Shown: positions 1-64,000 of the stretch, one piece after another
Numbering within the stretch: the first letter of the stretch is position 1
How the letters are laid out: each line of letters opens with the position of its first letter
NCBI GenBank assembly: GCA_900545715.1
Contig: URAJ01000001.1
Coordinates: forward strand, 1-64,000
Direction: 5' to 3'
DNA: 64,000 nt
DNA from: an uncultured Opitutales bacterium
Lineage (GTDB): Bacteria > Verrucomicrobiota > Verrucomicrobiia > Opitutales > Intestinicryptomonadaceae
Made by a program: the position numbers and the translations under genes
The notes under the pieces: model-generated
Databases searched by the model: none
Seen by the model: only the letters and a program-made list of their open reading frames with translations
Told to the model about the DNA's origin: nothing

Positions 1-1299
1 TGCGTTCGGACCGAAAGCGCTGTCGGGCTTGTTGCCCACGCGGAAGAGCTTCGGCGGGTTTATCGAAATCGAGGCGTTGTCCACGCGCAAATCCTTTTGC
101 GTCTTGATTTCGCGCTGCCATCCCTCGGCGATTTCCGCGGTTCCGCGCGCGTCGAGGATTTCGCTCTCCGCGTGCTCGAAGGCGTAGACCTCAAAGGGAT
201 AGCGCTGTGACTCCATCCGCGCACTCGCCGCGTACAGCGTCTTCGAGTCCCCGAGAACGGCGGGGCAAAACACGCAGTAGCGCTTCGACTGCGCGCCGCT
301 GCTGTCGTGGGCCTCGTAATAGGCGCGGACGATCTTCACGCGGTTTTCCCCAACATCCTTGTCGGCCATCGAGGCCGACGCGCTCGAACGCGCCTTTTCT
401 CCCCCGCGCGAGCCCGGGAACTTTTTAAGAACTTCGTCGAGAAATTCGGGCTTCCACCGTTCGCTTTCGGCGCGCTCGCGCAGCTGGTTGGGCGAGAGGA
501 ACTCGACGGTGAACACGCACGGCGCGTCCTGTATGCTCTCCACCTCCCTCGGGAAAAATATGTCGCGGCCCACCCGCAGGGCGCGCAGGCGCGCCCGCGA
601 GTATACGGTCGCGGTTTCGTCCCTGTCCGCCGCGCCGAAAGCTTTGCACGCCAACAGGCGCTTTTTTGCCTCCGCCGCAGAGCACCCGAGGATTTCCCCC
701 GCGTCGGAGACGGCTTCGGGCGAGGGTTCTTCGGCGGATTCATCGTCCAGCCACAGCGCTATGTGCCCGCTCGCCTCGGCGAGTTCGGCGGCCGGAACCG
801 AAGATTTTATTTTTGCGCGCTTTTCCTCCCAGTAGACACCCATGGCCGCGAACCCGAACGAGACTCCCCATTGGGCGGCGAGCTTAAAATTCCTGCGCGC
901 GCTCGGCAGGGCGCGCTTCAAATACCAGTCCATGAACTGCTCGGACTCCCCCGCGGCGGCGGGGTCGGCGCCCGACGCGCAGAAAGCCGAAACCTTCGCG
1001 TTGTCGAGCGAGTGCGAGGCGAGCGCGCAAAGCTTGTTCGTTATGTCGTCTATGTTCCACGTGCGCAGGTCGCTTGCGCCCTCCCACGGGAAGGCGGGCG
1101 CGGATTGCGTTCCGTGCTTTTTCCCGTCGCGGCTGCGTCCGGGCCAGTCGCAAAAGCGCTCCCTGTGGCATCGCTCGGAGTACTGGTAGTTGGCGTCCAA
1201 CTTGCTCGACAAATCCTCGAACAGCCCCGCCAGGTCTTCGACGGGCGGCGCGTCGGAGCTTTGCAGCAAATCGTATCTATTGGACTGCGAATCTTCCAT
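1..1299 (-). CDS. Phage portal protein, partial (C-terminus beyond left edge)
   Basis: Reading leftward from an ATG at 1299-1297, 433 codons stay open to position 1, so the gene is cut by the edge and its stop is not seen. The N-terminal part holds a PWEGASDLR motif (about residue 70), the PW(E/P)GASD signature seen in P22-like and related portal proteins that form the dodecameric head-tail connector for DNA entry and exit. Further on, FEHAESEI and KTQKDLRVDN resemble the portal core. The gene is divergent from the terminase genes, with 129 bp between starts. The antisense frame contains a long spurious open frame because of the high GC. Portal identity is fairly sure; the subfamily is not. 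Confidence 0.8.
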   Translation of the reverse strand, partial: MEDSQSNRYDLLQSSDAPPVEDLAGLFEDLSSKLDANYQYSERCHRERFCDWPGRSRDGKKHGTQSAPAFPWEGASDLRTWNIDDITNKLCALASHSLDNAKVSAFCASGADPAAAGESEQFMDWYLKRALPSARRNFKLAAQWGVSFGFAAMGVYWEEKRAKIKSSVPAAELAEASGHIALWLDDESAEEPSPEAVSDAGEILGCSAAEAKKRLLACKAFGAADRDETATVYSRARLRALRVGRDIFFPREVESIQDAPCVFTVEFLSPNQLRERAESERWKPEFLDEVLKKFPGSRGGEKARSSASASMADKDVGENRVKIVRAYYEAHDSSGAQSKRYCVFCPAVLGDSKTLYAASARMESQRYPFEVYAFEHAESEILDARGTAEIAEGWQREIKTQKDLRVDNASISINPPKLFRVGNKPDSAFGPNA

Positions 1300-1344
1300 A
1301 ATTCCACGATAACACGCGCGTCGGGCGCCCGGCCGGAAAAGGTT

Positions 1345-1382
1345 TTCCCGAAAGTTCCCGAAAGTTCGCGAACTTTCGGGAA
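1345..1382. promoter_or_regulatory. Triple TTCCCGAAAG repeat with 28-bp perfect palindrome (candidate operator)
   Basis: TTCCCGAAAG occurs at 1345-1354 and 1355-1364 in direct orientation and inverted at 1373-1382. The last two form a perfect 28-bp palindrome at 1355-1382 centred on TTCGCGAA. It lies in the 129-bp gap between the divergent portal and terminase genes, so it is well placed to bind a dimeric regulator controlling both late transcripts. A terminase-protein or packaging (cos/pac) recognition site is the main alternative. Confidence 0.6.
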
Positions 1383-1392
1383 AACTCCGCCG

Positions 1393-1421
1393 TTGACATT
1401 CCGCGCGCACGCGCGAATTTG
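1393..1421 (+). promoter_or_regulatory. Possible promoter for terminase genes
   Basis: A consensus TTGACA (1393-1398) follows the palindrome; an AT-rich GAATTT (1415-1420) is the best candidate -10, with a 16-bp spacer. The -10 match is poor and the start codon at 1429 would leave almost no leader, so either the mRNA is nearly leaderless or translation starts at a later ATG (1456). Confidence 0.3.
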
Positions 1422-1428
1422 CGCTTTC

Positions 1429-1974
1429 ATGGAAACCACCGAGCAAAACTTCCAGATGGAAATCTTTTCCCCCACGGAGCTGAACGACTGCATCGTCGAG
1501 CCCGAAGCCATGTCCAGAATCAGGAGCGACGAGCAGGCTGGCAGGTACACTGCGGGAAGGCTGCGCAAGTTAAAGCCGGCACTCTACAATTCCGCGCGCG
1601 CGCTGCTTTCGGCGGGGATGCCCATGTGCGACATCGCGCGCATACTCGGCGTCCACTTTTACACGGTTTCCGCGATAGCCGAGTCCGAGGCGGATTTTAT
1701 CGCCAAAGCCAAGGAGTCCCTGGCAAAAAAGGCGTTCGCGATTTCGGCGGTCGCGCTCGAAAAGGTGATGGAAGCGATGCCGAAGATTTCGATCTCGAAG
1801 CCGGAAGACGTCTACAAAGTAGCCCTCACTGCGGCAAATCTAGTGGACAAGGGGCAGCTCCTCTCGGGAGGGGCCACGCAGAGGGTCGAAACGCGCGAGA
1901 CCAAAACGTACTCCAGCGCGGAAGACTTCGAGGCGGACGTCTGGGACGCCGACGCGGAAATTGTCGGAGAGTAG
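1429..1974 (+). CDS. Phage terminase small subunit (putative)
   Basis: The 181-residue product lies directly before the large terminase gene. Residues about 60-85 (ALLSAGMPMCDIARILGV, then HFYTVSAIAE) read as a helix-turn-helix, as expected for the DNA-recognition subunit that selects the packaging start. The following helical part (ESLAKKAFAISAVALEKVMEAM) fits the oligomerisation region of small terminases. The reading frame is open upstream to 307, but that part is antisense to the portal gene, so the ATG at 1429 is taken; no Shine-Dalgarno sequence precedes it. The family call rests on position plus the HTH-like segment. Confidence 0.65.
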   Translation: METTEQNFQMEIFSPTELNDCIVEPEAMSRIRSDEQAGRYTAGRLRKLKPALYNSARALLSAGMPMCDIARILGVHFYTVSAIAESEADFIAKAKESLAKKAFAISAVALEKVMEAMPKISISKPEDVYKVALTAANLVDKGQLLSGGATQRVETRETKTYSSAEDFEADVWDADAEIVGE

Positions 1975-1977
1975 GCC

Positions 1978-3756
1978 GTGGAACTGGTAAGGCCCATAAA
2001 ACCGAAGCATCCGATATTCACCGTGCCGCGCGGCGAAAAACTGCGGGAGCTGCTGGAAAAGCTCGGAGAGGCGGAGTTCAACCGCCGCATGGAGCTGCGC
2101 AACAGAAAGGTTGAAGCCGCCGAGCTCGACCCGTACCGCTGCGGGGTGAGGCTGTCAGCGTGGAAGCTCGTCGAGGAGCGGTTGAAAACCGACAAGATGG
2201 TGATAGTGCTCGGCGGAAACCAGAGCTCGAAGTCGGAGCTCGGCGCATATCTGTCCACGCGCGCGCTGATGGAAAAGCAGTGGTGGCGGGGCGGCGACAC
2301 GCCCGTAAAAATAGCGTGCATGCACACCTCGAACGATTCGAGCGTCCGCCAGCAGCAGAAATACATCCACAAATACCTTCCTCCCGAACTGCGCGACATC
2401 GGCAAGATAGGCAGGGTGACCAACATTTGCTACACGCAGAAGAACGGTTTTTCCGACAACGCTTTCGTGACGCCGGACGGCGACGAATGCGCGTTTTTCA
2501 ACTACCAGCAGGAAATCGACGTCATCGAGGGCTACACGCTCGACTGGATATGGGCGGACGAGCTGCTGAACGGCGAATGGCTGAAAACGCTCCCGTTCAG
2601 GACGATGGCGCTGAACGGGCGGATTCTCGTCACCGTCACGCTCGTGCACGGCATGATAGGCGCGATAAAGGAAGTCCTCGACGCCTGCGAAATCGTCAAG
2701 ACCGCGCCCGTAGACCCGAGCCTGTTTTCCGACGTGACGCCCGAAAGCGCGCTCGCCAGGGGCTGCCCGCCGGGGCAAGTGCCGGTTCTTGCGGTTGACG
2801 GCAGGGGCAAGCGGAGCGTGATATGGATGCACACCCAGAACAACCCCTTCACGCCGCGCGCCAACCTCATGGAAATCGTCAGCGGAAAGCCGCGCGAGTT
2901 CGTGCTGATCCGCGCCTACGGGTATTGCGAATCCACCGCGACGAGCGCGTTTCCCAAGTTTTCCGAATCCGTCCACGTCATAAGCGCGGAAAAATTCCGG
3001 AAATACATTTCGGAGCGCGAATACACGCTGTACATGTCAGCCGACCCCGGCGGCGCAAAGCCGTGGTTCGTGAAATATTACGCAGTCACGGACGACGGCT
3101 GCAAATTTCTCCTGTACGAAAGCCCCGATTTCGAGGAGTTCGGCGCGTGGGCGGAGCCGCCGGACAAAGACACTCCCAAGCCGAAGTGGAAGCGCGGGCC
3201 CGCCCACGGCGCATACGCGGGCGCGGGAATTATTTCGCTCAAAAGGCTGTTCAAGGAGTTTGAAACGCGCAAGCTCCCGAAGATCCTCGGATTGCCGGAG
3301 GGTGCGTCCGCCGAGATATTCGAGCGCTACATAGACCCGCGCATGGGCGCGATGACGGTCCCGGGGGAGGAAAACGACACGTCTTTCATCTCGCTCATGG
3401 AGGAGGAGCAGACCGACGCCGAAGGCAACGTCACGGGCGAAAGCGTCCTGTTCACGGCGGCGTACTCCGGCGCGAGCGGGCACGGCGGAAGCCCCATAGA
3501 GGCGAGCGTCGAAATCATAAACACCCAGCTCGACTACGACCCGCGCGAGCCTGTAAGCCGCTCGAACATGCCCAAATTTTACATGCTCGACACATGCCGG
3601 CAGTCGATAACCGCGTACAAAAACTTCTCGTGCGCCAACTCGCGCGAATGCCCGCTCAAAGACATCATAGACCCCGACAGGTACTTTTTCAACATGGATC
3701 CCCGCCACATATCAAAATCCGACATGCGCGCGGAATCCGCAACCGCAGGATACTGA
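1978..3756 (+). CDS. Phage terminase large subunit (packaging ATPase-nuclease)
   Basis: A 592-residue protein starting at GTG, three bases after the small subunit stop. The ATPase domain has a Walker A of the terminase type, GGNQSSKS (79-86), and a Walker B DWIWADE (189-195) whose last acid is the catalytic glutamate. The C-terminal RNase H-like nuclease starts around YMSADPGG (Asp356), the expected first metal ligand. The length fits family members. It powers DNA translocation through the portal into the prohead and cuts the concatemer. Its stop overlaps the next start (TGATG). Confidence 0.92.
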   Translation: MELVRPIKPKHPIFTVPRGEKLRELLEKLGEAEFNRRMELRNRKVEAAELDPYRCGVRLSAWKLVEERLKTDKMVIVLGGNQSSKSELGAYLSTRALMEKQWWRGGDTPVKIACMHTSNDSSVRQQQKYIHKYLPPELRDIGKIGRVTNICYTQKNGFSDNAFVTPDGDECAFFNYQQEIDVIEGYTLDWIWADELLNGEWLKTLPFRTMALNGRILVTVTLVHGMIGAIKEVLDACEIVKTAPVDPSLFSDVTPESALARGCPPGQVPVLAVDGRGKRSVIWMHTQNNPFTPRANLMEIVSGKPREFVLIRAYGYCESTATSAFPKFSESVHVISAEKFRKYISEREYTLYMSADPGGAKPWFVKYYAVTDDGCKFLLYESPDFEEFGAWAEPPDKDTPKPKWKRGPAHGAYAGAGIISLKRLFKEFETRKLPKILGLPEGASAEIFERYIDPRMGAMTVPGEENDTSFISLMEEEQTDAEGNVTGESVLFTAAYSGASGHGGSPIEASVEIINTQLDYDPREPVSRSNMPKFYMLDTCRQSITAYKNFSCANSRECPLKDIIDPDRYFFNMDPRHISKSDMRAESATAGY

Positions 3757-4328
3757 TGAAGACCATAAACGACAAAAAACTCGACGCCGCCGCGCGTAAG
3801 CCGAGGAGCGGGCCGGTCAGCCGCGCCGACCTTGCACTTGAAATCGAAGCCTCGGAGGAAGAAATCCGCAAATGCGAAACCGCCGCGATTGAAAAGCTGC
3901 GCGGGAACGCCAACCCGCCGGAGATTTCCGCAGAGGCGCTGGCAAATATGTCCGACGCCGAATTTGAAGAGGCCGTAAACTCGAAAATAAGCGCAGCCCG
4001 CCTGCGCGAGCTCGCTCTCAACCCCCTCCTGCCGGAGGGCCGCCTCGCCAGAATCCGCTCGGCGCTCGATTTTTTGGACGGCAAACTTACCGAGGAGGAG
4101 CTGTGGGCGGAGCTGCGCGGAGCGCGGGCCGAATCCAGGGTTCTCTCCGTCCCTCCGAACCCCATGTTCAGAAGGGTGGCGGTGCGCGTTGAAACGCCAA
4201 ACCACACTTACAATCTCGCGGGAACGTTAAGGCTTCCGCAGAGGCGCACGCAATCCCTGCGCCCTGGCGCCCGAATACAAGTGATATTTTCGGAAACCTT
4301 CCAGGAGTTTGAATGCGCGGCTGAATGA
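3756..4328 (+). CDS. Hypothetical phage protein downstream of terminase
   Basis: Starts at the ATG that overlaps the terminase stop (TGATG), so translational coupling is likely. The 190-residue product is acidic and helical in its first two thirds (LALEIEASEEEIRKCETAAI and EELWAELRGARAES suggest coiled coil) and ends with a beta-rich stretch with aromatic residues. No known domain is recognised. Its place at the end of the packaging operon and before a strong terminator suggests a packaging or head accessory role, but this is position only. Confidence 0.7.
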   Translation: MKTINDKKLDAAARKPRSGPVSRADLALEIEASEEEIRKCETAAIEKLRGNANPPEISAEALANMSDAEFEEAVNSKISAARLRELALNPLLPEGRLARIRSALDFLDGKLTEEELWAELRGARAESRVLSVPPNPMFRRVAVRVETPNHTYNLAGTLRLPQRRTQSLRPGARIQVIFSETFQEFECAAE

Positions 4329-4330
4329 CA

Positions 4331-4363
4331 AAAAAAAAGCGGGGGACAACCCCGCTTTTTTTT
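4331..4363. terminator. Bidirectional rho-independent terminator
   Basis: AAAAAAAA, GCGGGG, short loop, CCCCGC, TTTTTTTT. Perfect GC stem flanked by A and T tracts, so it can end both the rightward terminase operon and the leftward early operon that converge here. Confidence 0.9.
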
Positions 4364-4412
4364 ACCCGCCCGCGCCACGCATTTTCCAAGGCGGATTGTT
4401 TCGCTCAATCAT

Positions 4413-4652
4413 TCACCCCGCCGCCCCCTTCAGAATCGCGTCGCATTTATTTATAAGCTTGGCGACAACAATATGCGAAAGGCTATAACAACCAACTTGC
4501 TTATCTATGCTCCTTAAAAACAACCTTATCATCTCGATTTCCTCACGCGTAAACGCAATCGGCACATAGTACTGCGTACTTCCGACTTTCCCTTCTATTA
4601 TGCAGGGCGCCCCGCACATCGGGCAGTTTGTCCTTTCAAATTCTTCGCTCAT
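4413..4652 (-). CDS. Small protein with zinc-ribbon-like CPMCGAPC motif
   Basis: 79 residues from the ATG at 4652, which overlaps the preceding gene's stop by ATGA; GGGAAG upstream serves as ribosome binding site. A longer reading frame to 4712 is antecedent coding of the neighbour and is not used. Residues 10-17 (CPMCGAPC) carry two CxxC-like spacings typical of a small metal-binding knuckle; two more Cys occur later but are less clearly paired. The C-terminal half is helical. It is the last gene of the early operon. Function unknown. Confidence 0.7.
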   Translation of the reverse strand: MSEEFERTNCPMCGAPCIIEGKVGSTQYYVPIAFTREEIEMIRLFLRSIDKQVGCYSLSHIVVAKLINKCDAILKGAAG

Positions 4653-4954
4653 TTCTTCCCGCTTTCTTTTATAGGAAAAATCTGCACAAGCATTGAGAGG
4701 CTTTTTCTGCAAGACGATTGACGCCCATTCACATGCCTATCTATGCGCTCCATTTCATCTTTTGTGAATACACCCAGATCCTCCAATGAATGGCAAAAAC
4801 CAGACCCATACGCCTGCGCCCAATTTTCATAAATATCTAATACTTGTCGGCATACACACTTAGAAAATTCCCTCGAAGCGCTATCATGAGAGGCCTCGTA
4901 GTCAAAAGCTTCTTTTATTTTTTGGGCGATTTCACCCCATGTTGCCTCTTTCAT
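4649..4954 (-). CDS. Hypothetical phage protein (helical, about 101 aa)
   Basis: Starts at the ATG at 4954 with an excellent GGAGGTGA upstream; ATGA overlaps on both sides tie it to its neighbours. The sequence begins [20 protein letters not shown] and is mainly helical with scattered cysteines (CVCRQ, GFCHS). A longer frame to 5008 would only read into the ASCH gene. No family is recognised; the operon context makes it a phage early gene. Confidence 0.7.
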
Positions 4955-5436
4955 TTCTTCACCTCCAAAACTTTGAATCCTATCGCCATAACTACGGGAT
5001 TCTCCCATTTCATCTCGGGATTGATTTTTTCAAAGTAGTCGAGAAATTCCCGCTTGTTTTCAAAGCCCTCTCTTAGCGCGTCGGCTTCGCTCACATAGCG
5101 CAACAGTTCGCGTTTCAGCTCCGTGATTTCAAGCTGGATTCGCGAAAGGCTACGCGGCATAAAGATTGACGGCTTCCAGAGTGGAAGCTGCGTTTTCTTG
5201 GAACATTCTACGGCGTAATCAAATCCTATTTCCAGCAGATTAGGATCTGTCGCCTGATAAATAATTTTTTTATGCCCATCTTTCCTGGTAGCTACAAGAT
5301 AAGTCTCCCGCACCCATAGCCTGTCGCCAACTTTCCACTTGTCGAAGCGCGGTTTGTAAACACGCCGCGTCATGGTTTTTCGCCCGTCGAGAATAGCCCG
5401 CACCATCGGGCTTGAAAAAAGTATCGGCCTATCCAT
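4951..5436 (-). CDS. ASCH/PUA-like domain phage protein
   Basis: 161 residues from [20 protein letters not shown]. This opening, followed by TMTRRVYKP and the [13 protein letters not shown] segment, is the usual signature of phage ASCH-domain proteins, a PUA-like beta-barrel fold thought to bind RNA or modified nucleotides. The C-terminal half contains a helical stretch ([18 protein letters not shown]) and ends at an ATGA overlap with the next gene. Start chosen at the ATG within the pentapeptide gene's end (8-bp overlap); upstream codons are antecedent coding. The biochemical role in phages is not established. Confidence 0.75.
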
Positions 5437-6181
5437 TTTGCGCTTTCTCCTCATTCGCCGCCGCGACTGCTTTAAAGAAAGCAATCGCCGCTTCATATTC
5501 CTTTCGATAAACGTTATTTTCATCGGGGTAAGTTTCGCGGATTTTCGCGACCCACTCTTCAAAAGTTCCACGGAAGCACCCGCACCACACCATATTTTTT
5601 GTGGCGTTGTAGATCGTGCCACGTTTCCTGGAGCCTATGCGGTCGACGCAAATGACATGTCCGTCAATATAAGCGTACCTTATGTCCGCGGTATCTACGC
5701 CGTTTAGATCTACGCCATAAAGTCTTGCGTAGGCAAGGTTTGCACTATTTAGAGATGCGTTTTTCAACTTTGCATTGTCAAGAAGCGCACAAGTTAGATC
5801 CGCAACGTCAAGGTTTGCCCAAGATAAGTTTGCGTTGCGAAGATCCGCCTGGGCAAGATGCGCTTTGAAAAGTCTCGCACGGAAAAGATTTACGCCATTA
5901 AGATTTGCATCGAATAGATCTGCTCGGTCGAGATTTACGCCCATTAGATTTGCCCCGCGAAGGTCTGCACGCCATAGTTCTGCTCTACTTAGATTTGCGC
6001 AGCTTAGGCCTGCTCCGCGAAGGTCTGCATTGCTTAGGTCTGCCCAGCGAAGGTCTGCGTTGCTTAGGTTTGCTCCGCGAAGATCTCCTTGGGAAAAGTC
6101 CGCGCGCCGTCCATCCCCATAGCCTTTAAGCCAACGCTCGTGCAAGCGCAAAACTTTTTTTAAATCAATACTCTCGTCCAT
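5429..6181 (-). CDS. Pentapeptide-repeat protein
   Basis: 250 residues. About residues 25-160 consist of A(D/N)LxX repeats (for example [20 protein letters not shown]), which fold as a right-handed quadrilateral beta-helix. The C-terminal part ([20 protein letters not shown] and onward) is the module commonly joined to such repeats in phage proteins. In other systems pentapeptide proteins mimic DNA (gyrase protection), but no evidence favours that here. Start taken at the ATG at 6181 with AAAGGCG upstream; it overlaps the previous gene by 17 bp. The repetitive antisense strand yields spurious serine/arginine-rich frames. Confidence 0.85.
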
Positions 6182-6422
6182 CGCCTTTTCTTTCGTTTTC
6201 CACCCAGCATTCCCATCCGCTGCCGTCGGACTTCTTGCGGGAATGTCCCGCAAGTCCGAGCGTTCGCGCGGCGAGATAAAAAGCCTTTACGTCGGAAGGA
6301 CTGCCGAAAAGCACGGACTCCTCCGCGTCTCGGCACGATTTCACAATCTCGGCCATTTTCTCGGCCGCCGTTATTTTCGGCGACGGCAGCGGAGAGCGCG
6401 CCACATTGTCAAAACGGAACAT
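6165..6422 (-). CDS. Hypothetical phage protein (85 aa)
   Basis: ATG at 6422 is preceded by a purine-rich GGAGGGGAGG and overlaps the 3' end of ssb by 14 bp. The product begins MFRFDNVARSPLPSPKITAA, has a helical middle (DAEESVLFGSPSDVKAFYLA) and a charged tail. It overlaps the pentapeptide gene start. No family recognised; overlaps and RBS support a real gene. Confidence 0.7.
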   Translation of the reverse strand: MFRFDNVARSPLPSPKITAAEKMAEIVKSCRDAEESVLFGSPSDVKAFYLAARTLGLAGHSRKKSDGSGWECWVENERKGDGREY

Positions 6423-6798
6423 ATCCGGCCTCCCCTCCTTCGGACGGCTCCGCCCTTCCCCGCGCCGCGCGCTCCTCGTCTATTGGCGGCGGTCCCTCGC
6501 GCCTCGCCCCGCCGACAAATTGCGCGCGGATTACATCGCAATACGTATGCGAAAGCTTGTCTTTCTCCGAAACGTATTGCGACAATTCGCCCACGACGTA
6601 AATCGGCGAACCCTTTTGCAAAAACTTGCATATATTTTCCGCGGTTTCGCGGTATGCCCTGCACCATAGGAAAGTCGTGTCGTTTTCGCGGAAGCCGTTG
6701 CATGCCACGGTAAACGAGCACGTCGCGACGCCGTTTTTCGTCTGCTCCAAAACGGGCGTTTTCGTGAGATTGCCGAGGGCGTGGACGGACGGCTTCAT
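6409..6798 (-). CDS. ssb: Single-stranded DNA-binding protein
   Basis: 129 residues with an OB fold: NLTKTPVLEQTKNGVATCSF, then FLWCRAYRETAENICKFLQK and GSPIYVVGELSQY match the bacterial/phage SSB core. After residue 100 comes a Pro/Glu/Arg-rich linker and a short tail ending YVPF. This resembles the acidic DxxPF tip that binds partner proteins, but the terminal Asp residues are absent and it is less acidic, so host interactions may differ. It coats single strands during phage replication; the gene lies just after the primase-helicase. ATGA overlap with the upstream small gene. Confidence 0.9.
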   Translation of the reverse strand: MKPSVHALGNLTKTPVLEQTKNGVATCSFTVACNGFRENDTTFLWCRAYRETAENICKFLQKGSPIYVVGELSQYVSEKDKLSHTYCDVIRAQFVGGARREGPPPIDEERAARGRAEPSEGGEAGYVPF

Positions 6799-7010
6799 TT
6801 CGCGTCCTCCTTTCTCCCGTAATGGCTGAACAGCACGGCTTCGGCTACTTCCCGAACCTCCACCTCCACGCCGCGCAGTTCCTCATACCGCCCCGTTTCA
6901 GCATTCCACTCAACGGGGATCAAATCCGCGGCAAGCAGGCGCGCCGTCGGCAAATCGCAGTTGTTCCTCCTCAACAAAAAGAGGCTGTCTCCTATTTTAA
7001 TCTCTATCAT
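6795..7010 (-). CDS. Hypothetical phage protein (71 aa)
   Basis: Short acidic beta-rich protein starting MIEIKIGDSLFLLRRNNCDL, with AAAGGA before its ATG and an ATGA overlap with ssb. It lies between the primase-helicase and ssb genes. No family recognised. Confidence 0.65.
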   Translation of the reverse strand: MIEIKIGDSLFLLRRNNCDLPTARLLAADLIPVEWNAETGRYEELRGVEVEVREVAEAVLFSHYGRKEDAK

Positions 7011-7028
7011 TGCATTTTCCTTTGTTGG

Positions 7029-8990
7029 TTAAAGTTCCGCAAAATCCGGATCCCCCTGCACAAACGCGCGCACCGGCTTGTCGGGCGCGTCCCTGAACTG
7101 CCTGCTCGGCAGGTCGAACCATAGGTTTTTTGCCGGCAGCCTACCCGTGCCCTCGCGCTGTTTTCGCACGTACATCACCGCGTCGTGCAGCTGTTTTACC
7201 TTGTCGTATTGCTCCCAGTCCCCCTCCGCGCGCAAAGCCTCCATGTCCATTTCCTTTTTGACGGTGCGGTATATCACGACCACGTTGTGCGCCAAATCGG
7301 TAATGTGCGCAGAGCCGTTTACATCGTGCTTCCCCGGCGGATCCTTGTCTTCGCGCCTTTTTTCGCTCGGCTTTTTCGAGTGCGCCACCAGAAACAGATG
7401 GCAGCCGTTTTCCATCACGAAATCGCAGAATTTCTGCATGACGGCCTTTTGACCGTCCTTGTCGTCCTCGCCCACGTCACAACACATAAGGCTGTCGACC
7501 ACGAACAGCTTTGCGCCGTATCTGCGGAAGCAGTAGCGGAAAGTTTTGAGCATGTCGTCCACCCGCGCGCGCCCGACATGGTTGTAGAAAAAAATCCTTT
7601 CGTTCAGCCATGCCACGGCGTTTTCAAACAAATTCGGGACTATGTGCCCGTCGCGCTCGAAGTAGTTTCTGCGCCCCGAGCACTGCCGAAACAGCGTCTC
7701 CATCGTCGAGGGAATCGGGACTTCGAGGCTCGCGATGCACGCCGTCTCCCCCTTGGCGCACAGGTTGACGAGCAAATCGTCGAGCCACGCCGTCTTCCCG
7801 TGTCCGGAATATCCGGAAACCACCGTCACTTCGTAGTCGCGTATCTTGAAGTGGTCGCCCAAGTTCCACGGCAGGGGCCTGCCGGCGGCGGCCGACTTTC
7901 CGTCGAGCCTGTCTTTGAGCTGCTGCGCAAATTGAACGGCCCGCGCGAGCTCCTTCGGGTCCCGCGCCTTGGCCTCCGCTATCGCCTCCATGAGCGGGGC
8001 GACATCCCCGTCGCGCGCTATTTCATTCGGATCCTTGTACGGGGCGGGAATTTCCACGAGCTCCGTCCGCTCTACCCCCAGGCGCTGCATGAGCGTATTC
8101 GCCGCGGCCTTGCCCACGTCGTCGGAATCCATGCAAACCTTTACCGTCTCAAACGGCTCCAACCTCTCCCAATCCGTATTTATCCATTCGTTGGCCTTGT
8201 TTTGCTTGCCGTCGGGCCCGTCCGCGTGCGCGCCCTCCGGCACCGACAGCGCGGGGATCCCGAGCATGGCCACCGTCATCGCGTCGATTTCCCCTTCGCA
8301 TATCACGACTTCCCGCGCCTCGTCGGGCATCGCCTGCCATCCGAAGAGCGCGCAAACTCCGCCCTTTTCCTGCGAGCAGCACTTTTTCCCGTTGGGGCGG
8401 TCGAGCGCCAGATACTTGATGTTCAACAGCTCCGCGTCGTCCCCTTTGCCCGAATATATCGGAAACGCCACCGCGTCCACCTCTTTTCCGAACGCGGCAA
8501 ACCATTTTTTGCACGCCTGTACTCGATACTTTTTGAGGATTTCGGGCGAAAGCAGCCGTTCGCCGCATAAATAGTCGTAGGCGCGCGTCCCCCTCTCGAT
8601 TGGATACAGATGTCTCGTCGATATGTAATCGGGCTTTTTTGACGGCTTTTTGACCCAATAGCGCGGTTCCTGGTTGTCGACTATACCCAGCCAATCTTTC
8701 GCAAAGTTCACCGCTGCGGAAAAACTCAAATCCCGTTGAGCCATCACGATGTCTATGAGCGCCCCCTGTTTTCCGGCATACTTGCCCACGGCGACCGCGG
8801 GGGCTCCGTTCTCCACCCAATACCCGCGCTTCGGCCCGTCCACATAGACGATGAAGCTCCTGCCGCCCTTCTTGTCCAGTATGCTTCCGGTGCGCCAATA
8901 CGCGCCTTCGCGCCTGCCGTTCGGCAAAAACTGCATGCAAAACTGCAAGGCCCTTTCGTTTAACTCCGATGTAATTTCCTTCCAAATCAT
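7029..8990 (-). CDS. Phage primase-helicase (TOPRIM + RecA-like, T7 gp4/Twinkle type)
   Basis: 653 residues. A TOPRIM fold spans about 228-291: VVICEGEIDAMTV supplies the catalytic glutamate and CMDSDD the DxD metal site. The RecA/DnaB-type helicase domain follows, with Walker A SGYSGHGKT (392-400) and Walker B LFVVDS (495-500), then VAHSKKP and VNGSAHITDLAHNV, the usual helicase motif 3/4 area. No Cys4 zinc ribbon is seen at the N-terminus, unlike T7 gp4, so primer synthesis from specific sites may be lost or different. It should unwind the fork on the phage genome. It overlaps the initiator gene by ATGA. Confidence 0.9.
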   Translation of the reverse strand: MIWKEITSELNERALQFCMQFLPNGRREGAYWRTGSILDKKGGRSFIVYVDGPKRGYWVENGAPAVAVGKYAGKQGALIDIVMAQRDLSFSAAVNFAKDWLGIVDNQEPRYWVKKPSKKPDYISTRHLYPIERGTRAYDYLCGERLLSPEILKKYRVQACKKWFAAFGKEVDAVAFPIYSGKGDDAELLNIKYLALDRPNGKKCCSQEKGGVCALFGWQAMPDEAREVVICEGEIDAMTVAMLGIPALSVPEGAHADGPDGKQNKANEWINTDWERLEPFETVKVCMDSDDVGKAAANTLMQRLGVERTELVEIPAPYKDPNEIARDGDVAPLMEAIAEAKARDPKELARAVQFAQQLKDRLDGKSAAAGRPLPWNLGDHFKIRDYEVTVVSGYSGHGKTAWLDDLLVNLCAKGETACIASLEVPIPSTMETLFRQCSGRRNYFERDGHIVPNLFENAVAWLNERIFFYNHVGRARVDDMLKTFRYCFRRYGAKLFVVDSLMCCDVGEDDKDGQKAVMQKFCDFVMENGCHLFLVAHSKKPSEKRREDKDPPGKHDVNGSAHITDLAHNVVVIYRTVKKEMDMEALRAEGDWEQYDKVKQLHDAVMYVRKQREGTGRLPAKNLWFDLPSRQFRDAPDKPVRAFVQGDPDFAEL

Positions 8991-10063
8991 AATTCAACGT
9001 CTCCATACGCCCCGGGAAGGCTGAACCGCCCGCGGGGGCTGTTGTTTTTTTCCGATTTTCCCTGAGCCTCCTTTTTCAGGAAATCTTCCTCGAAAATCCA
9101 ATCCTGCCACTCTTTGCCTATCGCCCTGTCGAAGAGTCCGAGTATTTCCCCCGCCGAAAATCCGGCTTCAAGAGCCCGCCTGACTTGCCTCGCGTGGTAT
9201 TTCGCCCCGTTCTCCGTCTTGAACGGCTTTTTCATCTCGATTCTGGCTACCGCAAATTCGGAGAATTTCGCGCAGAGCTTTTCGGCGTCATTTGCCGAAA
9301 GCCCGCTTCCGCATTCAACCGGCAGCAATTCGCCAAACAGCCGCACGACTTCATTCGACATTCTTTCCGATTTCCTTTGGGGCGAATTGGGTTTCCCGTC
9401 CCCTAAGGGGGGACTTATAGGGGGGATACTATCCTTACTATCCTTACTATCCTTACTATCCTTACTATCCGGTTTCCTGTGGGTTCCCGTTGGGTTTGCG
9501 GTGGGTTCCGTTTGGGCTGCGTCTGGGTTGCCGTTGGGTTTCGAGTGGGTTCCCGTTGGGTTTGTGGTGGGTTCAAAATCGCCGTTTGGGTTTGCGGTGG
9601 GTTCCGTTTGGGTTTCGCGTGGGTTTTGCGTGGGTTTTTTTTCTGGGTTTCCGCTGGGTTTCTTTTCGGTTGCCGTTGGGTTTCCGTTGGGTTTCGAGTG
9701 GGTTTCCGCTGGGTTTGCGGTGGGTTCGGGGCGCGTTTCCTCCGTTTTCGGGCGCCCGCCCTTCGATCCGTTTTTCCAGTTTGCAACCAGCTTGGGATTT
9801 ATCTTTTTGAAGTCGTGGATTTCAATCTCGCCGCCGTTCGTGTCTATGAACCGGTACAGCCTCAATCCGTCGAAAAACTGCCCCGGCTCCCCGTTCCATC
9901 CGGCGACCGCTTCGAGAACGTCGGGCGTGTAGTCAAATACGTACTCCTTGCGCACCTGGCAGTGCGCCCAGAGGCGCAGAAGGCAGAGGACGGCCCCGTC
10001 GCCGCAGTATGCTGTCAACGCCCGCGTCTTCCAATGGTCCGGAAAATCTGTTTCTATTATCAT
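8987..10063 (-). CDS. Phage replication initiator / helicase loader-like protein with low-complexity linker
   Basis: 358 residues directly upstream of the helicase gene. The N-terminal ~100 residues (LRLWAHCQVRKEYVFDYTPD, HDFKKINPKL) look like the winged-helix of phage replisome organisers. Residues about 105-210 are a repetitive linker of TANP, ETHSKPNGNP and four-fold KDS units. The C-terminal ~100 residues (KTENGAKYHARQVRRALEAG; FDRAIGKEWQDWIF) resemble helicase-loader domains of DnaT/O-type proteins. The linker DNA carries iterons (see 9428-9745), as in lambda O, whose gene contains the origin. Function inferred from layout; exact family not proven. Confidence 0.7.
   Translation of the reverse strand: MIIETDFPDHWKTRALTAYCGDGAVLCLLRLWAHCQVRKEYVFDYTPDVLEAVAGWNGEPGQFFDGLRLYRFIDTNGGEIEIHDFKKINPKLVANWKNGSKGGRPKTEETRPEPTANPAETHSKPNGNPTATEKKPSGNPEKKPTQNPRETQTEPTANPNGDFEPTTNPTGTHSKPNGNPDAAQTEPTANPTGTHRKPDSKDSKDSKDSKDSIPPISPPLGDGKPNSPQRKSERMSNEVVRLFGELLPVECGSGLSANDAEKLCAKFSEFAVARIEMKKPFKTENGAKYHARQVRRALEAGFSAGEILGLFDRAIGKEWQDWIFEEDFLKKEAQGKSEKNNSPRGRFSLPGAYGDVEL
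9428..9470. repeat. 9-bp tandem repeat (ACTATCCTT) x 4.8 inside initiator gene
   Basis: Four exact copies of ACTATCCTT at 9428-9463 plus a 7-bp partial copy to 9470. On the coding strand they specify the DSK/KDS run of the initiator. Being a multiple of three they keep the frame. Tandem iterons inside a replication gene suggest an origin; simple slippage of a low-complexity linker is the alternative. Confidence 0.9.
9478..9745. repeat. Degenerate GGGTTTSCGKTGGGTT repeats (linker of initiator gene)
   Basis: About 15 variants of GGGTT(T/C)CCGTTGGGTT, units 9-18 bp, running through the linker coding region. The strand is strongly skewed (G/T on plus, C/A on minus). They encode the TANP/SKPNGNP peptide repeats. 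Together with the 9-bp array they make roughly 320 bp of iteron-like DNA. Confidence 0.8.
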
Positions 10064-10090
10064 GGTTTGAAAAATTGAAAATTTTAAGAG

Positions 10091-10127
10091 CCCCGCGCTC
10101 GGGTAAAAGCGGCTCCGTCGCGCGGGG
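10091..10127 (-). terminator. Hairpin between DUF4406 gene and replication genes (possible attenuator)
   Basis: CCCCGCGC at 10091-10098 pairs with GCGCGGGG at 10120-10127 with a 21-nt loop. In the leftward direction it is followed by CTCTTAAAATTTT rather than a clean T run, so it may act as a weak terminator or attenuator before the initiator gene. Confidence 0.35.
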
Positions 10128-10147
10128 AAGAGAGCACAATCAAAAAT

Positions 10148-10471
10148 TCATTCCGGATAGAACAAAATCCACTTTCCGCCCGCGCGGGCGCTGTCGTGTT
10201 CTATCTTCGCTCCGCGAGATTTCCTCCACCCCGGGAGCATCATTATCGCGTCGCATTTGCAGAGGTCTTTCAGGCACTCTTTGAGAATTGCCTGGTATTC
10301 GTCTTCGCGCATCGGCCTGTCGCCGTTTTCAGCCATCCACTTCCGCGCCCTGTCGGCCGGATTAACAGGACAGTGCCCCAGCTTGAAAATCAGGTCTTCC
10401 GCTTTGTCGAACGCCTCGACGTTAAAATTTTCTATGCCCGTCATCGGGCCCGATATGTATATGTCTTTCAT
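10148..10471 (-). CDS. DUF4406 protein (nucleoside 2-deoxyribosyltransferase-like)
   Basis: 107 residues beginning MKDIYISGPMTGIENFNVEA; YISGPMTG is the start signature of the DUF4406 family, a Rossmann-like relative of nucleoside deoxyribosyltransferases common in phages. AIMMLPGWRKSRGAKIEHD matches the second conserved block (LPGWxxSxGAxxE), where the glutamate is the expected catalytic residue. It may act in nucleotide metabolism or base exchange; no phage substrate is established. ATG with GAGAT upstream, just after the HTH gene. Confidence 0.85.
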   Translation of the reverse strand: MKDIYISGPMTGIENFNVEAFDKAEDLIFKLGHCPVNPADRARKWMAENGDRPMREDEYQAILKECLKDLCKCDAIMMLPGWRKSRGAKIEHDSARAGGKWILFYPE

Positions 10472-10473
10472 TT

Positions 10474-10713
10474 TTATCTCGGGTAAAGTTTAGAGGGGCC
10501 CGTCGTCGCCTTTATGAGGATCCTGTCGAGCGCGTCCCTGTTGTAGTATTTGCTGTTGCCCGTCCTTATGTACGGGATTTTGTGCCTAAGGCGGAACTTC
10601 GTCCACGTTCGCGAAATTTTTATGCCGCAGTAGGCCATGGCCCTTTTGGTGTCCATCAGATAAGGCGCGACGGAAGCCTCGCCCGCCGGATCGCATTGAG
10701 TTGAGTTGCTCAT
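10474..10713 (-). CDS. Excisionase-like helix-turn-helix protein
   Basis: 79 residues. YLMDTKRAMAYCGIKISRTW, TKFRLRHKIPYIRTGNSKYY and NRDALDRIL match the winged-helix layout of MerR/excisionase-type DNA-binding domains (helix, turn, helix, then a wing with R-x-G-N-x-x-Y-Y). It could be the directionality factor for the integrase or an early regulator. ATGA overlap with the small membrane gene upstream. Confidence 0.65.
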   Translation of the reverse strand: MSNSTQCDPAGEASVAPYLMDTKRAMAYCGIKISRTWTKFRLRHKIPYIRTGNSKYYNRDALDRILIKATTGPSKLYPR

Positions 10714-10889
10714 AGTGAAAAAAACGCTATTATGAAAATTTCGATTGAGATTAAGGTTCCGACAACCGCCACTGCGATGCCGAGAAATTCGAGCGCCTTG
10801 CCCATTTTTGAAACGGCGCGCGCCGTCTCGTCTTCATACCTTGCGGTGAAGTCCGAAATCGGTTCGGGTATTTCATTGGGAAATTTCAT
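10710..10889 (-). CDS. Small single-span membrane protein (59 aa)
   Basis: A short frame between the two neighbouring genes: ATG at 10889, stop at 10710-10712. The start overlaps the previous gene's end by 17 bp and the stop overlaps the next start by ATGA, the same coupling used throughout this operon. The first ~30 residues are polar (MKFPNEIPEPISDFTARYED), followed by one hydrophobic helix ending AFFSL. Function unknown; small phage membrane proteins can act in lysis or exclusion, but there is no evidence for either. Confidence 0.65.
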   Translation of the reverse strand: MKFPNEIPEPISDFTARYEDETARAVSKMGKALEFLGIAVAVVGTLISIEIFIIAFFSL

Positions 10890-11184
10890 CGAGCCTTTCC
10901 TTCGCCCGCCACACTTCGACGGCCATAAATCCCTCGGCGGCGTTCGCCTTTTCGCGCAGCTTCATGACTTCCCAAAGGGCGGATCTCGACGATTCGCCCG
11001 ATTCCGCGAACTTGCCCTGCGCGTCAAGCTCGGCGGATTCCAGCGCAAGGCGGAACGATTCCGGCACTCCGAGCCCCTCCGCCACCTGCCGGCAAAACTC
11101 GATTCTGTCCGCGAGCATTCGGGCGTACTGCCCCATCAGCGCAACCAATTCCTCGCGGATGTCTCTATCCTCTTCCCCAATCAT
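10873..11184 (-). CDS. Hypothetical phage protein, helical (103 aa)
   Basis: ATG at 11184 has GGAGGA upstream and overlaps the previous stop by ATGA. The product (MIGEEDRDIREELVALMGQY...) is almost entirely helical and charged, suggesting a coiled coil or helical bundle. An antisense frame on the plus strand (10732-11265) is a shadow. No family recognised. Confidence 0.7.
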   Translation of the reverse strand: MIGEEDRDIREELVALMGQYARMLADRIEFCRQVAEGLGVPESFRLALESAELDAQGKFAESGESSRSALWEVMKLREKANAAEGFMAVEVWRAKERLDEISQ

Positions 11185-11426
11185 TTCCCGTCCTCCGCAA
11201 ACGTCTCCCTCATGCGCTTCGCAAGCCTCTCCGCCCCGAGCTTCGCGGCGCTTATAGAACTGTAAGATGTCAAAGTTTCGGGAAAATCGGGACGACACAT
11301 GCGGTAGGCGGCTCCGCAAAGTTTTATTACAAATTCCGTTCTGCCTCCCATGCGGCCCTCCCAGAGGCAAGAATCGATCTTCTCCCATACTATCGCGGGC
11401 GAGGCTTTCGCTTTTGTGTTTTTCAT
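11181..11426 (-). CDS. Hypothetical phage protein (81 aa)
   Basis: MKNTKAKASPAIVWEKIDSC opens an 81-residue basic protein with a central beta-like segment (RTEFVIKLCGAAYRM) and a helical tail. ATGA overlaps on both sides. No family recognised. Confidence 0.65.
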   Translation of the reverse strand: MKNTKAKASPAIVWEKIDSCLWEGRMGGRTEFVIKLCGAAYRMCRPDFPETLTSYSSISAAKLGAERLAKRMRETFAEDGK

Positions 11427-11812
11427 TTCCGCTTCCCCGCCTCCAAAATCGGTAACCCCGCTTCCGTGGGCACATAGATTACATTTTGATTGTTGCGGTT
11501 AAGCCCGTCTATCCAAAGATAGCGCAGATACGCCTCATTGCCTTTCAGACTGTCGCCGATAATCTTATTTGCTTCCGCAACTCCGCGCGCGCGGACAATT
11601 TCAGCCTCGGAAAGCATCTTTGCCGATTCCATTTTAGCCTTGGCCTCTTCGATTGCGATTTGCCGGTTCTGCTCAGCCTTGCGCAATTCCGCGAGCCCCG
11701 ACTGTCCCGCTCTCCATACGTTGTATATCGGGGATGCGAGGAGCGCAAAGACCGCAAGCACCGCAACTCCGCAACCTATCGCTCCATTTATTTTTATATT
11801 ATTATTGTCCAT
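11423..11812 (-). CDS. Truncated SPFH/prohibitin-like membrane protein
   Basis: 129 residues: an N-terminal membrane helix (about 10-30, GCGVAVLAVFALLASPIYNV), then a long coiled coil (ELRKAEQNRQIAIEEAKAKM, AEIVRARGVAEANKIIGDSL) and a C-terminal segment ending VIYVPTEAGLPILEAGK. The coiled coil and the tail match the C-terminal part of SPFH/HflK-type proteins, but the SPFH beta domain is missing. Short prohibitin-like proteins of this form are known from phages of Bacteroides-like hosts. It probably oligomerises at the inner membrane; a role in exclusion or takeover is only a guess. Confidence 0.75.
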   Translation of the reverse strand: MDNNNIKINGAIGCGVAVLAVFALLASPIYNVWRAGQSGLAELRKAEQNRQIAIEEAKAKMESAKMLSEAEIVRARGVAEANKIIGDSLKGNEAYLRYLWIDGLNRNNQNVIYVPTEAGLPILEAGKRK

Positions 11813-11815
11813 TTC

Positions 11816-12184
11816 CTACGCCTCCTCTTCGTTGCTTTCTTCGCTCGCCGACTCGCAGAGATCCTTAAAAGACTCCATGATTTTTTTCGCCTCTGGAGCG
11901 AGAACGCTGTCTATAAACAATTCGCATTCTTCTTTCGTGGCGAACACCGCCTTCGGGTTTCGAGCGTTACGATTATCGTTATCAATAATCTTGTATCCGG
12001 AAAAAATGCTTTTACCGTTTGCTCGTATATAATAAAGAGCGAGAATCTTGCTCTTCATAAAAACCGGATTGTCATTTTCTAACATCGTTGTCGCCGACCA
12101 CACGACATCGCCCACTTTAAATCTCGGCTCCGCCGCGGGCTTGTTGTCGGTTATATTTTCCTTTGACATATTTTCTTCGTTCAT
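11816..12184 (-). CDS. Hypothetical phage protein, paralogue of the gene at 12302-12802
   Basis: 122 residues from the ATG at 12184, preceded by GGAAAGGA; earlier in-frame starts (12208, 12295) lack a ribosome site. The middle part (KVGDVVWSATTM; KSKILALYYIRANGKS) and especially VFATKEECELFIDSV match the upstream gene's KDDYVWAVVKV, ARAKIENVVYV and VFTTMQECEAFID. The two appear to be diverged tandem duplicates of a small beta-rich domain with a C-terminal helix. Function unknown. Confidence 0.65.
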   Translation of the reverse strand: MNEENMSKENITDNKPAAEPRFKVGDVVWSATTMLENDNPVFMKSKILALYYIRANGKSIFSGYKIIDNDNRNARNPKAVFATKEECELFIDSVLAPEAKKIMESFKDLCESASEESNEEEA

Positions 12185-12301
12185 TTTATTGTCCTTTCCG
12201 TTTATCATTTTTTGTACTTTCCAAGCCCTTGGCATGAGCCCGAGGGCTTTTCTTTTTAAAGTTTGCGCGCGCGGCCTCCGCCTCGCCAACGGCAATGTTC
12301 C

Positions 12302-12802
12302 TCAACGTATGGCATTTTCAATATTGGCGAATCCGAAACCGTCTATAAAAGCTTCGCATTCCTGCATTGTGGTGAAGACGTTTTCCCTTTCCAGGAGCCC
12401 CCATGGGGAAGTAAGCGTGTAAACCGCCCTGCTTTCGCGGGTTTCGTTGCGCACATAAACGACGTTTTCTATTTTTGCCCGCGCAAATACGACCTTCCTC
12501 TTTTCATCGTCTTTTGGGCAGACTTTGACGACCGCCCACACATAGTCGTCCTTCTCCCATTCCGGAGCTTTTTTTCCCGCTTCAACGCCTTCCGCCGGCT
12601 TTTCCGGATCGGGGGCATACTCCGCCCCGCAATCCTTTCCCTCGCTTTCTCCTTTCAATTTCCGCAGAATTTTGTCCACATCCGCAGCGTCTTGCGCGAA
12701 GCCGCAAATGTACCCGCCTTTATATTCCAGGAACGCTTCGAGCGCCGGAATCGTCTTTTTGTCGGTCTCTATTATTACTTTCATCTCTGATCTGCCTTTC
12801 AT
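12302..12802 (-). CDS. Hypothetical phage protein, paralogue of the gene at 11816-12184
   Basis: 166 residues; the ATG at 12802 overlaps the preceding RHH stop by ATGA (12784 is an alternative start, MKVIIETDKK). The N-terminal 50 residues (EAFLEYKGGYICGFAQDAAD) are not shared with its paralogue; a charged linker leads to the shared domain (about 85-160) containing KDDYVWAVVKV and VFTTMQECEAFID. The extra N-terminal domain may have been gained, or lost from the paralogue. Function unknown. Confidence 0.65.
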   Translation of the reverse strand: MKGRSEMKVIIETDKKTIPALEAFLEYKGGYICGFAQDAADVDKILRKLKGESEGKDCGAEYAPDPEKPAEGVEAGKKAPEWEKDDYVWAVVKVCPKDDEKRKVVFARAKIENVVYVRNETRESRAVYTLTSPWGLLERENVFTTMQECEAFIDGFGFANIENAIR

Positions 12803-13029
12803 TGTTTGTGGGAAATTTCTTCCATATTTGCCGTTTCTTTCCGTTCGCCCCCCCCGAGCGTCCCTTTATTTTCCATTTTTGAAAACTTGCGCCTCACGCC
12901 TTCGATGCCTTCGCGCAACGCAAGCCTGATCGCGGTCTGCTTGCTCTCGCCGATTTCCTCTGCGAGCTTGGAGATTTCAGCTTCGAGCTCTTCTGATATG
13001 CGGATTGTTTGTGTAATCATGAGCTTCAT
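12799..13029 (-). CDS. Ribbon-helix-helix (CopG/Arc type) regulator
   Basis: 76 residues from ATG 13029; the longer GTG start at 13050 would run through an operator. ITQTIRISEELEAEISKLAE and ESKQTAIRLALREGIEGVRR form the beta-strand, helix, turn, helix of an RHH DNA-binding domain, followed by a polar tail. The divergent gene at 13124 encodes a related RHH protein. GTGTTAAG repeats lie immediately upstream, so it is likely the autoregulated first gene and controller of the early operon. Confidence 0.8.
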   Translation of the reverse strand: MKLMITQTIRISEELEAEISKLAEEIGESKQTAIRLALREGIEGVRRKFSKMENKGTLGGGERKETANMEEISHKQ

Positions 13030-13033
13030 AATT

Positions 13034-13107
13034 GTGTTAAGATGTACCACGTCAAGAAAAAAGTGTTAAGTCTAACCACTTTTTTTTATTTGGCGTAATG
13101 TGTTAAG
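13034..13107. promoter_or_regulatory. Three GTGTTAAG direct repeats between divergent RHH genes
   Basis: GTGTTAAG at 13034-13041, 13063-13070 and 13100-13107, start-to-start distances 29 and 37 bp, all in the same orientation in the 94-bp gap between two divergent RHH genes. Direct half-sites on the same face are typical for RHH operators. Likely the early control region of the prophage. Confidence 0.65.
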
Positions 13108-13123
13108 TTTTAATACTGCTTTT

Positions 13124-13324
13124 ATGAAAGATGAAAAAAAGCTGTTAATTACGCATACCGTTCGCGTCACTGAAGATTTAGAGAAAGAGCTAAGTAGCGT
13201 TTCGCGCATTTTAGATATGCCCAAACAGGAGACAATCCGCCTCTGTCTGCGCATAGGCCTTACCCACCTGCGCCGCGTGAAGTACGACCTCGCCGCCTGC
13301 GTCCTCGAAAAGTCGGAAAAATAG
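13124..13324 (+). CDS. Ribbon-helix-helix regulator, divergent partner
   Basis: 66 residues, MKDEKKLLITHTVRVTEDLE then DMPKQETIRLCLRIGLTHLR: an RHH domain closely parallel to the protein encoded at 12799-13029 (ITQTIRISEELE ... KQTAIRLALREGIEGVRR). No clear ribosome binding site. It is the only rightward gene in this control zone, so the pair could be opposing switches of the lysogeny decision. Confidence 0.75.
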   Translation: MKDEKKLLITHTVRVTEDLEKELSSVSRILDMPKQETIRLCLRIGLTHLRRVKYDLAACVLEKSEK

Positions 13325-13340
13325 CCTCCGGCGCAGTTGG

Positions 13341-13553
13341 TCATCTGGCTTCCTCCGTAGAAACGCCGGTTTCAACCGTTTCTTTCCGTTCGCCCTTTTC
13401 CGCCTCCGCCCGAGCCTTCCGCGCGTCCAACGCCTCTCTTATAAGAGTTCTTACGGCCTGCGATTGATTGTAGCTCACGGCTCTTATCTCCGGCATCCAC
13501 GATACCGGAACGTTCGATATGTTCAAATATGTCGTTAACTCATCCATTAGCAT
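13341..13553 (-). CDS. Small RHH-like protein
   Basis: 70 residues. LNISNVPVSWMPEIRAVSYN and QSQAVRTLIREALDARKA fit an RHH domain (short strand, helix, N-cap, helix), followed by an acidic tail. An operator-like GGTTTAATAAACC lies three bases upstream of its start codon, so initiation would be blocked when the site is bound. Start could also be the ATG at 13547. Confidence 0.6.
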   Translation of the reverse strand: MLMDELTTYLNISNVPVSWMPEIRAVSYNQSQAVRTLIREALDARKARAEAEKGERKETVETGVSTEEAR

Positions 13554-13603
13554 AAGGTTTAATAAACCATTGGGTCTTTTTATTTATATTTCAAATTGTG
13601 ATT

Positions 13604-13816
13604 CTATTTCCTGTGTACGCCAATAGGTTTATTAAACCCTTTGACGAATTTCTCCAGCCCTTCTTTCACCAGATCATCGAGAGAACGATTTTCCTTTTTA
13701 ATAATCTCAAAAAGAGAGTTAAACGTCTTCGAGGATATTTCAAATTCTATCCTCACAAGGTTTATTAAACCTCTTTTTTGAGAGTTATTCTTTCTTGTGC
13801 GTTTTTTTGTTTTCAT
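13604..13816 (-). CDS. Small RHH-like protein containing two operator sites in its coding sequence
   Basis: 70 residues: a basic N-terminal arm (MKTKKRTRKNNSQKRG), then LVRIEFEISSKTFNSLFEII and NRSLDDLVKEGLEKFVKGF, an RHH-like strand-helix-helix. Its start lies within the 3' end of the upstream RHH gene (32-bp overlap, different frame). Two GGTTTATTAAACC sites lie in its frame near both ends, at 13759 and 13626. Confidence 0.6.
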   Translation of the reverse strand: MKTKKRTRKNNSQKRGLINLVRIEFEISSKTFNSLFEIIKKENRSLDDLVKEGLEKFVKGFNKPIGVHRK

Positions 13817-13964
13817 ATTCAGCTACAAGTTTTTCCATGGCCAATCGAAGGGCTTCTGTAAAAGACATACCTTGTTCATTTGCGATTGCTTTGACGCGAC
13901 GCACAAGTTTCTTTTCTTGTGAGGAAGAAATACGTTGCTTGGTATCTGACAATTTATTCGGCAT
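13785..13964 (-). CDS. Small RHH/CopG-like protein (59 aa)
   Basis: ATG at 13964 with GGAG five bases upstream; TAA at 13785-13787. The product MPNKLSDTKQRISSSQEKKL, then VRRVKAIANEQGMSFTEALR and LAMEKLVAEY, has the spacing of an RHH domain. It is the first gene of a leftward pair with the 13604-13816 gene. An operator site (13994-14006) lies 30 bp upstream beside a TTGACT -35-like box (minus strand, 14013-14008). Confidence 0.65.
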   Translation of the reverse strand: MPNKLSDTKQRISSSQEKKLVRRVKAIANEQGMSFTEALRLAMEKLVAEYENKKTHKKE

Positions 13965-14092
13965 ATCTCCATACTGTGAAGATAGACCAAAAAGGTTTAA
14001 TAAACCAAGTCAATAAAAATTTTTTATTTTTTTATTTTTTTTATAAAAAAAAGGTGGAAAATTCGCCCATCACATGGTCTAATACAAACACA

Positions 14093-14284
14093 ATGAATGC
14101 CAATACACCCACAAGAAAGCCTCACAAGCCGCTTGTCAACTACGTTCCCGCAGACAGAATCCGCCGAATAGTTGCATTGCGCTCTCGCGGAAATATAAAT
14201 CTGCAACGCGGAGCTTATAGCACATCTGCCGACATCGAAAAAAGACGTGAAAAGATTGCAAAATATGATTTTTCACGATTCTAA
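14093..14284 (+). CDS. Small basic protein (63 aa), phage cargo
   Basis: MNANTPTRKPHKPLVNYVPA followed by DRIRRIVALRSRGNINLQRG and a charged tail. The longer upstream frame reads through AT-rich non-coding DNA, so the ATG at 14093 is chosen. It overlaps the next gene's start by 20 bp, suggesting coupling. No family recognised; lower GC than the phage core. Confidence 0.5.
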   Translation: MNANTPTRKPHKPLVNYVPADRIRRIVALRSRGNINLQRGAYSTSADIEKRREKIAKYDFSRF

Positions 14285-14855
14285 CAACAAACTTTTCGAG
14301 CAATTAAGCAGCCATCACAAAGCCGCCGAATTGGCAATAAAAGAGTCGGAAAGTTATAATTCCGAAATTCCGATACCCGCATTAAAAGAATTGCGCGACG
14401 CTTATCATCATTTCGATAATGCGCTGCAATTCGCCGACAAAGCCGACCAAGAAAGAGAATTGTATCGGGCAATTTCCCACTGCAAACGGGCATACTTTGA
14501 CTCAAAAGAATGCACATTTCAGTATCTTTTGGAAAATATAGAATCAATAAAAGAAAAGCTTGGGCGATATGTCTTTATTTTAGGACAATACATACCCGAG
14601 TATCCGACCCACAAGAAAAATATAAAAACGGCTTTATCTTTTTACCACGAAATAAAAGACTTAAAAGTTGAAGCTCGAGAAAGTCGATATTCGGAATGCG
14701 ATAAACACATATCCGGCTTAAAGGCATTCATCCAGGCTTACAGCGATATGGAAGACGACATACTCGCGGATATTTATAATCGGAAAAGGACGGCTTGGAT
14801 AGGCGCGATAATCGGGATACTTGGCATACTTTTCAGCATTATAGCCTTTTTTTAA
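14265..14855 (+). CDS. Helical protein with C-terminal membrane anchor, phage cargo
   Basis: 196 residues from ATG 14265 (an in-frame GTG at 14247 is less likely). Residues 1-165 are helical (KAAELAIKESESYNSEIPIP, LKELRDAYHHFDNALQFADK, KDLKVEARESRYSECDKHIS), and the last ~20 residues are a hydrophobic helix (GAIIGILGILFSIIAFF). Low GC and AT-rich codons mark it as foreign to both the phage core and host. Its place beside toxin-antitoxin genes next to the integrase is typical for lysogenic cargo such as superinfection exclusion or defence effectors, but no domain proves this. Confidence 0.6.
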   Translation: MIFHDSNNKLFEQLSSHHKAAELAIKESESYNSEIPIPALKELRDAYHHFDNALQFADKADQERELYRAISHCKRAYFDSKECTFQYLLENIESIKEKLGRYVFILGQYIPEYPTHKKNIKTALSFYHEIKDLKVEARESRYSECDKHISGLKAFIQAYSDMEDDILADIYNRKRTAWIGAIIGILGILFSIIAFF

Positions 14856-14861
14856 ATTCGG

Positions 14862-14891
14862 AAAAACGGAAGACCCCGAAATACTCCGAAA
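14862..14891. repeat. 30-bp exact direct repeat, copy 1
   Basis: Thirty bases (AAAAACGGAAGACCCCGAAA, then TACTCCGAAA) identical to 16159-16188, spaced 1297 bp. It follows the stop of the membrane-protein gene by six bases. Confidence 0.95.
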
Positions 14892-14897
14892 ATCACA

Positions 14898-15041
14898 TTA
14901 CCGCGACGCGCCCGTATCGCCGCGCATGGTGTCGAGCTTGGCGCGTTCGGCGTCGTTGAGCATAATCAGAAAGTTTTTGCGCTTGTCCGCAATTTTTTTT
15001 GCGTCCCGAGCCTTTGTGCGCTCCGCCGCGGTTTTTATCAA
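14898..15041 (-). pseudogene. In-frame remnant after the antitoxin stop
   Basis: Directly after the TGA of the HigA-type antitoxin the same frame stays open for 47 codons to a TAA at 14898, encoding KTAAERTKARDAKKIADKRK and then FLIMLNDAERAKLDTMRGDT. The charged, ordered-looking sequence suggests a decayed C-terminal extension or the tail of another small gene. The only start is a TTG next to the stop. No function assigned. Confidence 0.35.
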
Positions 15042-15320
15042 TCAAACAGAGGCAAGGAATACGTCGGGATATTTGTCAGCAATTTTCAAAAGACGTTTGG
15101 CGGTTGCGGGAACACTTCGGCGCCCCTGTTCCCAGTTGCGCAAAGTTCCGATTTTCACCCCTAAAAACTCGGCAAATTCCACTTGCGACAAGTTCAGTTT
15201 TTCCCGAATATATTTAGGTTCGGGGAACTCCAAAACTTCCGACGGTTGTTTTTCGCCACGTTTGATTGCGATAGCTTCCTTTATGGAAGCCACAAGTTCG
15301 TTAAAATCTTCTTTTTTCAT
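15042..15320 (-). CDS. HigA-type antitoxin (XRE family)
   Basis: 92 residues. YIREKLNLSQVEFAEFLGVK and GTLRNWEQGRRSVPATAKRL are the HTH of XRE-type antitoxins, with the conserved SQxxFAxxLGV and TLxxWEQGRR blocks of the HigA/YgiT-like group. It should neutralise the adjacent RelE-type toxin and repress the operon. ATGA overlap with the toxin gene upstream, which comes first (HigB-HigA order). Confidence 0.85.
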   Translation of the reverse strand: MKKEDFNELVASIKEAIAIKRGEKQPSEVLEFPEPKYIREKLNLSQVEFAEFLGVKIGTLRNWEQGRRSVPATAKRLLKIADKYPDVFLASV

Positions 15321-15637
15321 CGTCCGAGTTCCTTTGCTAACTTTGCAAGCACTTTCAATTCCGCGCTTGTCAGATTTATTTTTTGATTCTTTTTGTAAGC
15401 CATCACAAGATAGACTGTGGAGTCTTTCACAATGTAAAAGTATATAAACCTCGCTCCGCCACGCTTCCCCCTGCTTTCGACGGCGACGCGCAATTTTCTA
15501 AAACCGCCGCTGTGCGGGATTATATCACCCGCAAGGGGATTTACTCTCAATTCTTCAATGGCTTTATTTTCATCGGCCGCAAGAATCCGCGCTTTTTTTA
15601 TAGCGTTCAAATATAATGCGGTCTTGATAAATTTCAT
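15317..15637 (-). CDS. HigB/RelE-type toxin
   Basis: 106 residues from ATG 15637. Blocks LRVNPLAGDIIPHSGGFRKL, RVAVESRGKRGGARFIYFYI and YLVMAYKKNQKINLT match HigB-2/RelE-like mRNA interferases (the GDxIPxxGGxRKxR and RGKRGGxRVIY motifs). Such toxins cleave mRNA at the ribosome. The first gene of the pair; an inverted repeat overlaps its promoter (15648-15662). Confidence 0.85.
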   Translation of the reverse strand: MKFIKTALYLNAIKKARILAADENKAIEELRVNPLAGDIIPHSGGFRKLRVAVESRGKRGGARFIYFYIVKDSTVYLVMAYKKNQKINLTSAELKVLAKLAKELGR

Positions 15638-15640
15638 ACC

Positions 15641-15671
15641 TATATACTGCGCCAATGGCGCACCCTGTCAA
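15641..15671 (-). promoter_or_regulatory. Toxin-antitoxin promoter with TGCGCCA-N-TGGCGCA operator
   Basis: In the leftward direction TTGACA (15671-15666) and TATATA (15646-15641) are separated by 19 bp. The spacer carries a palindrome with 7-bp arms, TGCGCCA and TGGCGCA, at 15648-15662. An operator inside the promoter spacer is what autoregulated antitoxins use. The ATG lies only four bases after the -10, so a nearly leaderless transcript is implied. Confidence 0.6.
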
Positions 15672-15766
15672 CACTTTTTTTAAAAAAATGAAAAAAGTTG
15701 TAAAACCGCCAGCTTATTCATTTTAATAAAAAGTGTGATAGAAACATTAAAGGCGGAAGGGTTGAT

Positions 15767-16097
15767 ATGACGAACACGATAAAATACAAGGGGTATACGG
15801 GAAGCGTTGAAATATCGGAAGAGGACAACTGCCTTTTCGGCAAGGTGCTTTTTATTCGTTCGCTGCTATCCTACGAAGGGTGGACGCTCGAAGAAATAAA
15901 AAAAAGACTTCAAGGACGCAGTAGACGATTACTTGCAACTTTGTGAAGAAAATGGAGTCGAGCCCGAAAAGCCGTTTAAAGGGTCGTTCAATGTGCGCGT
16001 GCGGCCGGAGGTTCATCGCGGGCTTGCAATAGCGGCGGCAAAGCGCGGCGAGAGCCTGAATAAATACGTTTCCGAAATACTTAACAGCGCGATTTAA
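15767..16097 (+). pseudogene. HicB-family antitoxin, one-base frameshift in an A8 run, no HicA partner
   Basis: ATG 15767 has GGCGGAAGGG upstream. Frame 1 reads MTNTIKYKGYTGSVEISEED, NCLFGKVLFIRSLLSYEG and on to EEIKK; there the run of eight A (15898-15905) puts translation out of frame and it stops early. The frame one base further on continues DFKDAVDDYLQLCEENGVEP, EKPFKGSFNVRVRPEVHRGL and SLNKYVSEILNSAI, exactly the HicB C-terminal half with its RHH-like domain. Joining at A7 restores a full-length 109-residue HicB. No HicA toxin is present upstream. Transcript slippage on A8 could restore some product. Confidence 0.75.
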
Positions 16098-16158
16098 TGC
16101 GAGTTAAGCTTTTGGAAATTCATGCCTTGCGCTGTTTAGCTTCCGCAAGTTTTCGACA

Positions 16159-16188
16159 AAAAACGGAAGACCCCGAAATACTCCGAAA
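16159..16188. repeat. 30-bp exact direct repeat, copy 2
   Basis: Identical to 14862-14891. Here it is followed by TCTTCCG, making a CGGAAGA...TCTTCCG inverted repeat. It lies 70 bp from the 3' end of the integrase gene, the place where attP sits in lambda-like phages, so it may be an attachment core. Confidence 0.95.
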
Positions 16189-16258
16189 TCTTCCGCCGAC
16201 TGAGATTCCCCAGTCCAATTTTCCGTATTTAGCGGAATTTTTCTTCAAAAAATCAAGC

Positions 16259-17446
16259 CTATTGAGGCGCAATCTCAAAATACTTTTGGGCGACGCTCTT
16301 TTCAACGAGAGAGCCAAAATACCTGTTCACCAGTATTTGCGGGGAATTTCTTGTGATTCTCGCGGTCCTCGCGGGATCGTAGTAAAGGCTTAAATGGTAG
16401 GTTGAAAACGACCGGCGCGCAAAGTTGTACGGCAGGCGGACGACGTTTTTTGAGAGCATAGCCCGTTCGTCGCCGGAGGGGCGGATTATTTTTGCATTTT
16501 TATATTTTTCGAGCCATTCCCAGAGATTCTCCGGCAAATTTTCGAGCGTCCATGCCTTTTTCACTTTGCCTATTTGCGCCGGAAAAGTAATTTTCCTGTC
16601 TTCGTACCGGAAGTACTCGTCCCGCAGTCGGGGGATTTCCGCCACTCTTATGCCGGCGAAAAGCCCCAGCGCATAGAAACGCGCATAGAGGGGGCGCTCT
16701 TTTTCGATAAATTCCATGAATGTCCGCGTGTCCCCGACGCTCAAAAATTCGATTTTGCGTTCAATATTCGCCTGTTCGCCGCCTATCGGCGCGTATTCGT
16801 CGGGGTGGATTTTGTCCATCGGATTGGCCGAGAACGCCCCGCGCATTATGCAATACTTGTAAAATTCTCCGATTGTCCCGCGCCAGTGGGCGATGGTCTT
16901 GGGCGCCCCCTTGTCCCTGATCCATTCGAGCAGCTTTCTCGGGGTGGCGTCCGCGAAGGATGGGAAAGTCTTTTTGAAGTTTCTGATGCGCCCGCAGACC
17001 TGCCCGAACTCCACGTCGCAAAGGTTGCCGGCGGCGTGCTTTGCGGTTTTCATCGCAATGAAGTCGTCGGCGAGCGTTTCGACCGACATCGCGCTTTCGT
17101 ATTGCCAGGCGGTTTTTACGGATTCCACAAGGGTTTTTCCTGGCGGCAAAAGGCTTAAAGCTTCCCGCATATCCTCCAAAACCGCGGCTGGGTATTGAGC
17201 GAAGTCGGAAATTTCAAATTTGCGGGAATCGAGAATGTTTTTCCGATAGAACAGCGCGTCCGATTTCAGCCTGAAAAACCTCCTCGAAACCTTTTTCGTC
17301 TTTGGATCCCTAAACCCGACACACCAGTATTCGATGCCGTTTTTCTTGACCCTGTAAAGATTTTTTATTTTCTGGCTTGGCGTACCTGAAATAGCTTCCG
17401 AATTGTCTGCTCCCACAGACGCGGCATTGCAATTATCTGCGGACAA
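16259..17446 (-). CDS. Tyrosine-type site-specific integrase with altered catalytic motifs
   Basis: 395 residues from a TTG at 17446 (no better start seen). An N-terminal SAM-like core-binding part (about 120-215) precedes the catalytic domain: GLFAGIRVAEIPRL (Arg267), GKVKKAW (Lys about 294), NFARRSFSTYHLSLYYDPAR (Arg344) and VNRYFGSLV (nucleophile Tyr376). In related Verrucomicrobia-type integrases the motif before the tyrosine reads LGHxSPQ; here it is TRNSPQ, so the His/Trp position is Asn367 and the usual HxLRH is YNFARR. It may still cut DNA, with lower activity, or be a decaying copy. It lies at the prophage end beside the host. Confidence 0.8.
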   Translation of the reverse strand: MSADNCNAASVGADNSEAISGTPSQKIKNLYRVKKNGIEYWCVGFRDPKTKKVSRRFFRLKSDALFYRKNILDSRKFEISDFAQYPAAVLEDMREALSLLPPGKTLVESVKTAWQYESAMSVETLADDFIAMKTAKHAAGNLCDVEFGQVCGRIRNFKKTFPSFADATPRKLLEWIRDKGAPKTIAHWRGTIGEFYKYCIMRGAFSANPMDKIHPDEYAPIGGEQANIERKIEFLSVGDTRTFMEFIEKERPLYARFYALGLFAGIRVAEIPRLRDEYFRYEDRKITFPAQIGKVKKAWTLENLPENLWEWLEKYKNAKIIRPSGDERAMLSKNVVRLPYNFARRSFSTYHLSLYYDPARTARITRNSPQILVNRYFGSLVEKSVAQKYFEIAPQ

Positions 17447-17523
17447 AGGGGGGAGTTTTCATCGGGTGTTAAAAATTTGCCTTACATGGAAGTTTTTGCG
17501 CGCATTCCGCAGGTTCATTAATT

Positions 17524-18780
17524 TTAATCCCGCAGAGTGCGGTAAGCAAGATACGTCACAAAAAATGAAACGAGCGTGCAAAACAGCACCCACTCGAAAA
17601 ATCCGGCATACCCGAGGAATTCCTGAACAGCCCCGCTGAAAAATCCAGGGAACATTATACCAAGAGCCATAAACGAAGTGAATATCGCGTACGTTGAAGT
17701 TCTGTTTCCGCCGGCCGACGCCCACATCAAATACACCATATAGCCCGCGAATCCGAAGCCGTACCCGAACTGCTCGACACATATTAAAGAAGCAATTTCG
17801 ATATGTGATTGCGGCAGGACAATAGCCATATACACATAAATCACGTTCGGCAAATTCATGGCAAGAGCCATCGGAAGCATCGCCCTTTTTAAGCCCGTTT
17901 TTGATATGAAAATCCCTCCAATTATCCCGCCGCCGAGGAGCGCGACCGGCGCGGCGGTTCCGTAAATAATGCCTATCGTTTCAAGCGACAACCCAAGACC
18001 TCCGGCATCTGCGCCGTGGTATAAAAACGGCTGGACAATTTTCAGCAGCTGCGCCTCCGCAAACCTGTAAAAGAGTACAAACGCCAATATTGACAAAATA
18101 TGCCTCTTAGAAAAGAACTCCGCGAACGCCGAGCGCATATTGCGCACGATTTCCCCCGCCGAAGAATCCGCGCGCGGCGCGTCGGTTTGAGGGCGCGGGA
18201 GAGCTTTTGAGAAATAAGCCGCTGCAATGGAACACACTGCAGCGCATGTGAGGAACGCCACTGCCCAGCCGCCCGAAGGCGAATCGAAAAACTTTCCAAA
18301 ATAGCCCGCGATTACGAGCATTGCGCCCTGACCAAAGAGCACGGCAATCCTGTAAAAGGCGTTGCGTATGCCGACAAAGAAAGATTGAGATTTGTCGTCG
18401 AGCGCAAGCATATAAAATCCGTCCGCGGCGATGTCGAAAGTGGCGGAGGCAAAACCGAGAGTCCAGAACATCAATGCGCTCGCGGCAATCCAGCGCGGGA
18501 AGAATCCAGCAAGCGCAAGCCCCGCAAAGCACACCGCAAATAGAGCCGTGCAGAAAAAGATCCATTTTCTCTTGGTTGAGACGGAATCCACAAAAGGCCC
18601 CCACAGCCCCTTCAAAAACCACGGCAAATACAAGCCGCTCGTAAGCATTGCCGCCTTTGCGTTCCCAACGCCCATAGACATGTAATATCCGACAGATAGA
18701 GATGCGACTATGGCGTTTGGCAAACCCTCTATAAAGTAGAGCGGCGGCACCCATGCCCAATTTGAAGATTTTTTTTGCAT
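17524..18780 (-). CDS. MFS transporter, AmpG-like
   Basis: 418 residues, about 12 membrane helices. WVPPLYFIEGLPNAIVASLS and LPWFLKGLWGPFVD are the start motifs of AmpG-family permeases, which import anhydro-muropeptides for cell-wall recycling; other members carry other small solutes. ATG at 18780 is chosen: the same frame stays open 288 bases further, but those bases form a 6S RNA and its terminator. The gene ends 78 bp from the integrase start, so the phage integrated just behind it. Substrate is inferred from family only. Confidence 0.75.
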   Translation of the reverse strand: MQKKSSNWAWVPPLYFIEGLPNAIVASLSVGYYMSMGVGNAKAAMLTSGLYLPWFLKGLWGPFVDSVSTKRKWIFFCTALFAVCFAGLALAGFFPRWIAASALMFWTLGFASATFDIAADGFYMLALDDKSQSFFVGIRNAFYRIAVLFGQGAMLVIAGYFGKFFDSPSGGWAVAFLTCAAVCSIAAAYFSKALPRPQTDAPRADSSAGEIVRNMRSAFAEFFSKRHILSILAFVLFYRFAEAQLLKIVQPFLYHGADAGGLGLSLETIGIIYGTAAPVALLGGGIIGGIFISKTGLKRAMLPMALAMNLPNVIYVYMAIVLPQSHIEIASLICVEQFGYGFGFAGYMVYLMWASAGGNRTSTYAIFTSFMALGIMFPGFFSGAVQEFLGYAGFFEWVLFCTLVSFFVTYLAYRTLRD

Positions 18781-18822
18781 AAGCAAGTCGGACGCCGCCC
18801 GGGTGCGAAGGCGGACAAAATA

Positions 18823-18848
18823 AAAAAGCCGCCACGACCCACGGCGGA
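18823..18848 (-). terminator. Terminator after 6S RNA
   Basis: In the leftward direction CCGCC, a 9-base loop, GGCGG and CTTTTTT. It separates the 6S RNA from the MFS gene. Confidence 0.6.
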
Positions 18849-18859
18849 AATATAAAAGC

Positions 18860-19053
18860 GGGAACCCCCGGAATTGCCGTCTTGCCGAGTTGGTTACGCT
18901 GCCTCCCAAGTAAGAGGTGGGTGCTTCCGCCGCGGCTTCTGTCTTCCGCAATCTTGGCGGCCTGACATCCGTCGCAACCGGGACGAGCTCCCGTAATATT
19001 ATCATTAAGGCGGGGAACCGGTAGGGCAGTCTCGAACATTCCAGAGGTTCTGC
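18860..19053 (-). ncRNA. ssrS: 6S RNA
   Basis: On the minus strand GAACCTCTGGAAT (ending at 19038) pairs without a gap with ATTCCGGGGGTTC (to 18862), giving a 13-bp closing stem. Inside it lie GTTCGAGACTGCC and the 3' part with CACCTCTTACTTGGGAGGCA, and a large internal region, the layout of bacterial 6S RNA (about 185-195 nt). 6S RNA imitates an open promoter and binds sigma-70 RNA polymerase in stationary phase. A terminator follows. Length, closing stem and absence of a sensible protein support the call; a covariance-model search would settle it. Confidence 0.75.
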
Positions 19054-19139
19054 CTTATTTTTTCCCATAAATGCGATTTTTTTTCAACCATAAAATTTTG
19101 TTTTTGCAATCCGCGCGCCGCCGGCTAAAAAAGCGCATT

Positions 19140-19844
19140 ATGAAAAAATTTAAGCAGACGCTGGAAAAATTTGACGGTTGGATTGCCCTGATACTATGGC
19201 TGCCCGCATTGTTTATAGGCCGCAGCATATTCTATTTGGCCGTTAACATGGTTTGCAACACGCGGAGTTTTTTTGAGTTCAATTCCAACGACATTAACCA
19301 CCTTACGGAAGGAGTTTTTTACGTATCTATAATTTACGCTGTATATTTTGCATGCACTTTCGCCTACGCGCTATTCATAAGATGCCTGTCTGCGCGCAAG
19401 ACACGTTTTGGAAGGTTTGCCTATTCTGTTCCGCTCATGCTCTTTTTTGCGGCGGAAGCGATTGTCTGCCTATCGGCGATTTTCACGACTCTTAACGGCG
19501 CACAAGTTCTCGGCTGGGGGATTGGCTTTATTGCCGTCACTTGCGCGCTAATGTTTGCGCTGCTGTCTGGGATGTGGCTTTTTAGGGTTTACGTCAATCC
19601 GGCCAATCCCGCTTTAACTGTTGTTCTCGGATATATATGTTCGGCCGGTACAATTTTATCCTACATTGCGGCGGCTTATATTGAGGGACTTTGGGCGCAT
19701 ATCTATCTCATTTCAGCCTCCATTGTAGGCGCGGCGTTCGCGCTCGACATCACTTTTAAAGGGATTGCCTATAAAATAATAGAGAAAATTACAGATAAAA
19801 TCCTAAAAAAGATATTTTCAAAACTCTCCAAAAATTCCGAGTAG
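19140..19844 (+). CDS. Multi-pass membrane protein of unknown function
   Basis: 234 residues from MKKFKQTLEKFDGWIALILW, with about six hydrophobic helices (WIALILWLPALFIGRSIFYL, FYVSIIYAVYFACTFAYALF, VPLMLFFAAEAIVCLSAIF and others) and a basic amphipathic C-terminus (KIIEKITDKILKKIFSKLSK). The in-frame start at 19071 is rejected because it lies next to the 6S promoter region. Divergent from the 6S RNA. No family recognised. Confidence 0.65.
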   Translation: MKKFKQTLEKFDGWIALILWLPALFIGRSIFYLAVNMVCNTRSFFEFNSNDINHLTEGVFYVSIIYAVYFACTFAYALFIRCLSARKTRFGRFAYSVPLMLFFAAEAIVCLSAIFTTLNGAQVLGWGIGFIAVTCALMFALLSGMWLFRVYVNPANPALTVVLGYICSAGTILSYIAAAYIEGLWAHIYLISASIVGAAFALDITFKGIAYKIIEKITDKILKKIFSKLSKNSE

Positions 19845-20006
19845 CTTGGCGACTATTGCGCTCATTTAAAACACTGCTTGCGGACTATAAAAATCCCGAA
19901 AATTCTTTTGCCTCCCGTTTTCAATATACGCTAAACACCTCACAAAACTGCATGGCAAAAACATTGCGGCTTGCGGGCAAATATCTGCAAAAAAAAACCT
20001 AAAAAA

Positions 20007-20627
20007 CTACCTTGCGAAATAGAGCTTGTGGAGCTGCCAGCCGGCCCTCCACAGTCCGCCTTTTGAAACTGCGAAATCCCATATTTTTTTTAGTAGCGCC
20101 CCATCTCCCGCCTTTGACCACTCCGGATGGAGCCAAAACGCCTTTGCATTTGCTGCGGCAGATGCGTATTTTTCGCACTTCGACAAATCGGAAGGCTCGG
20201 AAATTATAAATTTCAATTCGTCCGCCCTCGCGAGAGAAGTAGCGAGAGGCTCGCAAAAAAACTTAGGGCTTGCCGTCACCCACGAAAATTTTGCGTCAGG
20301 ATCTTCCATTATCGGCAGAGTCGCGGAAGTTTCAAGGTGGGCTGCTATCGAGCGCGCGGAAAGTTCGCGGAGCAACGGGCGCAAATCGTAAAGGCAGGGC
20401 TCCCCGCCTGTAATCACCGCTATCTCCGCCTTTGATTCGGCAGCGGCGGCGGCCAAACCTTCGGCGGTAAGATTTTCCGAAGGCTGGCCTTCCCAAGCGC
20501 TTTTGCTGTCGCACCATTGGCAACGCACATTGCACCCGAAAAGCCTTATAAAATACGCGCGCCGCCCCGCATGCAGCCCTTCGCCCTGCAAAGATAAAAA
20601 CCTCTCGGCAACAGCAAAACCGCCCAT
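20007..20627 (-). CDS. queE: 7-carboxy-7-deazaguanine synthase (radical SAM)
   Basis: 206 residues. SLQGEGLHAGRRAYFIRLFG precedes CNVRCQWCD, the CX3CX2C ligand set for the 4Fe-4S cluster of radical SAM enzymes; VITGGEP is the SAM-binding GGEP motif. It converts 6-carboxytetrahydropterin to 7-carboxy-7-deazaguanine in queuosine/preQ0 synthesis. The preceding gene is queD, whose product supplies its substrate, 14 bp away. Short length is normal for the family. Confidence 0.92.
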   Translation of the reverse strand: MGGFAVAERFLSLQGEGLHAGRRAYFIRLFGCNVRCQWCDSKSAWEGQPSENLTAEGLAAAAAESKAEIAVITGGEPCLYDLRPLLRELSARSIAAHLETSATLPIMEDPDAKFSWVTASPKFFCEPLATSLARADELKFIISEPSDLSKCEKYASAAANAKAFWLHPEWSKAGDGALLKKIWDFAVSKGGLWRAGWQLHKLYFAR

Positions 20628-20641
20628 ACCCTAACTACGCC

Positions 20642-21070
20642 TCAGCGCGAAAACTTCGCGGTATTTTTCTTGTCCTCGCTAATCTCGACGCTTACGACAA
20701 ACGCCCTCGATTGTGTATTTTGCCTGACAAGCCCGTCAAAGACGCCAAACAGCTCCCGCGCAAGCCCCTCGCAAGAACATTCGTCGCAAAAAAACCCCTT
20801 CCACGCTTCCGGCGCCGCCGACACAAGCCTTTCGGCAAGCGGGTCTTTTTTGGAGAACGCGCACGCATGGTCGAGGTTTTCCTCTATCCATTTTTTTAAA
20901 AATTTTAACTTTCCAAAATCAACGACAAACCCGTTTTCATCCGTGCGCTCGCAGCCGAATGTCACACGTATGTCCCAGTTGTGCCCGTGCACAAACGAGC
21001 AATGGCCGTCGTGCAAATGCTGGCGGTGGGCAAAAGGTATGTCAAAGTATGTCTTTGTGCAGGTAAGCAT
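20642..21070 (-). CDS. queD: 6-carboxytetrahydropterin synthase
   Basis: 142 residues. FAHRQHLHDGHCSFVHGHNW contains the zinc-binding histidines and the catalytic Cys of the PTPS/QueD fold; FVVDFGKLK and LDHACAF are the second and third conserved blocks. It makes 6-carboxy-tetrahydropterin from dihydroneopterin triphosphate, the first committed step to queuosine. Followed by queE; the M20 gene upstream ends just two bases before its start, so the three are probably one transcript. queC is not in the window. Confidence 0.92.
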   Translation of the reverse strand: MLTCTKTYFDIPFAHRQHLHDGHCSFVHGHNWDIRVTFGCERTDENGFVVDFGKLKFLKKWIEENLDHACAFSKKDPLAERLVSAAPEAWKGFFCDECSCEGLARELFGVFDGLVRQNTQSRAFVVSVEISEDKKNTAKFSR

Positions 21071-21071
21071 T

Positions 21072-22457
21072 TTATTTTGATATCTCGGAAAAAAATTCTT
21101 CGTAATAAAGCACGCCCTTTTTTATTGTGGACAGGCTGAAGCCCTCGTTAGGCGCATGCAGATTGTCGGAGGGCGAGAATAGCCCGACCATTATGCAGTC
21201 GAGCCCCGTGCACTGCTTTATTGTCGAAATGAGCGGTATGCTCGCCCCTTCCCTCAAATAAAGCGGCGCTTCCCCGAAACATTTTTCGGCGCATTTGTCA
21301 ACTGCGGCAAAAGCCTTTGAAAGCCTAATCTGGCGCGGGCTCGACGCCACGGAAACCTCCGCTTTTGGATCTACAAAATACGCGTTTCCGGACGAGTCGT
21401 TGTCTATGAACGACAGTTTTATTCCCTTCGGACACCTGTCGAGCATTGCGTTTTTAACCGACGCCAAAGCCCTCTCGGTATCCTGCCCCGGAACTGTCCT
21501 GCAAGAAATTTTGCAAAAGCATTCCGACGGAATTATCGACTTTGCACCCTCGCCCTGATAGCCGCCCCCGACGCCGGAAAATTCGAGGGTCGGCAAAACG
21601 CGCATCGACTCAGCCACCGTGTAGCCCTTCTGTTCCATTAGACTGTCCACGCCAAGCTGCGATTTAAGCGCATCCACGGTAAAAGGATATTTTGCGATTT
21701 GCGATTTTTCCCAGTCGGAAAGTTTTGGCAAATTTTCATAGAATTCGGGAACGTTTACAAATCCGTCGGGGGTGTGTAAAGAAGCGCAAACTTCAAACAT
21801 TGCGCGAAGCGGGTTGTAAACGGCTCCCCCGAACATTCCAGAATGGACGTCGGTATCGGGCCCCTTAAACACGGCCTCGAATCCGCCCATTCCGCGCAGG
21901 CCGATTGTCACTGCCGTTTGGGTTTCGGATACGCTCGAAGTGTCGCTTAGCACTATGTAGTCGTAGCCGCTAAAGAGTTCGGGGCTCTCGCGCACCAGGC
22001 GCGAAATGCCGCCGCTGCCGATTTCCTCCTCGCCTTCGATTGCGATTCCAAAATCTATGTCAGCGTCGGGCTTCGACGAGAGAAAATTCACGAGCCCCGT
22101 CAAGAGACATGTAAACGGCCCTTTATTGTCGGCCGTCCCGCGGCCCCATATTTTCCCGTCCATTACGGTCGGCTCAAACGGAGGCGTTCTCCATTTGTCG
22201 AGCGGCTCTGCGGGTTGGACGTCGTAGTGTCCATAGCACAGCACGCGCGCCTTCGGATTTTTTGAGGTGCAATTTTTACGCGCAAAAACGACCGGATTTC
22301 CACCGGTTTCCAACAGGCGCGAATCGAATCCCAATCCGCGCAGGGTTGAGTTGAGAAACTCGGCGCAAGCGCGGGTTTCCGATTTCTTTGAGGAGTCGGC
22401 CGATACGCTTTTAAAGCGCACGAGCTCCGATATAAAGCCTAACGCATCAAATTTCAT
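21072..22457 (-). CDS. M20 family metallopeptidase (dipeptidase-like)
   Basis: 461 residues. VLCYGHYDVQP (first zinc His with the catalytic Asp two residues on), WGRGTADNKGP (bridging Asp) and EGEEEIGSGG (catalytic/zinc Glu pair) are the M20A motifs; the last His is in PLYLREGASIPLI or nearby. Members of this CPG2/PepV-like group cleave dipeptides or acylated amino acids in the cytoplasm. The ATG at 22457 overlaps the stop of the upstream membrane gene (ATGA); the frame is open another 92 codons inside that gene but reads nonsense. Confidence 0.88.
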   Translation of the reverse strand: MKFDALGFISELVRFKSVSADSSKKSETRACAEFLNSTLRGLGFDSRLLETGGNPVVFARKNCTSKNPKARVLCYGHYDVQPAEPLDKWRTPPFEPTVMDGKIWGRGTADNKGPFTCLLTGLVNFLSSKPDADIDFGIAIEGEEEIGSGGISRLVRESPELFSGYDYIVLSDTSSVSETQTAVTIGLRGMGGFEAVFKGPDTDVHSGMFGGAVYNPLRAMFEVCASLHTPDGFVNVPEFYENLPKLSDWEKSQIAKYPFTVDALKSQLGVDSLMEQKGYTVAESMRVLPTLEFSGVGGGYQGEGAKSIIPSECFCKISCRTVPGQDTERALASVKNAMLDRCPKGIKLSFIDNDSSGNAYFVDPKAEVSVASSPRQIRLSKAFAAVDKCAEKCFGEAPLYLREGASIPLISTIKQCTGLDCIMVGLFSPSDNLHAPNEGFSLSTIKKGVLYYEEFFSEISK

Positions 22458-22837
22458 TTTATAAAATAGTGGTAAACTACCGCAAAAACGGCAAGCTGCG
22501 CCAAACAGAACGCCGCCCATACACGCGCGGATTTTTTCCAGTCCAAGCCGAATGCCAAACGGTTTATAAAGAGGGGAAGGACTGCAAACGCAGCAATCAA
22601 GATTTTTTCGCAAAGAGGCGGGATTGGAAGCCCCGACGGGGCTATCCATATTGCGGAAGCGCAAAAGAGAGAAACCTCGAAAGACTCGCAAAAGCCGAAG
22701 CGTTCCGTGGAGAAAACCATCGACGCAAACCACATTGCAAACCCGCCCGCAAAAGCCGCCGCGAGCGCGACTGCCATGTGCGCGCCAAATTTCAATTCGT
22801 CGTAGTACGGCAAAAAATCGGTCGCCTGAATATCCAT
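22454..22837 (-). CDS. Small integral membrane protein
   Basis: 127 residues with three or four hydrophobic helices (AHMAVALAAAFAGGFAMWFA, SLFCASAIWIAPSGLPIPPL, ILIAAFAVLPLFINRLAFGL, ARVWAAFCLAQLAVFAVVYH). Translationally coupled to the M20 peptidase gene. No family recognised; the linkage might mean a shared peptide-related role. Confidence 0.65.
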   Translation of the reverse strand: MDIQATDFLPYYDELKFGAHMAVALAAAFAGGFAMWFASMVFSTERFGFCESFEVSLFCASAIWIAPSGLPIPPLCEKILIAAFAVLPLFINRLAFGLDWKKSARVWAAFCLAQLAVFAVVYHYFIK

Positions 22838-22908
22838 CGCATTTCTACAAACGAGCCCGACGTCGCTCGGCGACGGCGGGCCTGTTGCGGCTTCAAGAAT
22901 GGAGCCGT

Positions 22909-23313
22909 TTAACGGCCTTCAAACATGTTCATATTCTTGGCAATCGCATTGAAAATCTGCTGGCTCTTCATGAGATTGCCGCTGCCGTAGTCTATCACGA
23001 CTTCGACTTCGTTGTTTTGTACTTGTTTCAGCCACACGACGATTTTTATGTCGAGCTCCGCGCGGGCGTATATCAGCCAAGAGTTGTCTCCGGGTATCTG
23101 CCCCACCCTGAAATATTTCAGGTCGCGCTCAAGGGCGATGTTTGTGGATTTAAACGCCGAATTTATATTGCCGGCCAATTTACCGGAAAACGATCCAGAT
23201 ATTTCGTCATAAGAAGCCAGCGGGAAGGCGCGGGAATCCACAACCACGTTGGTCGTGCACGCACCTACAAATAGCGCTGTCGCGGAAATTGCCATTAGAA
23301 ATAATTTTTTCAT
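22909..23313 (-). CDS. Predicted lipoprotein
   Basis: 134 residues; MKKLFLMAISATALFVGACT is a lipoprotein signal peptide with lipobox VGAC, so the mature protein is anchored by Cys19. The rest is a mixed alpha/beta domain (SFSGKLAGNINSAFKSTNIA, ERDLKYFRVGQ, LDIKIVVWLKQVQNNEVEVV), which resembles small periplasmic lipoproteins of the DUF3568 kind, but this is not firm. Confidence 0.75.
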   Translation of the reverse strand: MKKLFLMAISATALFVGACTTNVVVDSRAFPLASYDEISGSFSGKLAGNINSAFKSTNIALERDLKYFRVGQIPGDNSWLIYARAELDIKIVVWLKQVQNNEVEVVIDYGSGNLMKSQQIFNAIAKNMNMFEGR

Positions 23314-23589
23314 AATGAAGGAATATCTTATAATTATTTGAATTATGCAATCAAAAAAGGCGCATTTGCATTGTAGCGGGATTTAACCTCCCCCAAGCTA
23401 AATTGCAGCTTGCCGCCCCGCAAAAATCGGACATTTTAATATATGCGCGCATTTGCCGCCCCATGCGGATTCTCTAAAATATAAGCCATTCATAAAAACG
23501 GTATCCGCATTGCCGTAAAAAAATCAAAGAACTGCCGATTTTGCCCGCAATAGAATAAAAAAATTCGGGCAACGATTGCGCCGCCCGAT
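23314..23589. other. Non-coding AT-rich stretch
   Basis: No convincing frame or structure is seen between the lipoprotein gene and the next terminator; it holds the lipoprotein promoter region and is AT-rich near 23320-23350. Confidence 0.5.
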
Positions 23590-23622
23590 AAAAAAACCCG
23601 GGCGATTAAATCGCTCGGGCGG
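23590..23622 (-). terminator. Rho-independent terminator
   Basis: Leftward reading gives CCCGAGCGAT, loop, ATCGCCCGGG (one mismatch) and TTTTTTT. It ends the transcript of the small basic gene at 23726-23899. Confidence 0.8.
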
Positions 23623-23725
23623 ATTGCCACGCTTTGCGTTTTTATTGTACGAATCTGCAAACCCGACACTTTGGCCGCAATAATTAGCCGCAGTTTATAT
23701 CGGAATGCGCGGCGGAAGGAGAGCG

Positions 23726-23899
23726 CTATTCGGCGTCTCTTTTCCAAACAATTTTGGCTTCGGCTTTCAAGGCGCTTTCGCGCTGCTTGCGTTTACGGGA
23801 GGCCAAAAGCCTCTGCCTTTGTGCATTGGGCTTTTTGCCTGCGCTTTTTTTGCCGGGTTTGCGCTTCGCGCATGAAGACCACTGGATAAGTCCGCTCAT
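23726..23899 (-). CDS. Small, very basic protein (57 aa)
   Basis: ATG 23899 to TAG 23726. The product starts MSGLIQWSSCAKRKPGKKSA and continues with KPNAQRQRLLASRKRKQRES and a short tail ending KRDAE; about one third of residues are Lys or Arg. AAGAAAG lies upstream and a good terminator downstream, which supports expression. It may bind nucleic acid or ribosomes; no family recognised. Confidence 0.55.
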   Translation of the reverse strand: MSGLIQWSSCAKRKPGKKSAGKKPNAQRQRLLASRKRKQRESALKAEAKIVWKRDAE

Positions 23900-24051
23900 T
23901 TTTGAATCTTTCTTATTATTGTTAAAAATATAAAATTGTTTAAGCGAAGTAAGCTACCTTTTTTTTTCTCGCGTTCCAGCTTTTTTTTCATTTTTTTACA
24001 AAAACCGCAACTTTTAGGAATTATCGGAGTTTAATAAAGTAAAAAACCGAT

Positions 24052-24648
24052 ATGGCGGTCGCGGCAAAAATAGAGAATATGAACAGCGGGCGGAAAGAGA
24101 CGGAACGAACTTTTCCCGATCCGGACGCAATTTTAATGACGGAAGTTGCGGGAGGGTCGGAACACGCATTGAGAATGATAATTGAAAAGTGGAAAAATCC
24201 GCTCGCAAATTATTTCTACAGGTCTGTGCGCAATGTTCACACGGCGGAAGACATGGCCCAGCAGACTTTCGTAAACTTGTACAAGGCAAGATGCTCCTAT
24301 ACCCCTACAGCAAAATTTTCTACATACCTTTTTCACATTGCAAGGCATGTGCTAATAAACGAGTTTAGGAAATCCGCCCGCCGGCCGTGCGAGCCTACCG
24401 ACCCGTCTGAAATCAAGGCCACCGCTCCAAACGGAAGGAGCGACCTTGAGACCTCCGAGCTCGAAGAAATCTTTTACACAACACTCGAACAACTGCCCGA
24501 AAATCAGAGGACCGCAATATTGCTATATAAACAACAGGAGCTGACTTACGAGGAAATCGCAGCCTCGATGGAGGCGAGCGTTTCCGCCGTAAAAACATGG
24601 ATATTCAGGGCAAGAACAGCGTTGAAGGAGGCGTTGAAAAATGTCTGA
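24052..24648 (+). CDS. ECF-type RNA polymerase sigma factor
   Basis: 198 residues. Sigma region 2: MIIEKWKNPLANYFYRSVRN and AEDMAQQTFVNLYKAR, then YLFHIARHVLINEFRKSARR. Region 4: LPENQRTAILLYKQQELTYE and EIAASMEASVSAVKTWIFRA, a clear HTH. It lacks region 1 and 3, as ECF factors do. An alternative start at 24079 fits as well. The next gene overlaps by 8 bp and encodes a one-span membrane protein likely to be its anti-sigma. Confidence 0.9.
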   Translation: MAVAAKIENMNSGRKETERTFPDPDAILMTEVAGGSEHALRMIIEKWKNPLANYFYRSVRNVHTAEDMAQQTFVNLYKARCSYTPTAKFSTYLFHIARHVLINEFRKSARRPCEPTDPSEIKATAPNGRSDLETSELEEIFYTTLEQLPENQRTAILLYKQQELTYEEIAASMEASVSAVKTWIFRARTALKEALKNV

Positions 24649-25141
24649 CAATACAAAAGTAAACAACAGCCACTTTGGCAAAAATAGTCCGGCCACCCCA
24701 GCCCCCAAAGGCTTAAAAAACGCGGACGACGTTTTTGATACTCTCATAACCGCAAGCCCCATACGTTGCGGCGACAACTTTGCAGACATTGTTCTTTCCG
24801 CCGTCAAAAAGCCTTCCCAAGAGGATGAACTCGCCGACAGCCTTTTAAAGTCGCAGCCTATACGACTCGGAAGATCCTTCGACAATCGCTGTCTCACCCT
24901 TTGCCTAAACGCCGGGAAACCTTTTCTCGACAGATTCTCACTCGCATTTTCTTCGGCCGCAGCATGCGCACTGATTGCTGTTACATCTTTCACAGGCATT
25001 TTGAAGGAAAAGAACCTTGCCTACACTGAATTGAGCGAAGACTACGCAAAACTTTCCAAAATGTCGCAAGAGGTATCCGACCTATCCGTATTTCTCGTTC
25101 AAGAAGTATTCTTCGACGCGCTTCAAGCCCCGAGGCGCTAA
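24641..25141 (+). CDS. Probable membrane anti-sigma factor partner
   Basis: 166 residues, overlapping the sigma gene by 8 bp. A polar N-terminal part with a repeated pattern (VFDTLITASPIRCGDNFADI and LADSLLKSQPIRLGRSFDNR) is followed by one membrane helix (SLAFSSAAACALIAVTSFTG) and a short coiled tail (LAYTELSEDYAKLSKMSQEV). The cytosolic half would bind the sigma factor. No canonical zinc-binding anti-sigma motif (HxxxCxxC) is seen, so the assignment rests on gene order and topology. Confidence 0.6.
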   Translation: MSDNTKVNNSHFGKNSPATPAPKGLKNADDVFDTLITASPIRCGDNFADIVLSAVKKPSQEDELADSLLKSQPIRLGRSFDNRCLTLCLNAGKPFLDRFSLAFSSAAACALIAVTSFTGILKEKNLAYTELSEDYAKLSKMSQEVSDLSVFLVQEVFFDALQAPRR

Positions 25142-25573
25142 CTCACGGCAGTTAACCAAAACCTACAAAATACCAAAAAAATTTCCCAGACAATCTTCAA
25201 GTCCCGATTATCTAACGGTTTTGCAAGTGGCAAAAGCCGCGCATAAAAAATACGCCCGCGCAATTTTCTTTCGGAGGCGCTTTATTTTTGCAGAATAAAT
25301 CACAACATATCCCAGCGCCGTTTTTTATTTTTAACGCGGATATTTTTTTGTGGGGGCAATCAATCTAAAAAAAAATTTTGAAGTAGCATGGAGGACTAAC
25401 CCCCATAAAAAATACCGCGCGCCAAACCGCCGCAAAGCCGCAAATCCCGCGCGACAAAAAAAAGCGCCGACTGCATGCCTGGCGCCAGAGCAAACAAGCT
25501 TAATTAGAACTTATTCGCATTACTCGAAAGATTTATTAGTCAGTCTGTCGGAGTCCGCCTCAAATAAGGTTAA
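25142..25573. other. Non-coding region with a decayed copy of the nagB 3' end
   Basis: No sensible gene; a plus-strand frame at 25350-25592 is antisense to the nagB tail. The last 65 bases (25500-25569) closely resemble the end of nagB (see the separate entry). Confidence 0.6.
25500..25569 (-). pseudogene. Degenerate tandem duplicate of the nagB 3' end
   Basis: Leftward, this stretch reads GAGGCGGACTCC, LTNKSFE, then GCGAATAAG...TAATTAA; nagB ends EAAASKLKNKSYYEF with GCGAATAAGCCGTAATTAA. A 21-bp block (TTAATTAnnnCTTATTCGCAT) matches 18 of 21 at 25500 and 25570. About 9 bases are deleted and the frame is broken. Confidence 0.6.
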
Positions 25574-26344
25574 TTACGGCTTATTCGCATAAACAAATTC
25601 GTAATAAGATTTATTTTTCAGCTTGGAAGCCGCTGCCTCGTCGAGAAAAACTTTGACATTGGGGTGGAGTTGCAGGGCGCTTGCGGGGACCGACGCCGTT
25701 ATCGGGCCTTCAGCCATATTCGCGACAGCTTCCGCCTTGCCCTCTCCGAACGCCAGCAAAACTATCTCGCGGGAATCCAATATTGTGCCGATTCCCATTG
25801 TTATGGCGTGCAGGGGGACTTTTGATATGTCTCCGCCAAAGAAGCGCGCATTGTCGGAGCGCGTTTTTTCAGTGAGCGTCTTAACGCGCGTGCGTGAGCC
25901 GAGCGACGATGAGGGCTCGTTAAAACCGATGTGCCCGTCGGTTCCTATGCCGAGAATCTGCAAGTCTATGCCGCCGCACAGGCGGATTTTATTTTCGTAC
26001 TGCACGCAATACGCCCTGACATTCGGTGCGCAGCCGTTCGGGATATGGGTGTTGGATTTGTCTATATCTATTTTTGAAAACAGATTTTCATCCATGAAAT
26101 ATCGGTAGGAATTTGAGTCTGTCGGCGGCATTCCCACGTATTCGTCGAGATTGAACGTGGAGACTTTTTTAAAAGAAAGCTCTCCGTTTTTGCACATTTC
26201 TACGAGCTTGCAGTACAGCTCCAAAACCGTGCCGCCCGTCGCGAGCCCGAGGACGCTCGCCCTCTTGTCTCGAAGTTGTTTTTTTACGACTTCTGCAGCT
26301 CTTGCCGACGCTTCTTTTGAATCTTTGGATATTACAATTTCCAT
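25574..26344 (-). CDS. nagB: Glucosamine-6-phosphate deaminase
   Basis: 256 residues. VLGLATGGTVLELYCKLVEM is the phosphate loop, FNLDEYVGMP holds the catalytic Asp-Glu, and LGIGTDGHIGFNEPSSS holds the active-site Asp/His/Glu set of NagB. It converts glucosamine-6-phosphate to fructose-6-phosphate and ammonia. The gene lies 2 bp after a PIG-L deacetylase gene, so both are likely one transcript for amino-sugar use. Confidence 0.95.
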   Translation of the reverse strand: MEIVISKDSKEASARAAEVVKKQLRDKRASVLGLATGGTVLELYCKLVEMCKNGELSFKKVSTFNLDEYVGMPPTDSNSYRYFMDENLFSKIDIDKSNTHIPNGCAPNVRAYCVQYENKIRLCGGIDLQILGIGTDGHIGFNEPSSSLGSRTRVKTLTEKTRSDNARFFGGDISKVPLHAITMGIGTILDSREIVLLAFGEGKAEAVANMAEGPITASVPASALQLHPNVKVFLDEAAASKLKNKSYYEFVYANKP

Positions 26345-26346
26345 AG

Positions 26347-27255
26347 TTATTTAGCAAATAAAGTTGATGAGTTGGTTTCCTTTGGAAGGAAGCGGCCCTT
26401 GAAGGCGTCGCGCCAGCCCCGCGGAGTTTTTATTTTTGCACGCAGCAATACGGCGAAAGCAAAATTCGGAGCGGCATTGCCCTGCCCGCCGACAATTTCG
26501 CCACCGCGGCGCACGTTGTCTGACATCCACGATGGTATCCTTATGTGGTACGGATTGCGCTCAACCTCCTTGGTATGGCATGAAGTCGCCTCCATCTGAA
26601 ACCCCAGAATGTCCTCCGGAATTTCAACCATTAGGTTCGGAGATTTCATAGCCCCCCAATATTCGGTTTCGAACACCATTCCGCCGTACGAATCCCCGAG
26701 GATTTCAAGGGCGTCCGACAGCAGTAGCGACACTCCGCAATGGGTCTTGTTCCAGTCGTTTTTGTGCGGGAAAAATATTGCCGCCGGATTTTCGGAGGAA
26801 ATTATTTCGGCAATTTCTTCGGAGGCCGCGCGCCACGCTGGCGTTCCACGCGACTTGGGGTTTATGTTGTCGAAGCCCTCGCCGTCTGCGCATATTTTCA
26901 AATCCCAAGAGAGCCTCTTGCAGCATTCCGCAAGCTCTGCGCGCCTTCCGGGCCTGCGGGCCTTGTTTGAGCCGAGCGTCACGGCAACGTCGGTGACTTT
27001 AAAACCGCATTCCCTCATCATGCGCATAGCCAAGCCGCCGGACATCGACTCGTCGTCGGGGTGCGGCGCAAATATCAAAACCCTCTTTTGCGATTTAAGG
27101 TACCTGGGAGCGCATGTTTGCGCAAAATCGGCAGAATCCGCCTTAAATGTTTCTCCGAAGGCTTTCCCCACTTCGCACGGCGCCCCAAGCGGGATTTCCG
27201 CCGCCCGCGACAACAGTTGTTTTAGTTCTTCCGCGTATTCCAGATAATTTTTCAT
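26347..27255 (-). CDS. PIG-L/LmbE family deacetylase
   Basis: 302 residues. LIFAPHPDDESMSGGLAMRM is the AHPDDE motif with zinc ligands His and Asp; FFPHKNDWNKTHCGVS supplies the third His. The family deacetylates N-acetylglucosaminyl compounds. As it precedes nagB, deacetylation of a GlcNAc derivative before deamination is a reasonable idea; the substrate is not shown. The N-terminal ~45 residues are a helical extension. Confidence 0.85.
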   Translation of the reverse strand: MKNYLEYAEELKQLLSRAAEIPLGAPCEVGKAFGETFKADSADFAQTCAPRYLKSQKRVLIFAPHPDDESMSGGLAMRMMRECGFKVTDVAVTLGSNKARRPGRRAELAECCKRLSWDLKICADGEGFDNINPKSRGTPAWRAASEEIAEIISSENPAAIFFPHKNDWNKTHCGVSLLLSDALEILGDSYGGMVFETEYWGAMKSPNLMVEIPEDILGFQMEATSCHTKEVERNPYHIRIPSWMSDNVRRGGEIVGGQGNAAPNFAFAVLLRAKIKTPRGWRDAFKGRFLPKETNSSTLFAK

Positions 27256-27390
27256 CTATGCGCGACTATTAAATATGCGTCAAAATGATTCAATCCATTT
27301 TATGCGCAACCGCCCAAAATCTGGTATATATTTCATTAAAATTCAAATATCGGTCAAAATAATAAAACTACTTTCCGAAGCTTAGCGCCG

Positions 27391-28893
27391 TTATGAGCGC
27401 CTGTCCCACATATATTGGGTTATGCCCATCTTTTCGAGTGACGACTTTAAGTCTTCGTCCTTATCGCTTATAACCAAAAGCTTGTCGCCCGCGGCGAGCT
27501 TTGTGCCGCCCTTTGGAATAAAAAACGACGTTCCGCGCCTGACCATCATCACGAGAGTGTGCTCCGGCAACTTAAAGCTCGCCAGCGTATCCCCTCCTGC
27601 GAGTATCTCGGGGGTCACCTCTATCTCAACCATCGCCGACTTTATCTCCTCGGGGAGCTCCACGCCGAAAGCTGTTGCGTCCTCAGGCGTCTTATCGTCA
27701 ACGCCCAAAAGCCGAGCCATCGTGGTGACTGTCATTCCCTGCACTACGAGCGAAAGTATCGTTATAAAAAACACTATGTTAAACATCGTATGCGCCTGCG
27801 AGACCTCGTACGTCAAAAGGTATGTCGCAAAGACTATCGGCACTGCGCCGCGCAAGCCAACCCACGAAACGTAATTGACCGCGCTCCGCGAAAATTTGCG
27901 AAACGGCGCAAGGCAGAGCACGACGCTCATCGGACGCCCGAAAAGTATCATGAACGCCCCGACCGCAAGCCCCATTCCAGCAACAGGCAGAAGTTCGCTC
28001 GGGTTTACGAGTAGGCCGAGGGTAAGGAACATCACAATCTGCCACAGCCAGCTGAAATCGTCGAAGAAGCGCGTAATGCTGCGCCTGTGTATCATTCGGC
28101 TGTTTCCGACCACCAGCCCCGACAGATATACTGCAAGATATCCGTTGCCCATGAGGGCGTCGGTGATTGAATAGACAAACAGCACGCACGCAAACATAAA
28201 CACGGAATACAGAGACTGGTTTGAAAGATTTATGTTGTTTACAACCCATACAATGATTTTAGCGGCAAGCACCCCGACAGTTGCGCCGACCACTATTTGT
28301 ATGCCAAAATCCGCAAGCCCAGAATATGAGAATTCCCCTGCGTTTATGTACGATATTGTCGCCATTGCCAGCAAGAACGCCATTGGGTCGTTGCTTCCGC
28401 TTTCAAGCTCCAACAGCGGGCGTAGATTCTCCTTCAAGGCAAGGCCTTTGGAGCGCAAGAGTGCGAATACCGACGCGGAGTCTGTCGAAGACATAACCGA
28501 CGCCAAAAGCAAAGACTGCGGGAAAGTAAAGCTCAAGCCGAAGAAAGACGCCACCGCCCATATAAACGCGCCAGTGAAAAACGCCGTAAAAACAACCCCG
28601 AAAGTGGCCAGCACAACCCCCGGGAACAAAACGGGTCTTATGTCCGAAAATTTAGTGTCAACGCCGCCCGAAAACAGTATGATTGAAAGCGACATTATGC
28701 CGATGAACTGCGCCGTGGAATAGTTCTGAAACGAAATTCCCAATCCGTCGACGCCCATAAACATTCCCGCCGCGAGGAATACGAGCAACGACGGCACTCC
28801 GAAGCGGAATCCCGCCTTTACAATCATTATGCTGAATATCAGCATAACCGACCCTATCAATAGGATATTTTCCGTTGTGAGTTCCACGACCAT
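27391..28893 (-). CDS. Potassium/proton antiporter, NhaP2/CPA1 type
   Basis: 500 residues, 12-13 membrane helices. LASVMSSTDSASVFALLRSK and ELESGSNDPMAFLLAMA contain the ion-binding acidic sites (TDSAS and SNDP) of the CPA1 family; WVGLRGAVPIVFATY is the usual downstream motif. The last ~90 residues (GGDTLASFKLPEHTLVMMVR, LAAGDKLLVISDKDE) form a TrkA_C (RCK-C) domain, as in NhaP2/CvrA, which senses ligands and regulates K+/H+ exchange. Monocistronic by appearance. Confidence 0.88.
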   Translation of the reverse strand: MVVELTTENILLIGSVMLIFSIMIVKAGFRFGVPSLLVFLAAGMFMGVDGLGISFQNYSTAQFIGIMSLSIILFSGGVDTKFSDIRPVLFPGVVLATFGVVFTAFFTGAFIWAVASFFGLSFTFPQSLLLASVMSSTDSASVFALLRSKGLALKENLRPLLELESGSNDPMAFLLAMATISYINAGEFSYSGLADFGIQIVVGATVGVLAAKIIVWVVNNINLSNQSLYSVFMFACVLFVYSITDALMGNGYLAVYLSGLVVGNSRMIHRRSITRFFDDFSWLWQIVMFLTLGLLVNPSELLPVAGMGLAVGAFMILFGRPMSVVLCLAPFRKFSRSAVNYVSWVGLRGAVPIVFATYLLTYEVSQAHTMFNIVFFITILSLVVQGMTVTTMARLLGVDDKTPEDATAFGVELPEEIKSAMVEIEVTPEILAGGDTLASFKLPEHTLVMMVRRGTSFFIPKGGTKLAAGDKLLVISDKDEDLKSSLEKMGITQYMWDRRS

Positions 28894-28988
28894 AGTAGAA
28901 AACTGTTGTCTTTGTTTCGGGAAAAATATTTTATTTTTATATCGTTAAAAAAAGAGTAATTCAAAAATAGAAAATGTACATAATTTTT

Positions 28989-29831
28989 ATGAAAAAAGTG
29001 TTGGCTTTAAAAATGGTGGCAATCGCGTGCGCGGTGTTTATGGCAATCGGATTTGCGCATGCGGCGAATGTCGAGGAAATTGACGCCCCGAGTGCGGCGA
29101 TGAACAAGAGCATTCCCGCCATAGTAATATTGCCGGATTCCTACGAAAAATCCGCCGACGCGCGCTATCCCGTGCTTTATTTGTTGCACGGATTCGGCGG
29201 AAACCACCAGATGTGGATAAGGATAAAGCCCGACCTTCAAAGGATAGCCAGCCTTTACAATATGATAATAGTCTGCCCCGACGGCGCGACATCATGGTAT
29301 TGGGACAGCCCCAAAAATCCGGAAATACGCTATCAGACATATGTAGCCGACGAGCTCGTAAAACTTATAGACTCAAAATACCGCACGATTCCCTCGCGCG
29401 AGGGCCGCGCAATAACGGGGCTCAGCATGGGCGGCCACGGCGGCTTGTGGCTTGGCATCAACCGCCCCGACGTTTTCGGCGCATGCGGTTCTATGAGCGG
29501 CGGAGTCGATATACGCCCGTTCCCGTACAACTGGAATATGGCAAAAAACCTCGGTCCATACGCCGAAAACAAAGATATTTGGGATACGCATACCGTAATG
29601 AACATAATCAACAAAATAAGCGCCACCCCAATTAAGATAATAATAGACTGCGGTACGGCAGACATATTCCACGACGTAAACGCAAAGCTGCACGAGAAGC
29701 TTTTATATTACAATATCCCGCACGACTACATATCGCGCCCGGGAGCCCACAATGCGCAATATTGGAATAATTCCATAGACTACCAAGCTCTGTTCTTCGC
29801 CAAGTTTTTTGCCCAGGCGCGCAGAAAATAG
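28989..29831 (+). CDS. Secreted esterase (alpha/beta hydrolase, EstA/feruloyl-type)
   Basis: 280 residues with signal peptide (LKMVAIACAVFMAIGFAHA). YPVLYLLHGFGGN is the oxyanion-loop motif, AITGLSMGGHGG carries nucleophile Ser, DCGTADIFHD supplies Asp and SRPGAHNAQYW the His. This is the tributyrin-esterase/S-formylglutathione-hydrolase-like family, often acting on acetylated or feruloylated polysaccharides outside the cell. Start at the second Met (28989); the first would add MYIIF. Terminator downstream. Confidence 0.85.
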   Translation: MKKVLALKMVAIACAVFMAIGFAHAANVEEIDAPSAAMNKSIPAIVILPDSYEKSADARYPVLYLLHGFGGNHQMWIRIKPDLQRIASLYNMIIVCPDGATSWYWDSPKNPEIRYQTYVADELVKLIDSKYRTIPSREGRAITGLSMGGHGGLWLGINRPDVFGACGSMSGGVDIRPFPYNWNMAKNLGPYAENKDIWDTHTVMNIINKISATPIKIIIDCGTADIFHDVNAKLHEKLLYYNIPHDYISRPGAHNAQYWNNSIDYQALFFAKFFAQARRK

Positions 29832-29864
29832 CGCAAGGCAGACAAAATAAGTACTCGGCGGCGC

Positions 29865-29898
29865 CTCGGGGAATCCGCAAGATTTCCCGAGCTTTTTG
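29865..29898 (+). terminator. Rho-independent terminator after esterase gene
   Basis: CTCGGGGAATC, loop CGCAA, GATTTCCCGAG (11 bp with one G-U) and CTTTTTG. Confidence 0.8.
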
Positions 29899-30831
29899 TG
29901 GGCATGCAACTATTAAAAAAATAGCGCGATAAACAAGCAAAAGCCCAAGCTGCGCTTCTTGCACTTCGCGATGGTTCCCCGCGCATTTTGGAGATATGCA
30001 ACTTTTTTAATTAGCGCGGCACAAAAAACTGCAACTATTTTAAGCATAGCCCGAAAGAGATGATGGAGCCCCCATTGCTTTTGAAGTTGCGCGCGGATTG
30101 TGGAAGTTGCGCGCTGATTCTGGAGATTTCGTCCTGCCCGCGCTTATAAAAATACCGCTGGATTGACAAAAGAATACGAGCGGCGCTTCTTGACTCTTCG
30201 AGGATTTATGGGACTTTCCGCTAGCATGCGGATTTTTTCATTGCGCAAAAATTAATCAAAACCCACGCATTTTAAACCGCGGTTTTTTATTGTAAAATAT
30301 TTCCGATTTTTTTCCCGCGACGAAGCAACGGGCGGGAATTTTCAGAATTTGCTGAAAACATTATGGCAAATTCGCTTTTGGGATTTTTACTGTTAGATTA
30401 TCCTCCTGTTTGGCGATCGTAAAATATGCAACATCTTGCATCATAAAGATTTTCTCCCACTGCACCAAGAAACAATTTTATTGTGTATCCCAAAACACCT
30501 AATGCGCGCAAGTTTTGCCCCGCACTCTCGGCGGCATGCAAAAGCGCGCCCCACAATTAGAGCGCGCCTGAAAATTTTTTTATATAGAGGTTAAGCGCCT
30601 GAAAAATACGTCTGCTTTTGAGTTTTTTGCCGCAAATTTAGCGGCGCGCGCGCATAATTGCCAAAATATTCCAAGCCCCGCACGTGCCCTTAACATTATT
30701 ATATACTCAGCGCGCCCCGTAAAAAGCGTTAATTACGTGAAAAATCGAGCGCTTGACGCTTAAATCTCCCACAAACTAACCTATGCAAGGCCAATGCGCA
30801 AAACATAGGTTTTGCGCATAGACAATCAAAA
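29899..30831. other. Long non-coding region between esterase and kinase genes
   Basis: About 930 bp with stops in all frames; short minus-strand frames look random. It has two nearly exact 20-bp tandem copies of GAAGTTGCGCGCGGATTGTG at 30083-30122 with a decayed third start. Nothing else is recognised, so it may be a decayed gene or hold small RNAs. Confidence 0.5.
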
Positions 30832-31779
30832 TTACAATGCCGACCAGACAAGCGCCGACGCTCCTAAAATCGCGGCGTCGCTCGCTGGAAGCTCGGAGGG
30901 CAAAAGTTTTACTTTGTTCCTGAAAACCGGCATCAGGTTCTTTTCCATCGACTCCCTCGTCGGTACGAGGAGCAAATCTCCGCTCTTTACAGGCCCTCCG
31001 AACAGGAAAATTGACGACGGGCGCGAAAAATGTATGAAATCCGCCAGGCATCTGCCCAAGATATTGCCCGTTATTTGATAGGTCTCGGCGGCGGCGATGT
31101 CGCCGGCTCTCGCCGCATCCTCGATTACCTTTGCGTCAAGCTCGCTCCACGGGACATTTGCCGCCGTTGACTGCCCGTTGTATTTTGCGACCATCTCGAG
31201 GTAAGTGCGCTTTATACCAGTGGCTGACGCGTAAGTTTCAAGACACCCTCTCTTTCCGCATCCGCACACTCTTCCGTTTACGACCGCGCACACGTGCCCG
31301 AGTTCCCCGGCAAAGCCGTCCGCGCCCAAAAGCAACTTTCCGTCAATGATTATGCCGGAGCCGAGCCCCGTGCCAAGGGTTATGACAATAAAGTGGTCGA
31401 GATTCCGCCCGCCGCCGTAAATTTTTTCGCCGAGAGCCGCGGCGTTGGCGTCATTGCTTAGGTAGATATGCTCGTATCCCATTGCCATTCGCAATGTTTC
31501 GACAATCGGCGCGCACCTTCCGAATGGGAGGTTCGGAGCGTAGTCGATAGTCCCCTTATAATAATTTCCGTTGGGCGCGCCTATGCCGACGCCGAGGCAT
31601 TCGCCGTCCGTATCGGCAGTCAGGAACGATATTGCACGTTCAAGCCCCTCCATGTACGAGGCAAAGTTATCGTAATCCGTTGTTTTAAATTCGTGGCGTT
31701 TGAGGACTGACCCCTTGTCGTCGACGGCGCCAAGTTTTGTGTTCGTGCCGCCTATGTCTATTCCGATTGCGTATTTCAT
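30832..31779 (-). CDS. ROK family sugar kinase (glucokinase-like)
   Basis: 315 residues from MKYAIGIDIGGTNTKLGAVD, which is the phosphate-binding DIGGT motif. APNLPFG, YLSNDANAAALGE (catalytic Asp in NDA) and GTGLGSGIIIDG follow; GHVCAVVNGRVCGCGKRGCL is the ROK zinc site (His plus three Cys). It phosphorylates glucose or an N-acetylated hexosamine; the region's nagB makes the latter possible. The frame extends 18 codons upstream but the ATG at 31779 matches the family start. Confidence 0.9.
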   Translation of the reverse strand: MKYAIGIDIGGTNTKLGAVDDKGSVLKRHEFKTTDYDNFASYMEGLERAISFLTADTDGECLGVGIGAPNGNYYKGTIDYAPNLPFGRCAPIVETLRMAMGYEHIYLSNDANAAALGEKIYGGGRNLDHFIVITLGTGLGSGIIIDGKLLLGADGFAGELGHVCAVVNGRVCGCGKRGCLETYASATGIKRTYLEMVAKYNGQSTAANVPWSELDAKVIEDAARAGDIAAAETYQITGNILGRCLADFIHFSRPSSIFLFGGPVKSGDLLLVPTRESMEKNLMPVFRNKVKLLPSELPASDAAILGASALVWSAL

Positions 31780-31878
31780 AAAAGCTTTACCAGTTCTAAA
31801 ACCGTCAAGATTGCATGTTTTTGGGAAAATCACAAATTAAAAGTTGAACTTTTTTATAAAAAAAGGAAACTAAACCAC

Positions 31879-33342
31879 ATGGATGTCGAGATATTAAGCA
31901 GGCTTCAATTCGCGCTGACAGCGTGTTTTCATTTTTTGTTCCCGCCGATTTCAATAGGATTTTCCCTGTACATAGTCGCCGTCGAGGCAATGTGGCTTAA
32001 GACGGGGGATATAAAATACTTAAATGCCGCAAAGTTTTTCCTAAAACTCTTCGGAATGATATTTGCCGTAGGGGTCGTCACGGGAATAGTAATGGTATTT
32101 CAATTCGGGACGAACTGGCCGATATACTCTACCTTCGTCGGAGACGTGTTCGGAAGCCCGCTCGCAATCGAGGCGGTTTTCGCCTTCTTTATGGAATCGA
32201 CATTCCTTGCGATATCCCTATGGGGCTGGGACAGGGTCGGCAAAAAGGCGCATTTCTTCTCGACTGTGATGGTGTGCGTAGGTAGCCATTTGAGCGCGAT
32301 ATGGATTCTTATTGCAAATTCCTTCATGCAGACGCCCGAGGGTTTCGCACTCCAATACACGGATCCCGCAACACTCGCGGTGTCGATACTGCCGCAAGGC
32401 AGCGTGCCAACGGGCGAACAAATATCCAATATCAAGGCGATAATCACAAGCTTTTGGGAGCTCTGCACAAACCCGTCGTGCATAGACCGCATTACGCACA
32501 CGATAGCCGCATGCTGGCTGTGCGGCGCATTCCTTGGGCTCGGGATATGTGCGTACTACATCGTTCGCAAACGCACAGATTTTGCAAAATCCTGCGCAAA
32601 AATAGCGCTGTCGTTCGCGGCGGTGTCGGCGGCGGCAATGTTTTTTACGGGGCATTCGAGCGCCCAGGGGCTCGCCGTAAACCAGCCCGAAAAACTCGCC
32701 GCTTTCGAGGGCCACTTCCGCACGGAGGAAAGCGCGCCGCTGTGGCTCACCGGAATTGTCGATACCCAAAACCGCGAAGTCCGCGGGATAAAACTCGGCG
32801 GGCTCCTGAGCTTCCTCGCATTCGGCTCCACAGAAGCGAGAGTTTACGGTTTGGAGGATCTGCCGACAGACGAATTTCTGCTAAAAATTTATCCCGGAGC
32901 GTCTAAATCGGAACTGGAAGAAATAAGGCCCGAATATTGGGCGCCGGTGGGATTTAGCTTCCATGCGTTCAGGGCGATGGTATTTCTCGGGGCGGCAATG
33001 TGCGCGCTGATAGCTTGGGGCTTTTATTTATGGCTCTCGGGCGGGCTATTTTCCGACTCTAAATTTACGAAGGCCTTTTACCTGTGCTGCATTCCGTCTG
33101 CGATACTGCCCATAGCCGCGAGCCAAGTCGGTTGGGCCGCCGCGGAAGTCGGCCGCCAGCCGTGGATTGTATGGCACATACTAAAAACATCTGACGCCGC
33201 CACCACCTCCGCCTCCGCGGGCGAGATAATTTTCTCGATAGCGGCTTTTACAATATTGTTTACGATAATCTCGGCGGTATTTCTCTACGCATTTTTCAAG
33301 AAAGTCAAAAACGGCGCCGATGACGCCGGCAACACGTATTAG
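31879..33342 (+). CDS. cydA: Cytochrome bd quinol oxidase subunit I
   Basis: 487 residues, about nine helices. CFHFLFPPISIGFSL carries the heme b595 ligand His18, and RITHTIAACWL the b558 ligand His; Met in SFHAFRAMVFLG is the second axial ligand region. The Q-loop reads GHSSAQGLAVNQPEKLAAFE. It oxidises quinol and reduces O2 with high affinity, suited to low-oxygen life. AAGGAAA lies before the start; cydB follows 8 bp later. Confidence 0.95.
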   Translation: MDVEILSRLQFALTACFHFLFPPISIGFSLYIVAVEAMWLKTGDIKYLNAAKFFLKLFGMIFAVGVVTGIVMVFQFGTNWPIYSTFVGDVFGSPLAIEAVFAFFMESTFLAISLWGWDRVGKKAHFFSTVMVCVGSHLSAIWILIANSFMQTPEGFALQYTDPATLAVSILPQGSVPTGEQISNIKAIITSFWELCTNPSCIDRITHTIAACWLCGAFLGLGICAYYIVRKRTDFAKSCAKIALSFAAVSAAAMFFTGHSSAQGLAVNQPEKLAAFEGHFRTEESAPLWLTGIVDTQNREVRGIKLGGLLSFLAFGSTEARVYGLEDLPTDEFLLKIYPGASKSELEEIRPEYWAPVGFSFHAFRAMVFLGAAMCALIAWGFYLWLSGGLFSDSKFTKAFYLCCIPSAILPIAASQVGWAAAEVGRQPWIVWHILKTSDAATTSASAGEIIFSIAAFTILFTIISAVFLYAFFKKVKNGADDAGNTY

Positions 33343-33350
33343 GCTTCAGT

Positions 33351-34364
33351 ATGGATATCTCATTTTTAGAAACTGTTTGGTTTGCGCTCGTCGGGGTGCT
33401 GCTCGGAATGTTTACGATAACCGGCGGATTCGACTTCGGCGCGGGGATTTCCCTTGGGTTTTCAACCGAAGCCAACCGCAGGGATTTTACGATTAGGTCT
33501 ATCGCCCCGTTTTGGGACGCCAACCAAGTTTGGCTCATAACCGCGGGCGGCGCCCTGTTTGCGGCATTTCCGCGGGCGTACTCGCAGATGCTCTCGCTGA
33601 TGTACACGCCTGTGATTATCCTTCTTTTGCTGCTCGTGCTCAGGGTTGTAGGCATTGAATTTTACCACCTCGAAAACAACCAAAAGTGGAGAAAGTTCTG
33701 GAGTGGAATCGTATTCATTTCGAGCCTCCTTTCGGCAGTGCTTGCCGGCGTTGCGCTCGGGGCGGTTTTCGACGGAAGGCTATTCGTTCCATACGACGGA
33801 TTTTGGGACGGTTTTTTGCGTCTCTTTACACCTCTGAGCATTTGCGCAGGCGTCTTGTATGCGGCGTTCTTCGCGGCGTACGGGGCAATATTCCTCGCGG
33901 TGCGCGCGGGGGGCGACGAATACGCGTCAAGCTTAAAAAACCTCTCAAAGATACTCCAAGCGGTTTTAATGTGCGTATTTATCATTTATGCGGTCATTTT
34001 GCTTATGAAGCTGCGCCAAACACCGCAATACCTGCCGCACGCGGCTTTTGGAATTTTGATTTCATACGTCTGCCTTTCGGCCTCGGCGAGATTTGCAAGG
34101 CGCTCAAAGTATAGGTCGGCATTTGTGCTCGACGCCCTGTTCGCACTGCTTGCAATCGCAACCCACTGCATGGTATCTTACCCGTTTATAATCCCGGCGG
34201 AAACCGTAAACGCGGGGCTCGACATATCTGCGGCGGCGTCAAGTCCCACAACCCTTACAATAATGCTCGTCGTGGCGGGGGTGGGAGTTCCGCTGGCGCT
34301 CGCGTACAATATCTATGCGTGGAGGGTATTCCGTTCGGATAAAACCGGGAACGAAAGCCGGTAG
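33351..34364 (+). CDS. cydB: Cytochrome bd quinol oxidase subunit II
   Basis: 337 residues, eight helices. TGGFDFGAGISLGF, APFWDANQVWLITAGGALFA and FPRAYSQMLSLMYTP are the CydB signature blocks. It forms the heterodimer with CydA. No cydX or cydDC gene is seen next to it; the next gene begins about 190 bp downstream after a hairpin. Confidence 0.95.
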   Translation: MDISFLETVWFALVGVLLGMFTITGGFDFGAGISLGFSTEANRRDFTIRSIAPFWDANQVWLITAGGALFAAFPRAYSQMLSLMYTPVIILLLLLVLRVVGIEFYHLENNQKWRKFWSGIVFISSLLSAVLAGVALGAVFDGRLFVPYDGFWDGFLRLFTPLSICAGVLYAAFFAAYGAIFLAVRAGGDEYASSLKNLSKILQAVLMCVFIIYAVILLMKLRQTPQYLPHAAFGILISYVCLSASARFARRSKYRSAFVLDALFALLAIATHCMVSYPFIIPAETVNAGLDISAAASSPTTLTIMLVVAGVGVPLALAYNIYAWRVFRSDKTGNESR

Positions 34365-34410
34365 AAAATGTCATTTTATCCTGTACTGCCTGGATTTATT
34401 TGCAAAAAAA

Positions 34411-34441
34411 TGCGCCGCGCGGAAGAACTCCCGGCGGCGCA
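34411..34441. terminator. GC-rich hairpin after cydB
   Basis: TGCGCCGC pairs with GCGGCGCA around a loop. An A run precedes it and no T run follows, so as a terminator it suits the leftward strand; downstream of cydB it may act as a stabilising 3' hairpin. Confidence 0.4.
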
Positions 34442-34558
34442 CCAAAACTGCAAACTACAAAACTTACTGTCGATTATGACGACATAGTCGGCCAATCGTT
34501 CAAATAAAATAAAAATTTTTATAAAAATTTGGGAAAAATCTCCGACAAAGAAAAGAGA

Positions 34559-35140
34559 ATGCGCATAGGGATACTGGGAGGCAGCTTCGACCCCGTCCAC
34601 AATGCGCACATATCCCTCGCCGAAAGCGCGGCCAAACAGCTTGGGCTCGACTTGGTGATTTTCATGCCCGCGCACTGCGCCGCCCTGAAAGACGGCCCGC
34701 CCTCTGCGACCTGCCAACAGCGCGTGGAAATGCTAAAAATAGCCCTTCAATCCGCAAAATTTCCGTACGAAATAAGCGATATTGAAATAAAGAGGGACGG
34801 CATAAGCTATTCGATAGACACTGTCCGCGAACTTATAAAAAAATATCCCGACGCCGAAATATATTGGATTATAGGCTCCGACCACCTTCAAAAACTTTCA
34901 AAGTGGCGCGACATCGGCGAATTTTGCAAACTGGCAAAATTTGCCTGCGCCCGCCGCGGAGGTTTTGCTGGCGATTTTTCCGACGCCCCCAAGTGCGCCC
35001 GCATAGAGCCAATAGACTTCGACCCCATCGACATATCGTCAACCTCATTGCGGCGGAGTCTGAAAAACGGCGACACCCGCAATCTGGACATAAGTCCCAA
35101 CGTCCTCGACTACATTTTAAAAAATAAACTATATATCTGA
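34559..35140 (+). CDS. nadD: Nicotinate-nucleotide adenylyltransferase
   Basis: 193 residues. MRIGILGGSFDPVHNAHISL is the nucleotide-binding start with the HxGH-like HNAH motif, and DISSTSLRRSL the ISSTxxR motif. It adenylates nicotinate mononucleotide in NAD synthesis. Start is set at the MRIG Met; ten further codons upstream are AT-rich and unrelated. rsfS follows after 2 bp, a usual pair in bacteria. Confidence 0.93.
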   Translation: MRIGILGGSFDPVHNAHISLAESAAKQLGLDLVIFMPAHCAALKDGPPSATCQQRVEMLKIALQSAKFPYEISDIEIKRDGISYSIDTVRELIKKYPDAEIYWIIGSDHLQKLSKWRDIGEFCKLAKFACARRGGFAGDFSDAPKCARIEPIDFDPIDISSTSLRRSLKNGDTRNLDISPNVLDYILKNKLYI

Positions 35141-35142
35141 GT

Positions 35143-35682
35143 ATGGAAAAGACAAAGAAAACGACCTCCAAAACCCCCGCAAAAAAAACGGCAGCAAAGA
35201 AAACTTCTTCAGCCGGCAAACTTGCTGCACCCAAAAAGACGGCGGCAAAAAAGGCGACTGCCCCGAAAAAATCCGCAACAGTCAAAACTCCAAGAGCTAA
35301 AAAGTCCGCCGCCGGAACTTCGGCTAAAAAGACAGACCCGACACTTGAAATACTTAAAAAATGCTGGACAGCCCTCGACGACAAAAAGGCGGAAGATATT
35401 AAGATTTTGGACGTGCGCGGGAAGTCGCCAATCACCAACTATTTTATTATCGCAACCGCCACGAGCGACCCCCATATGCGCGCGCTCGCCTCGGAGCTCG
35501 ATAAAACCCTAAAAGATTTGGGAGTAAAGGAAATCAGGCGCGAATACAACGACGGCAGCGGCTGGATAGTTGTTGACGGATTTGATTTCATGGCGCACAT
35601 ATTCCTTCCGGAGCAGAGGGGGTTGTACGGAATAGAGTCGCTCTGGAAAGACGCCGACACAATCTCTCCAGATTCCCTCTAA
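35143..35682 (+). CDS. rsfS: Ribosome silencing factor with histone H1-like N-terminal tail
   Basis: 179 residues. Residues about 65-175 are the RsfS domain: LDVRGKSPITNYFIIATATS, DPHMRALASELD and WIVVDGFDFMAHIFLPEQRG, LYGIESLW. It binds L14 of the large subunit and blocks subunit joining in starvation. The first ~62 residues are unusual, made of Lys/Ala/Pro/Thr repeats (KTPAKKTAAKKTSS, KKTAAKKATAPKKSATVKTP) like a histone H1 tail, and should bind RNA or DNA. Operon with nadD. Confidence 0.92.
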   Translation: MEKTKKTTSKTPAKKTAAKKTSSAGKLAAPKKTAAKKATAPKKSATVKTPRAKKSAAGTSAKKTDPTLEILKKCWTALDDKKAEDIKILDVRGKSPITNYFIIATATSDPHMRALASELDKTLKDLGVKEIRREYNDGSGWIVVDGFDFMAHIFLPEQRGLYGIESLWKDADTISPDSL

Positions 35683-36080
35683 ATTTCTAGGCGCGAATTG
35701 AGCAGGTGCGCGAGGATCCATACGCGCCGGCAATTATGTTTTGCGGGTACAGCTTTCTGGGTAATCTTCGCAGGCTGATGAGACTTATCCGCCGATTCTA
35801 ATGTTTTACGGGAATGGCTGCGCAATTTTCCAAGCGCGAGAATGGCTTGCGCTTCAACTCTACGGTGGGAACGGTTTGCGGAAGCGGATTCCCGGATAAT
35901 TTTTCAAGCGCGCAAAGTCATAAGCTATGCTTCGCGCGTTCTTTATTTTTTACCGCACGCTTTTTTTAAGTTTTTAAGAATAAGAAAAAGCGACCGCCGC
36001 AAAAGCGCGGCTTTCCCGACAAAATATTACGCATCAGCGCAATGTTGCACATAAATAGAAATCACACGGCTCTTAAAAAA
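35683..36080. other. Non-coding region between convergent rsfS and dprA
   Basis: About 400 bp without a credible gene. No clear terminator is seen; short frames are random. Confidence 0.5.
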
Positions 36081-37202
36081 TCATAAGACCCACCCGCCGT
36101 CGGCCTTTTTTACCACCTTGCGTATTTCCAGCATCGTAAGAAGCGCAAGGCACTTTTGAATCGGGAATCCGCTGCGCTCCGATATTTCGTCGGCATACGA
36201 TACATCGGGCCCCGACATTGCTTTTACAACCGCTTCCTCGTCTTGCGACAATGCGATTTTGGCCTTTATTCTGGAATCTCCGCCTTCTCGGGAGGGGGCG
36301 TTTTCGGAGGGAGAAAATGCGAATTCAATCTGCCCCGTAGAACGCAGCTCGTCGATTATATCATCGGCCGACATCGCAAGAGTCGCCCCCTCGCGTATGA
36401 GGAGGTTGCAACCGCGGCTTGCGCGGGAATCTATTCTGCCGGGAACGGCAAAAACGTCCCTGCCCTGCTCGGCCGCAAGGCGCGCAGTTATCATGCTTCC
36501 GCCGCGCACGTCGGATTCCACAACCACAGTCGCCAACCCGAGCCCTGAAACTATTCTATTGCGTATGGGGAAAGTCTGCCTGTCGGCCCGCGCCCCGAGC
36601 TTGAACTCCGATATTACCGCTCCGTTATTCTTTATCTTTTCATAAAGTTCGGCGTTTTCGGGAGGATAGACCACATCCGCCCCGCAGCCCAAAACAGCTA
36701 TTGTTTTTCCTCCCGCCTCTATTGCGCCAAGATGGGCGTACGTATCTATGCCGCGCGCCATTCCGCTGACAACTGTAAATCCGGCGCGCGCAAATGTAGC
36801 CGCAAATTTGCGGGCAACGCTTTGCCCGTAAAGGCTGCACATTCGGGAGCCAACAATCGAAATGCACGGCGCGTTGAAGTCGCAATCGCCTATGCAATAA
36901 AATCCGACGGGTTTGTCCGAAAGCGAAGACAGAGAACGCGGGTAGCGGGGATCTTTGTAGTGTATGTATTTTGCCCCGATTTCAGACATGCGCTCAAATG
37001 TTTTTTCGCAATCGCCTTTCGAGCGCGCCGCCAAAATTGAGTCGGCGGTTTTCGAGCCTATTTTCGGAACTGACATCAGCGCCTCGCGGGACGCCTCAAA
37101 TACCGCCCCGGGCGAGCCGAACGCTTCCAACAGGCGCATTGCGGTTATCGAGCCGATATCGGGAATTGAGCACAATTTTATATACGATTTCCAGTCTTCC
37201 AC
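36081..37202 (-). CDS. dprA: DNA processing protein DprA/Smf
   Basis: 373 residues from a GTG. N-terminal helix-hairpin-helix-like part (IPDIGSITAMRLLEAFG, VPKIGSKTADSI), then the Rossmann-like core: ISIVGSRMCSLYGQSVARKF, VVSGMARGIDTYAH, TIAVLGCGADVVYPPENAEL, FPIRNRIVSGLGLATVVVES. A C-terminal winged-helix (about 305-373, ISERSGFPIQKCLALLTMLE) is present. It loads RecA on incoming single strands in natural transformation. The DprA motifs are complete. Confidence 0.93.
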   Translation of the reverse strand: MEDWKSYIKLCSIPDIGSITAMRLLEAFGSPGAVFEASREALMSVPKIGSKTADSILAARSKGDCEKTFERMSEIGAKYIHYKDPRYPRSLSSLSDKPVGFYCIGDCDFNAPCISIVGSRMCSLYGQSVARKFAATFARAGFTVVSGMARGIDTYAHLGAIEAGGKTIAVLGCGADVVYPPENAELYEKIKNNGAVISEFKLGARADRQTFPIRNRIVSGLGLATVVVESDVRGGSMITARLAAEQGRDVFAVPGRIDSRASRGCNLLIREGATLAMSADDIIDELRSTGQIEFAFSPSENAPSREGGDSRIKAKIALSQDEEAVVKAMSGPDVSYADEISERSGFPIQKCLALLTMLEIRKVVKKADGGWVL

Positions 37203-37573
37203 CTTTGTATTCCCAGATGTTTTATTATCTTTTTATCATTATTTTTATCATTAAAGAAAAAATCCCACTTTGCAAGGCATTTTTACGGAAATTGCGCTCG
37301 ATTAAGCTATCCCAGTGTAAAGAAATTAAGCCAACTTCCATTTTCGCTTTTGCAGTGCTCCAATCGATGTGCCTCAAAGTTGCAGCAACCATTCCATTTC
37401 AACAGGCCGTGCGCCGTATCGAATCGGAAAATTTTTTCCAAACAGGATAATTTCCAATCGCAAAAAAAATGAGGCGGGCGTTTTAAGAAAATCTGACGGG
37501 AGAATTTCGCGCCGATACTTTCGTGAAAAAAATTTTGAAATAAAAATCCTGCGCGCAACCGCGAGTTTTGCGC
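37203..37573. other. Non-coding region upstream of dprA
   Basis: AT-rich, about 370 bp; no credible frame. Holds the dprA promoter region with several TTATC/TTTTT tracts near 37215-37250. Confidence 0.5.
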
Positions 37574-38485
37574 CTACTCAAAAACCGCCGCCGCCCATAT
37601 CGAAAGCGGCAAAGGATAAGACGCCCCGCCCGCCGCTTCAAGGACAAGCTCCCCGCAACTAACGGAACTTTTCGCCAACGGCGCAAAATTTTCGCCCATA
37701 ATATTTGCAGCCATAATCGCCGAAGCGTCAATCGAGTAGAGCGTTATCAGCGAAAACAGCGGAGTGTCGGAAAGTATGCGCGAACATGCCGACAAAAGTT
37801 CGGGCAGCATTTTCTCAAGCTTCCAAAGCTCGTTCTTAGGCCCCCTTCCGAAAGCTGGGGGATCGAGAATTATAGCGTCGTATTTTTTTCCCCTTCTAAT
37901 TTCGCGCGCGACAAATTTTGAGGCGTCGTCAACTATCCATCTGATGGGCGCGCCGGCCATGCCGCTCGCCGCCTGATTTTTTCTCGCCCAGTCAACCGAC
38001 GGTTTCGATGCGTCCACATGCACTACTTCATACCCGCTCGCCGCTGCCACTATGCTCGCAACCCCTGTGTACCCGAACAAGTTGAGAAGGGTCGGCTTCC
38101 GCGGCGCGAGTGATTTTGAAGCAAGCTTTTTGGCAAAGCGCCCCGCGCTATCGGCTATAAAATCCCAGTGAGGCTTCTGCTCGGGAAAAATTCCGAGGTG
38201 CTTTGAGCCGTCCATAAATTTAGTGAGAAAATTTATCTTGCCCAAATGCAGCACCGGCGCATTGACTTTCCCGCGGAACTCCCAGCGCGCGTTTTTTTTG
38301 TCGTCGTCTATGTACCGCGCGACCGACTCCCTCCACAAATTTTTCCTTGCTGGCTTCCACCACGCCTTGGGCTCGCTGCGCGTCACAACGACGTCCGCGA
38401 ACCTTTCAAGTTTCAAGCGGTCGCCGCTATCGAGAAGTTCGTAGTCCGACCATTGTGAAGAGAGTGTCTGTATATTTAATGGCAT
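37574..38485 (-). CDS. SAM-dependent methyltransferase, RlmI/RlmK-like
   Basis: 303 residues. LLNLFGYTGVASIVAAASGY is the SAM-binding motif I (NxFxYTG), HVDASKPSVDWARKNQAASG motif II and YDAIILDPPAFGRGP motif IV (DPPxF). This DPPAFG pattern belongs to 23S rRNA cytosine-C5 methyltransferases of the RlmI/RlmK type, but the usual N-terminal PUA domain is replaced by a short beta-rich part. RNA is the likely substrate. It overlaps hisA by 10 bp. Confidence 0.8.
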   Translation of the reverse strand: MPLNIQTLSSQWSDYELLDSGDRLKLERFADVVVTRSEPKAWWKPARKNLWRESVARYIDDDKKNARWEFRGKVNAPVLHLGKINFLTKFMDGSKHLGIFPEQKPHWDFIADSAGRFAKKLASKSLAPRKPTLLNLFGYTGVASIVAAASGYEVVHVDASKPSVDWARKNQAASGMAGAPIRWIVDDASKFVAREIRRGKKYDAIILDPPAFGRGPKNELWKLEKMLPELLSACSRILSDTPLFSLITLYSIDASAIMAANIMGENFAPLAKSSVSCGELVLEAAGGASYPLPLSIWAAAVFE

Positions 38486-39216
38486 GAGATTTTTTTTATG
38501 GCATTGCGCAAATCCACCTTACCCTCGTAAATGGCCTTGCCTACTATCACGCCTTCGAGGTTCTTAAAAGATTCCCCCAAGCCGATAAAATTGCAGATGT
38601 CCTCCTCGGAGGATACTCCGCCCGAAGCTATGAGAGACGCTCCGAAGGGCAACAGGGTTTCGAGCATCTTTTTTTGCGACGGAATATTCGGCCCCGAGAG
38701 CATTCCGTCGGTGTCTATATCCGTATATATAAACATGCCAACTCCTCCGCGCGCGAGTTTTTCCGCAAGCTCAAAGGCGGTCAAATCGGATATCTCGACC
38801 CAGCCCTTTATGGCGACTTTCCCGCCTTTTGCGTCTATGCCGACCGCAATTTTTTCCCCGTATTTTTCGGCGAGAGAAATTGCAAATTCCGGATTGGTGC
38901 AGGCTTTCGTGCCGATTATCGCGCGCCCCACGCCCGCGTCGAACGCACGCCTTACAGAGGCTTCGTCGCGCAGGCCGCCGCCGAGCTCCACGAACATTCC
39001 AAGCCCCGCGATTTGCGATATAACTTCCATATTCGCTACACTCCCCCCGAACGCGCCGTCGAGGTCAACTACATGTATCACTTTGCTCCCGGCTTCGGCG
39101 AAAGATTTTGCCGCGTCGAGCGGGTTTTCAAAATACACGGTTTTGTTTGAGGCGTCGCCCATTTTCAGGCGCACGCATTTGCCGTCCTTTATGTCAACAG
39201 CGGGGTAAATTTTCAT
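38476..39216 (-). CDS. hisA: Phosphoribosylformimino-5-aminoimidazole carboxamide ribotide isomerase
   Basis: 246 residues, TIM barrel. PAVDIKDGKCVRL has catalytic Asp8, FIYTDIDTDGMLSGPN the second Asp, and VELGGGLRDE and LIASGGVSS are the phosphate-binding sites. Fourth step of histidine synthesis (ProFAR isomerase). It stands away from other his genes, next to the methyltransferase with an overlap. Confidence 0.95.
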   Translation of the reverse strand: MKIYPAVDIKDGKCVRLKMGDASNKTVYFENPLDAAKSFAEAGSKVIHVVDLDGAFGGSVANMEVISQIAGLGMFVELGGGLRDEASVRRAFDAGVGRAIIGTKACTNPEFAISLAEKYGEKIAVGIDAKGGKVAIKGWVEISDLTAFELAEKLARGGVGMFIYTDIDTDGMLSGPNIPSQKKMLETLLPFGASLIASGGVSSEEDICNFIGLGESFKNLEGVIVGKAIYEGKVDLRNAIKKISCH

Positions 39217-39261
39217 AACTTCTAAGATTTTAGAGGCGATAATTTTTATATTGGAAACGCC

Positions 39262-40962
39262 CTATTCAGAAACAATTATCCTAAAACCAAGCATGCGGTT
39301 TCTCCTATTCAAGTCGGTCTTGGCGCGCGGAAGGCTCGATATTGAATCTACCGATGTCTGCGCGTCGCCGCCCATGACGGTCACGCTTCCGTCGGTGCTT
39401 TCACCGGATACGAACTCTTCGACGTTTCCGAGCAAATCGAAAAATCCTTTGTCGTTGGCCTTTTTTGTCGCCACCTTGTGGACAGAGCCACCGCTGTTGG
39501 AGGCATTCCATGAGATGGCGTCTATGTCTGCATAGCGCAGATTTCCGACGGCGCTCTCAAATTCTTCCGCAGACGGAAGGGAAACTTTGCGCCCGAGTAT
39601 CCACCCCAGCCTTTGGCAGAATGTAAGAGCCTCCTCGAATGTTGCAGACTCCACGGGGTTGTCCTCGGACGACTGGTTTCTGCTCGGGTTTTCCTGCATA
39701 ACTATCTTGTAAAGTTTTTGGCTGACCTCCGTCTTAAGCATTTTTTTGCCGGAACCGACGGGCAATAGAAGGTCATTCACGGATTTCTGTATCTCGGCTA
39801 TGCGCCCCAATGCAAAGTTTAGGTAGCGGACGCGTATGAGGTCTTCGGAAGTGATGTCGGTATTGCGCGGGAAATCGTTTTTAAACTGCTCTACGCGCGC
39901 CACGAGATTCGACGATATGTCTGACGCCTTGGATATGTCGGACGCCCGCAATGCGGCGGTGAAGTCGCGGTCGAGCGCTTTTATGTCCGCAACGTAAATC
40001 TTGCTCTTGGCGTCTGTTGACAAGTTGGAATATTCGGTATATTTTTCCTCCGACGCATGCGCGCTTCGCGGGAAAAGCGTATTTATATCCTTCTGTCGCT
40101 GCGCCGCGAGGGAGTATTTGTCGGAAGACTCAGCATATTTTCCGCTTTTGAGCAAAGACTTGGCGTCTGCAAGGAGTTTGTCTATTTCTATCTTTACGTC
40201 GGAAGATTTTAGGGAGTCTATTTCCGCGCGGATACGCTGCAAGCGCATGTAGTCGTTGTATCCGGATGTGGGATATCTTACGCTTATGTCGCGGCTTATT
40301 TGCACGGCTTTTTCAAATTCCGCCACCGCCGTCTTCCAATCGGATCTCGTGAGCGCTGCGCGCGCGTTTTTTTCGGCCTCCAAGCTCTTTTCATACATCG
40401 GCTTCACTTCAAGATTTTTTACAGCCTTGTCGAGCTCGACAACCTTAGTGACATCCTTGTATTTTGAAAGCCAATACGCGCGGTTTATTTTATCCTGAAT
40501 GTCGTACGCCTGCCGGTAGAACTTTTCCGCGCCGGCGGCGTCGCCTGACGCCTCTGAAGACTTTGCGTTTTTTTCAAAATCGGCAACGAGCCTCGAAAGC
40601 GGCTCCGCCTCTATGTTTTGAAGGCGCGTGCGCAGCGCCGTTAGCCGCTCCATCGGCGCATTGTCGGAAGATGTCGCCCTTGCCTTTTCTATATATATTT
40701 CCTGCAGCCTTATCGCCTTGCGCAATTTGTCAACATCGCCCGCCGCCAACATTCCAACCGACGCCGCCTTTTCAAATTCGGCTTCGAGCTCTTCGGATTC
40801 CTTCAAAAGCTGAGAGCTCTCAACAGACGGGTCTATATATTCTGTCGGAGCCTTTACAGATTTTCCGGGAGACATGAGTGTGAGGAAATAGCAAAAGCCT
40901 ATCACTACCGCCGCGAAGAATGCGACGAGCAACCATTTTAAAAGGATTTTCATAATCCGCAT
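39262..40962 (-). CDS. Membrane-anchored periplasmic protein with coiled-coil/TPR region and FGE-like domain
   Basis: 566 residues. N-terminal membrane helix (KILLKWLLVAFFAAVVIGFC, about 5-27), then a helical region of about 350 residues with repeated charged helices (DAAGAEKFYRQAYDIQDKIN; DWKTAVAEFEKAVQISRDIS) resembling TPR or coiled coil. The last ~150 residues are a formylglycine-generating-enzyme (SUMF1)-like domain: VSLPSAEEFESAVGN, ISWNAS, GFFDLLGNVEEFVSGES and LGFRIIV. The catalytic Cys pair of true FGEs is not evident, so it may only bind ligands. Start chosen at ATG 40962; 40953 is possible. Confidence 0.75.
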   Translation of the reverse strand: MRIMKILLKWLLVAFFAAVVIGFCYFLTLMSPGKSVKAPTEYIDPSVESSQLLKESEELEAEFEKAASVGMLAAGDVDKLRKAIRLQEIYIEKARATSSDNAPMERLTALRTRLQNIEAEPLSRLVADFEKNAKSSEASGDAAGAEKFYRQAYDIQDKINRAYWLSKYKDVTKVVELDKAVKNLEVKPMYEKSLEAEKNARAALTRSDWKTAVAEFEKAVQISRDISVRYPTSGYNDYMRLQRIRAEIDSLKSSDVKIEIDKLLADAKSLLKSGKYAESSDKYSLAAQRQKDINTLFPRSAHASEEKYTEYSNLSTDAKSKIYVADIKALDRDFTAALRASDISKASDISSNLVARVEQFKNDFPRNTDITSEDLIRVRYLNFALGRIAEIQKSVNDLLLPVGSGKKMLKTEVSQKLYKIVMQENPSRNQSSEDNPVESATFEEALTFCQRLGWILGRKVSLPSAEEFESAVGNLRYADIDAISWNASNSGGSVHKVATKKANDKGFFDLLGNVEEFVSGESTDGSVTVMGGDAQTSVDSISSLPRAKTDLNRRNRMLGFRIIVSE

Positions 40963-40986
40963 AGTATTGACTAAAACCCCGCGCAA

Positions 40987-41468
40987 GTCAAACAGATACT
41001 TGACATATCGCCCCGCCTTTGCAAGCGTCTATCCACCGCCTAGAACAACAGATTCTATCCACTCAAAAACACCGCCACAGCTCCGACTCCCACGATTGTC
41101 GGGCCTTTACACGGCAGGGTTGCGCGGCAAATGCATGTCCCGATTGAGCTATAGTATTAAGGCGGCGGGCCATACTAATATAAGATTAAAACGCCAATTT
41201 ATACGCTCTTAGGCGCGACTAATTTAAGATGCCAAATTGCACGCCTGCCGGCGCGCATCGTTTAAAGCGCAAACCCACTCGCCATTTCCGCGCCTCGCTT
41301 GAAGCGGCAAGTCTCACCACCGCATTTTAACCGAATACCGACCAAAAAATATTCCGCACCCCAATTTAAAATCAGAACCAAATTTTCTATTTAAAAATTT
41401 AGCTGTCCGCGCTTTGGCGGCCCCAATAAAGGAGCACAACGCTCTGCTGCAAAAACGGAAGCTTTTTA
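40987..41468. other. Non-coding region
   Basis: About 480 bp; only random short frames. Some AAxCGCCxATTT-type repeats occur near 41160-41240, too degenerate to define. Confidence 0.45.
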
Positions 41469-42599
41469 TCAGTAAAGAGTTTTGTAAAAGCGCGCAACCC
41501 GCTTTGTGATTGAAGTAAGCGCCTGCGCCGGGCTTATCGAAAGCCCCTTGCAATATTCCTCTATCGATATTTCATCTTTGCCGCAAGCCCCGACGATTAT
41601 TGCCTCGTCACCTTCGGAAACGCCTTCAATGTCGGTGACGTCAATCGCCGCCTGGTCCATTGAGACTCTCCCGATTACCGGCGCGCGCCCGCCCCTCAAA
41701 AGCACGGACATGCGCCCCCCGCCTTCGCGCGGGACACCGTCGCCGTATCCCACTGAAAGCAGCGCTATTTTTGAATCGCGCCGCAAAGTGAAAGTCTTGC
41801 CGTACCCGACAGTTGCGCCGGCAGGCAGGTCTTTTACAAGGCTTACGGAAGTTTTAAAAGTAAGCGCCCTCTCAGGCTCAAACCCGCGAAGCATCGACTT
41901 TTCCGAAGGTTTTATGCCGAAAAGCACGAGCCCCGCCCTAAGCGCCCTACCGAAGACGGGCGGCACGGCGGAAATGTCGCACACGTCGGCGTGGTGGAGG
42001 TATATGGAACTCCCCGCGCCGCCAAGCCTGCGCGCCACGTATTCGAGAAATTCCGCGTTTGGCTCGGCGCCTTCATTCGGCGCGCCAGTCCCCGTACCGG
42101 GCACACAAAATGCCTCCAATTTTAGAAACGGCGATTTTACAATTACTTCGAGCATTTCGACAGCGTCGTCGAATGATGGAATTGCGTCCCCGAAAACGGG
42201 AAGCCTAAAATGCACAGGCAATACGCGCCCTTCAGCCTTGGCGGCGGCCTCAAACCTTTTGGCCTCCTCGGGGCTCGCTATGACAGGTATGAGATTGTTT
42301 TGAAAATACGCAGGCTCCTCTCCGGGCAGTGATGAGCTCATCACTATAATCTTCCAGCCCGGGCCGACCTCCCTCACGCGCTCGCCCTCTTCCGCGTTAG
42401 TCACTGCAAATGCGTCGGCGCCGCTGAGCATAAGCCTCACAACTGCCGCCTCAACTCCGTATCCAAAAGCGTCAGCCGACAGCAGTGCTATATATCCCCT
42501 CTCGCGCCCCATGAAGTGCCTGAGCTTGCCGAGGTTTCTCTCCAAGGCGCACAAATCTATGTGCACCGAACACCTTAAATGCGTGCTTGAGCCTTCCAT
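41469..42599 (-). CDS. Alanine racemase homologue lacking the PLP lysine
   Basis: 376 residues. The C-terminal half is racemase-like: VGYGKTFTLRRDSKIALLSV, GYGDGVPR (the catalytic Tyr region), VIGRVSMDQAAIDVTD. In the N-terminal barrel the motif VVKANAYGHG reads LLSADAFGYG: the PLP Schiff-base Lys is Ser41. The KMDTGMxR and THF motifs are also gone (LPVFGDAI, CVPGTGTG); the His of HCANSAA is kept (HHADVC), as is the Arg of VRxGIxxYG (LRAGLVLFG). The protein cannot work as a normal racemase. It overlaps tsaB by 25 bp; start taken at MEGSSTHLRC. Confidence 0.8.
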   Translation of the reverse strand: MEGSSTHLRCSVHIDLCALERNLGKLRHFMGRERGYIALLSADAFGYGVEAAVVRLMLSGADAFAVTNAEEGERVREVGPGWKIIVMSSSLPGEEPAYFQNNLIPVIASPEEAKRFEAAAKAEGRVLPVHFRLPVFGDAIPSFDDAVEMLEVIVKSPFLKLEAFCVPGTGTGAPNEGAEPNAEFLEYVARRLGGAGSSIYLHHADVCDISAVPPVFGRALRAGLVLFGIKPSEKSMLRGFEPERALTFKTSVSLVKDLPAGATVGYGKTFTLRRDSKIALLSVGYGDGVPREGGGRMSVLLRGGRAPVIGRVSMDQAAIDVTDIEGVSEGDEAIIVGACGKDEISIEEYCKGLSISPAQALTSITKRVARFYKTLY

Positions 42600-43240
42600 T
42601 TCACATACTCCCTGTTTGATAGCGACTTTGGCTCCGGCACTGCTTTGCATTTCCGCGCGAGCAAAGGCTCTGAAAGCAGTGTCATAGCCGCCGCTTTCGC
42701 AGTCAAATCAAGCCTTTTTATGCCTTGCAGCCTGTCGTCCACCTTCGAGCGCTGGTCGAGCAAAAATGCCAATCCACCACAATCTTGCGCCGATTCGATT
42801 TCAACCTCCTCTTGAAGAGCGACTTCCCCTCCCTTGAAATCGAGCACATTCACAAAGCCTTTTCTCGAAGGCGCCAATATTTTAAATTCCTCTTTCTCGG
42901 ACGCATTAAGAGACCCCGCAAAACCCTTGTATAGCGCGAAAGCGGCAGTCTGCATGCAGTCCCACGAAAAGAGTTCCGCATTTGTAAGGGCTGATATTGT
43001 AGATAAAATACAGCTGCCCACGCGCGTAGAAAGCATCGAACCGGGACCTATGCAAAGCGCAAACGCCTCCACTTTTCCAAGCTCCCCCCCGCAAAGCTCC
43101 GAGAGCGACTCCGCGAAAATCTCCATTGCCATCTTGTCGCGCGATATTTCGGCAACTACTGCGCCACTACTTAAGAGAGCCATTTTTACGCGCTCTCCCG
43201 AAGCGTCCGCAACCGCGAGGCTTTTAAAATCAGAAAGCAT
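42575..43240 (-). CDS. tsaB: tRNA threonylcarbamoyladenosine biosynthesis protein TsaB-like
   Basis: 221 residues. SLAVADASGERVKMALLSSG, LCIGPGSMLSTRVGSCILST and WDCMQTAAFALY match the TsaB/YeaZ fold of the ASKHA superfamily (GPGSFTGxRxG motif is GPGSMLSTRVG). It scaffolds TsaD in t6A synthesis on tRNA. The C-terminus is rather divergent. It lies between rpoN (1 bp) and the alr-like gene (overlap). Confidence 0.75.
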   Translation of the reverse strand: MLSDFKSLAVADASGERVKMALLSSGAVVAEISRDKMAMEIFAESLSELCGGELGKVEAFALCIGPGSMLSTRVGSCILSTISALTNAELFSWDCMQTAAFALYKGFAGSLNASEKEEFKILAPSRKGFVNVLDFKGGEVALQEEVEIESAQDCGGLAFLLDQRSKVDDRLQGIKRLDLTAKAAAMTLLSEPLLARKCKAVPEPKSLSNREYVKWKAQARI

Positions 43241-43241
43241 G

Positions 43242-44621
43242 TCAAAACCTCTTTCTCAAATTTTTGGGGGCTATTCCAAGCTCCTCCCTGTATTTCGCGA
43301 CAGTCCTGCGCGCAACATTTAGCCCCTCCGCCGCAAGAATGTCGGCGATTTTAGAGTCGCTCAAAGGCGAGCGCGGCGATTCGTCGCGCACAATTTCCCG
43401 TATGCGCTCCTTGACCGAAGCGCTCGCGACCTCCCCGCCGCCTGCCGACTCGTACCCTGCGCTAAAAAAGCTTTTTAGCGCCACAATTCCGAAAGGAGTA
43501 TCCGCATATTTTTCCGACACAGCCCTGCCAACAGTCGTCGGGTGGACCCCCACTATGTCGGCGACCTCCTGCATTGTCATTGGTTTTAGAGCCGACTTCC
43601 CCTTTTCAAAAAATTCGGGCTGCAGCGAGAGTATCGCAAAGGCTATTTTTAAAAGAGTCTGCTTGCGGTGCTCTATCGCGTCGATTATGAATTTACCTTC
43701 GCGGAGCTTTGCGGATATGTACTCCGCTTCGTCGGCCCTCAGTGTCGCGCTGGCGGCCATTTTTCTGTATTCTTGATTTATCCTCAGCTTCGGCAGGGAA
43801 TCGTCGGCAAGCTCGGCTGTCCACGCGCCGTCGGGCAGCTTTTTATAGATAATATCGGCCTCTACGAACCTTTCTTCGTCGTCGGAAAATTCGTGCGCGG
43901 GGGAAGTGTTCAGCTTGGCAATCTCGCCAATTGCGTCTTCGACATTTTCTTCTGTGACGCCTTCGGCCTTCGCGATTTCCGGAACTTTGCGGCGCACAAG
44001 CAAATCGTAATGAAATTCCAATATCTTGTGCGCGAGGCTCCCGCCAAGGCCTTTGCGCTCCAACTGCAACATAAGAGAGTCGCGCATATCGAACGCCCCT
44101 ATACCCGCGGGTTCGCTTTCCCTAAGAAGGGCGAGAGCGGCGTCTATATCCTCCCTCGAAAATCCCTCTTTTTCGGCGCGCTCGGGCGCTTCGCGCGGAA
44201 GAAAGCCCCTCTCGTCGAGCTCCCCGACAAGAAATGCAAATGCCTTCGCCACTTCCGCATTTGGTGCGTCGAGCGAAGCCTCGTTTAACAGGTACTCGCC
44301 GAGGGACTTTTTGTCGGGTATGGAATTTAGGGCGAAGTCGCGCCTCTTATTTTCGTCTTTTGCGCCGTCAGGGTCCGGAGTGTCCGCGCCGTCGTAGTCG
44401 GAGTCGTCGTAGGCATCGCCGCTTTCCCCGACAGACTGCGGCTTTTCGGCGATTCCGTCGGCGGAGACATCTTCAAGCAGTGGATTCGTCCTAAGCTCTG
44501 AGGCTATGATATCCGACAATTCGAGCGACGAGGCTTGGAGTATTTCAAGACTCTTCTTTAATTGCGGAGTCAGGACGAGACCCTGTTCCACCCGCTGCGT
44601 CTGTTTTATTTCCGGCGGCAT
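43242..44621 (-). CDS. rpoN: RNA polymerase sigma-54 factor
   Basis: 459 residues. Region I (LVLTPQLKKSLEILQASSLE, ELRTNPLLE) binds activators; an acidic region II (DAYDDSDYDGADTPDPDGAK) follows; the core-binding part and the HTH (MTMQEVADIVGVHPTTVGRA) precede the RpoN box ARRTVAKYRE at about 437-446. It needs AAA+ enhancer proteins to start at -24/-12 promoters. First gene of the rpoN-tsaB-alr group. No activator gene is seen in the window. Confidence 0.97.
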   Translation of the reverse strand: MPPEIKQTQRVEQGLVLTPQLKKSLEILQASSLELSDIIASELRTNPLLEDVSADGIAEKPQSVGESGDAYDDSDYDGADTPDPDGAKDENKRRDFALNSIPDKKSLGEYLLNEASLDAPNAEVAKAFAFLVGELDERGFLPREAPERAEKEGFSREDIDAALALLRESEPAGIGAFDMRDSLMLQLERKGLGGSLAHKILEFHYDLLVRRKVPEIAKAEGVTEENVEDAIGEIAKLNTSPAHEFSDDEERFVEADIIYKKLPDGAWTAELADDSLPKLRINQEYRKMAASATLRADEAEYISAKLREGKFIIDAIEHRKQTLLKIAFAILSLQPEFFEKGKSALKPMTMQEVADIVGVHPTTVGRAVSEKYADTPFGIVALKSFFSAGYESAGGGEVASASVKERIREIVRDESPRSPLSDSKIADILAAEGLNVARRTVAKYREELGIAPKNLRKRF

Positions 44622-44813
44622 TTCGCGTATTTAAAGCTTTATATTTACAGCAGAATTCCGCCATTTCTTCAAGCATTACTTTTTTGTTGCCGCCGCATTG
44701 AAAACTTCAAAAATGCCCTTCCAAAATCAATATTTTTTAAACCCACATTCACCGCAAGCTAATCCTCGCCGCCAATTCTTTCACGGCGCGCGGAAGGCGG
44801 CGAAAGCAGCTAA

Positions 44814-46079
44814 ATGGCAAACCTCAAAAAACCCCGCAAGCCGGAAATTATGTCGCCAGCAGGCGACTTCGTGTGCCTCGACGCCGCCTTAAAAAACGGC
44901 GCCGACGCCGTGTATTTCGGGATAAAGGGCAGCAATATGAGAGCCGGCGCGAGGAATTTTGATCTCTCCGAGCTCCCCGCCGCAGCGCAAAAGTGCCGCG
45001 AATACGGCGCAAAAGCGTACCTCACACTAAACAACATATATTTCGACTCCGACTTTCCGTCGCTCGACACCAATATAAAAGCCGCAAAGGACGCCGGCAT
45101 AGACGCCGTAATCGCATGGGATTTCGCCGCGATAGAGCGCGCGCTAAACTCAGGGTTGGAGGTATTTTTATCCACGCAGGCAAGCGTCGCGAACTCTGAC
45201 AGCGTCTGCGCGTATTTCAAGCGCTTCGGGATAAGGCGGTTTGTGCTCGCGCGGGAATGCTCGCTCGAAGCGATAGCCTCCATAAAAGCCGAAGTTGCAG
45301 AGAAGCTCTGCAAAGATGATGCGATTGAAATCGAGGTATTCGCGCACGGCGCCATGTGCGTGTCGATAAGCGGCAGGTGCTTTATGTCAGAGTACACATC
45401 AGGCAAGAGCGCGAATAGGGGCGAATGCCAGCAGCCTTGCCGCAGAAAGTACCGCGTAAGCGAGGTGAAGGAGGGCGGCGCGGAATTTGAGCTCGACGGC
45501 GGGTACGTTATGAGCCCGAAAGATTTGTGTACGCTCCCGTTTATAGAAAAAATTTTTGAGGCCGGGGCGGACTCGCTGAAAATCGAGGGAAGAAACCGGA
45601 ACGCCCAATATGTGGCATCTACTGCAAGAGCCTACCGCAAAGCGCGCGACTTTTGGCTTGAAAACCGCGGTTCGCCCGATTTCGCCGAAAGATTTTCTCG
45701 TCTTAAATCGGAGCTGGTTGCGGATCTTGAAAAGAATTTCAACAGGGGGTTTTCCGACGGTTTTTACATGGGAAAGCCCGTTGGCGACTGGACATCCGAG
45801 GGCAACCGCGCAACCGTAAAAAAGCTCATAGTCGGGCGCGTAAGAAACTACCTTCCGCGAATAGGAGTCGCGGAGATAATAGTTGACGACCACCCCGTAA
45901 AACTCGGCGACACATTGTGCGTGGAGGGGAACTCCACCGGATACGAGGAATTTGAGCTCGAAAGCGCCCAAATAAACGGATTGCCTGTTGAGAAAATAGA
46001 AAAGGGGCAAATAGCCGCGATAAAAGTTCCGTCAAAAATGCGCGCCAACGATAGGCTTTACCTGCTTAGCAACGCCTAA
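44814..46079 (+). CDS. U32 family protein (RNA hydroxylation, RlhA/TrhP-like)
   Basis: 421 residues. EIMSPAGDFVCLDAALKNGA, DAVYFGIKG and then the Cys-rich block HGAMCVSISGRCFMSEYTSG and NRGECQQPCRRKY are the U32 signature with the four iron-sulfur Cys; DLCTLPFIEKIFEAGADSLK and IEGR complete the barrel. U32 members of this kind hydroxylate C2501 of 23S rRNA (RlhA) or U34 of tRNA (TrhP). The usual C-terminal beta domain (IVGRVRNYLPRIGVAEIIV) is present. Earlier annotation as peptidase is outdated. Confidence 0.9.
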   Translation: MANLKKPRKPEIMSPAGDFVCLDAALKNGADAVYFGIKGSNMRAGARNFDLSELPAAAQKCREYGAKAYLTLNNIYFDSDFPSLDTNIKAAKDAGIDAVIAWDFAAIERALNSGLEVFLSTQASVANSDSVCAYFKRFGIRRFVLARECSLEAIASIKAEVAEKLCKDDAIEIEVFAHGAMCVSISGRCFMSEYTSGKSANRGECQQPCRRKYRVSEVKEGGAEFELDGGYVMSPKDLCTLPFIEKIFEAGADSLKIEGRNRNAQYVASTARAYRKARDFWLENRGSPDFAERFSRLKSELVADLEKNFNRGFSDGFYMGKPVGDWTSEGNRATVKKLIVGRVRNYLPRIGVAEIIVDDHPVKLGDTLCVEGNSTGYEEFELESAQINGLPVEKIEKGQIAAIKVPSKMRANDRLYLLSNA

Positions 46080-46179
46080 AAATTTTCACTATTTTGACTT
46101 TGTTTGCAATTTGCCCGCCAAGCCTGTTGACAAAATTTCCATAAATTCTATTTTCGGTTGCAAAGGAAAAGGATTTTGT

Positions 46180-47076
46180 ATGAAAAATATTTCGAGAAGG
46201 GAATTTCTGGCGCGCGTAGCACTTTCTGCGGGGCTTGGTGCGCTTTCATTGCAATTTTTATCGGCCTGCAACAAAAAGAAGGCCTATCCGCTCGGCGTGT
46301 GCGACTGGACTCTCGGGGGCGCTGGCAATCCAAAAGCTCTCGAATTGTCAAAACAGGCGGGGCTGGACGGAACGCAGATTTCTTCCGCTAAAGAAAAGCC
46401 CGAGGGCGAATTTTTCACCAAGGAACAAATAGCGGCATACAAAAAGGCAATGCAGGAAACGGGAATGAAAATCGCGTCAACTTCCCCCACTTGCATGAAC
46501 TCAAATCCGTTCTATTCCGCGAAGGGGGCTGTTGAATTTACATGCAGCGCGATAGACGCCGCCGCGGAGCTCGGCTCCAACTGCATACTTTTGCCTTTCT
46601 ACGGCCCCGCAAACATGCAGAATCCCGACAAGACCATGAACGAAAAGTGCTTTGCCCCGCTCGTCTCCCGCCTGAAAGAAGTTGCGGCATACGCGCAAAA
46701 GAAAAACGTCATGGTCTCGATGGAAAACTCTGTGTCCGCGAAAGACAATCTGCGCATAATTGACGCGGTCGGCAGCGATTGGGTCAACGTCTATTTCGAC
46801 ATTTTCAACTTTCAGTACTACGGGCACGACACTCTCGATTCTCTGAAAGCGCTCAAAGGGCACATCGGGCAAATGCACTTGAAAGACTCCAAGCACAAGC
46901 TCGATTCCAACTCGGGGCTTCCGCGCAAAATGGACGAATGCCTGAGAACGATAGAAACCATCGGCTACGAGGGGTGGCTTGTGTTTGAGTTGCACGGATT
47001 CAACAGAAAAAAAGACGGCGAGGAAATAGACACAATCCGCCACAACGCGCAGTTTATCCGTAAATTTTACGCTTAA
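46180..47076 (+). CDS. Tat-exported sugar phosphate isomerase/epimerase-like protein
   Basis: 298 residues. The start MKNISRREFLARVALSAGLG is a twin-arginine signal (SRREF) with a lipobox-like LSAC at about 25-28, so it is exported folded and may be lipidated. The mature part is an AP-endonuclease-2/xylose-isomerase-type TIM barrel: LGVCDWTLGG, HIGQMHLKDSKH (metal His) and WLVFELHG (metal Glu). Such secreted members act on sugars or inositols outside the cell. Start at 46180; the earlier frame is unrelated. Confidence 0.82.
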   Translation: MKNISRREFLARVALSAGLGALSLQFLSACNKKKAYPLGVCDWTLGGAGNPKALELSKQAGLDGTQISSAKEKPEGEFFTKEQIAAYKKAMQETGMKIASTSPTCMNSNPFYSAKGAVEFTCSAIDAAAELGSNCILLPFYGPANMQNPDKTMNEKCFAPLVSRLKEVAAYAQKKNVMVSMENSVSAKDNLRIIDAVGSDWVNVYFDIFNFQYYGHDTLDSLKALKGHIGQMHLKDSKHKLDSNSGLPRKMDECLRTIETIGYEGWLVFELHGFNRKKDGEEIDTIRHNAQFIRKFYA

Positions 47077-47136
47077 TAAGCGGCTTTGCCGGATTTTCTA
47101 AGCGCCTTGCTTCTATTTGCATAAAATATGAGATGG

Positions 47137-47167
47137 CGGGTCGATTTTAATCGTACCCGTCTTTTTT
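47137..47167 (+). terminator. Terminator after isomerase-like gene
   Basis: CGGGTCGAT, TTTA loop, ATCG-T-ACCCG (one bulge) and TCTTTTTT. Confidence 0.7.
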
Positions 47168-47317
47168 GTGCCCTTAAAAAAAAAATGAACTACCCGCAAT
47201 ACCCTGATTTCCAGTCATAGAAGCGGAACGCGCTTAAATGCAGACTGCCTCGCTTGCGCTGGTATGGAATAGGTTGCCAGAAACGCGGAACCTGTGATAC
47301 TGACCTCCAACCCTGCG

Positions 47318-47375
47318 GCATGTAGTGCGTGCCGACTACCTATGCGGCGGCATGGGATGCGGGCGAACTACATGC
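47318..47375. repeat. Inverted repeat GCATGTAGT ... ACTACATGC
   Basis: Nine-base arms at 47318-47326 and 47367-47375 enclose a GC-rich 40-base core with further small repeats (GCATG, CCGAC). May be a structured RNA or the remnant of a small mobile element. Confidence 0.5.
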
Positions 47376-47623
47376 ACAGCGGGATTTTTGCGCAATTCGC
47401 AAAAAAAATATTGCGTATAAATCATGTAAAAAAAATCTAAGAAAAACTGAATGATTTAAGGAAATTTTGCAGAATTTACATTATTCCTAAAACTAAAAAA
47501 GGCAAACATTGTTTAATTTTTGCGTCAACGAGTTAGAGTGGGGCATTAGTTATTTTTTAGTATTTATTGCATATAAATATCTCACAATTTAAAATAAAAG
47601 GTTTAATATTTTTGAGAAAAAAT

Positions 47624-47651
47624 TTGACATTTTCAACACTGTTGCTAATGA
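47624..47651 (+). promoter_or_regulatory. Possible promoter of PEP-CTERM gene
   Basis: TTGACA (47624-47629), 16-bp spacer, TAATGA (47646-47651), 39 bp before the ATG at 47691. Confidence 0.35.
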
Positions 47652-47690
47652 AATTCTTATCTCATTCCCCAATAATTCCTAATTCAAATC

Positions 47691-49232
47691 ATGGCCTCAA
47701 AAACTAAAATTATTTTCTCCCTGCTAACCGCAGGCTTTATTGCCGCCACAAATGCCGCCGATATTGAGATGAATCTCAATTCTTCCTCAACTTTTCCCGG
47801 CGACCTTTCAGATCCCTCCGCCTATCTCGAAAACGAAGCCCCCTACACCGGCACAATCGACTCCTCCACAAACATAACTTTAAATGCACAATTTGACAGT
47901 AACCCCGGTGATGAAAGTATTGCCTCCATCTCGTCTAATATCACAGCGGGCGATTTTACATACAATATGAATTTCCCCGAGAAATTTTGGGGAAAGACAA
48001 TGCTAAGCTTGTCAAGCAATTGCACATTTTCCGTAGATAATTTTTATTTTAATATAAAAGAGAGCTTCACCACTCACCCGAAACTCTCATTTAATTTGAA
48101 TAGCGGCGCTACTTTAAAAGTTCGCGGCGACTTTCTCTACACCGACATCAGAGCCCATAAAGACTGGTATCAGACACGACTGCCTATCTCCGGCCCCGGC
48201 AGCTTCAATCTCGATGGCAATTTGACGATAGATTCAAAGCCCAAGGAAGTTTGGAGCCATGACTTGAACGCTGTAGTATTGGATATCGGCGTCACAAACT
48301 TTAATGTTGGCGGCGTCCTAACTCTTCAAAATATTAGGGGCGATGAAAACCAGATATTTATATCAGGCAGTTCAAATATAACTTATACGCGCTCATTCGG
48401 CGGCATTCGCGTGGCCCAAAACGGAATGATTATACTGCGCGGAAATCCAACTGCGCCGAGTACAACAGAAATGTATCTTACCAACACTACAGAGAGCGAA
48501 TATATCGGCGGACTTCTTTCATTAGAGACCGATGGCGTACTCGCGGTCAATAAACTTAATATACGAATGACTGCCAATTCACCGAGCGGTCGCCAAATTA
48601 TGAGGTTTAATTCCACCAATAATTGGACTATGGACAATATCACATATTTAGACTCCCCCAATTCGCTCGGCGAAGTGGAAGTATCAAACGGGAGATTGGA
48701 TATCGGAATGTACGACGGCATGAAGGGCGGCAAGCTCATACTAAACGGCTACAACGGTGCAGCCAACGCAATATTCAGCGCCACGGGAACTCTTTCCGGA
48801 ATGGAATACGGGAAAGTCGTTTTCGACTCTATGGAATTTTCGCGAGGAACAATAGTTTTCGATTTGGCGGAGGAAAAGGAATTTAGCGACTTTATTCAAA
48901 TAAACGGCGCCGCCACCAGAACTTCAGATACAGCTGAACTGATATTTGATATAAATATCTCTGCGTACGAATTGGAAGGCTGGCTTAGCGGCCAAGAAGA
49001 CGAATGGAATGTCGATTTGATGTCGTTTTCCACGAGCGAGAGCAATTTGACCGCCGACGATATCACCTTAAAACTTCAAGACGGCGTATTTGGCAAACTG
49101 TCCATAACTGACCTCGACGGCATATCAACTATCACTGCAAGCCTTACGACAGTCCCGGAACCCGCTGAAATTGCGGTTCTATTCGGACTTGCCGCCCTGT
49201 TTTTTGCGTGGAGAAAAAGGTCGAAAAAATAA
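47691..49232 (+). CDS. PEP-CTERM sorted surface protein
   Basis: 513 residues. N-terminal signal peptide (KTKIIFSLLTAGFIAATNAA) and a C-terminal sorting signal: VPEP at 488-491, a hydrophobic helix (IAVLFGLAALFFAW) and a basic end (RKRSKK). The rest is beta-rich, Ser/Thr/Asn-rich with many NxS/T sites and repeated strands (LSFNLNSGATLKV, GSFNLDGNLTIDS), like autotransporter-style beta-helices. PEP-CTERM proteins are processed by exosortase and displayed or linked to exopolysaccharide. Monocistronic with a strong terminator. Function of the ectodomain unknown. Confidence 0.9.
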   Translation: MASKTKIIFSLLTAGFIAATNAADIEMNLNSSSTFPGDLSDPSAYLENEAPYTGTIDSSTNITLNAQFDSNPGDESIASISSNITAGDFTYNMNFPEKFWGKTMLSLSSNCTFSVDNFYFNIKESFTTHPKLSFNLNSGATLKVRGDFLYTDIRAHKDWYQTRLPISGPGSFNLDGNLTIDSKPKEVWSHDLNAVVLDIGVTNFNVGGVLTLQNIRGDENQIFISGSSNITYTRSFGGIRVAQNGMIILRGNPTAPSTTEMYLTNTTESEYIGGLLSLETDGVLAVNKLNIRMTANSPSGRQIMRFNSTNNWTMDNITYLDSPNSLGEVEVSNGRLDIGMYDGMKGGKLILNGYNGAANAIFSATGTLSGMEYGKVVFDSMEFSRGTIVFDLAEEKEFSDFIQINGAATRTSDTAELIFDINISAYELEGWLSGQEDEWNVDLMSFSTSESNLTADDITLKLQDGVFGKLSITDLDGISTITASLTTVPEPAEIAVLFGLAALFFAWRKRSKK

Positions 49233-49252
49233 AAATTTTATAAAATAGCCCG

Positions 49253-49283
49253 CGGGCGGATTTTATATCCGCCCGTTTTTTTG
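49253..49283 (+). terminator. Terminator after PEP-CTERM gene
   Basis: CGGGCGGAT, short loop, ATCCGCCCG and TTTTTTT: perfect 9-bp stem. Confidence 0.9.
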
Positions 49284-49682
49284 CGCCCGTTTTTTTTGCA
49301 CCCGTTCCACAATCTGCACCCGCACTGCAAAGCCGCGAAAAGTAAAAAAATCGCACTCAACAAAGCGCAGTCGGCCGTTGCGTCAATTTAGTTAGGGCAA
49401 ATTCCCTTTCTATAAATTTTGCCGTTAATTTTCCTTTTGTTAAACTCTCAAAACGCCCCTGACTCTAAAAAACGGTTAAAGCATATTCCAAAAAAAATTA
49501 ACGCCTTTCAAATTGTTAAAAGTCTTTTCTGGCGGCGTTAAATCCCGCGCGGAAAAGACGCCCAATTAGCTCTTGCGAATCGGCGCGCGAAAGCAAAAGC
49601 CCCTTTAAATACCCCAATTTATGATGAAAAAGCTTGATTACGCCGCAAAAAAATAGAGTCTATTCAAATACGATTTTTTAAA
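49284..49682. other. Non-coding region before aspS
   Basis: About 400 bp, AT-rich; no credible frame or strong structure. The aspS promoter must lie here, but no site stands out. Confidence 0.5.
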
Positions 49683-51473
49683 ATGAAAAGAACCAATACC
49701 TGCAACGAACTCACTTCCGCCGACAAGGGCAAATCGGTTACCCTAATAGGCTGGGTACAATCCGTGCGCGACCACGGCGGCATAATTTTCGTCGACCTGC
49801 GCGACCGCGAAGGCATAACGCAAGTAGTCTTCCACCCGGAGTGCCCCGTGTACCGCGACGCCCAAAAGCTCAAAGACGAAAGCGTAATACAGATCTTCGG
49901 AACGGTGGCCATGCGCGAAAACGACACCGTAAATCCCTCCCTAAAAACGGGCGAGATTGAGGTTGTGGCCGACAATATGATAATCCACAATGTCTGCGAA
50001 ACGCTGCCCTTCCCGCTCGACAACGAGCGCGCCGACAAAGTCAACGAAGACCTGCGCTTGCAGTACCGCTACCTCGACCTCCGCCGCCCGCGCAATCTCA
50101 ACCTGCTGAGAATGCGCCATAAGGCCGCAAAAGCCTTGCGCGAATATCTCGATTCAAACGGCTTTACGGAAGTCGAAACCCCAATTCTTTTTAAAAGCAC
50201 TCCGGAAGGTGCGAGGGAATTTCTAGTACCGAGCCGCCTGAACCCCGGGCAATTTTACGCGCTCAACCAGTCGCCCCAGCAATACAAGCAAATGCTTATG
50301 GTTTCGGGCATCGAAAGATATTACCAGATGGCAAAGTGCTTCCGCGACGAAGACCTAAGAGCCGACAGGCAGCCCGAATTTACGCAGGTTGACATCGAAA
50401 TGAGCTTTATCGACCGCGAAGACATGTATTCTTTAATAGAAAACATGCTCAAAAAAGTCTGGAAGGACGTCCTCGGCATCGACATTCCCACTCCGTTCAA
50501 AAGAATGCCCTACTCCGAGGCGATGAACCGCTACGGCGTCGATAAGCCCGATACGAGATTTGAAATGGAGCTCACCGACTTCACCGACACTTTCAAGCAA
50601 AGCCAATTTAAGGTGTTTTCGTCGGTCGCAAACGGCGGGGGCTCCATCAAGGCGATTAACGCAAAGGGGCTTGCGGACATCACTCAGGGAGAGCTTAAAA
50701 ATCTCGAAGATGTCGCAAAGACGCTCGGCGCAAAGGGGCTTGCTTTTATAAAGGCGGAAAATGGCGCTTGGAAAAGCCCAATACTAAAATTCCTATCCGA
50801 AGCCGAACAGGCGGAACTAAAGCAAAAGCTGAATATCGAAGACGGCGACATCGTTTTCTTTGCGGCGTGCGAGTGGGAGAGGGCGTGCTCAATCCTCGGT
50901 AGAATAAGGCTTGAATGCGCCAAGCTCTTGCAGGCGCGCGGAAAGCTTTCAATCCCCGCCGACCAGTTCAATTTCCTTTGGGTCATAGAATTTCCGCTGA
51001 TGCTTTTCGACGAAGAGCAAGGCAGGTACGTTTCGGCACACCACCCGTTCACTTCGCCCGTCGAGGAGGACATAAAATATCTCGACTCCGACCCGCTCCG
51101 CGTGCGCGGCCAGCACTACGACATCGTCCTAAACGGCGTGGAGCTCGGCGGCGGCTCTATAAGAATCCACCAGCCACAGGTTCAGGAGAAAGTATTCCGC
51201 GATGTCCTAAAAATTCCGGAAGACATAATTGAATCCCGCTTTGGCTACATGTTAAAAGCTTTCAAATACGGGGCTCCGCCGCACGGTGGCATAGCGCTCG
51301 GATTTGACAGGCTCGTAAGCATTCTGACCAACCGCCAGAGCATACGCGACATCATAGCCTTCCCCAAGACCCAAAGAGGCCAGGATTTAATGGCCCAATC
51401 GCCCTGCCCTGTTACGGAAAAGCAGCTTAAAGACCTGCACATCGCAGTTGTCGACGATACCTCTGCGCAATAG
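49683..51473 (+). CDS. aspS: Aspartyl-tRNA synthetase (bacterial type)
   Basis: 596 residues. N-terminal OB fold for the anticodon (VTLIGWVQSVRDHGGIIFVD); class II motif 2 YYQMAKCFRDEDLRADRQPE; a GAD insert domain (about 290-420), typical for bacterial AspRS; motif 3 GIALGFDRLVSIL. It charges tRNA-Asp. Whether it also charges tRNA-Asn cannot be read from the window. No Shine-Dalgarno before the ATG. Confidence 0.97.
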   Translation: MKRTNTCNELTSADKGKSVTLIGWVQSVRDHGGIIFVDLRDREGITQVVFHPECPVYRDAQKLKDESVIQIFGTVAMRENDTVNPSLKTGEIEVVADNMIIHNVCETLPFPLDNERADKVNEDLRLQYRYLDLRRPRNLNLLRMRHKAAKALREYLDSNGFTEVETPILFKSTPEGAREFLVPSRLNPGQFYALNQSPQQYKQMLMVSGIERYYQMAKCFRDEDLRADRQPEFTQVDIEMSFIDREDMYSLIENMLKKVWKDVLGIDIPTPFKRMPYSEAMNRYGVDKPDTRFEMELTDFTDTFKQSQFKVFSSVANGGGSIKAINAKGLADITQGELKNLEDVAKTLGAKGLAFIKAENGAWKSPILKFLSEAEQAELKQKLNIEDGDIVFFAACEWERACSILGRIRLECAKLLQARGKLSIPADQFNFLWVIEFPLMLFDEEQGRYVSAHHPFTSPVEEDIKYLDSDPLRVRGQHYDIVLNGVELGGGSIRIHQPQVQEKVFRDVLKIPEDIIESRFGYMLKAFKYGAPPHGGIALGFDRLVSILTNRQSIRDIIAFPKTQRGQDLMAQSPCPVTEKQLKDLHIAVVDDTSAQ

Positions 51474-51498
51474 CCGATTATTTTAACAATAAAAAATA

Positions 51499-51528
51499 AG
51501 CGTCCGCTTTTGCGGGCGCTTTTTTTTT
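51499..51528 (+). terminator. Terminator after aspS
   Basis: AGCGTCCGC, TTTT, GCGGGCGCT (one G-U) then TTTTTTTT. Confidence 0.9.
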
Positions 51529-51624
51529 GCGCAAAGCTATCTTCAAAATCCAAAATTTTTTTACTTTAAAAATCGGAAAACAAGCAAGCCCCCGCAAATT
51601 TTTTTGAAAAAATTTTTTCAGATA

Positions 51625-51688
51625 CAATTTGATGTTTAACGAAATTTCTAAACAAATATAAGAACTCAGACGCAATTTGATATTTAGC
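51625..51688. repeat. Direct repeat CAATTTGATRTTTARC upstream of aaxB
   Basis: Copies at 51625-51640 and 51673-51688, 14 of 16 bases alike, 48 bp apart, in an AT-rich stretch about 270-330 bp before aaxB. Possible regulator sites. Confidence 0.45.
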
Positions 51689-51953
51689 ATATTGAAATTT
51701 TAGTCTTTACCACGGCTAATTGGTCACCCGCTTGAATTTTAACGGCTCGCCGAAGTTGTAGAAGCAATAGCCTGACGTCTGCGCAAATGGTCTTTTCCGC
51801 AAAACGATTGTTGGAACATATCGAGGCGCACGCTGTCTTGTCACAATAGCGATTCCAAACCGGCAGGGCAAATGCCGCCCAAAAAGAACGGCTCCGCCCG
51901 TCGCAGATAAAAAAGAACGCAAAACCGTAAAAACATTAAAAAAAGGAAAATAT

Positions 51954-52535
51954 ATGGTATTAGGCACAAGATATCCAACTCTCGCATTCCACACAGGCGG
52001 CGCAGGACAAGCGCAAGACGGTATTCCGCCACAGCCATTTGAAACGTTCTGCTACGACTCCGCGCTAATGGAGGCTAAAATCGAAAATTTTAACGTCATT
52101 CCCTACACCTCCGTGCTCCCGAAAGAATTGTTCGGTAAAATTTACCCGGTGGACAAAGTCACAAAATTCTTTAAACATGGAGCGGTGCTCGAAGTCATCA
52201 TAGCGGGCAACGGCGCGCGCCAGCAGGACCACAAGGCAATCGCAACAGGCGTCGGAATATGCTGGGGCAAAGACTCCAAGGGCGAACTGATAGGCGGCTG
52301 GGCCGCGGAATACGTCGAATATTTCGACACGTACGTTGACGACGACATCGCAAAATCGCACGCCGAAATGTGGCTGACAAAATCCCTAAACCACGAGCTC
52401 AATATTCGCGGAGTTCAAAAGCACAGCGAGTTCCAGATGTTCCACAACTTTGTGAATATCAAGCAGAATTTTGGCTACTGCCTGACCGCGCTCGGATTCC
52501 TAAACTTTGAATTCGCCGCCCCCGCGACGGTATAA
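51954..52535 (+). CDS. aaxB: Pyruvoyl-dependent arginine decarboxylase
   Basis: 193 residues, strongly alike to chlamydial AaxB as known to me: [83 protein letters not shown]. The proenzyme should cut itself between Thr52 and Ser53 (YTS), giving a beta chain and an alpha chain with an N-terminal pyruvoyl group. It turns arginine into agmatine, using up a proton. AAAAGGAAAATAT precedes the ATG. The antiporter gene aaxC starts 13 bp after its stop. Confidence 0.93.
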
Positions 52536-52548
52536 CCCCAAAAATACT

Positions 52549-54177
52549 ATGGCGGACTCAAACAACGGCTCCGCCGCCCCGGCCGCCCAGTCTTCCGCTA
52601 AGAAACTGGGCGTCATTGGGCTCGGCGCAATAGTGCTGAGCTCCATGATAGGGGGCGGCATATATAGTTTACCACAAAACATGGCGGCCTCGGCCTCCGC
52701 GGGCGCGGTGATTATCGCGTGGATTATAACCGGCATCGGGATATTTTTTATCGCAAACTCGTTTAGAATCCTCGCGTCCGCGCGCCCAAACTTGACCGCG
52801 GGCATTTACATGTACAGCAAAGACGGATTCGGCAACTACGCGGGCTTTACCATCGCATGGGGGTATTGGCTCTGCCAGATTTTCGGAAACGTCGGCTACG
52901 CGGTTATTACTATGGACGCGCTGAACTACTTCTTCCCGGGCGTATTTACCGGAGGAAACAACGTTTGGTCGATACTCGGCGGGTCGGTACTGATTTGGAC
53001 ATTCAATTTTGTCGTGCTCGCGGGCGTAAAACAGGCTTCCATTATAAATATAATCGGAACTGTCGGCAAGCTCGTCCCGCTCTTGCTGTTCTCGATAATT
53101 CTCATATTCGCCTTCCACTGGGACAAATTTACGTTCGACTTCTGGGGCAAAATGGCAATCGACGGGCATACGCTCGGAGGGCTCGGCGCACAGATAAAAA
53201 GCACTATGCTCGTCACGCTTTGGGCGTTTATCGGCATCGAAGGCGCGGTCGTCCTCTCGGGCCGGGCGAAGTCGCAGGGAGATGTTGGCAAAGCCACCAT
53301 TATGGGATTCCTCGGCGGGCTGATAGTTTTCATAATGCTTTCGGTTCTGCCGTTCGGCGTTATGAGCCAACACGAAATTGCGTCGGTCGCAAATCCATCA
53401 ACTGCCGGTGTGCTCGAAAAAGTCGTCGGACCGTGGGGCGCATGGCTTATGAATATAGGCCTGCTCATATCGGTTTTGGCGAGCTGGCTTGCGTGGACTA
53501 TCATCACTGCCGAAATGCCGTTTGCATGCGCAAATGACGGGACATTCCCAAAGTTCTTCGCAAAATCAAACGCGAGCGGCTCTCCGTCAACATCGCTCTG
53601 GATTACAAGCGCTCTCATGCAGCTGGCAATGCTTATGGTATTCTTTTCCAACAATGCTTGGAATACCATGCTTAGCATAACGGGCGTAATGGTCCTGCCG
53701 GCGTATCTGTCGAGTACGGCGTACCTGTTTAAAATCTCAGAGGAGAGGAAACTGAAATCGGTAGTTCCCGGGCTTCCGGTTAGCGCGTCAATGGCTGCCG
53801 CGAGCGGCTGCATCGGCGCGGTATACGCTTTATGGCTAATCTACGCCGCCGGTCTGGAATATCTGCTGGCATCTGTCATATTCCTCACAATAGGGATACC
53901 GTTCTACATTTGGGCGCGCAAAGAAAACGGAGAAAAGGCGTTTAACAAAGCCGAGCTTATAGGGGCGGCCGCGCTCGCAGCTGTATCTGTCGGCGCAATA
54001 TACGCTATGGCAACGGGTAAAATCAACCTCGGAGGGGCGCCCTCTACCCCGACGCCAGCTGCCACACAGCAAATAAAGCACTCCCCGATAATAAAACGCC
54101 ACGGCCACTCGGTGCCGACAAAAGAGCGCGCCGACGCCGCTTCCGCAAATGCCGAAGCAAGTCGGAAAGTAAACTGA
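52549..54177 (+). CDS. aaxC: Arginine/agmatine antiporter (APC family)
   Basis: 542 residues, 12 or more helices. LGVIGLGAIVLSSMIGGGIY is the GxG(I/G)IY first-helix substrate motif of basic amino-acid antiporters (ArcD/AdiC/AaxC type); AFIGIEGAVVLSGRAKSQGD is the helix-6 region. The C-terminus adds a hydrophilic tail (STPTPAATQQIKHSPIIKRH) not usual in the family. With AaxB it would exchange arginine for agmatine and so export acid equivalents. ATG at 52549 chosen; an earlier in-frame ATG (52507) lies inside aaxB. Confidence 0.88.
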   Translation: MADSNNGSAAPAAQSSAKKLGVIGLGAIVLSSMIGGGIYSLPQNMAASASAGAVIIAWIITGIGIFFIANSFRILASARPNLTAGIYMYSKDGFGNYAGFTIAWGYWLCQIFGNVGYAVITMDALNYFFPGVFTGGNNVWSILGGSVLIWTFNFVVLAGVKQASIINIIGTVGKLVPLLLFSIILIFAFHWDKFTFDFWGKMAIDGHTLGGLGAQIKSTMLVTLWAFIGIEGAVVLSGRAKSQGDVGKATIMGFLGGLIVFIMLSVLPFGVMSQHEIASVANPSTAGVLEKVVGPWGAWLMNIGLLISVLASWLAWTIITAEMPFACANDGTFPKFFAKSNASGSPSTSLWITSALMQLAMLMVFFSNNAWNTMLSITGVMVLPAYLSSTAYLFKISEERKLKSVVPGLPVSASMAAASGCIGAVYALWLIYAAGLEYLLASVIFLTIGIPFYIWARKENGEKAFNKAELIGAAALAAVSVGAIYAMATGKINLGGAPSTPTPAATQQIKHSPIIKRHGHSVPTKERADAASANAEASRKVN

Positions 54178-54194
54178 CAAAGGCGTAAACATCA

Positions 54195-54232
54195 AAAAAG
54201 GCACAGCCGCACGGCTGCGCCTTTTTTTTTGA
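54195..54232 (+). terminator. Terminator after aaxC
   Basis: AAGGC-A-CAGCCG, CA, CGGCTG-C-GCCTT with one mismatch, then T9. Confidence 0.85.
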
Positions 54233-54302
54233 CTTTTGCTCTCATGAGTCCCGCGCGATTGGCCTTTTTTATAAATTCCGTACGCGCCGGAATCCAATAG
54301 CG

Positions 54303-55070
54303 CTAACGCTTGACCGCGGCAAGAACCTTTGAATGCAGCTCCGGCGTGCAAGATGCAATTAGCCCCCAATCGTGGCCTATTTCGCAGCCGCCGCGCCAGT
54401 CGGAATAGGCGACCCCGGCGCCCTTCAATATGGGTAAGAGCGCGGTAAAATCCCAAACTTCAAGAAGCGCGTCCGCCATAACGTCGGCATATCCCCTGCA
54501 CAAGAGCATGTACCCGTAGCAATCGCCCCATGTGCGCGAGATTGCCGCGGCATCTTCAAGCCTCTTCCATTGCTCTTCGCCGCGCAGGCGCGAGCAATAG
54601 CGCGAATCGGAAGTCAGCAGCGTTATGCCTTTTAGCTCCGTTTTTTTGGAGGGCGAGACTTTCGCCCCGTTAAACAGGCACTCTTTGCAATCGCCTACCA
54701 TGCGCTCGTGCAAGACAGGCTGGTTTATCAGCCCAAGCACAGGCTCCCCGTTTTTTGTAAGCGCTATGAGCGTTCCAAAGAGCGGAACGGCGCTTATAAA
54801 TGATTTTGTGCCGTCAATCGGGTCAATCACCCATACGTATTCGGCGTCTTTATTCAAGGTGCCGTACTCCTCGCCTATTATTCCGTGGTCGGGGAATTTT
54901 TTTTGTATCGCCTCGCGCAGCATGTATTCCGTATTTTTATCCACCTCCGTCACGGGAGAATTGTCTTTTTTGAAATCTACGCCGTGGCGGCGGCCGAAAG
55001 ACTTTGCGATGTATTCGCCGCTCATATCGGCGAGTTCGTTAATAAAAACCTTGAAAGTTTCGCTTTGCAT
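54303..55070 (-). CDS. Inositol monophosphatase family (histidinol-phosphatase HisN-like)
   Basis: 255 residues. VIDPIDGTKSFISAVPLFGT is the metal-binding DPIDGT motif, GIIGEEYG supplies the Glu pair and VWDFTALLPILKGAG the last Asp. Proteins with GDCYGYMLLCRGYADVM and IDGTKSF in this order are often HisN-type histidinol-phosphatases; hisA is also encoded in the window, though far off. Start taken at MQSETFKV (55070); the frame continues upstream through the divergent exonuclease gene as a shadow. Confidence 0.82.
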   Translation of the reverse strand: MQSETFKVFINELADMSGEYIAKSFGRRHGVDFKKDNSPVTEVDKNTEYMLREAIQKKFPDHGIIGEEYGTLNKDAEYVWVIDPIDGTKSFISAVPLFGTLIALTKNGEPVLGLINQPVLHERMVGDCKECLFNGAKVSPSKKTELKGITLLTSDSRYCSRLRGEEQWKRLEDAAAISRTWGDCYGYMLLCRGYADVMADALLEVWDFTALLPILKGAGVAYSDWRGGCEIGHDWGLIASCTPELHSKVLAAVKR

Positions 55071-55077
55071 GGGCGTA

Positions 55078-55752
55078 ATGTATGAGATTCCTACGACAAT
55101 GGGCAAGATGAAAAATACGACGCCGATTTTCGCAATAGACTTTGAAGGGTCGGCTAAAATCGGGGTAGTTGAATATGGCGTTGCGGAAATTTGCGGCGAC
55201 GAGGTTGTATCCGCGCACACGCGCATCTGCGCCCCGAAAACGAAAATATCTGCCCGCGATTCAGACTTTTTTGGGATTTCCAACGAAATGGCAAATTCCC
55301 AAAAGCCGTTTTCAGCCGACCTGCCGCTATTCTGCGAAATGAGGGCGCACGGGATTTTTATGGCGCACAACGCGGTTGTCGAGGACAGCTTTTTGCGCTC
55401 GGCTCTCCCCTCGCCGGGGATTGTACCGGACTTCGCCCGCGGTGGCCGCACGCCTGAGTGGGCCCCGTGGCTCGATACGTGCGCGCTCGTAAGGAATTTA
55501 TTCCCGTCATTAGGAGGTGCGAAACTGTCGGATTGCGCGCGCGCATTCGGAGTTCAAAAAAGGATAGACGAAGCGGCGAAAAAATTTTGTCCGGAAAGCC
55601 GCGCCAAGTGGCACCGCGCGCTTTACGACGCAATCGCCTGCGCCGTCCTGTTTATAAGGATAGGGGAATTTGAAGGAATGGAGCGAGCAGACATACCGTG
55701 GTACGCAAAATATTCGGGAGTAGGCGACGCCGGGCAGGAGCGCTTTTTTTAG
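55078..55752 (+). CDS. DEDD-type 3'-5' exonuclease (DnaQ-like)
   Basis: 224 residues. FAIDFEG is ExoI (Asp-Glu), MAHNAVVEDSFL is ExoII and RALYDAIACAVLF is ExoIII with its Asp; together these are the DEDD superfamily set. Such enzymes proofread or act in RNA/DNA trimming; this small form is unassigned. Starts at 55078, 55099 or 55108 are all possible. Divergent from the phosphatase with 7 bp between starts; the next small gene follows 13 bp later. Confidence 0.8.
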   Translation: MYEIPTTMGKMKNTTPIFAIDFEGSAKIGVVEYGVAEICGDEVVSAHTRICAPKTKISARDSDFFGISNEMANSQKPFSADLPLFCEMRAHGIFMAHNAVVEDSFLRSALPSPGIVPDFARGGRTPEWAPWLDTCALVRNLFPSLGGAKLSDCARAFGVQKRIDEAAKKFCPESRAKWHRALYDAIACAVLFIRIGEFEGMERADIPWYAKYSGVGDAGQERFF

Positions 55753-55765
55753 GGGAATTTCAAAT

Positions 55766-56188
55766 ATGGAGTACGCAAGAAAAATCCGCTTGCTAAACAA
55801 GCTCCTCGCGCATTCGAGCCCGTACAGTCTGCCGATGTGCGCGGACGCCGCGCGCGGAGTTGAAACAGCCCTCCGCCTGTCTAAAGACGACCTTGCGCCG
55901 CTCGGAATTTTTGCGAAGCGCATACTCGCGTTATACGACCCGTCTGCAGCGGTAGAGGTTGTCGAGCTCGCGCCGTCGGAGCCGCTATTTGCGCTCGCGC
56001 CGATTTCTTCGGCGGTAAAAAGGCTCGCCGGCCACGACAGGGCGTATCTCGTCATTTGCGGCCTTGGGGAGCTCGCCCGAAAAACAAAAAAAACTATAAG
56101 AACCCACTCTTCGGACATAGCAACAATAGAGGGCTTTATTTCCAGATACGAAAGGGCCCTGCCCAATCTCGAGATTCTTTTTATATAA
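55766..56188 (+). CDS. Hypothetical protein following the exonuclease gene
   Basis: 140 residues; MEYARKIRLLNKLLAHSSPY, then a helical body and a segment LAGHDRAYLVICGLGELARK. It might be a nucleotide-binding or regulatory partner of the exonuclease because the genes are adjacent (13 bp). No family recognised. Confidence 0.65.
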   Translation: MEYARKIRLLNKLLAHSSPYSLPMCADAARGVETALRLSKDDLAPLGIFAKRILALYDPSAAVEVVELAPSEPLFALAPISSAVKRLAGHDRAYLVICGLGELARKTKKTIRTHSSDIATIEGFISRYERALPNLEILFI

Positions 56189-56252
56189 GCATAAAAAGAG
56201 AAAAATCTTTTTCGTTTGCAAATGGCGGCGGAAGGAGTTTAGTTTTAAACGT

Positions 56253-56591
56253 ATGAAAACTCTGTTTCAAAAAATTCTCGACGGAGAAATACCGTCGAAA
56301 ATCGTCTATAAAGACGATGTTTGCGCCGCCATCAACGACATCAATCCGCAGGCGCCCGTACACGTTCTCCTATTCCCGATAAAACCCATTTCGAGGATTG
56401 CCGAAGCGAAAGAGGAAGACGCCCAGATACTCGCGCACCTCATGCTCGCCGTGCCGAAAGTCGCGGAAAAATGCGGGCTTAAAGACGGGTTTAGGGTTGT
56501 TATAAACAACGGGCTCCTCGCCGGCGAAACCATTCCGCACCTGCACCTTCATATTCTCGGCGGGCGCCAACTGCATTGGCCGCCTTGCTGA
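56253..56591 (+). CDS. HIT family hydrolase (HinT-like)
   Basis: 112 residues. LFQKILDGEIPSKIVYKDDV is the family start and PHLHLHILGGRQLHWPPC the HIT triad (HxHxH) with the usual tail. HinT-like proteins hydrolyse purine nucleotide phosphoramidates such as AMP-lysine. Complete and of normal length. Confidence 0.93.
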   Translation: MKTLFQKILDGEIPSKIVYKDDVCAAINDINPQAPVHVLLFPIKPISRIAEAKEEDAQILAHLMLAVPKVAEKCGLKDGFRVVINNGLLAGETIPHLHLHILGGRQLHWPPC

Positions 56592-57491
56592 TTTCGGCAA
56601 CTGGCAACCTTTGAATAGGCTGTCAAGAAAAGCGCCTTTTTTGGCGCACATAATGTATTCGGCGGAGAGCTGCCCGTTTAAAATGGCGGGCAGCATAATT
56701 TAGCATAACTCTTGCGGGGAAGGCATAGACGCAGGCATGCGCTGTGATAAAGAAGAAATTGCGCTCTGCGCTTTTTTTAAAAATTGAGGCAGGATTGTCG
56801 TTAGGAAAGATATTTTTGTCTGAGATTCTGCCAAAAAATTGTGCAAGAATTATCGCGCGGCAAGATGTTTTTCTTTCTGCGCTTTTTGTCTAAAAGCGGC
56901 GGAAGGTATTGGAGCAAGCCAAAATATTTTTGTCCACTCCGCGTTTTTGGCGTATGTTTTTCTATGATTTTTTAAGACTCCCATTAAAATGAGTCAGCCG
57001 TATTTATAGTGTGCGGCGGCGCCCTGTAAAAAAATATGTATGCCAAGCGCAAAGCAGGAGAATGTTTAAGCGCTATTGGCGTTGTGTAATCCGCACAAAA
57101 TATATTTACTATTTGTCAAGGCGCACCTTGAAATCAACCTATTGGATTTTCGTCAACAAACATCTGCCGCAGTGGATAAACCTAAAAATATAAAACTCCC
57201 GCACAGCAAAAAGTTCCGCCGCATACATAGAAACTCCCGACTGTAAGTCCAAAATCTATCCCAAAAACACAAGAAATTTCTCCGAAAAACTAACTTTAAG
57301 ACACTCATTAAAAAAAATATCTAAGGCGCCCGACCGCTTTCAAATTGCGACATTCAATATTTCGGTATAAAATTTTTGGGGAACCCCATAAGCCCTATTG
57401 TTAAGAAGGTTTCATTAACAATAAATTCTTGAAGGCGCGCACAAATATTTTATTATTTACCTATTATACATGTAATAGACAAAGGAATTTT
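56592..57491. other. Long non-coding, AT-rich region before the DUF4832 genes
   Basis: 900 bp; only short random frames (one at 57011-57193 is unlikely). Some repeats of GCGCTTTTTGTC-like words near 56765-56900 (GCGCTTTTT, GCGTTTTTGG) are decayed. The promoter of the three-gene cluster is expected near its end (TTGTTAAGAAGG and TTATACATGTAATAG at 57395-57480). Confidence 0.5.
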
Positions 57492-58856
57492 ATGAAAATT
57501 TTACTTCTCGCCCTGTGTTTGCCTTTTGCGATATGCGCGTGCAAGCAGCAGACGGATACGGCATTTACCGAAAGCGATAAAATAATAACAAACCCCGGGC
57601 AGGGATTCGCATCATGCACGCAAAAGCCGAGAACGGATGGCATACTCCCTTACGGCGTCGGCTACGGACGATACGACTGGTCGGACTTTGAGCCGGAAGA
57701 CGGCAAGTACGACTGGTCCAAAATCGACGAACTCATCAAAAATTACGCCAAAATCGGCCTGCCCGTATCGTTCCGCATAACCTGCGCAAACTACCACAGC
57801 AAAAAGCCCTACTCCACCCCTAAATGGGCTCTCGACAAAGGCATAAAATACAAGCCGTACAACTGGGAGAAGGAGCGGCAAAACCCCAAAAGCCCCTTCA
57901 CCACAATGACGCGCTATACGCCGTATTTCGACGAGCCTCTGCTTATAGAGCTGCATACGCGCTTTGTGAAAGAGCTCGCCAAACGCTACGACGGCAATCC
58001 ACACATAAGCTCGATAGACCTCGGAGGGTACGGCAACTGGGGCGAATGGCATACATACCGGCTTGGCGTACCAGAAGCGACACCGCAAACGCGCAAAAAA
58101 TTCGCCGACGCATACCTCGACAACTTTAAAAAGACGCCAATAGTATTTATGAGCGACGACGCCCAAACACTCGAATACGCACTTGAAAAGGGCGGAAAAT
58201 TTCCGCGCGTCGGCATACGCCGCGACGGCGTGGGCGGCCCGTGGCATTACAGAAATTGGATTGGTTCTAAAAAATACTCGCGCATTCCAAAAATGGGAGA
58301 AATTTGGAAATCGCAACCGGTGCTTCTCGAATTTATATCGTCGCCCAACAAGCAAAAAGAGTGGTCTATGCAGCGCGCAGTTGACTTCATTCTCGGCAAC
58401 CACTGCAATGTATTTAACGACAACTTACACTTCAAAAACACTTTCACCTCTGCCCAAGACGCCCCCCTTATCGAAAAGCTTAAAAAATATATAGGCGCGA
58501 GAATCGTCATAGACCGCGCGCGCATACTGTCTGATTCCCAAAGTGTCGAAATTTCCCTCAAAGGGAGAAATGTCGGCTGCGCCAAAATCTACCTGCCGTA
58601 CGAACTCGTTTACGAGTTGCGCACCCCGGACGGTAAAACGGCGGCAAGCTTTTTGTCGAAAGAAAACCCGTCGGACTGGCTGCCGGGCGAAATTTCAATA
58701 TCCGATAAATTCGAACTGCCCAAAAATCTGCCGAAAGGTAAATACGAACTCGTCGCGCGCCTCGCCCACAAGGGCAAAGTTCTCAGAGACTTCGCATTTG
58801 CGGTCGTCGAAGCCAACGCTGACGGCTCAATAACCATCGCAAAAATCTCAATATAG
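57492..58856 (+). CDS. DUF4832-type secreted lipoprotein, paralogue 1
   Basis: 454 residues. Lipoprotein signal MKILLLALCLPFAICAC, lipobox ICAC. DKIITNPGQGFASC, GRYDWSDFEPEDGKYDWSKI and DLGGYGNWGEWHTYR are the DUF4874/DUF4832 motifs; the fold is a glycosidase-like TIM barrel in which the Glu of GNWGEW is the likely acid/base. The C-terminal ~100 residues (YLPYELVYELRTPDGKTAAS, KGKYELVARLAH) form a beta-sandwich. Probably binds or cuts polysaccharide at the cell surface. An earlier in-frame ATG (57429) has no signal function. First of three tandem copies. Confidence 0.8.
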   Translation: MKILLLALCLPFAICACKQQTDTAFTESDKIITNPGQGFASCTQKPRTDGILPYGVGYGRYDWSDFEPEDGKYDWSKIDELIKNYAKIGLPVSFRITCANYHSKKPYSTPKWALDKGIKYKPYNWEKERQNPKSPFTTMTRYTPYFDEPLLIELHTRFVKELAKRYDGNPHISSIDLGGYGNWGEWHTYRLGVPEATPQTRKKFADAYLDNFKKTPIVFMSDDAQTLEYALEKGGKFPRVGIRRDGVGGPWHYRNWIGSKKYSRIPKMGEIWKSQPVLLEFISSPNKQKEWSMQRAVDFILGNHCNVFNDNLHFKNTFTSAQDAPLIEKLKKYIGARIVIDRARILSDSQSVEISLKGRNVGCAKIYLPYELVYELRTPDGKTAASFLSKENPSDWLPGEISISDKFELPKNLPKGKYELVARLAHKGKVLRDFAFAVVEANADGSITIAKISI

Positions 58857-58907
58857 CGCGCTTGTCCAGCACCGCCCGCGAAAAAAAATTTCTTAAAAAA
58901 TAAGAAA

Positions 58908-60263
58908 ATGAAGAAAACGATATTTATATTTACCGCCCTAATCGCATGTCTTTCTGCGTTATGCGGGCAGTCCATCGAAAAGTCCTTCACCCCGGACGAC
59001 TCGATAATAGAGAATCCCGGGCAAGGGTTAATGCTCGTTTCAAAACGGATTGAAGGGCTGCCGTTCGGAGCGTGCTACACGCGCGTTTTGTGGGCGGATC
59101 TGGAGCCCGAAGAGGGCAAGTACGACTGGTCTAAAATCGACAAATCCATAAGTTGGGGCGAAAAAAACAAAATCCCCGCGTCGTTTAGAATTATGTGCGC
59201 AAACTACCATTCAAAGGGAAGATATTCCACCCCGGAATGGGTATTCAAAAAAGGCGTTAAAAGCTCGGAGTTTTCCTGGGAAAAGAAAGACCAAATTCCT
59301 TCAAAACCAATGACGACCCTCGTGCGGGTCACTCCGCATTTTGACGATCCCATATTCATAAAAGAGCACTCCAAGTTCATTAAAAAGCTCGCCGAAAGAT
59401 ACGACGGCGACCCTCGCATAGCTTTTATCGACATAGGCAGCTACGGCAATTGGGGCGAATGGCACACACACAGGCTCGGCATACCCGTACCCGATCCGAA
59501 AATCCGAAAGATCTACGCCGACATGTATCTGGACAATTTCAAAAAAACCCCTCTCGTATTCATGAGCGACGACCATACGACTCTCGAATACGCACTCGGC
59601 AAAGGCAAGGAATTTCCGAAAGTCGGAATACGCCGCGACGGCGTAGGAGGATACTGGCATTATCAAAATTGGATTGGCTCTAAAAAATACTCCCGCATTC
59701 CCCAAATGGGAGATATCTGGAAGACCCGCCCGGTTCTTCTGGAATTCATCGCAAACGCCGCGAAACAAAAAGAGTGGTCGATGAAGCGCGCCGTAGATTT
59801 CGTAATATCAAACCACGCATGCCTTTTCAACGAAAACTGGCAGCTGTCGCAAATGAACGACGAAGAGAAAGCTGAGTTCCGCAGGCTCGCAAAGGATATC
59901 GGCGCGAGGATATGCCCTCGGCATTCGCGCGCTGAGCTGTCCGGCTCAAATTTGGCGGTATCTCTGGACTTGCTAAATTTTGGGAATTGCCCAATATACC
60001 TTCCCTACGAACTCGTATATGAATTGCGCAATCCCGACGGGAAAGTGGCGGCAACTTTCGTTTCAAAGGCAGATCCCGCGAAATGGCTTCCCGGCGAAAT
60101 ATCGCTCTCCGACGAATTTGCGCTGCCCAAAAACCTGCAAAAAGGCAAATACGAACTTGTAGCGCGCCTCGCCCACAAATACAAAATTTTTAGAGACTTT
60201 AAATTTGCCGCGAAAGAATCCAACCCTGACGGCTCGGTCACTCTCGCTGAAATATCTCTATGA
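58908..60263 (+). CDS. DUF4832-type secreted protein, paralogue 2
   Basis: 451 residues with signal peptide MKKTIFIFTALIACLSALCG. DDSIIENPGQGLMLVSKR, ILWADLEPEEGKYDWSKIDK-like start, DIGSYGNWGEWHTHRLGIP and RRDGVGGYWHYQNWIGSKKY are shared with paralogue 1. The signal end SALCGQS is not a perfect lipobox, so it may be freely secreted or lipidated weakly. C-terminal beta-sandwich as in copy 1. Lies 51 bp after copy 1. Confidence 0.8.
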   Translation: MKKTIFIFTALIACLSALCGQSIEKSFTPDDSIIENPGQGLMLVSKRIEGLPFGACYTRVLWADLEPEEGKYDWSKIDKSISWGEKNKIPASFRIMCANYHSKGRYSTPEWVFKKGVKSSEFSWEKKDQIPSKPMTTLVRVTPHFDDPIFIKEHSKFIKKLAERYDGDPRIAFIDIGSYGNWGEWHTHRLGIPVPDPKIRKIYADMYLDNFKKTPLVFMSDDHTTLEYALGKGKEFPKVGIRRDGVGGYWHYQNWIGSKKYSRIPQMGDIWKTRPVLLEFIANAAKQKEWSMKRAVDFVISNHACLFNENWQLSQMNDEEKAEFRRLAKDIGARICPRHSRAELSGSNLAVSLDLLNFGNCPIYLPYELVYELRNPDGKVAATFVSKADPAKWLPGEISLSDEFALPKNLQKGKYELVARLAHKYKIFRDFKFAAKESNPDGSVTLAEISL

Positions 60264-60376
60264 CTTATTTTGGCAAATGGCGCCGCGCTGTTTGTCAAAT
60301 GAACTTTTACGGCGGGACTAACCCCTATACAGACTTGCAATCCGATACGCATAAAATATTAATCTAAAATATACAT

Positions 60377-61741
60377 ATGAGAAAAATAATCCTACTGCTT
60401 AGTGTCTGCGCGCTGCTATGCGGCTGCAAAGAACAATCCGCGGAGAAGAAATTCACCCGCAATAACGATATAATCCAAAATCCCGGGCAAGGCTGGATGT
60501 CAATAGGCTGGAAGATGGATCCGAAACTGCCGTACGGCTCGCGCTATGTGCGCTTCCATTGGAAAAGCCTTGAACCCGAAGAGGGCAAATACAACTGGGA
60601 GCCCATAGACAAAGAAATAGCGCGCGCGGAAAAGCTCGGGATTCCGTTCTCATTCCGCGTAATGTGTGCATCGGCGCACAGCGCCACCCCATATGCGTCG
60701 CCTGAATGGGTCTTTAAGAAAAGGGGCGCAAAATTTGCAATGTTTAAAAACGACCCCAACGGAGACTCCTCCACGGGCGATACGAAGTTTGAGCGCGTCA
60801 CCCCGATTTTTGAAGATCCCGTATTTATAAAACTCCACGAGCGCTTCATAAAAGCCCTAGCCGAAAGGTATGACGGCGACCCGCGCATATCCACGATAGA
60901 CATAGGCAGCTACGGCAACTGGGGCGAGTGGCACACGTTCGGCCTTGGAATAAAGCCAGCCCCGCTCGAAGTCCGGAAGCAGTACGCCGATATGTACCTG
61001 AACAATTTCAAGAAAACCGACCTCGTATTTATGACTGACGATGCCGTCGTTCTCAAATACGCAATAGGCGACGGAGAAGGCTCGCGCGTGGGTCTGCGCC
61101 GCGACGGCGTTGGCGGCGAAGGGCACTACGACCACTGGATAGGAAAGGGCAAATATCTCAAAGCGGGTGTCACAAAAATGGGGGACGTATGGAAATACAA
61201 GCCGATGCTGTTTGAATGGTACGTATGCTATCCCGACATGTTGAAGAGAAAATGGCCGCTTCCGAAAGCTGTCGATTTCATACTATCCAACCACGCATCG
61301 CTCGTTTCTGAAAATCTCAGACCATCGTCAGTCCCCGCCGAAGAATATGCGCAGGTTGAGAAGATTTCTCGCGGAGTGGGCGCGCGCATATTTGTCGATA
61401 CCGCAAAAATGGAATTGGGCGGAGGAAAACTAAAAATCTCCCTCGAAGGCGAGAACGGAGGGATTGCGAGGATATCCCTTCCCTACGAGCTTGTCTATGA
61501 GCTGCGCGCGCCAGACGGCAAAGTTGCCGCAACTTTTGTCTCAAAGGCAGATCCCACAAAATGGCTGCCCGGCAAAATATCCATTTTCGACGAATTTGAA
61601 TTGCCCAAGAATCTGCCCGAGGGCAAATACGAACTCGTCGCGCGGCTCGCCCACAAAAATAAAATTTTCCACGACTTTAAATTTGCCGCCAAAGAAGCCT
61701 CAAAAGACGGCTCAATATCCCTCGGCGAATTTACTTTTTAG
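60377..61741 (+). CDS. DUF4832-type secreted lipoprotein, paralogue 3
   Basis: 454 residues, signal MRKIILLLSVCALLCGC with lipobox LCGC. NDIIQNPGQGWMSIGWKM, LEPEEGKYNWEPIDKEIA and DIGSYGNWGEWHTFGLGI hold the family motifs; it is the most diverged of the three (GEGHYDHWIGKGKYLKAG replaces the SKKYSRIP block). C-terminal sandwich retained (LPYELVYELRAPDGKVAATF). A terminator follows, so the three genes can form one transcript. Confidence 0.8.
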   Translation: MRKIILLLSVCALLCGCKEQSAEKKFTRNNDIIQNPGQGWMSIGWKMDPKLPYGSRYVRFHWKSLEPEEGKYNWEPIDKEIARAEKLGIPFSFRVMCASAHSATPYASPEWVFKKRGAKFAMFKNDPNGDSSTGDTKFERVTPIFEDPVFIKLHERFIKALAERYDGDPRISTIDIGSYGNWGEWHTFGLGIKPAPLEVRKQYADMYLNNFKKTDLVFMTDDAVVLKYAIGDGEGSRVGLRRDGVGGEGHYDHWIGKGKYLKAGVTKMGDVWKYKPMLFEWYVCYPDMLKRKWPLPKAVDFILSNHASLVSENLRPSSVPAEEYAQVEKISRGVGARIFVDTAKMELGGGKLKISLEGENGGIARISLPYELVYELRAPDGKVAATFVSKADPTKWLPGKISIFDEFELPKNLPEGKYELVARLAHKNKIFHDFKFAAKEASKDGSISLGEFTF

Positions 61742-61775
61742 CAGTTTTGAAACTTTTGCTGTTTTCTCTTGCAAG

Positions 61776-61799
61776 ACGCCCCCTATGGGGCGTTTTTTT
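61776..61799 (+). terminator. Terminator after the DUF4832 cluster
   Basis: ACGCCCC, CTAT, GGGGCGT, TTTTTT. Confidence 0.9.
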
Positions 61800-61916
61800 G
61801 CGGCTTCGCTTCTTCAAACTTGACTTCATAGGCTAAAAATGAAATATTGCCGACAAGTTGTCCCGTCCGTGACAGTGCGGACAAAATATATTTTGCAACC
61901 CCAAATATAAATTCAA

Positions 61917-62966
61917 ATGCCACTCATAAAAAAACTCTCCGCGCGCCTTCAAAACCACCCCAAACGCATAGTGTATCCGGAAGGTGCGGATCCCCGAATA
62001 TTGCAGGCAGCGCGCCAATTTTCAACGCGCAAGCTCGGAGTCCCAATCCTGCTGGGAGACCGCGAAAAAATTTCGGAGATTGCGGCGGCGATAGACGTGC
62101 GGCTCGACGGCATGAAAATTATCGACCCGGTAAAATCGGACGACTTCGCGGAGTTGTGCAGGATAATGAAAGCCCTGCCAAAATTTAGGGCGCTCGACGA
62201 CGACGGCATACACAATCTCGTATCAAATCCAAACTACTACTCAACGCTAATGCTCGCGACAGGCCGCGCCGACGCAATGCTCGCCGGGGCCACCACTTCG
62301 TCATCAAACGCGCTGCGCCCGATTTTCCAGATTATACCGCTACAAAAGGCGTTTAGGACTGCAAGCTCTATCATGATACTTTCAACAGGACGCCCGGAGG
62401 TCGGGATTGACGGCGATCTATTCCTCGCCGACTGCGGCGTCATACCGGAACCGACCGAAGAGCAGCTGTGCAATATCGCCCTTACAACCGGCCTGCTTGC
62501 AAACCAGCTTACGCTTCAAACTCCGAGAATTGCGATGTTGTCGTATTCCTCGAAAGCTTCCACGTCCAACCACCCAAGCATCATAAAAATGAAGGCGGCA
62601 ACTGCGCTTGTCCACGAAAAGGCAAAGCGGGATATGCTCGATATGGAAGTTGACGGAGAGCTTCAAATTGACGCCGCCCTAAGCCCTGAAGTAGCGCGGT
62701 TAAAGAATATTTCAAGCTCTGTCGCAGGAAAGGCGAATGTGTTAATTTTCCCCGATCTCGACAGCGGAAACATATCTTCAAAAATGATAAAAGTTCTCGC
62801 GCCGGAAATCGAATGCTACGGGCAAATTCTTACAGGGCTCACAAAGCCCGCGGCCCAAATATCGCGCGGCTCGAGCGTTCCGAATATTTTTGGAACGAGC
62901 GTGATAGTCGCAGCCCAAGCTGTTGACCGCAGATTTATAGACATCGACTTGGAGCTTCATTCGTAG
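61917..62966 (+). CDS. pta: Phosphate acetyltransferase
   Basis: 349 residues, the short single-domain form. IVYPEGADPRILQAARQF, LMLATGRADAMLAGATTSSS, MLSYSSKASTSNHPSIIKMK and SVPNIFGTSVIVA are the PTA motifs (phosphate and CoA sites). It interconverts acetyl-CoA and acetyl phosphate, in acetate fermentation or assimilation. ackA is not next to it. Terminator downstream. Confidence 0.93.
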   Translation: MPLIKKLSARLQNHPKRIVYPEGADPRILQAARQFSTRKLGVPILLGDREKISEIAAAIDVRLDGMKIIDPVKSDDFAELCRIMKALPKFRALDDDGIHNLVSNPNYYSTLMLATGRADAMLAGATTSSSNALRPIFQIIPLQKAFRTASSIMILSTGRPEVGIDGDLFLADCGVIPEPTEEQLCNIALTTGLLANQLTLQTPRIAMLSYSSKASTSNHPSIIKMKAATALVHEKAKRDMLDMEVDGELQIDAALSPEVARLKNISSSVAGKANVLIFPDLDSGNISSKMIKVLAPEIECYGQILTGLTKPAAQISRGSSVPNIFGTSVIVAAQAVDRRFIDIDLELHS

Positions 62967-63309
62967 TCGGGCTTCAAGCTGCATATACCAAAAGTATTCT
63001 ATCTTAAAAAAAACCCGCAAAGCCTACTCATGCGGGTTTTTTTATGGAGTTTTATTGGTTTACGGGCCCGCATTAAATAAGCCCTGGCGCAATCTTAATT
63101 TAGAGCGCTTTTAGAATAAAAAAATGTTGTATTTACAATGCAAAAGCACAAGAGCTCTGCCTGCTTTCCGGCGGGAATCTTAGACAATATGCCGCAAGAA
63201 ATCTTAGCCCCGGCGATTTATAAGATTTATTCCCGTGCAATAGACGGTAGTGCCATCGCGCAATATGCGCCGCAACATTAAAGCGCCGTTAAAAACACCC
63301 GCAATCCGC
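62967..63309. other. Non-coding region between pta and the DMT transporter
   Basis: Contains the pta terminator (63008-63043) and an AT-rich remainder without a credible gene. Confidence 0.5.
63008..63043 (+). terminator. Terminator after pta (bidirectional)
   Basis: AAAACCCGCA, loop, TGCGGGTTTTTTT; the A run before it lets it work for the leftward transporter gene also. Confidence 0.85.
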
Positions 63310-64000
63310 TCAACCTTGTCCGCCTTCCGCGCCGCCAGATTTAGCCTTTGCTTGGTGCGAGGAAGTGACGAGATACACGCCGGTAAAGACCAGAAGCGCC
63401 GCGGCGACCTTCTCCCATGAGAAATTATCCTGCCCCAAATACACAGCAACCATTGACGCCACAAATGGCTGAACGTAATTGTACATCGCCATTGTCGTTG
63501 GCCTCATTCTCTTGATTGCCATTGCAATCAAAAGATACGTTATAAAAGTGGCGCCGGCCACGACGTACAGGAGCATCGCCAAATCGGCCGCCCCAAAGTT
63601 GTCCTTAAACGCGTCTGGAGCGCAAGTTATCGACGGGGTTATAGGCAAGAACATTATCGACGCAAATAAAAACATCCACTTCATAAGCGTAATCGGCGAA
63701 TGGCGCGATGTGAGGGGTTTGGACATTGCAAAGTATATGGCTGAGGCAAGTCCGCTGAGGAGAATCAGCAAGTCGCCCGACGCTGTGCCTGTCGAATTTA
63801 CTGCGTGGTTTGCCGAAAGGATAAGCCATATCGCGCCGGCGGCCCCTGTGAAAACGCCTGTCAGTTTCCTTGAAGTGACTGGGTCTCCCATAAAGAGCGC
63901 CGATATTATCAGAACCATAAGGGGAGTCATTGTGACAATCACAGAAGCGTCCACGGGAGAGGTCTTTCCCAACCCGTATATAAAAACGCCCTGATTTAAT
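63310..64000 (-). CDS. EamA/DMT-type transporter, partial (N-terminus beyond right edge)
   Basis: Open to the right edge: the codons before the apparent TTG start read LNQGVFIYGLGKTSPVDASV, the usual EamA mid-protein motif, so the true start lies outside. About 229 residues of the C-terminal part are seen, with seven membrane helices (IVTMTPLMVLIISALFMGDP, LTGVFTGAAGAIWLILSANH and others) and a hydrophilic end (KAKSGGAEGGQG). Family members export amino acids, purines or metabolites. Confidence 0.88.
   Translation of the reverse strand, partial: LNQGVFIYGLGKTSPVDASVIVTMTPLMVLIISALFMGDPVTSRKLTGVFTGAAGAIWLILSANHAVNSTGTASGDLLILLSGLASAIYFAMSKPLTSRHSPITLMKWMFLFASIMFLPITPSITCAPDAFKDNFGAADLAMLLYVVAGATFITYLLIAMAIKRMRPTTMAMYNYVQPFVASMVAVYLGQDNFSWEKVAAALLVFTGVYLVTSSHQAKAKSGGAEGGQG

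Follow-up and report, generated by a model that had tools for sequence, protein, structure and literature searches.

A stretch of 64,000 nucleotides from an uncultured Opitutales bacterium (hereafter the window, being the whole of the DNA that was analysed) contains a cluster of three small genes in which the same 13-bp palindrome occurs four times, both in front of genes and within codons. This raises the question as to which protein would recognize these sites, and why a regulatory site would be written into a coding sequence.

Four identical palindromes in a cluster of three small genes

When the minus strand is read from 14006 to 13341, three small genes are encountered in the order A, B, C, the last of these being also the last gene on its strand, with the next gene (13100-13324) in convergent orientation. 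The features of the locus are as follows.

13341..13553, minus strand: gene C, product of 70 aa without an assigned fold
13556..13568, no strand assigned: site 1, proposed operator of C, with a gap of 2 nt to the C ATG and a TTG 26 nt upstream
13604..13816, minus strand: gene B, 70 aa, with a 32-bp overlap at the end of A; possibly RHH, containing sites 2 and 3
13626..13638, no strand assigned: site 2, within gene B (GFNKP codons), proposed auxiliary operator
13759..13771, no strand assigned: site 3, within gene B (GLINL codons), proposed auxiliary operator
13785..13964, minus strand: gene A, 59 aa, antitoxin-type RHH protein, proposed binder of the four sites
13994..14006, no strand assigned: site 4, GGTTTAATAAACC on the plus strand, upstream of A, proposed operator of A
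16259..17446, minus strand: integrase of the tyrosine-recombinase type, context of the element and outside the regulatory unit

The sequence GGTTTAWTAAACC starts at 13556, 13626, 13759 and 13994, exactly where a previous reading of the sequence alone had placed four identical 13-mers. That reading described them as near-palindromes, which is correct as to the symmetry but understates it, as each copy is a perfect odd palindrome with arms of 6 bp and a central A/T, the palindrome of the copy at 13759 reaching 15 bp. The start-to-start spacing of the four sites is 70, 133 and 235 bp, and no further GGTTTAWTAAACC-like site with up to two mismatches is present elsewhere in the 64-kb window. The two outer copies do indeed lie at promoters or start codons, as had been suggested, one being upstream of A and the other before the ATG of C. 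The former starts 42 bp upstream of the A ATG and, on the minus strand, directly follows TTGACT, no clear -10 box for an A promoter being found; the latter ends 2 nt before the C ATG and is preceded by TTGAAA at a distance of 26 nt. No TTG is present within 40 nt upstream of sites 3 and 2.

Other short repeats were observed in the window. A second short motif, ATATTTCAAATT, has two copies in the cluster (13586, 13735), probably by chance. The sequence GTGTTAAG occurs three times, at 13034, 13063 and 13100 (13034-13107), and nowhere else in the window; its copies are located between two small RHH-like genes in divergent orientation (about 13020, minus strand; about 13124, plus strand), and look like a second, separate operator set. 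Finally, GAACTTTCGGGAA is found three times in 38 bp (1345-1382) inside an ORF of 555 aa.

Two of the sites are written in codons of gene B

The sequence-only reading had also located two copies within the coding sequence of one gene, and this gene is B: GLINL represents residues 16-20 and GFNKP residues 60-64 of the B protein, and the codons of both peptides spell the site exactly. Given these peptides, the joint chance that synonymous codons would spell both coding copies ranges from approximately 2e-5, based on the codon usage of 14 large ORFs of the window, to 1.5e-4, based on that of five genes of the element, so that the codons of B spell the palindromes to a greater extent than the peptides require. 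Among the residues changed in a B protein with 77% identity, P0003, which is known as protein only, two (L20H and G60R) overlap a site. Since C is the first base of all His codons and GG forms the end of two Arg codons, both changes can leave the site intact, and would thus be compatible with kept sites, which is suggestive only.

Relationship of A to a family of antitoxin-like RHH proteins

The A protein scores 14 bits with Pfam RHH_1, below the cut-off of 20.5 bits, and its structure model consists of two helices (pLDDT 82.3), the fold matches of which are all weak, with RHH chains being frequent among them and HU scoring higher. A closer relationship was obtained with a family of proteins starting with MPNQL: 54 residues of A were aligned with 17 MPNQL N-termini (profile comparison 96.6%, E 5.5e-10), and A scores 24.5 bits with the MPNQL HMM, the best of 2872 scored A shuffles reaching 13.4 bits. 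The corresponding scores are 5.9 bits for B, 3.1 bits for C and 3.8 bits for P0012, a relative of A that is without the shared N-terminus. One member of the MPNQL family does pass the RHH_1 cut-off (23.3 versus 20.5 bits). The assignment of A as an RHH protein of the antitoxin type is therefore well supported at the level of sequence comparison.

The previous reading had considered all three products to be RHH proteins, and this holds well for A, weakly for B and was not demonstrated for C. The B protein, which is RHH-like at best, aligns in RHH register with the A profile (43%, E 2.4e-4) and gives a weak match to Phage_DsbA (E 0.0074); its structure model contains helices only (pLDDT 75.8) and had no match among PDB structures. 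A search of the PDB by sequence with A, B and C returned nothing convincing. No toxin family was matched by B and C in Pfam and NCBIfam, or by B in PADLOC, and the window cluster has no nucleotidyltransferase-like gene after A. As it contains no recognisable toxin, the cluster is not filed as a toxin-antitoxin system.

At the level of the class (E up to 1e-3) the A profile matches in 6 of 384 genomes, at that of the order (E 0.01) in 11 of 372 and at that of the phylum (E 1e-4) in 3 of 387, G001 being included in each case. Besides the Puniceicoccaceae copy described below, proteins starting with MPN or MPD are encoded at five of the loci that were read (L007, L010, L012, L013 and L020), and in four of these a GGT-N7-ACC palindrome is located immediately upstream (GGTTGAATCAACC, GGTGTCTGACACC, GGTTGAATAAACC and GGTTGATTCAACC), the MPNKL protein of L013 having no such palindrome upstream. 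None was found within the 120 bp looked at in 11 other A-profile loci. Among open-licence PMC papers, no occurrence of GGTTTAATAAACC, GGTTTATTAAACC or GGTTGAATCAACC was found, and GGTTGATTCAACC occurs in one plant paper.

A profile made from three MPN/MPD proteins yielded matches in 21 of the 372 genomes of the order. The MPNQL relatives are 125-133 aa long, and their C-terminal half is missing from A. In most cases the MPNQL gene is directly followed by a nucleotidyltransferase-like gene:

L012, L063-L065, L067-L075, L077 and L078: pair of MPNQL RHH gene and nucleotidyltransferase-like gene (15 of 18 loci)

The second gene of this pair specifies a protein of approximately 245 aa with the sequence GGQAVNLWA and, further on, SRDVD, which by eye resembles the nucleotidyltransferases that occur in toxin-antitoxin pairs. 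It matches no family in Pfam or NCBIfam (four copies scanned) and no model in PADLOC (two copies), and nothing convincing in the PDB (one copy). With such a gene after 15 of the 18 MPNQL genes, these loci look like toxin-antitoxin operons, and as judged from their sequences the RHH gene and its partner of approximately 245 aa may possibly constitute an undescribed toxin-antitoxin pair.

Probable operators of the MPNQL family

All 18 full-length MPNQL genes, which were found by protein and not by site, have a palindrome ending 4-11 nt before their start codon, this being GGTTGAWTCAACC in 13 cases and a one-base variant thereof in the other five. These palindromes have the form GGTTG-N3/4-AACC, the consensus over 17 of them being AGGTTGAWTCAACCTTT, and GGTTGAWTCAACC is distinguished from the window site by a single mirrored position. 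Perfect arms are present in the upstream 60 bp of 12 of the 17 scored MPNQL stretches versus 3.8% of control stretches; the remaining five sites have five of six arm pairs, a level that is met by 22.9% of control stretches. In 16 of the 18 loci a TTG is located 24-26 nt upstream of the palindrome, which would consequently overlie the -10 box if the promoter is of the standard type. Exact copies of GGTTGAWTCAACC were found at 15 places in 14 of the 18 genomes, of which 13 represent the gene's own operator and two are located at unrelated ORFs, a pattern expected if the presumed MPNQL repressor controls mainly itself. Since A matches this family by protein and the window sites match it by DNA sequence, the two resemblances are independent of each other.

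A copy of the cluster in a Puniceicoccaceae genome

When genome contigs were scanned for B genes, with two peptide patterns only, so that more distant B genes may be missed, a single locus (L001) was identified in Puniceicoccaceae bacterium Marseille-Q1082, and a protein search retrieved only three B-type and ten A-type proteins. The window segment 13405-14041 is 97.6% identical to L001 and the integrase block 15725-17459 is 94.9% identical; the rest of the window gave no match in the 20 kb compared except for a piece of 30 bp. As identity is confined to the cluster and the integrase block, the cluster is one segment in the mosaic of a mobile element. The similarity stops inside gene C, at window position 13405.

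The L001 copy is chromosomal, the element being situated between the N- and C-terminal parts of an aldo/keto reductase gene (L001 5284-10624). Besides the integrase, no ORF above 198 aa is fully contained on either strand of the element between L001 6019 and 10413. All four sites are present in L001 and are the sole copies in that 2.7-Mb genome; the 13-mer is absent from 18 other genomes of Puniceicoccaceae. The retention of the sites is uninformative with regard to selection, approximately one change being expected in 52 bases. There are nine L001 substitutions in the A, B and C frames (codon positions assigned by hand, and the end of C, where similarity stops, left out of the count), seven of which are at third codon positions and two of which change B; the N-terminal part of C is kept, with changes at third positions only. 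This predominance of third-position substitutions speaks for A, B and C being genuine proteins.

Two further observations concern the element. A perfect direct repeat of 30 bp (14862-14891 and 16159-16188) lies on either side of a segment that includes a HicB gene and an HTH gene of the NadS-like type; it has an L001 match at 7329-7358 and may mark an exchange of cargo. The HicB-type gene itself (15767-16097) is present as two overlapping frames in the window versus one frame of 109 aa in L001.

Searches in plasmids, phages and related elements

DNA relatives of the cluster in plasmids and phages were limited to matches of 33-45 bp; protein A was not found in phages, nor P0012 in plasmids. Viral contigs contained no match to B alone, to the A profile or to the A4 profile, and no pairs of the 13-mer with a start-to-start distance of 54-84 or 118-148; the N-terminal part of C was found in one distant viral locus, L021, without a site. 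Related integrases are present in 86 of the 372 genomes of the order and in four viral contigs. In the six nearest-integrase stretches and the viral loci (L026 by proteins only), neither A or B relatives nor a repeated palindrome of the GGTTTAWTAAACC kind was found, where in three of the six stretches (L059, L060 and L062) the DNA available towards the expected position of the cluster is shorter than 2 kb, and C gave two weak matches only (E 0.039 and 0.35).

A predicted autoregulatory unit and its alternatives

We consider it likely, on the basis of the above comparisons, that A is an antitoxin-type RHH repressor and that the four GGTTTAWTAAACC palindromes are its predicted operators. Its sequence displays what is expected of an autorepressor, namely an RHH domain of the antitoxin type and a palindromic operator at its own promoter. 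A would bind upstream of its own gene, at site 4, and at site 1, which covers the start of C, and would thus repress both itself and C. Site 4, just after TTGACT, could block the A promoter. The surroundings of site 1 and the C start resemble the family layout (TTGAAA at 26 nt; ATG at 2 nt versus 4-11 nt in the family), and C therefore probably has an A-controlled promoter. As no TTG precedes sites 3 and 2, these are best read as auxiliary operators, which would act as a roadblock or by looping within the same transcription unit. This putative regulatory unit is carried on an integrative element of Puniceicoccaceae. The compact autoregulatory set of RHH sites envisaged by the sequence-only reading gains support from the near-identical 13-bp palindrome at the promoters of the distant relatives, and from the confinement of the sites to the cluster in the L001 genome. 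Several points count against this reading: the proposed operators of A differ from those of the MPNQL family at one mirrored position, the MPNKL gene of L013 is not preceded by such a palindrome, P0012 scores low with the family HMM, five of the 17 family sites have incomplete arms, and site 4 is without both the promoter spacing of the family and a clear -10 box.

It is less probable that the sites are bound mainly by B, by C or by an A-B heteromer, with A alone being insufficient. The B gene carries two of the four sites, and its product shows the RHH-register alignment and the Phage_DsbA match mentioned above; nevertheless, the palindrome precedes an A homologue in the 18 MPNQL loci, the gene that follows in 15 of these is nucleotidyltransferase-like and not B-like, and neither B nor C scores with the MPNQL HMM.

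A role at the RNA level, in which the palindromes would act as small hairpins (GGUUU-AWU-AAACC) controlling translation or processing, appears improbable. All four would be on the A-B-C strand and site 1 immediately precedes the C ATG, but an Rfam search returned nothing, the stem is weak by inspection, and the TTG spacing in 16 of the 18 relatives suggests overlap with the -10 box, in which case the palindrome would be incompletely transcribed.

Slightly less probable still is a centromere-like set belonging to a partition system of the ParG/Omega type, which the sequence-only reading had entertained. Such systems combine RHH proteins with several repeated sites, as does the window cluster; in contrast to them, no ATPase was found here, either as an ORF of sufficient size in the L001 element, which has none above approximately 200 aa except the integrase, or as a match to ParA in the scanned window proteins (a subset of the ORFs). 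In addition, the spacing of the sites is irregular, the L001 element is located in the chromosome, and the relatives of A have a single site, at the promoter, as autorepressors in the antitoxin position. A partition function is thus unlikely and the earlier suggestion is not upheld.

Chance repetition can practically be dismissed even for an AT-rich region with long A/T runs, because 2000 rounds of dinucleotide shuffling of 13300-14100 gave a highest 13-mer count of one in 1801 rounds, of two in 197 and of three in 2, a count of four never being reached, and the same type of palindrome precedes 18 of 18 homologues.

Comparison with known systems

Returning to A as the repressor, the closest parallel is provided by type II toxin-antitoxin operons, in which an RHH antitoxin represses its own promoter (RelB, ParD, VapB and MazE6 types). 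The window shares with these a small RHH protein and a palindromic operator at its own promoter, and the MPNQL relatives share the position directly before a putative toxin-like partner, the nucleotidyltransferase-like gene (15 of 18 loci). In contrast, A of the window has no recognisable toxin after it and is without the C-terminal half of its relatives, and it has four operators, two of them coding, versus one. CopG of plasmid pMV158 is a free-standing RHH repressor which binds a 13-bp pseudosymmetric operator; the window unit differs in having no replication gene (the gene after C being convergent) and in having four sites, while the closer sequence relatives of A are antitoxin-like. Auxiliary operators located within genes are known from lacZ and galE, where, as proposed here, repressor sites lie within the coding part of the controlled unit; the window differs from these in its RHH repressor and in the presence of two identical coding sites in one gene of 70 codons.

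What is unusual in the window cluster is the combination of four sites, two of them coding, with no recognisable toxin. Tentatively, and with considerably less confidence than the assignment of A as repressor, it may be envisaged that the toxin partner and the C-terminal half of an antitoxin-type repressor were lost, and that one ancestral operator was multiplied to four, two of which became overprinted in the gene of a second small DNA-binding protein, such that the site would constrain protein sequence and the whole would form an autonomous switch, acting by looping or as a roadblock, on a mobile element. The analysis yields, as a by-product, a pair of RHH and nucleotidyltransferase-like genes, the second protein of which has no Pfam or NCBIfam family (four copies). 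For the cluster itself, it links an unannotated locus to a family of repressors whose 13-bp operator can be predicted, and would offer a clean case for studying what causes operators to be retained within the codons of a gene.
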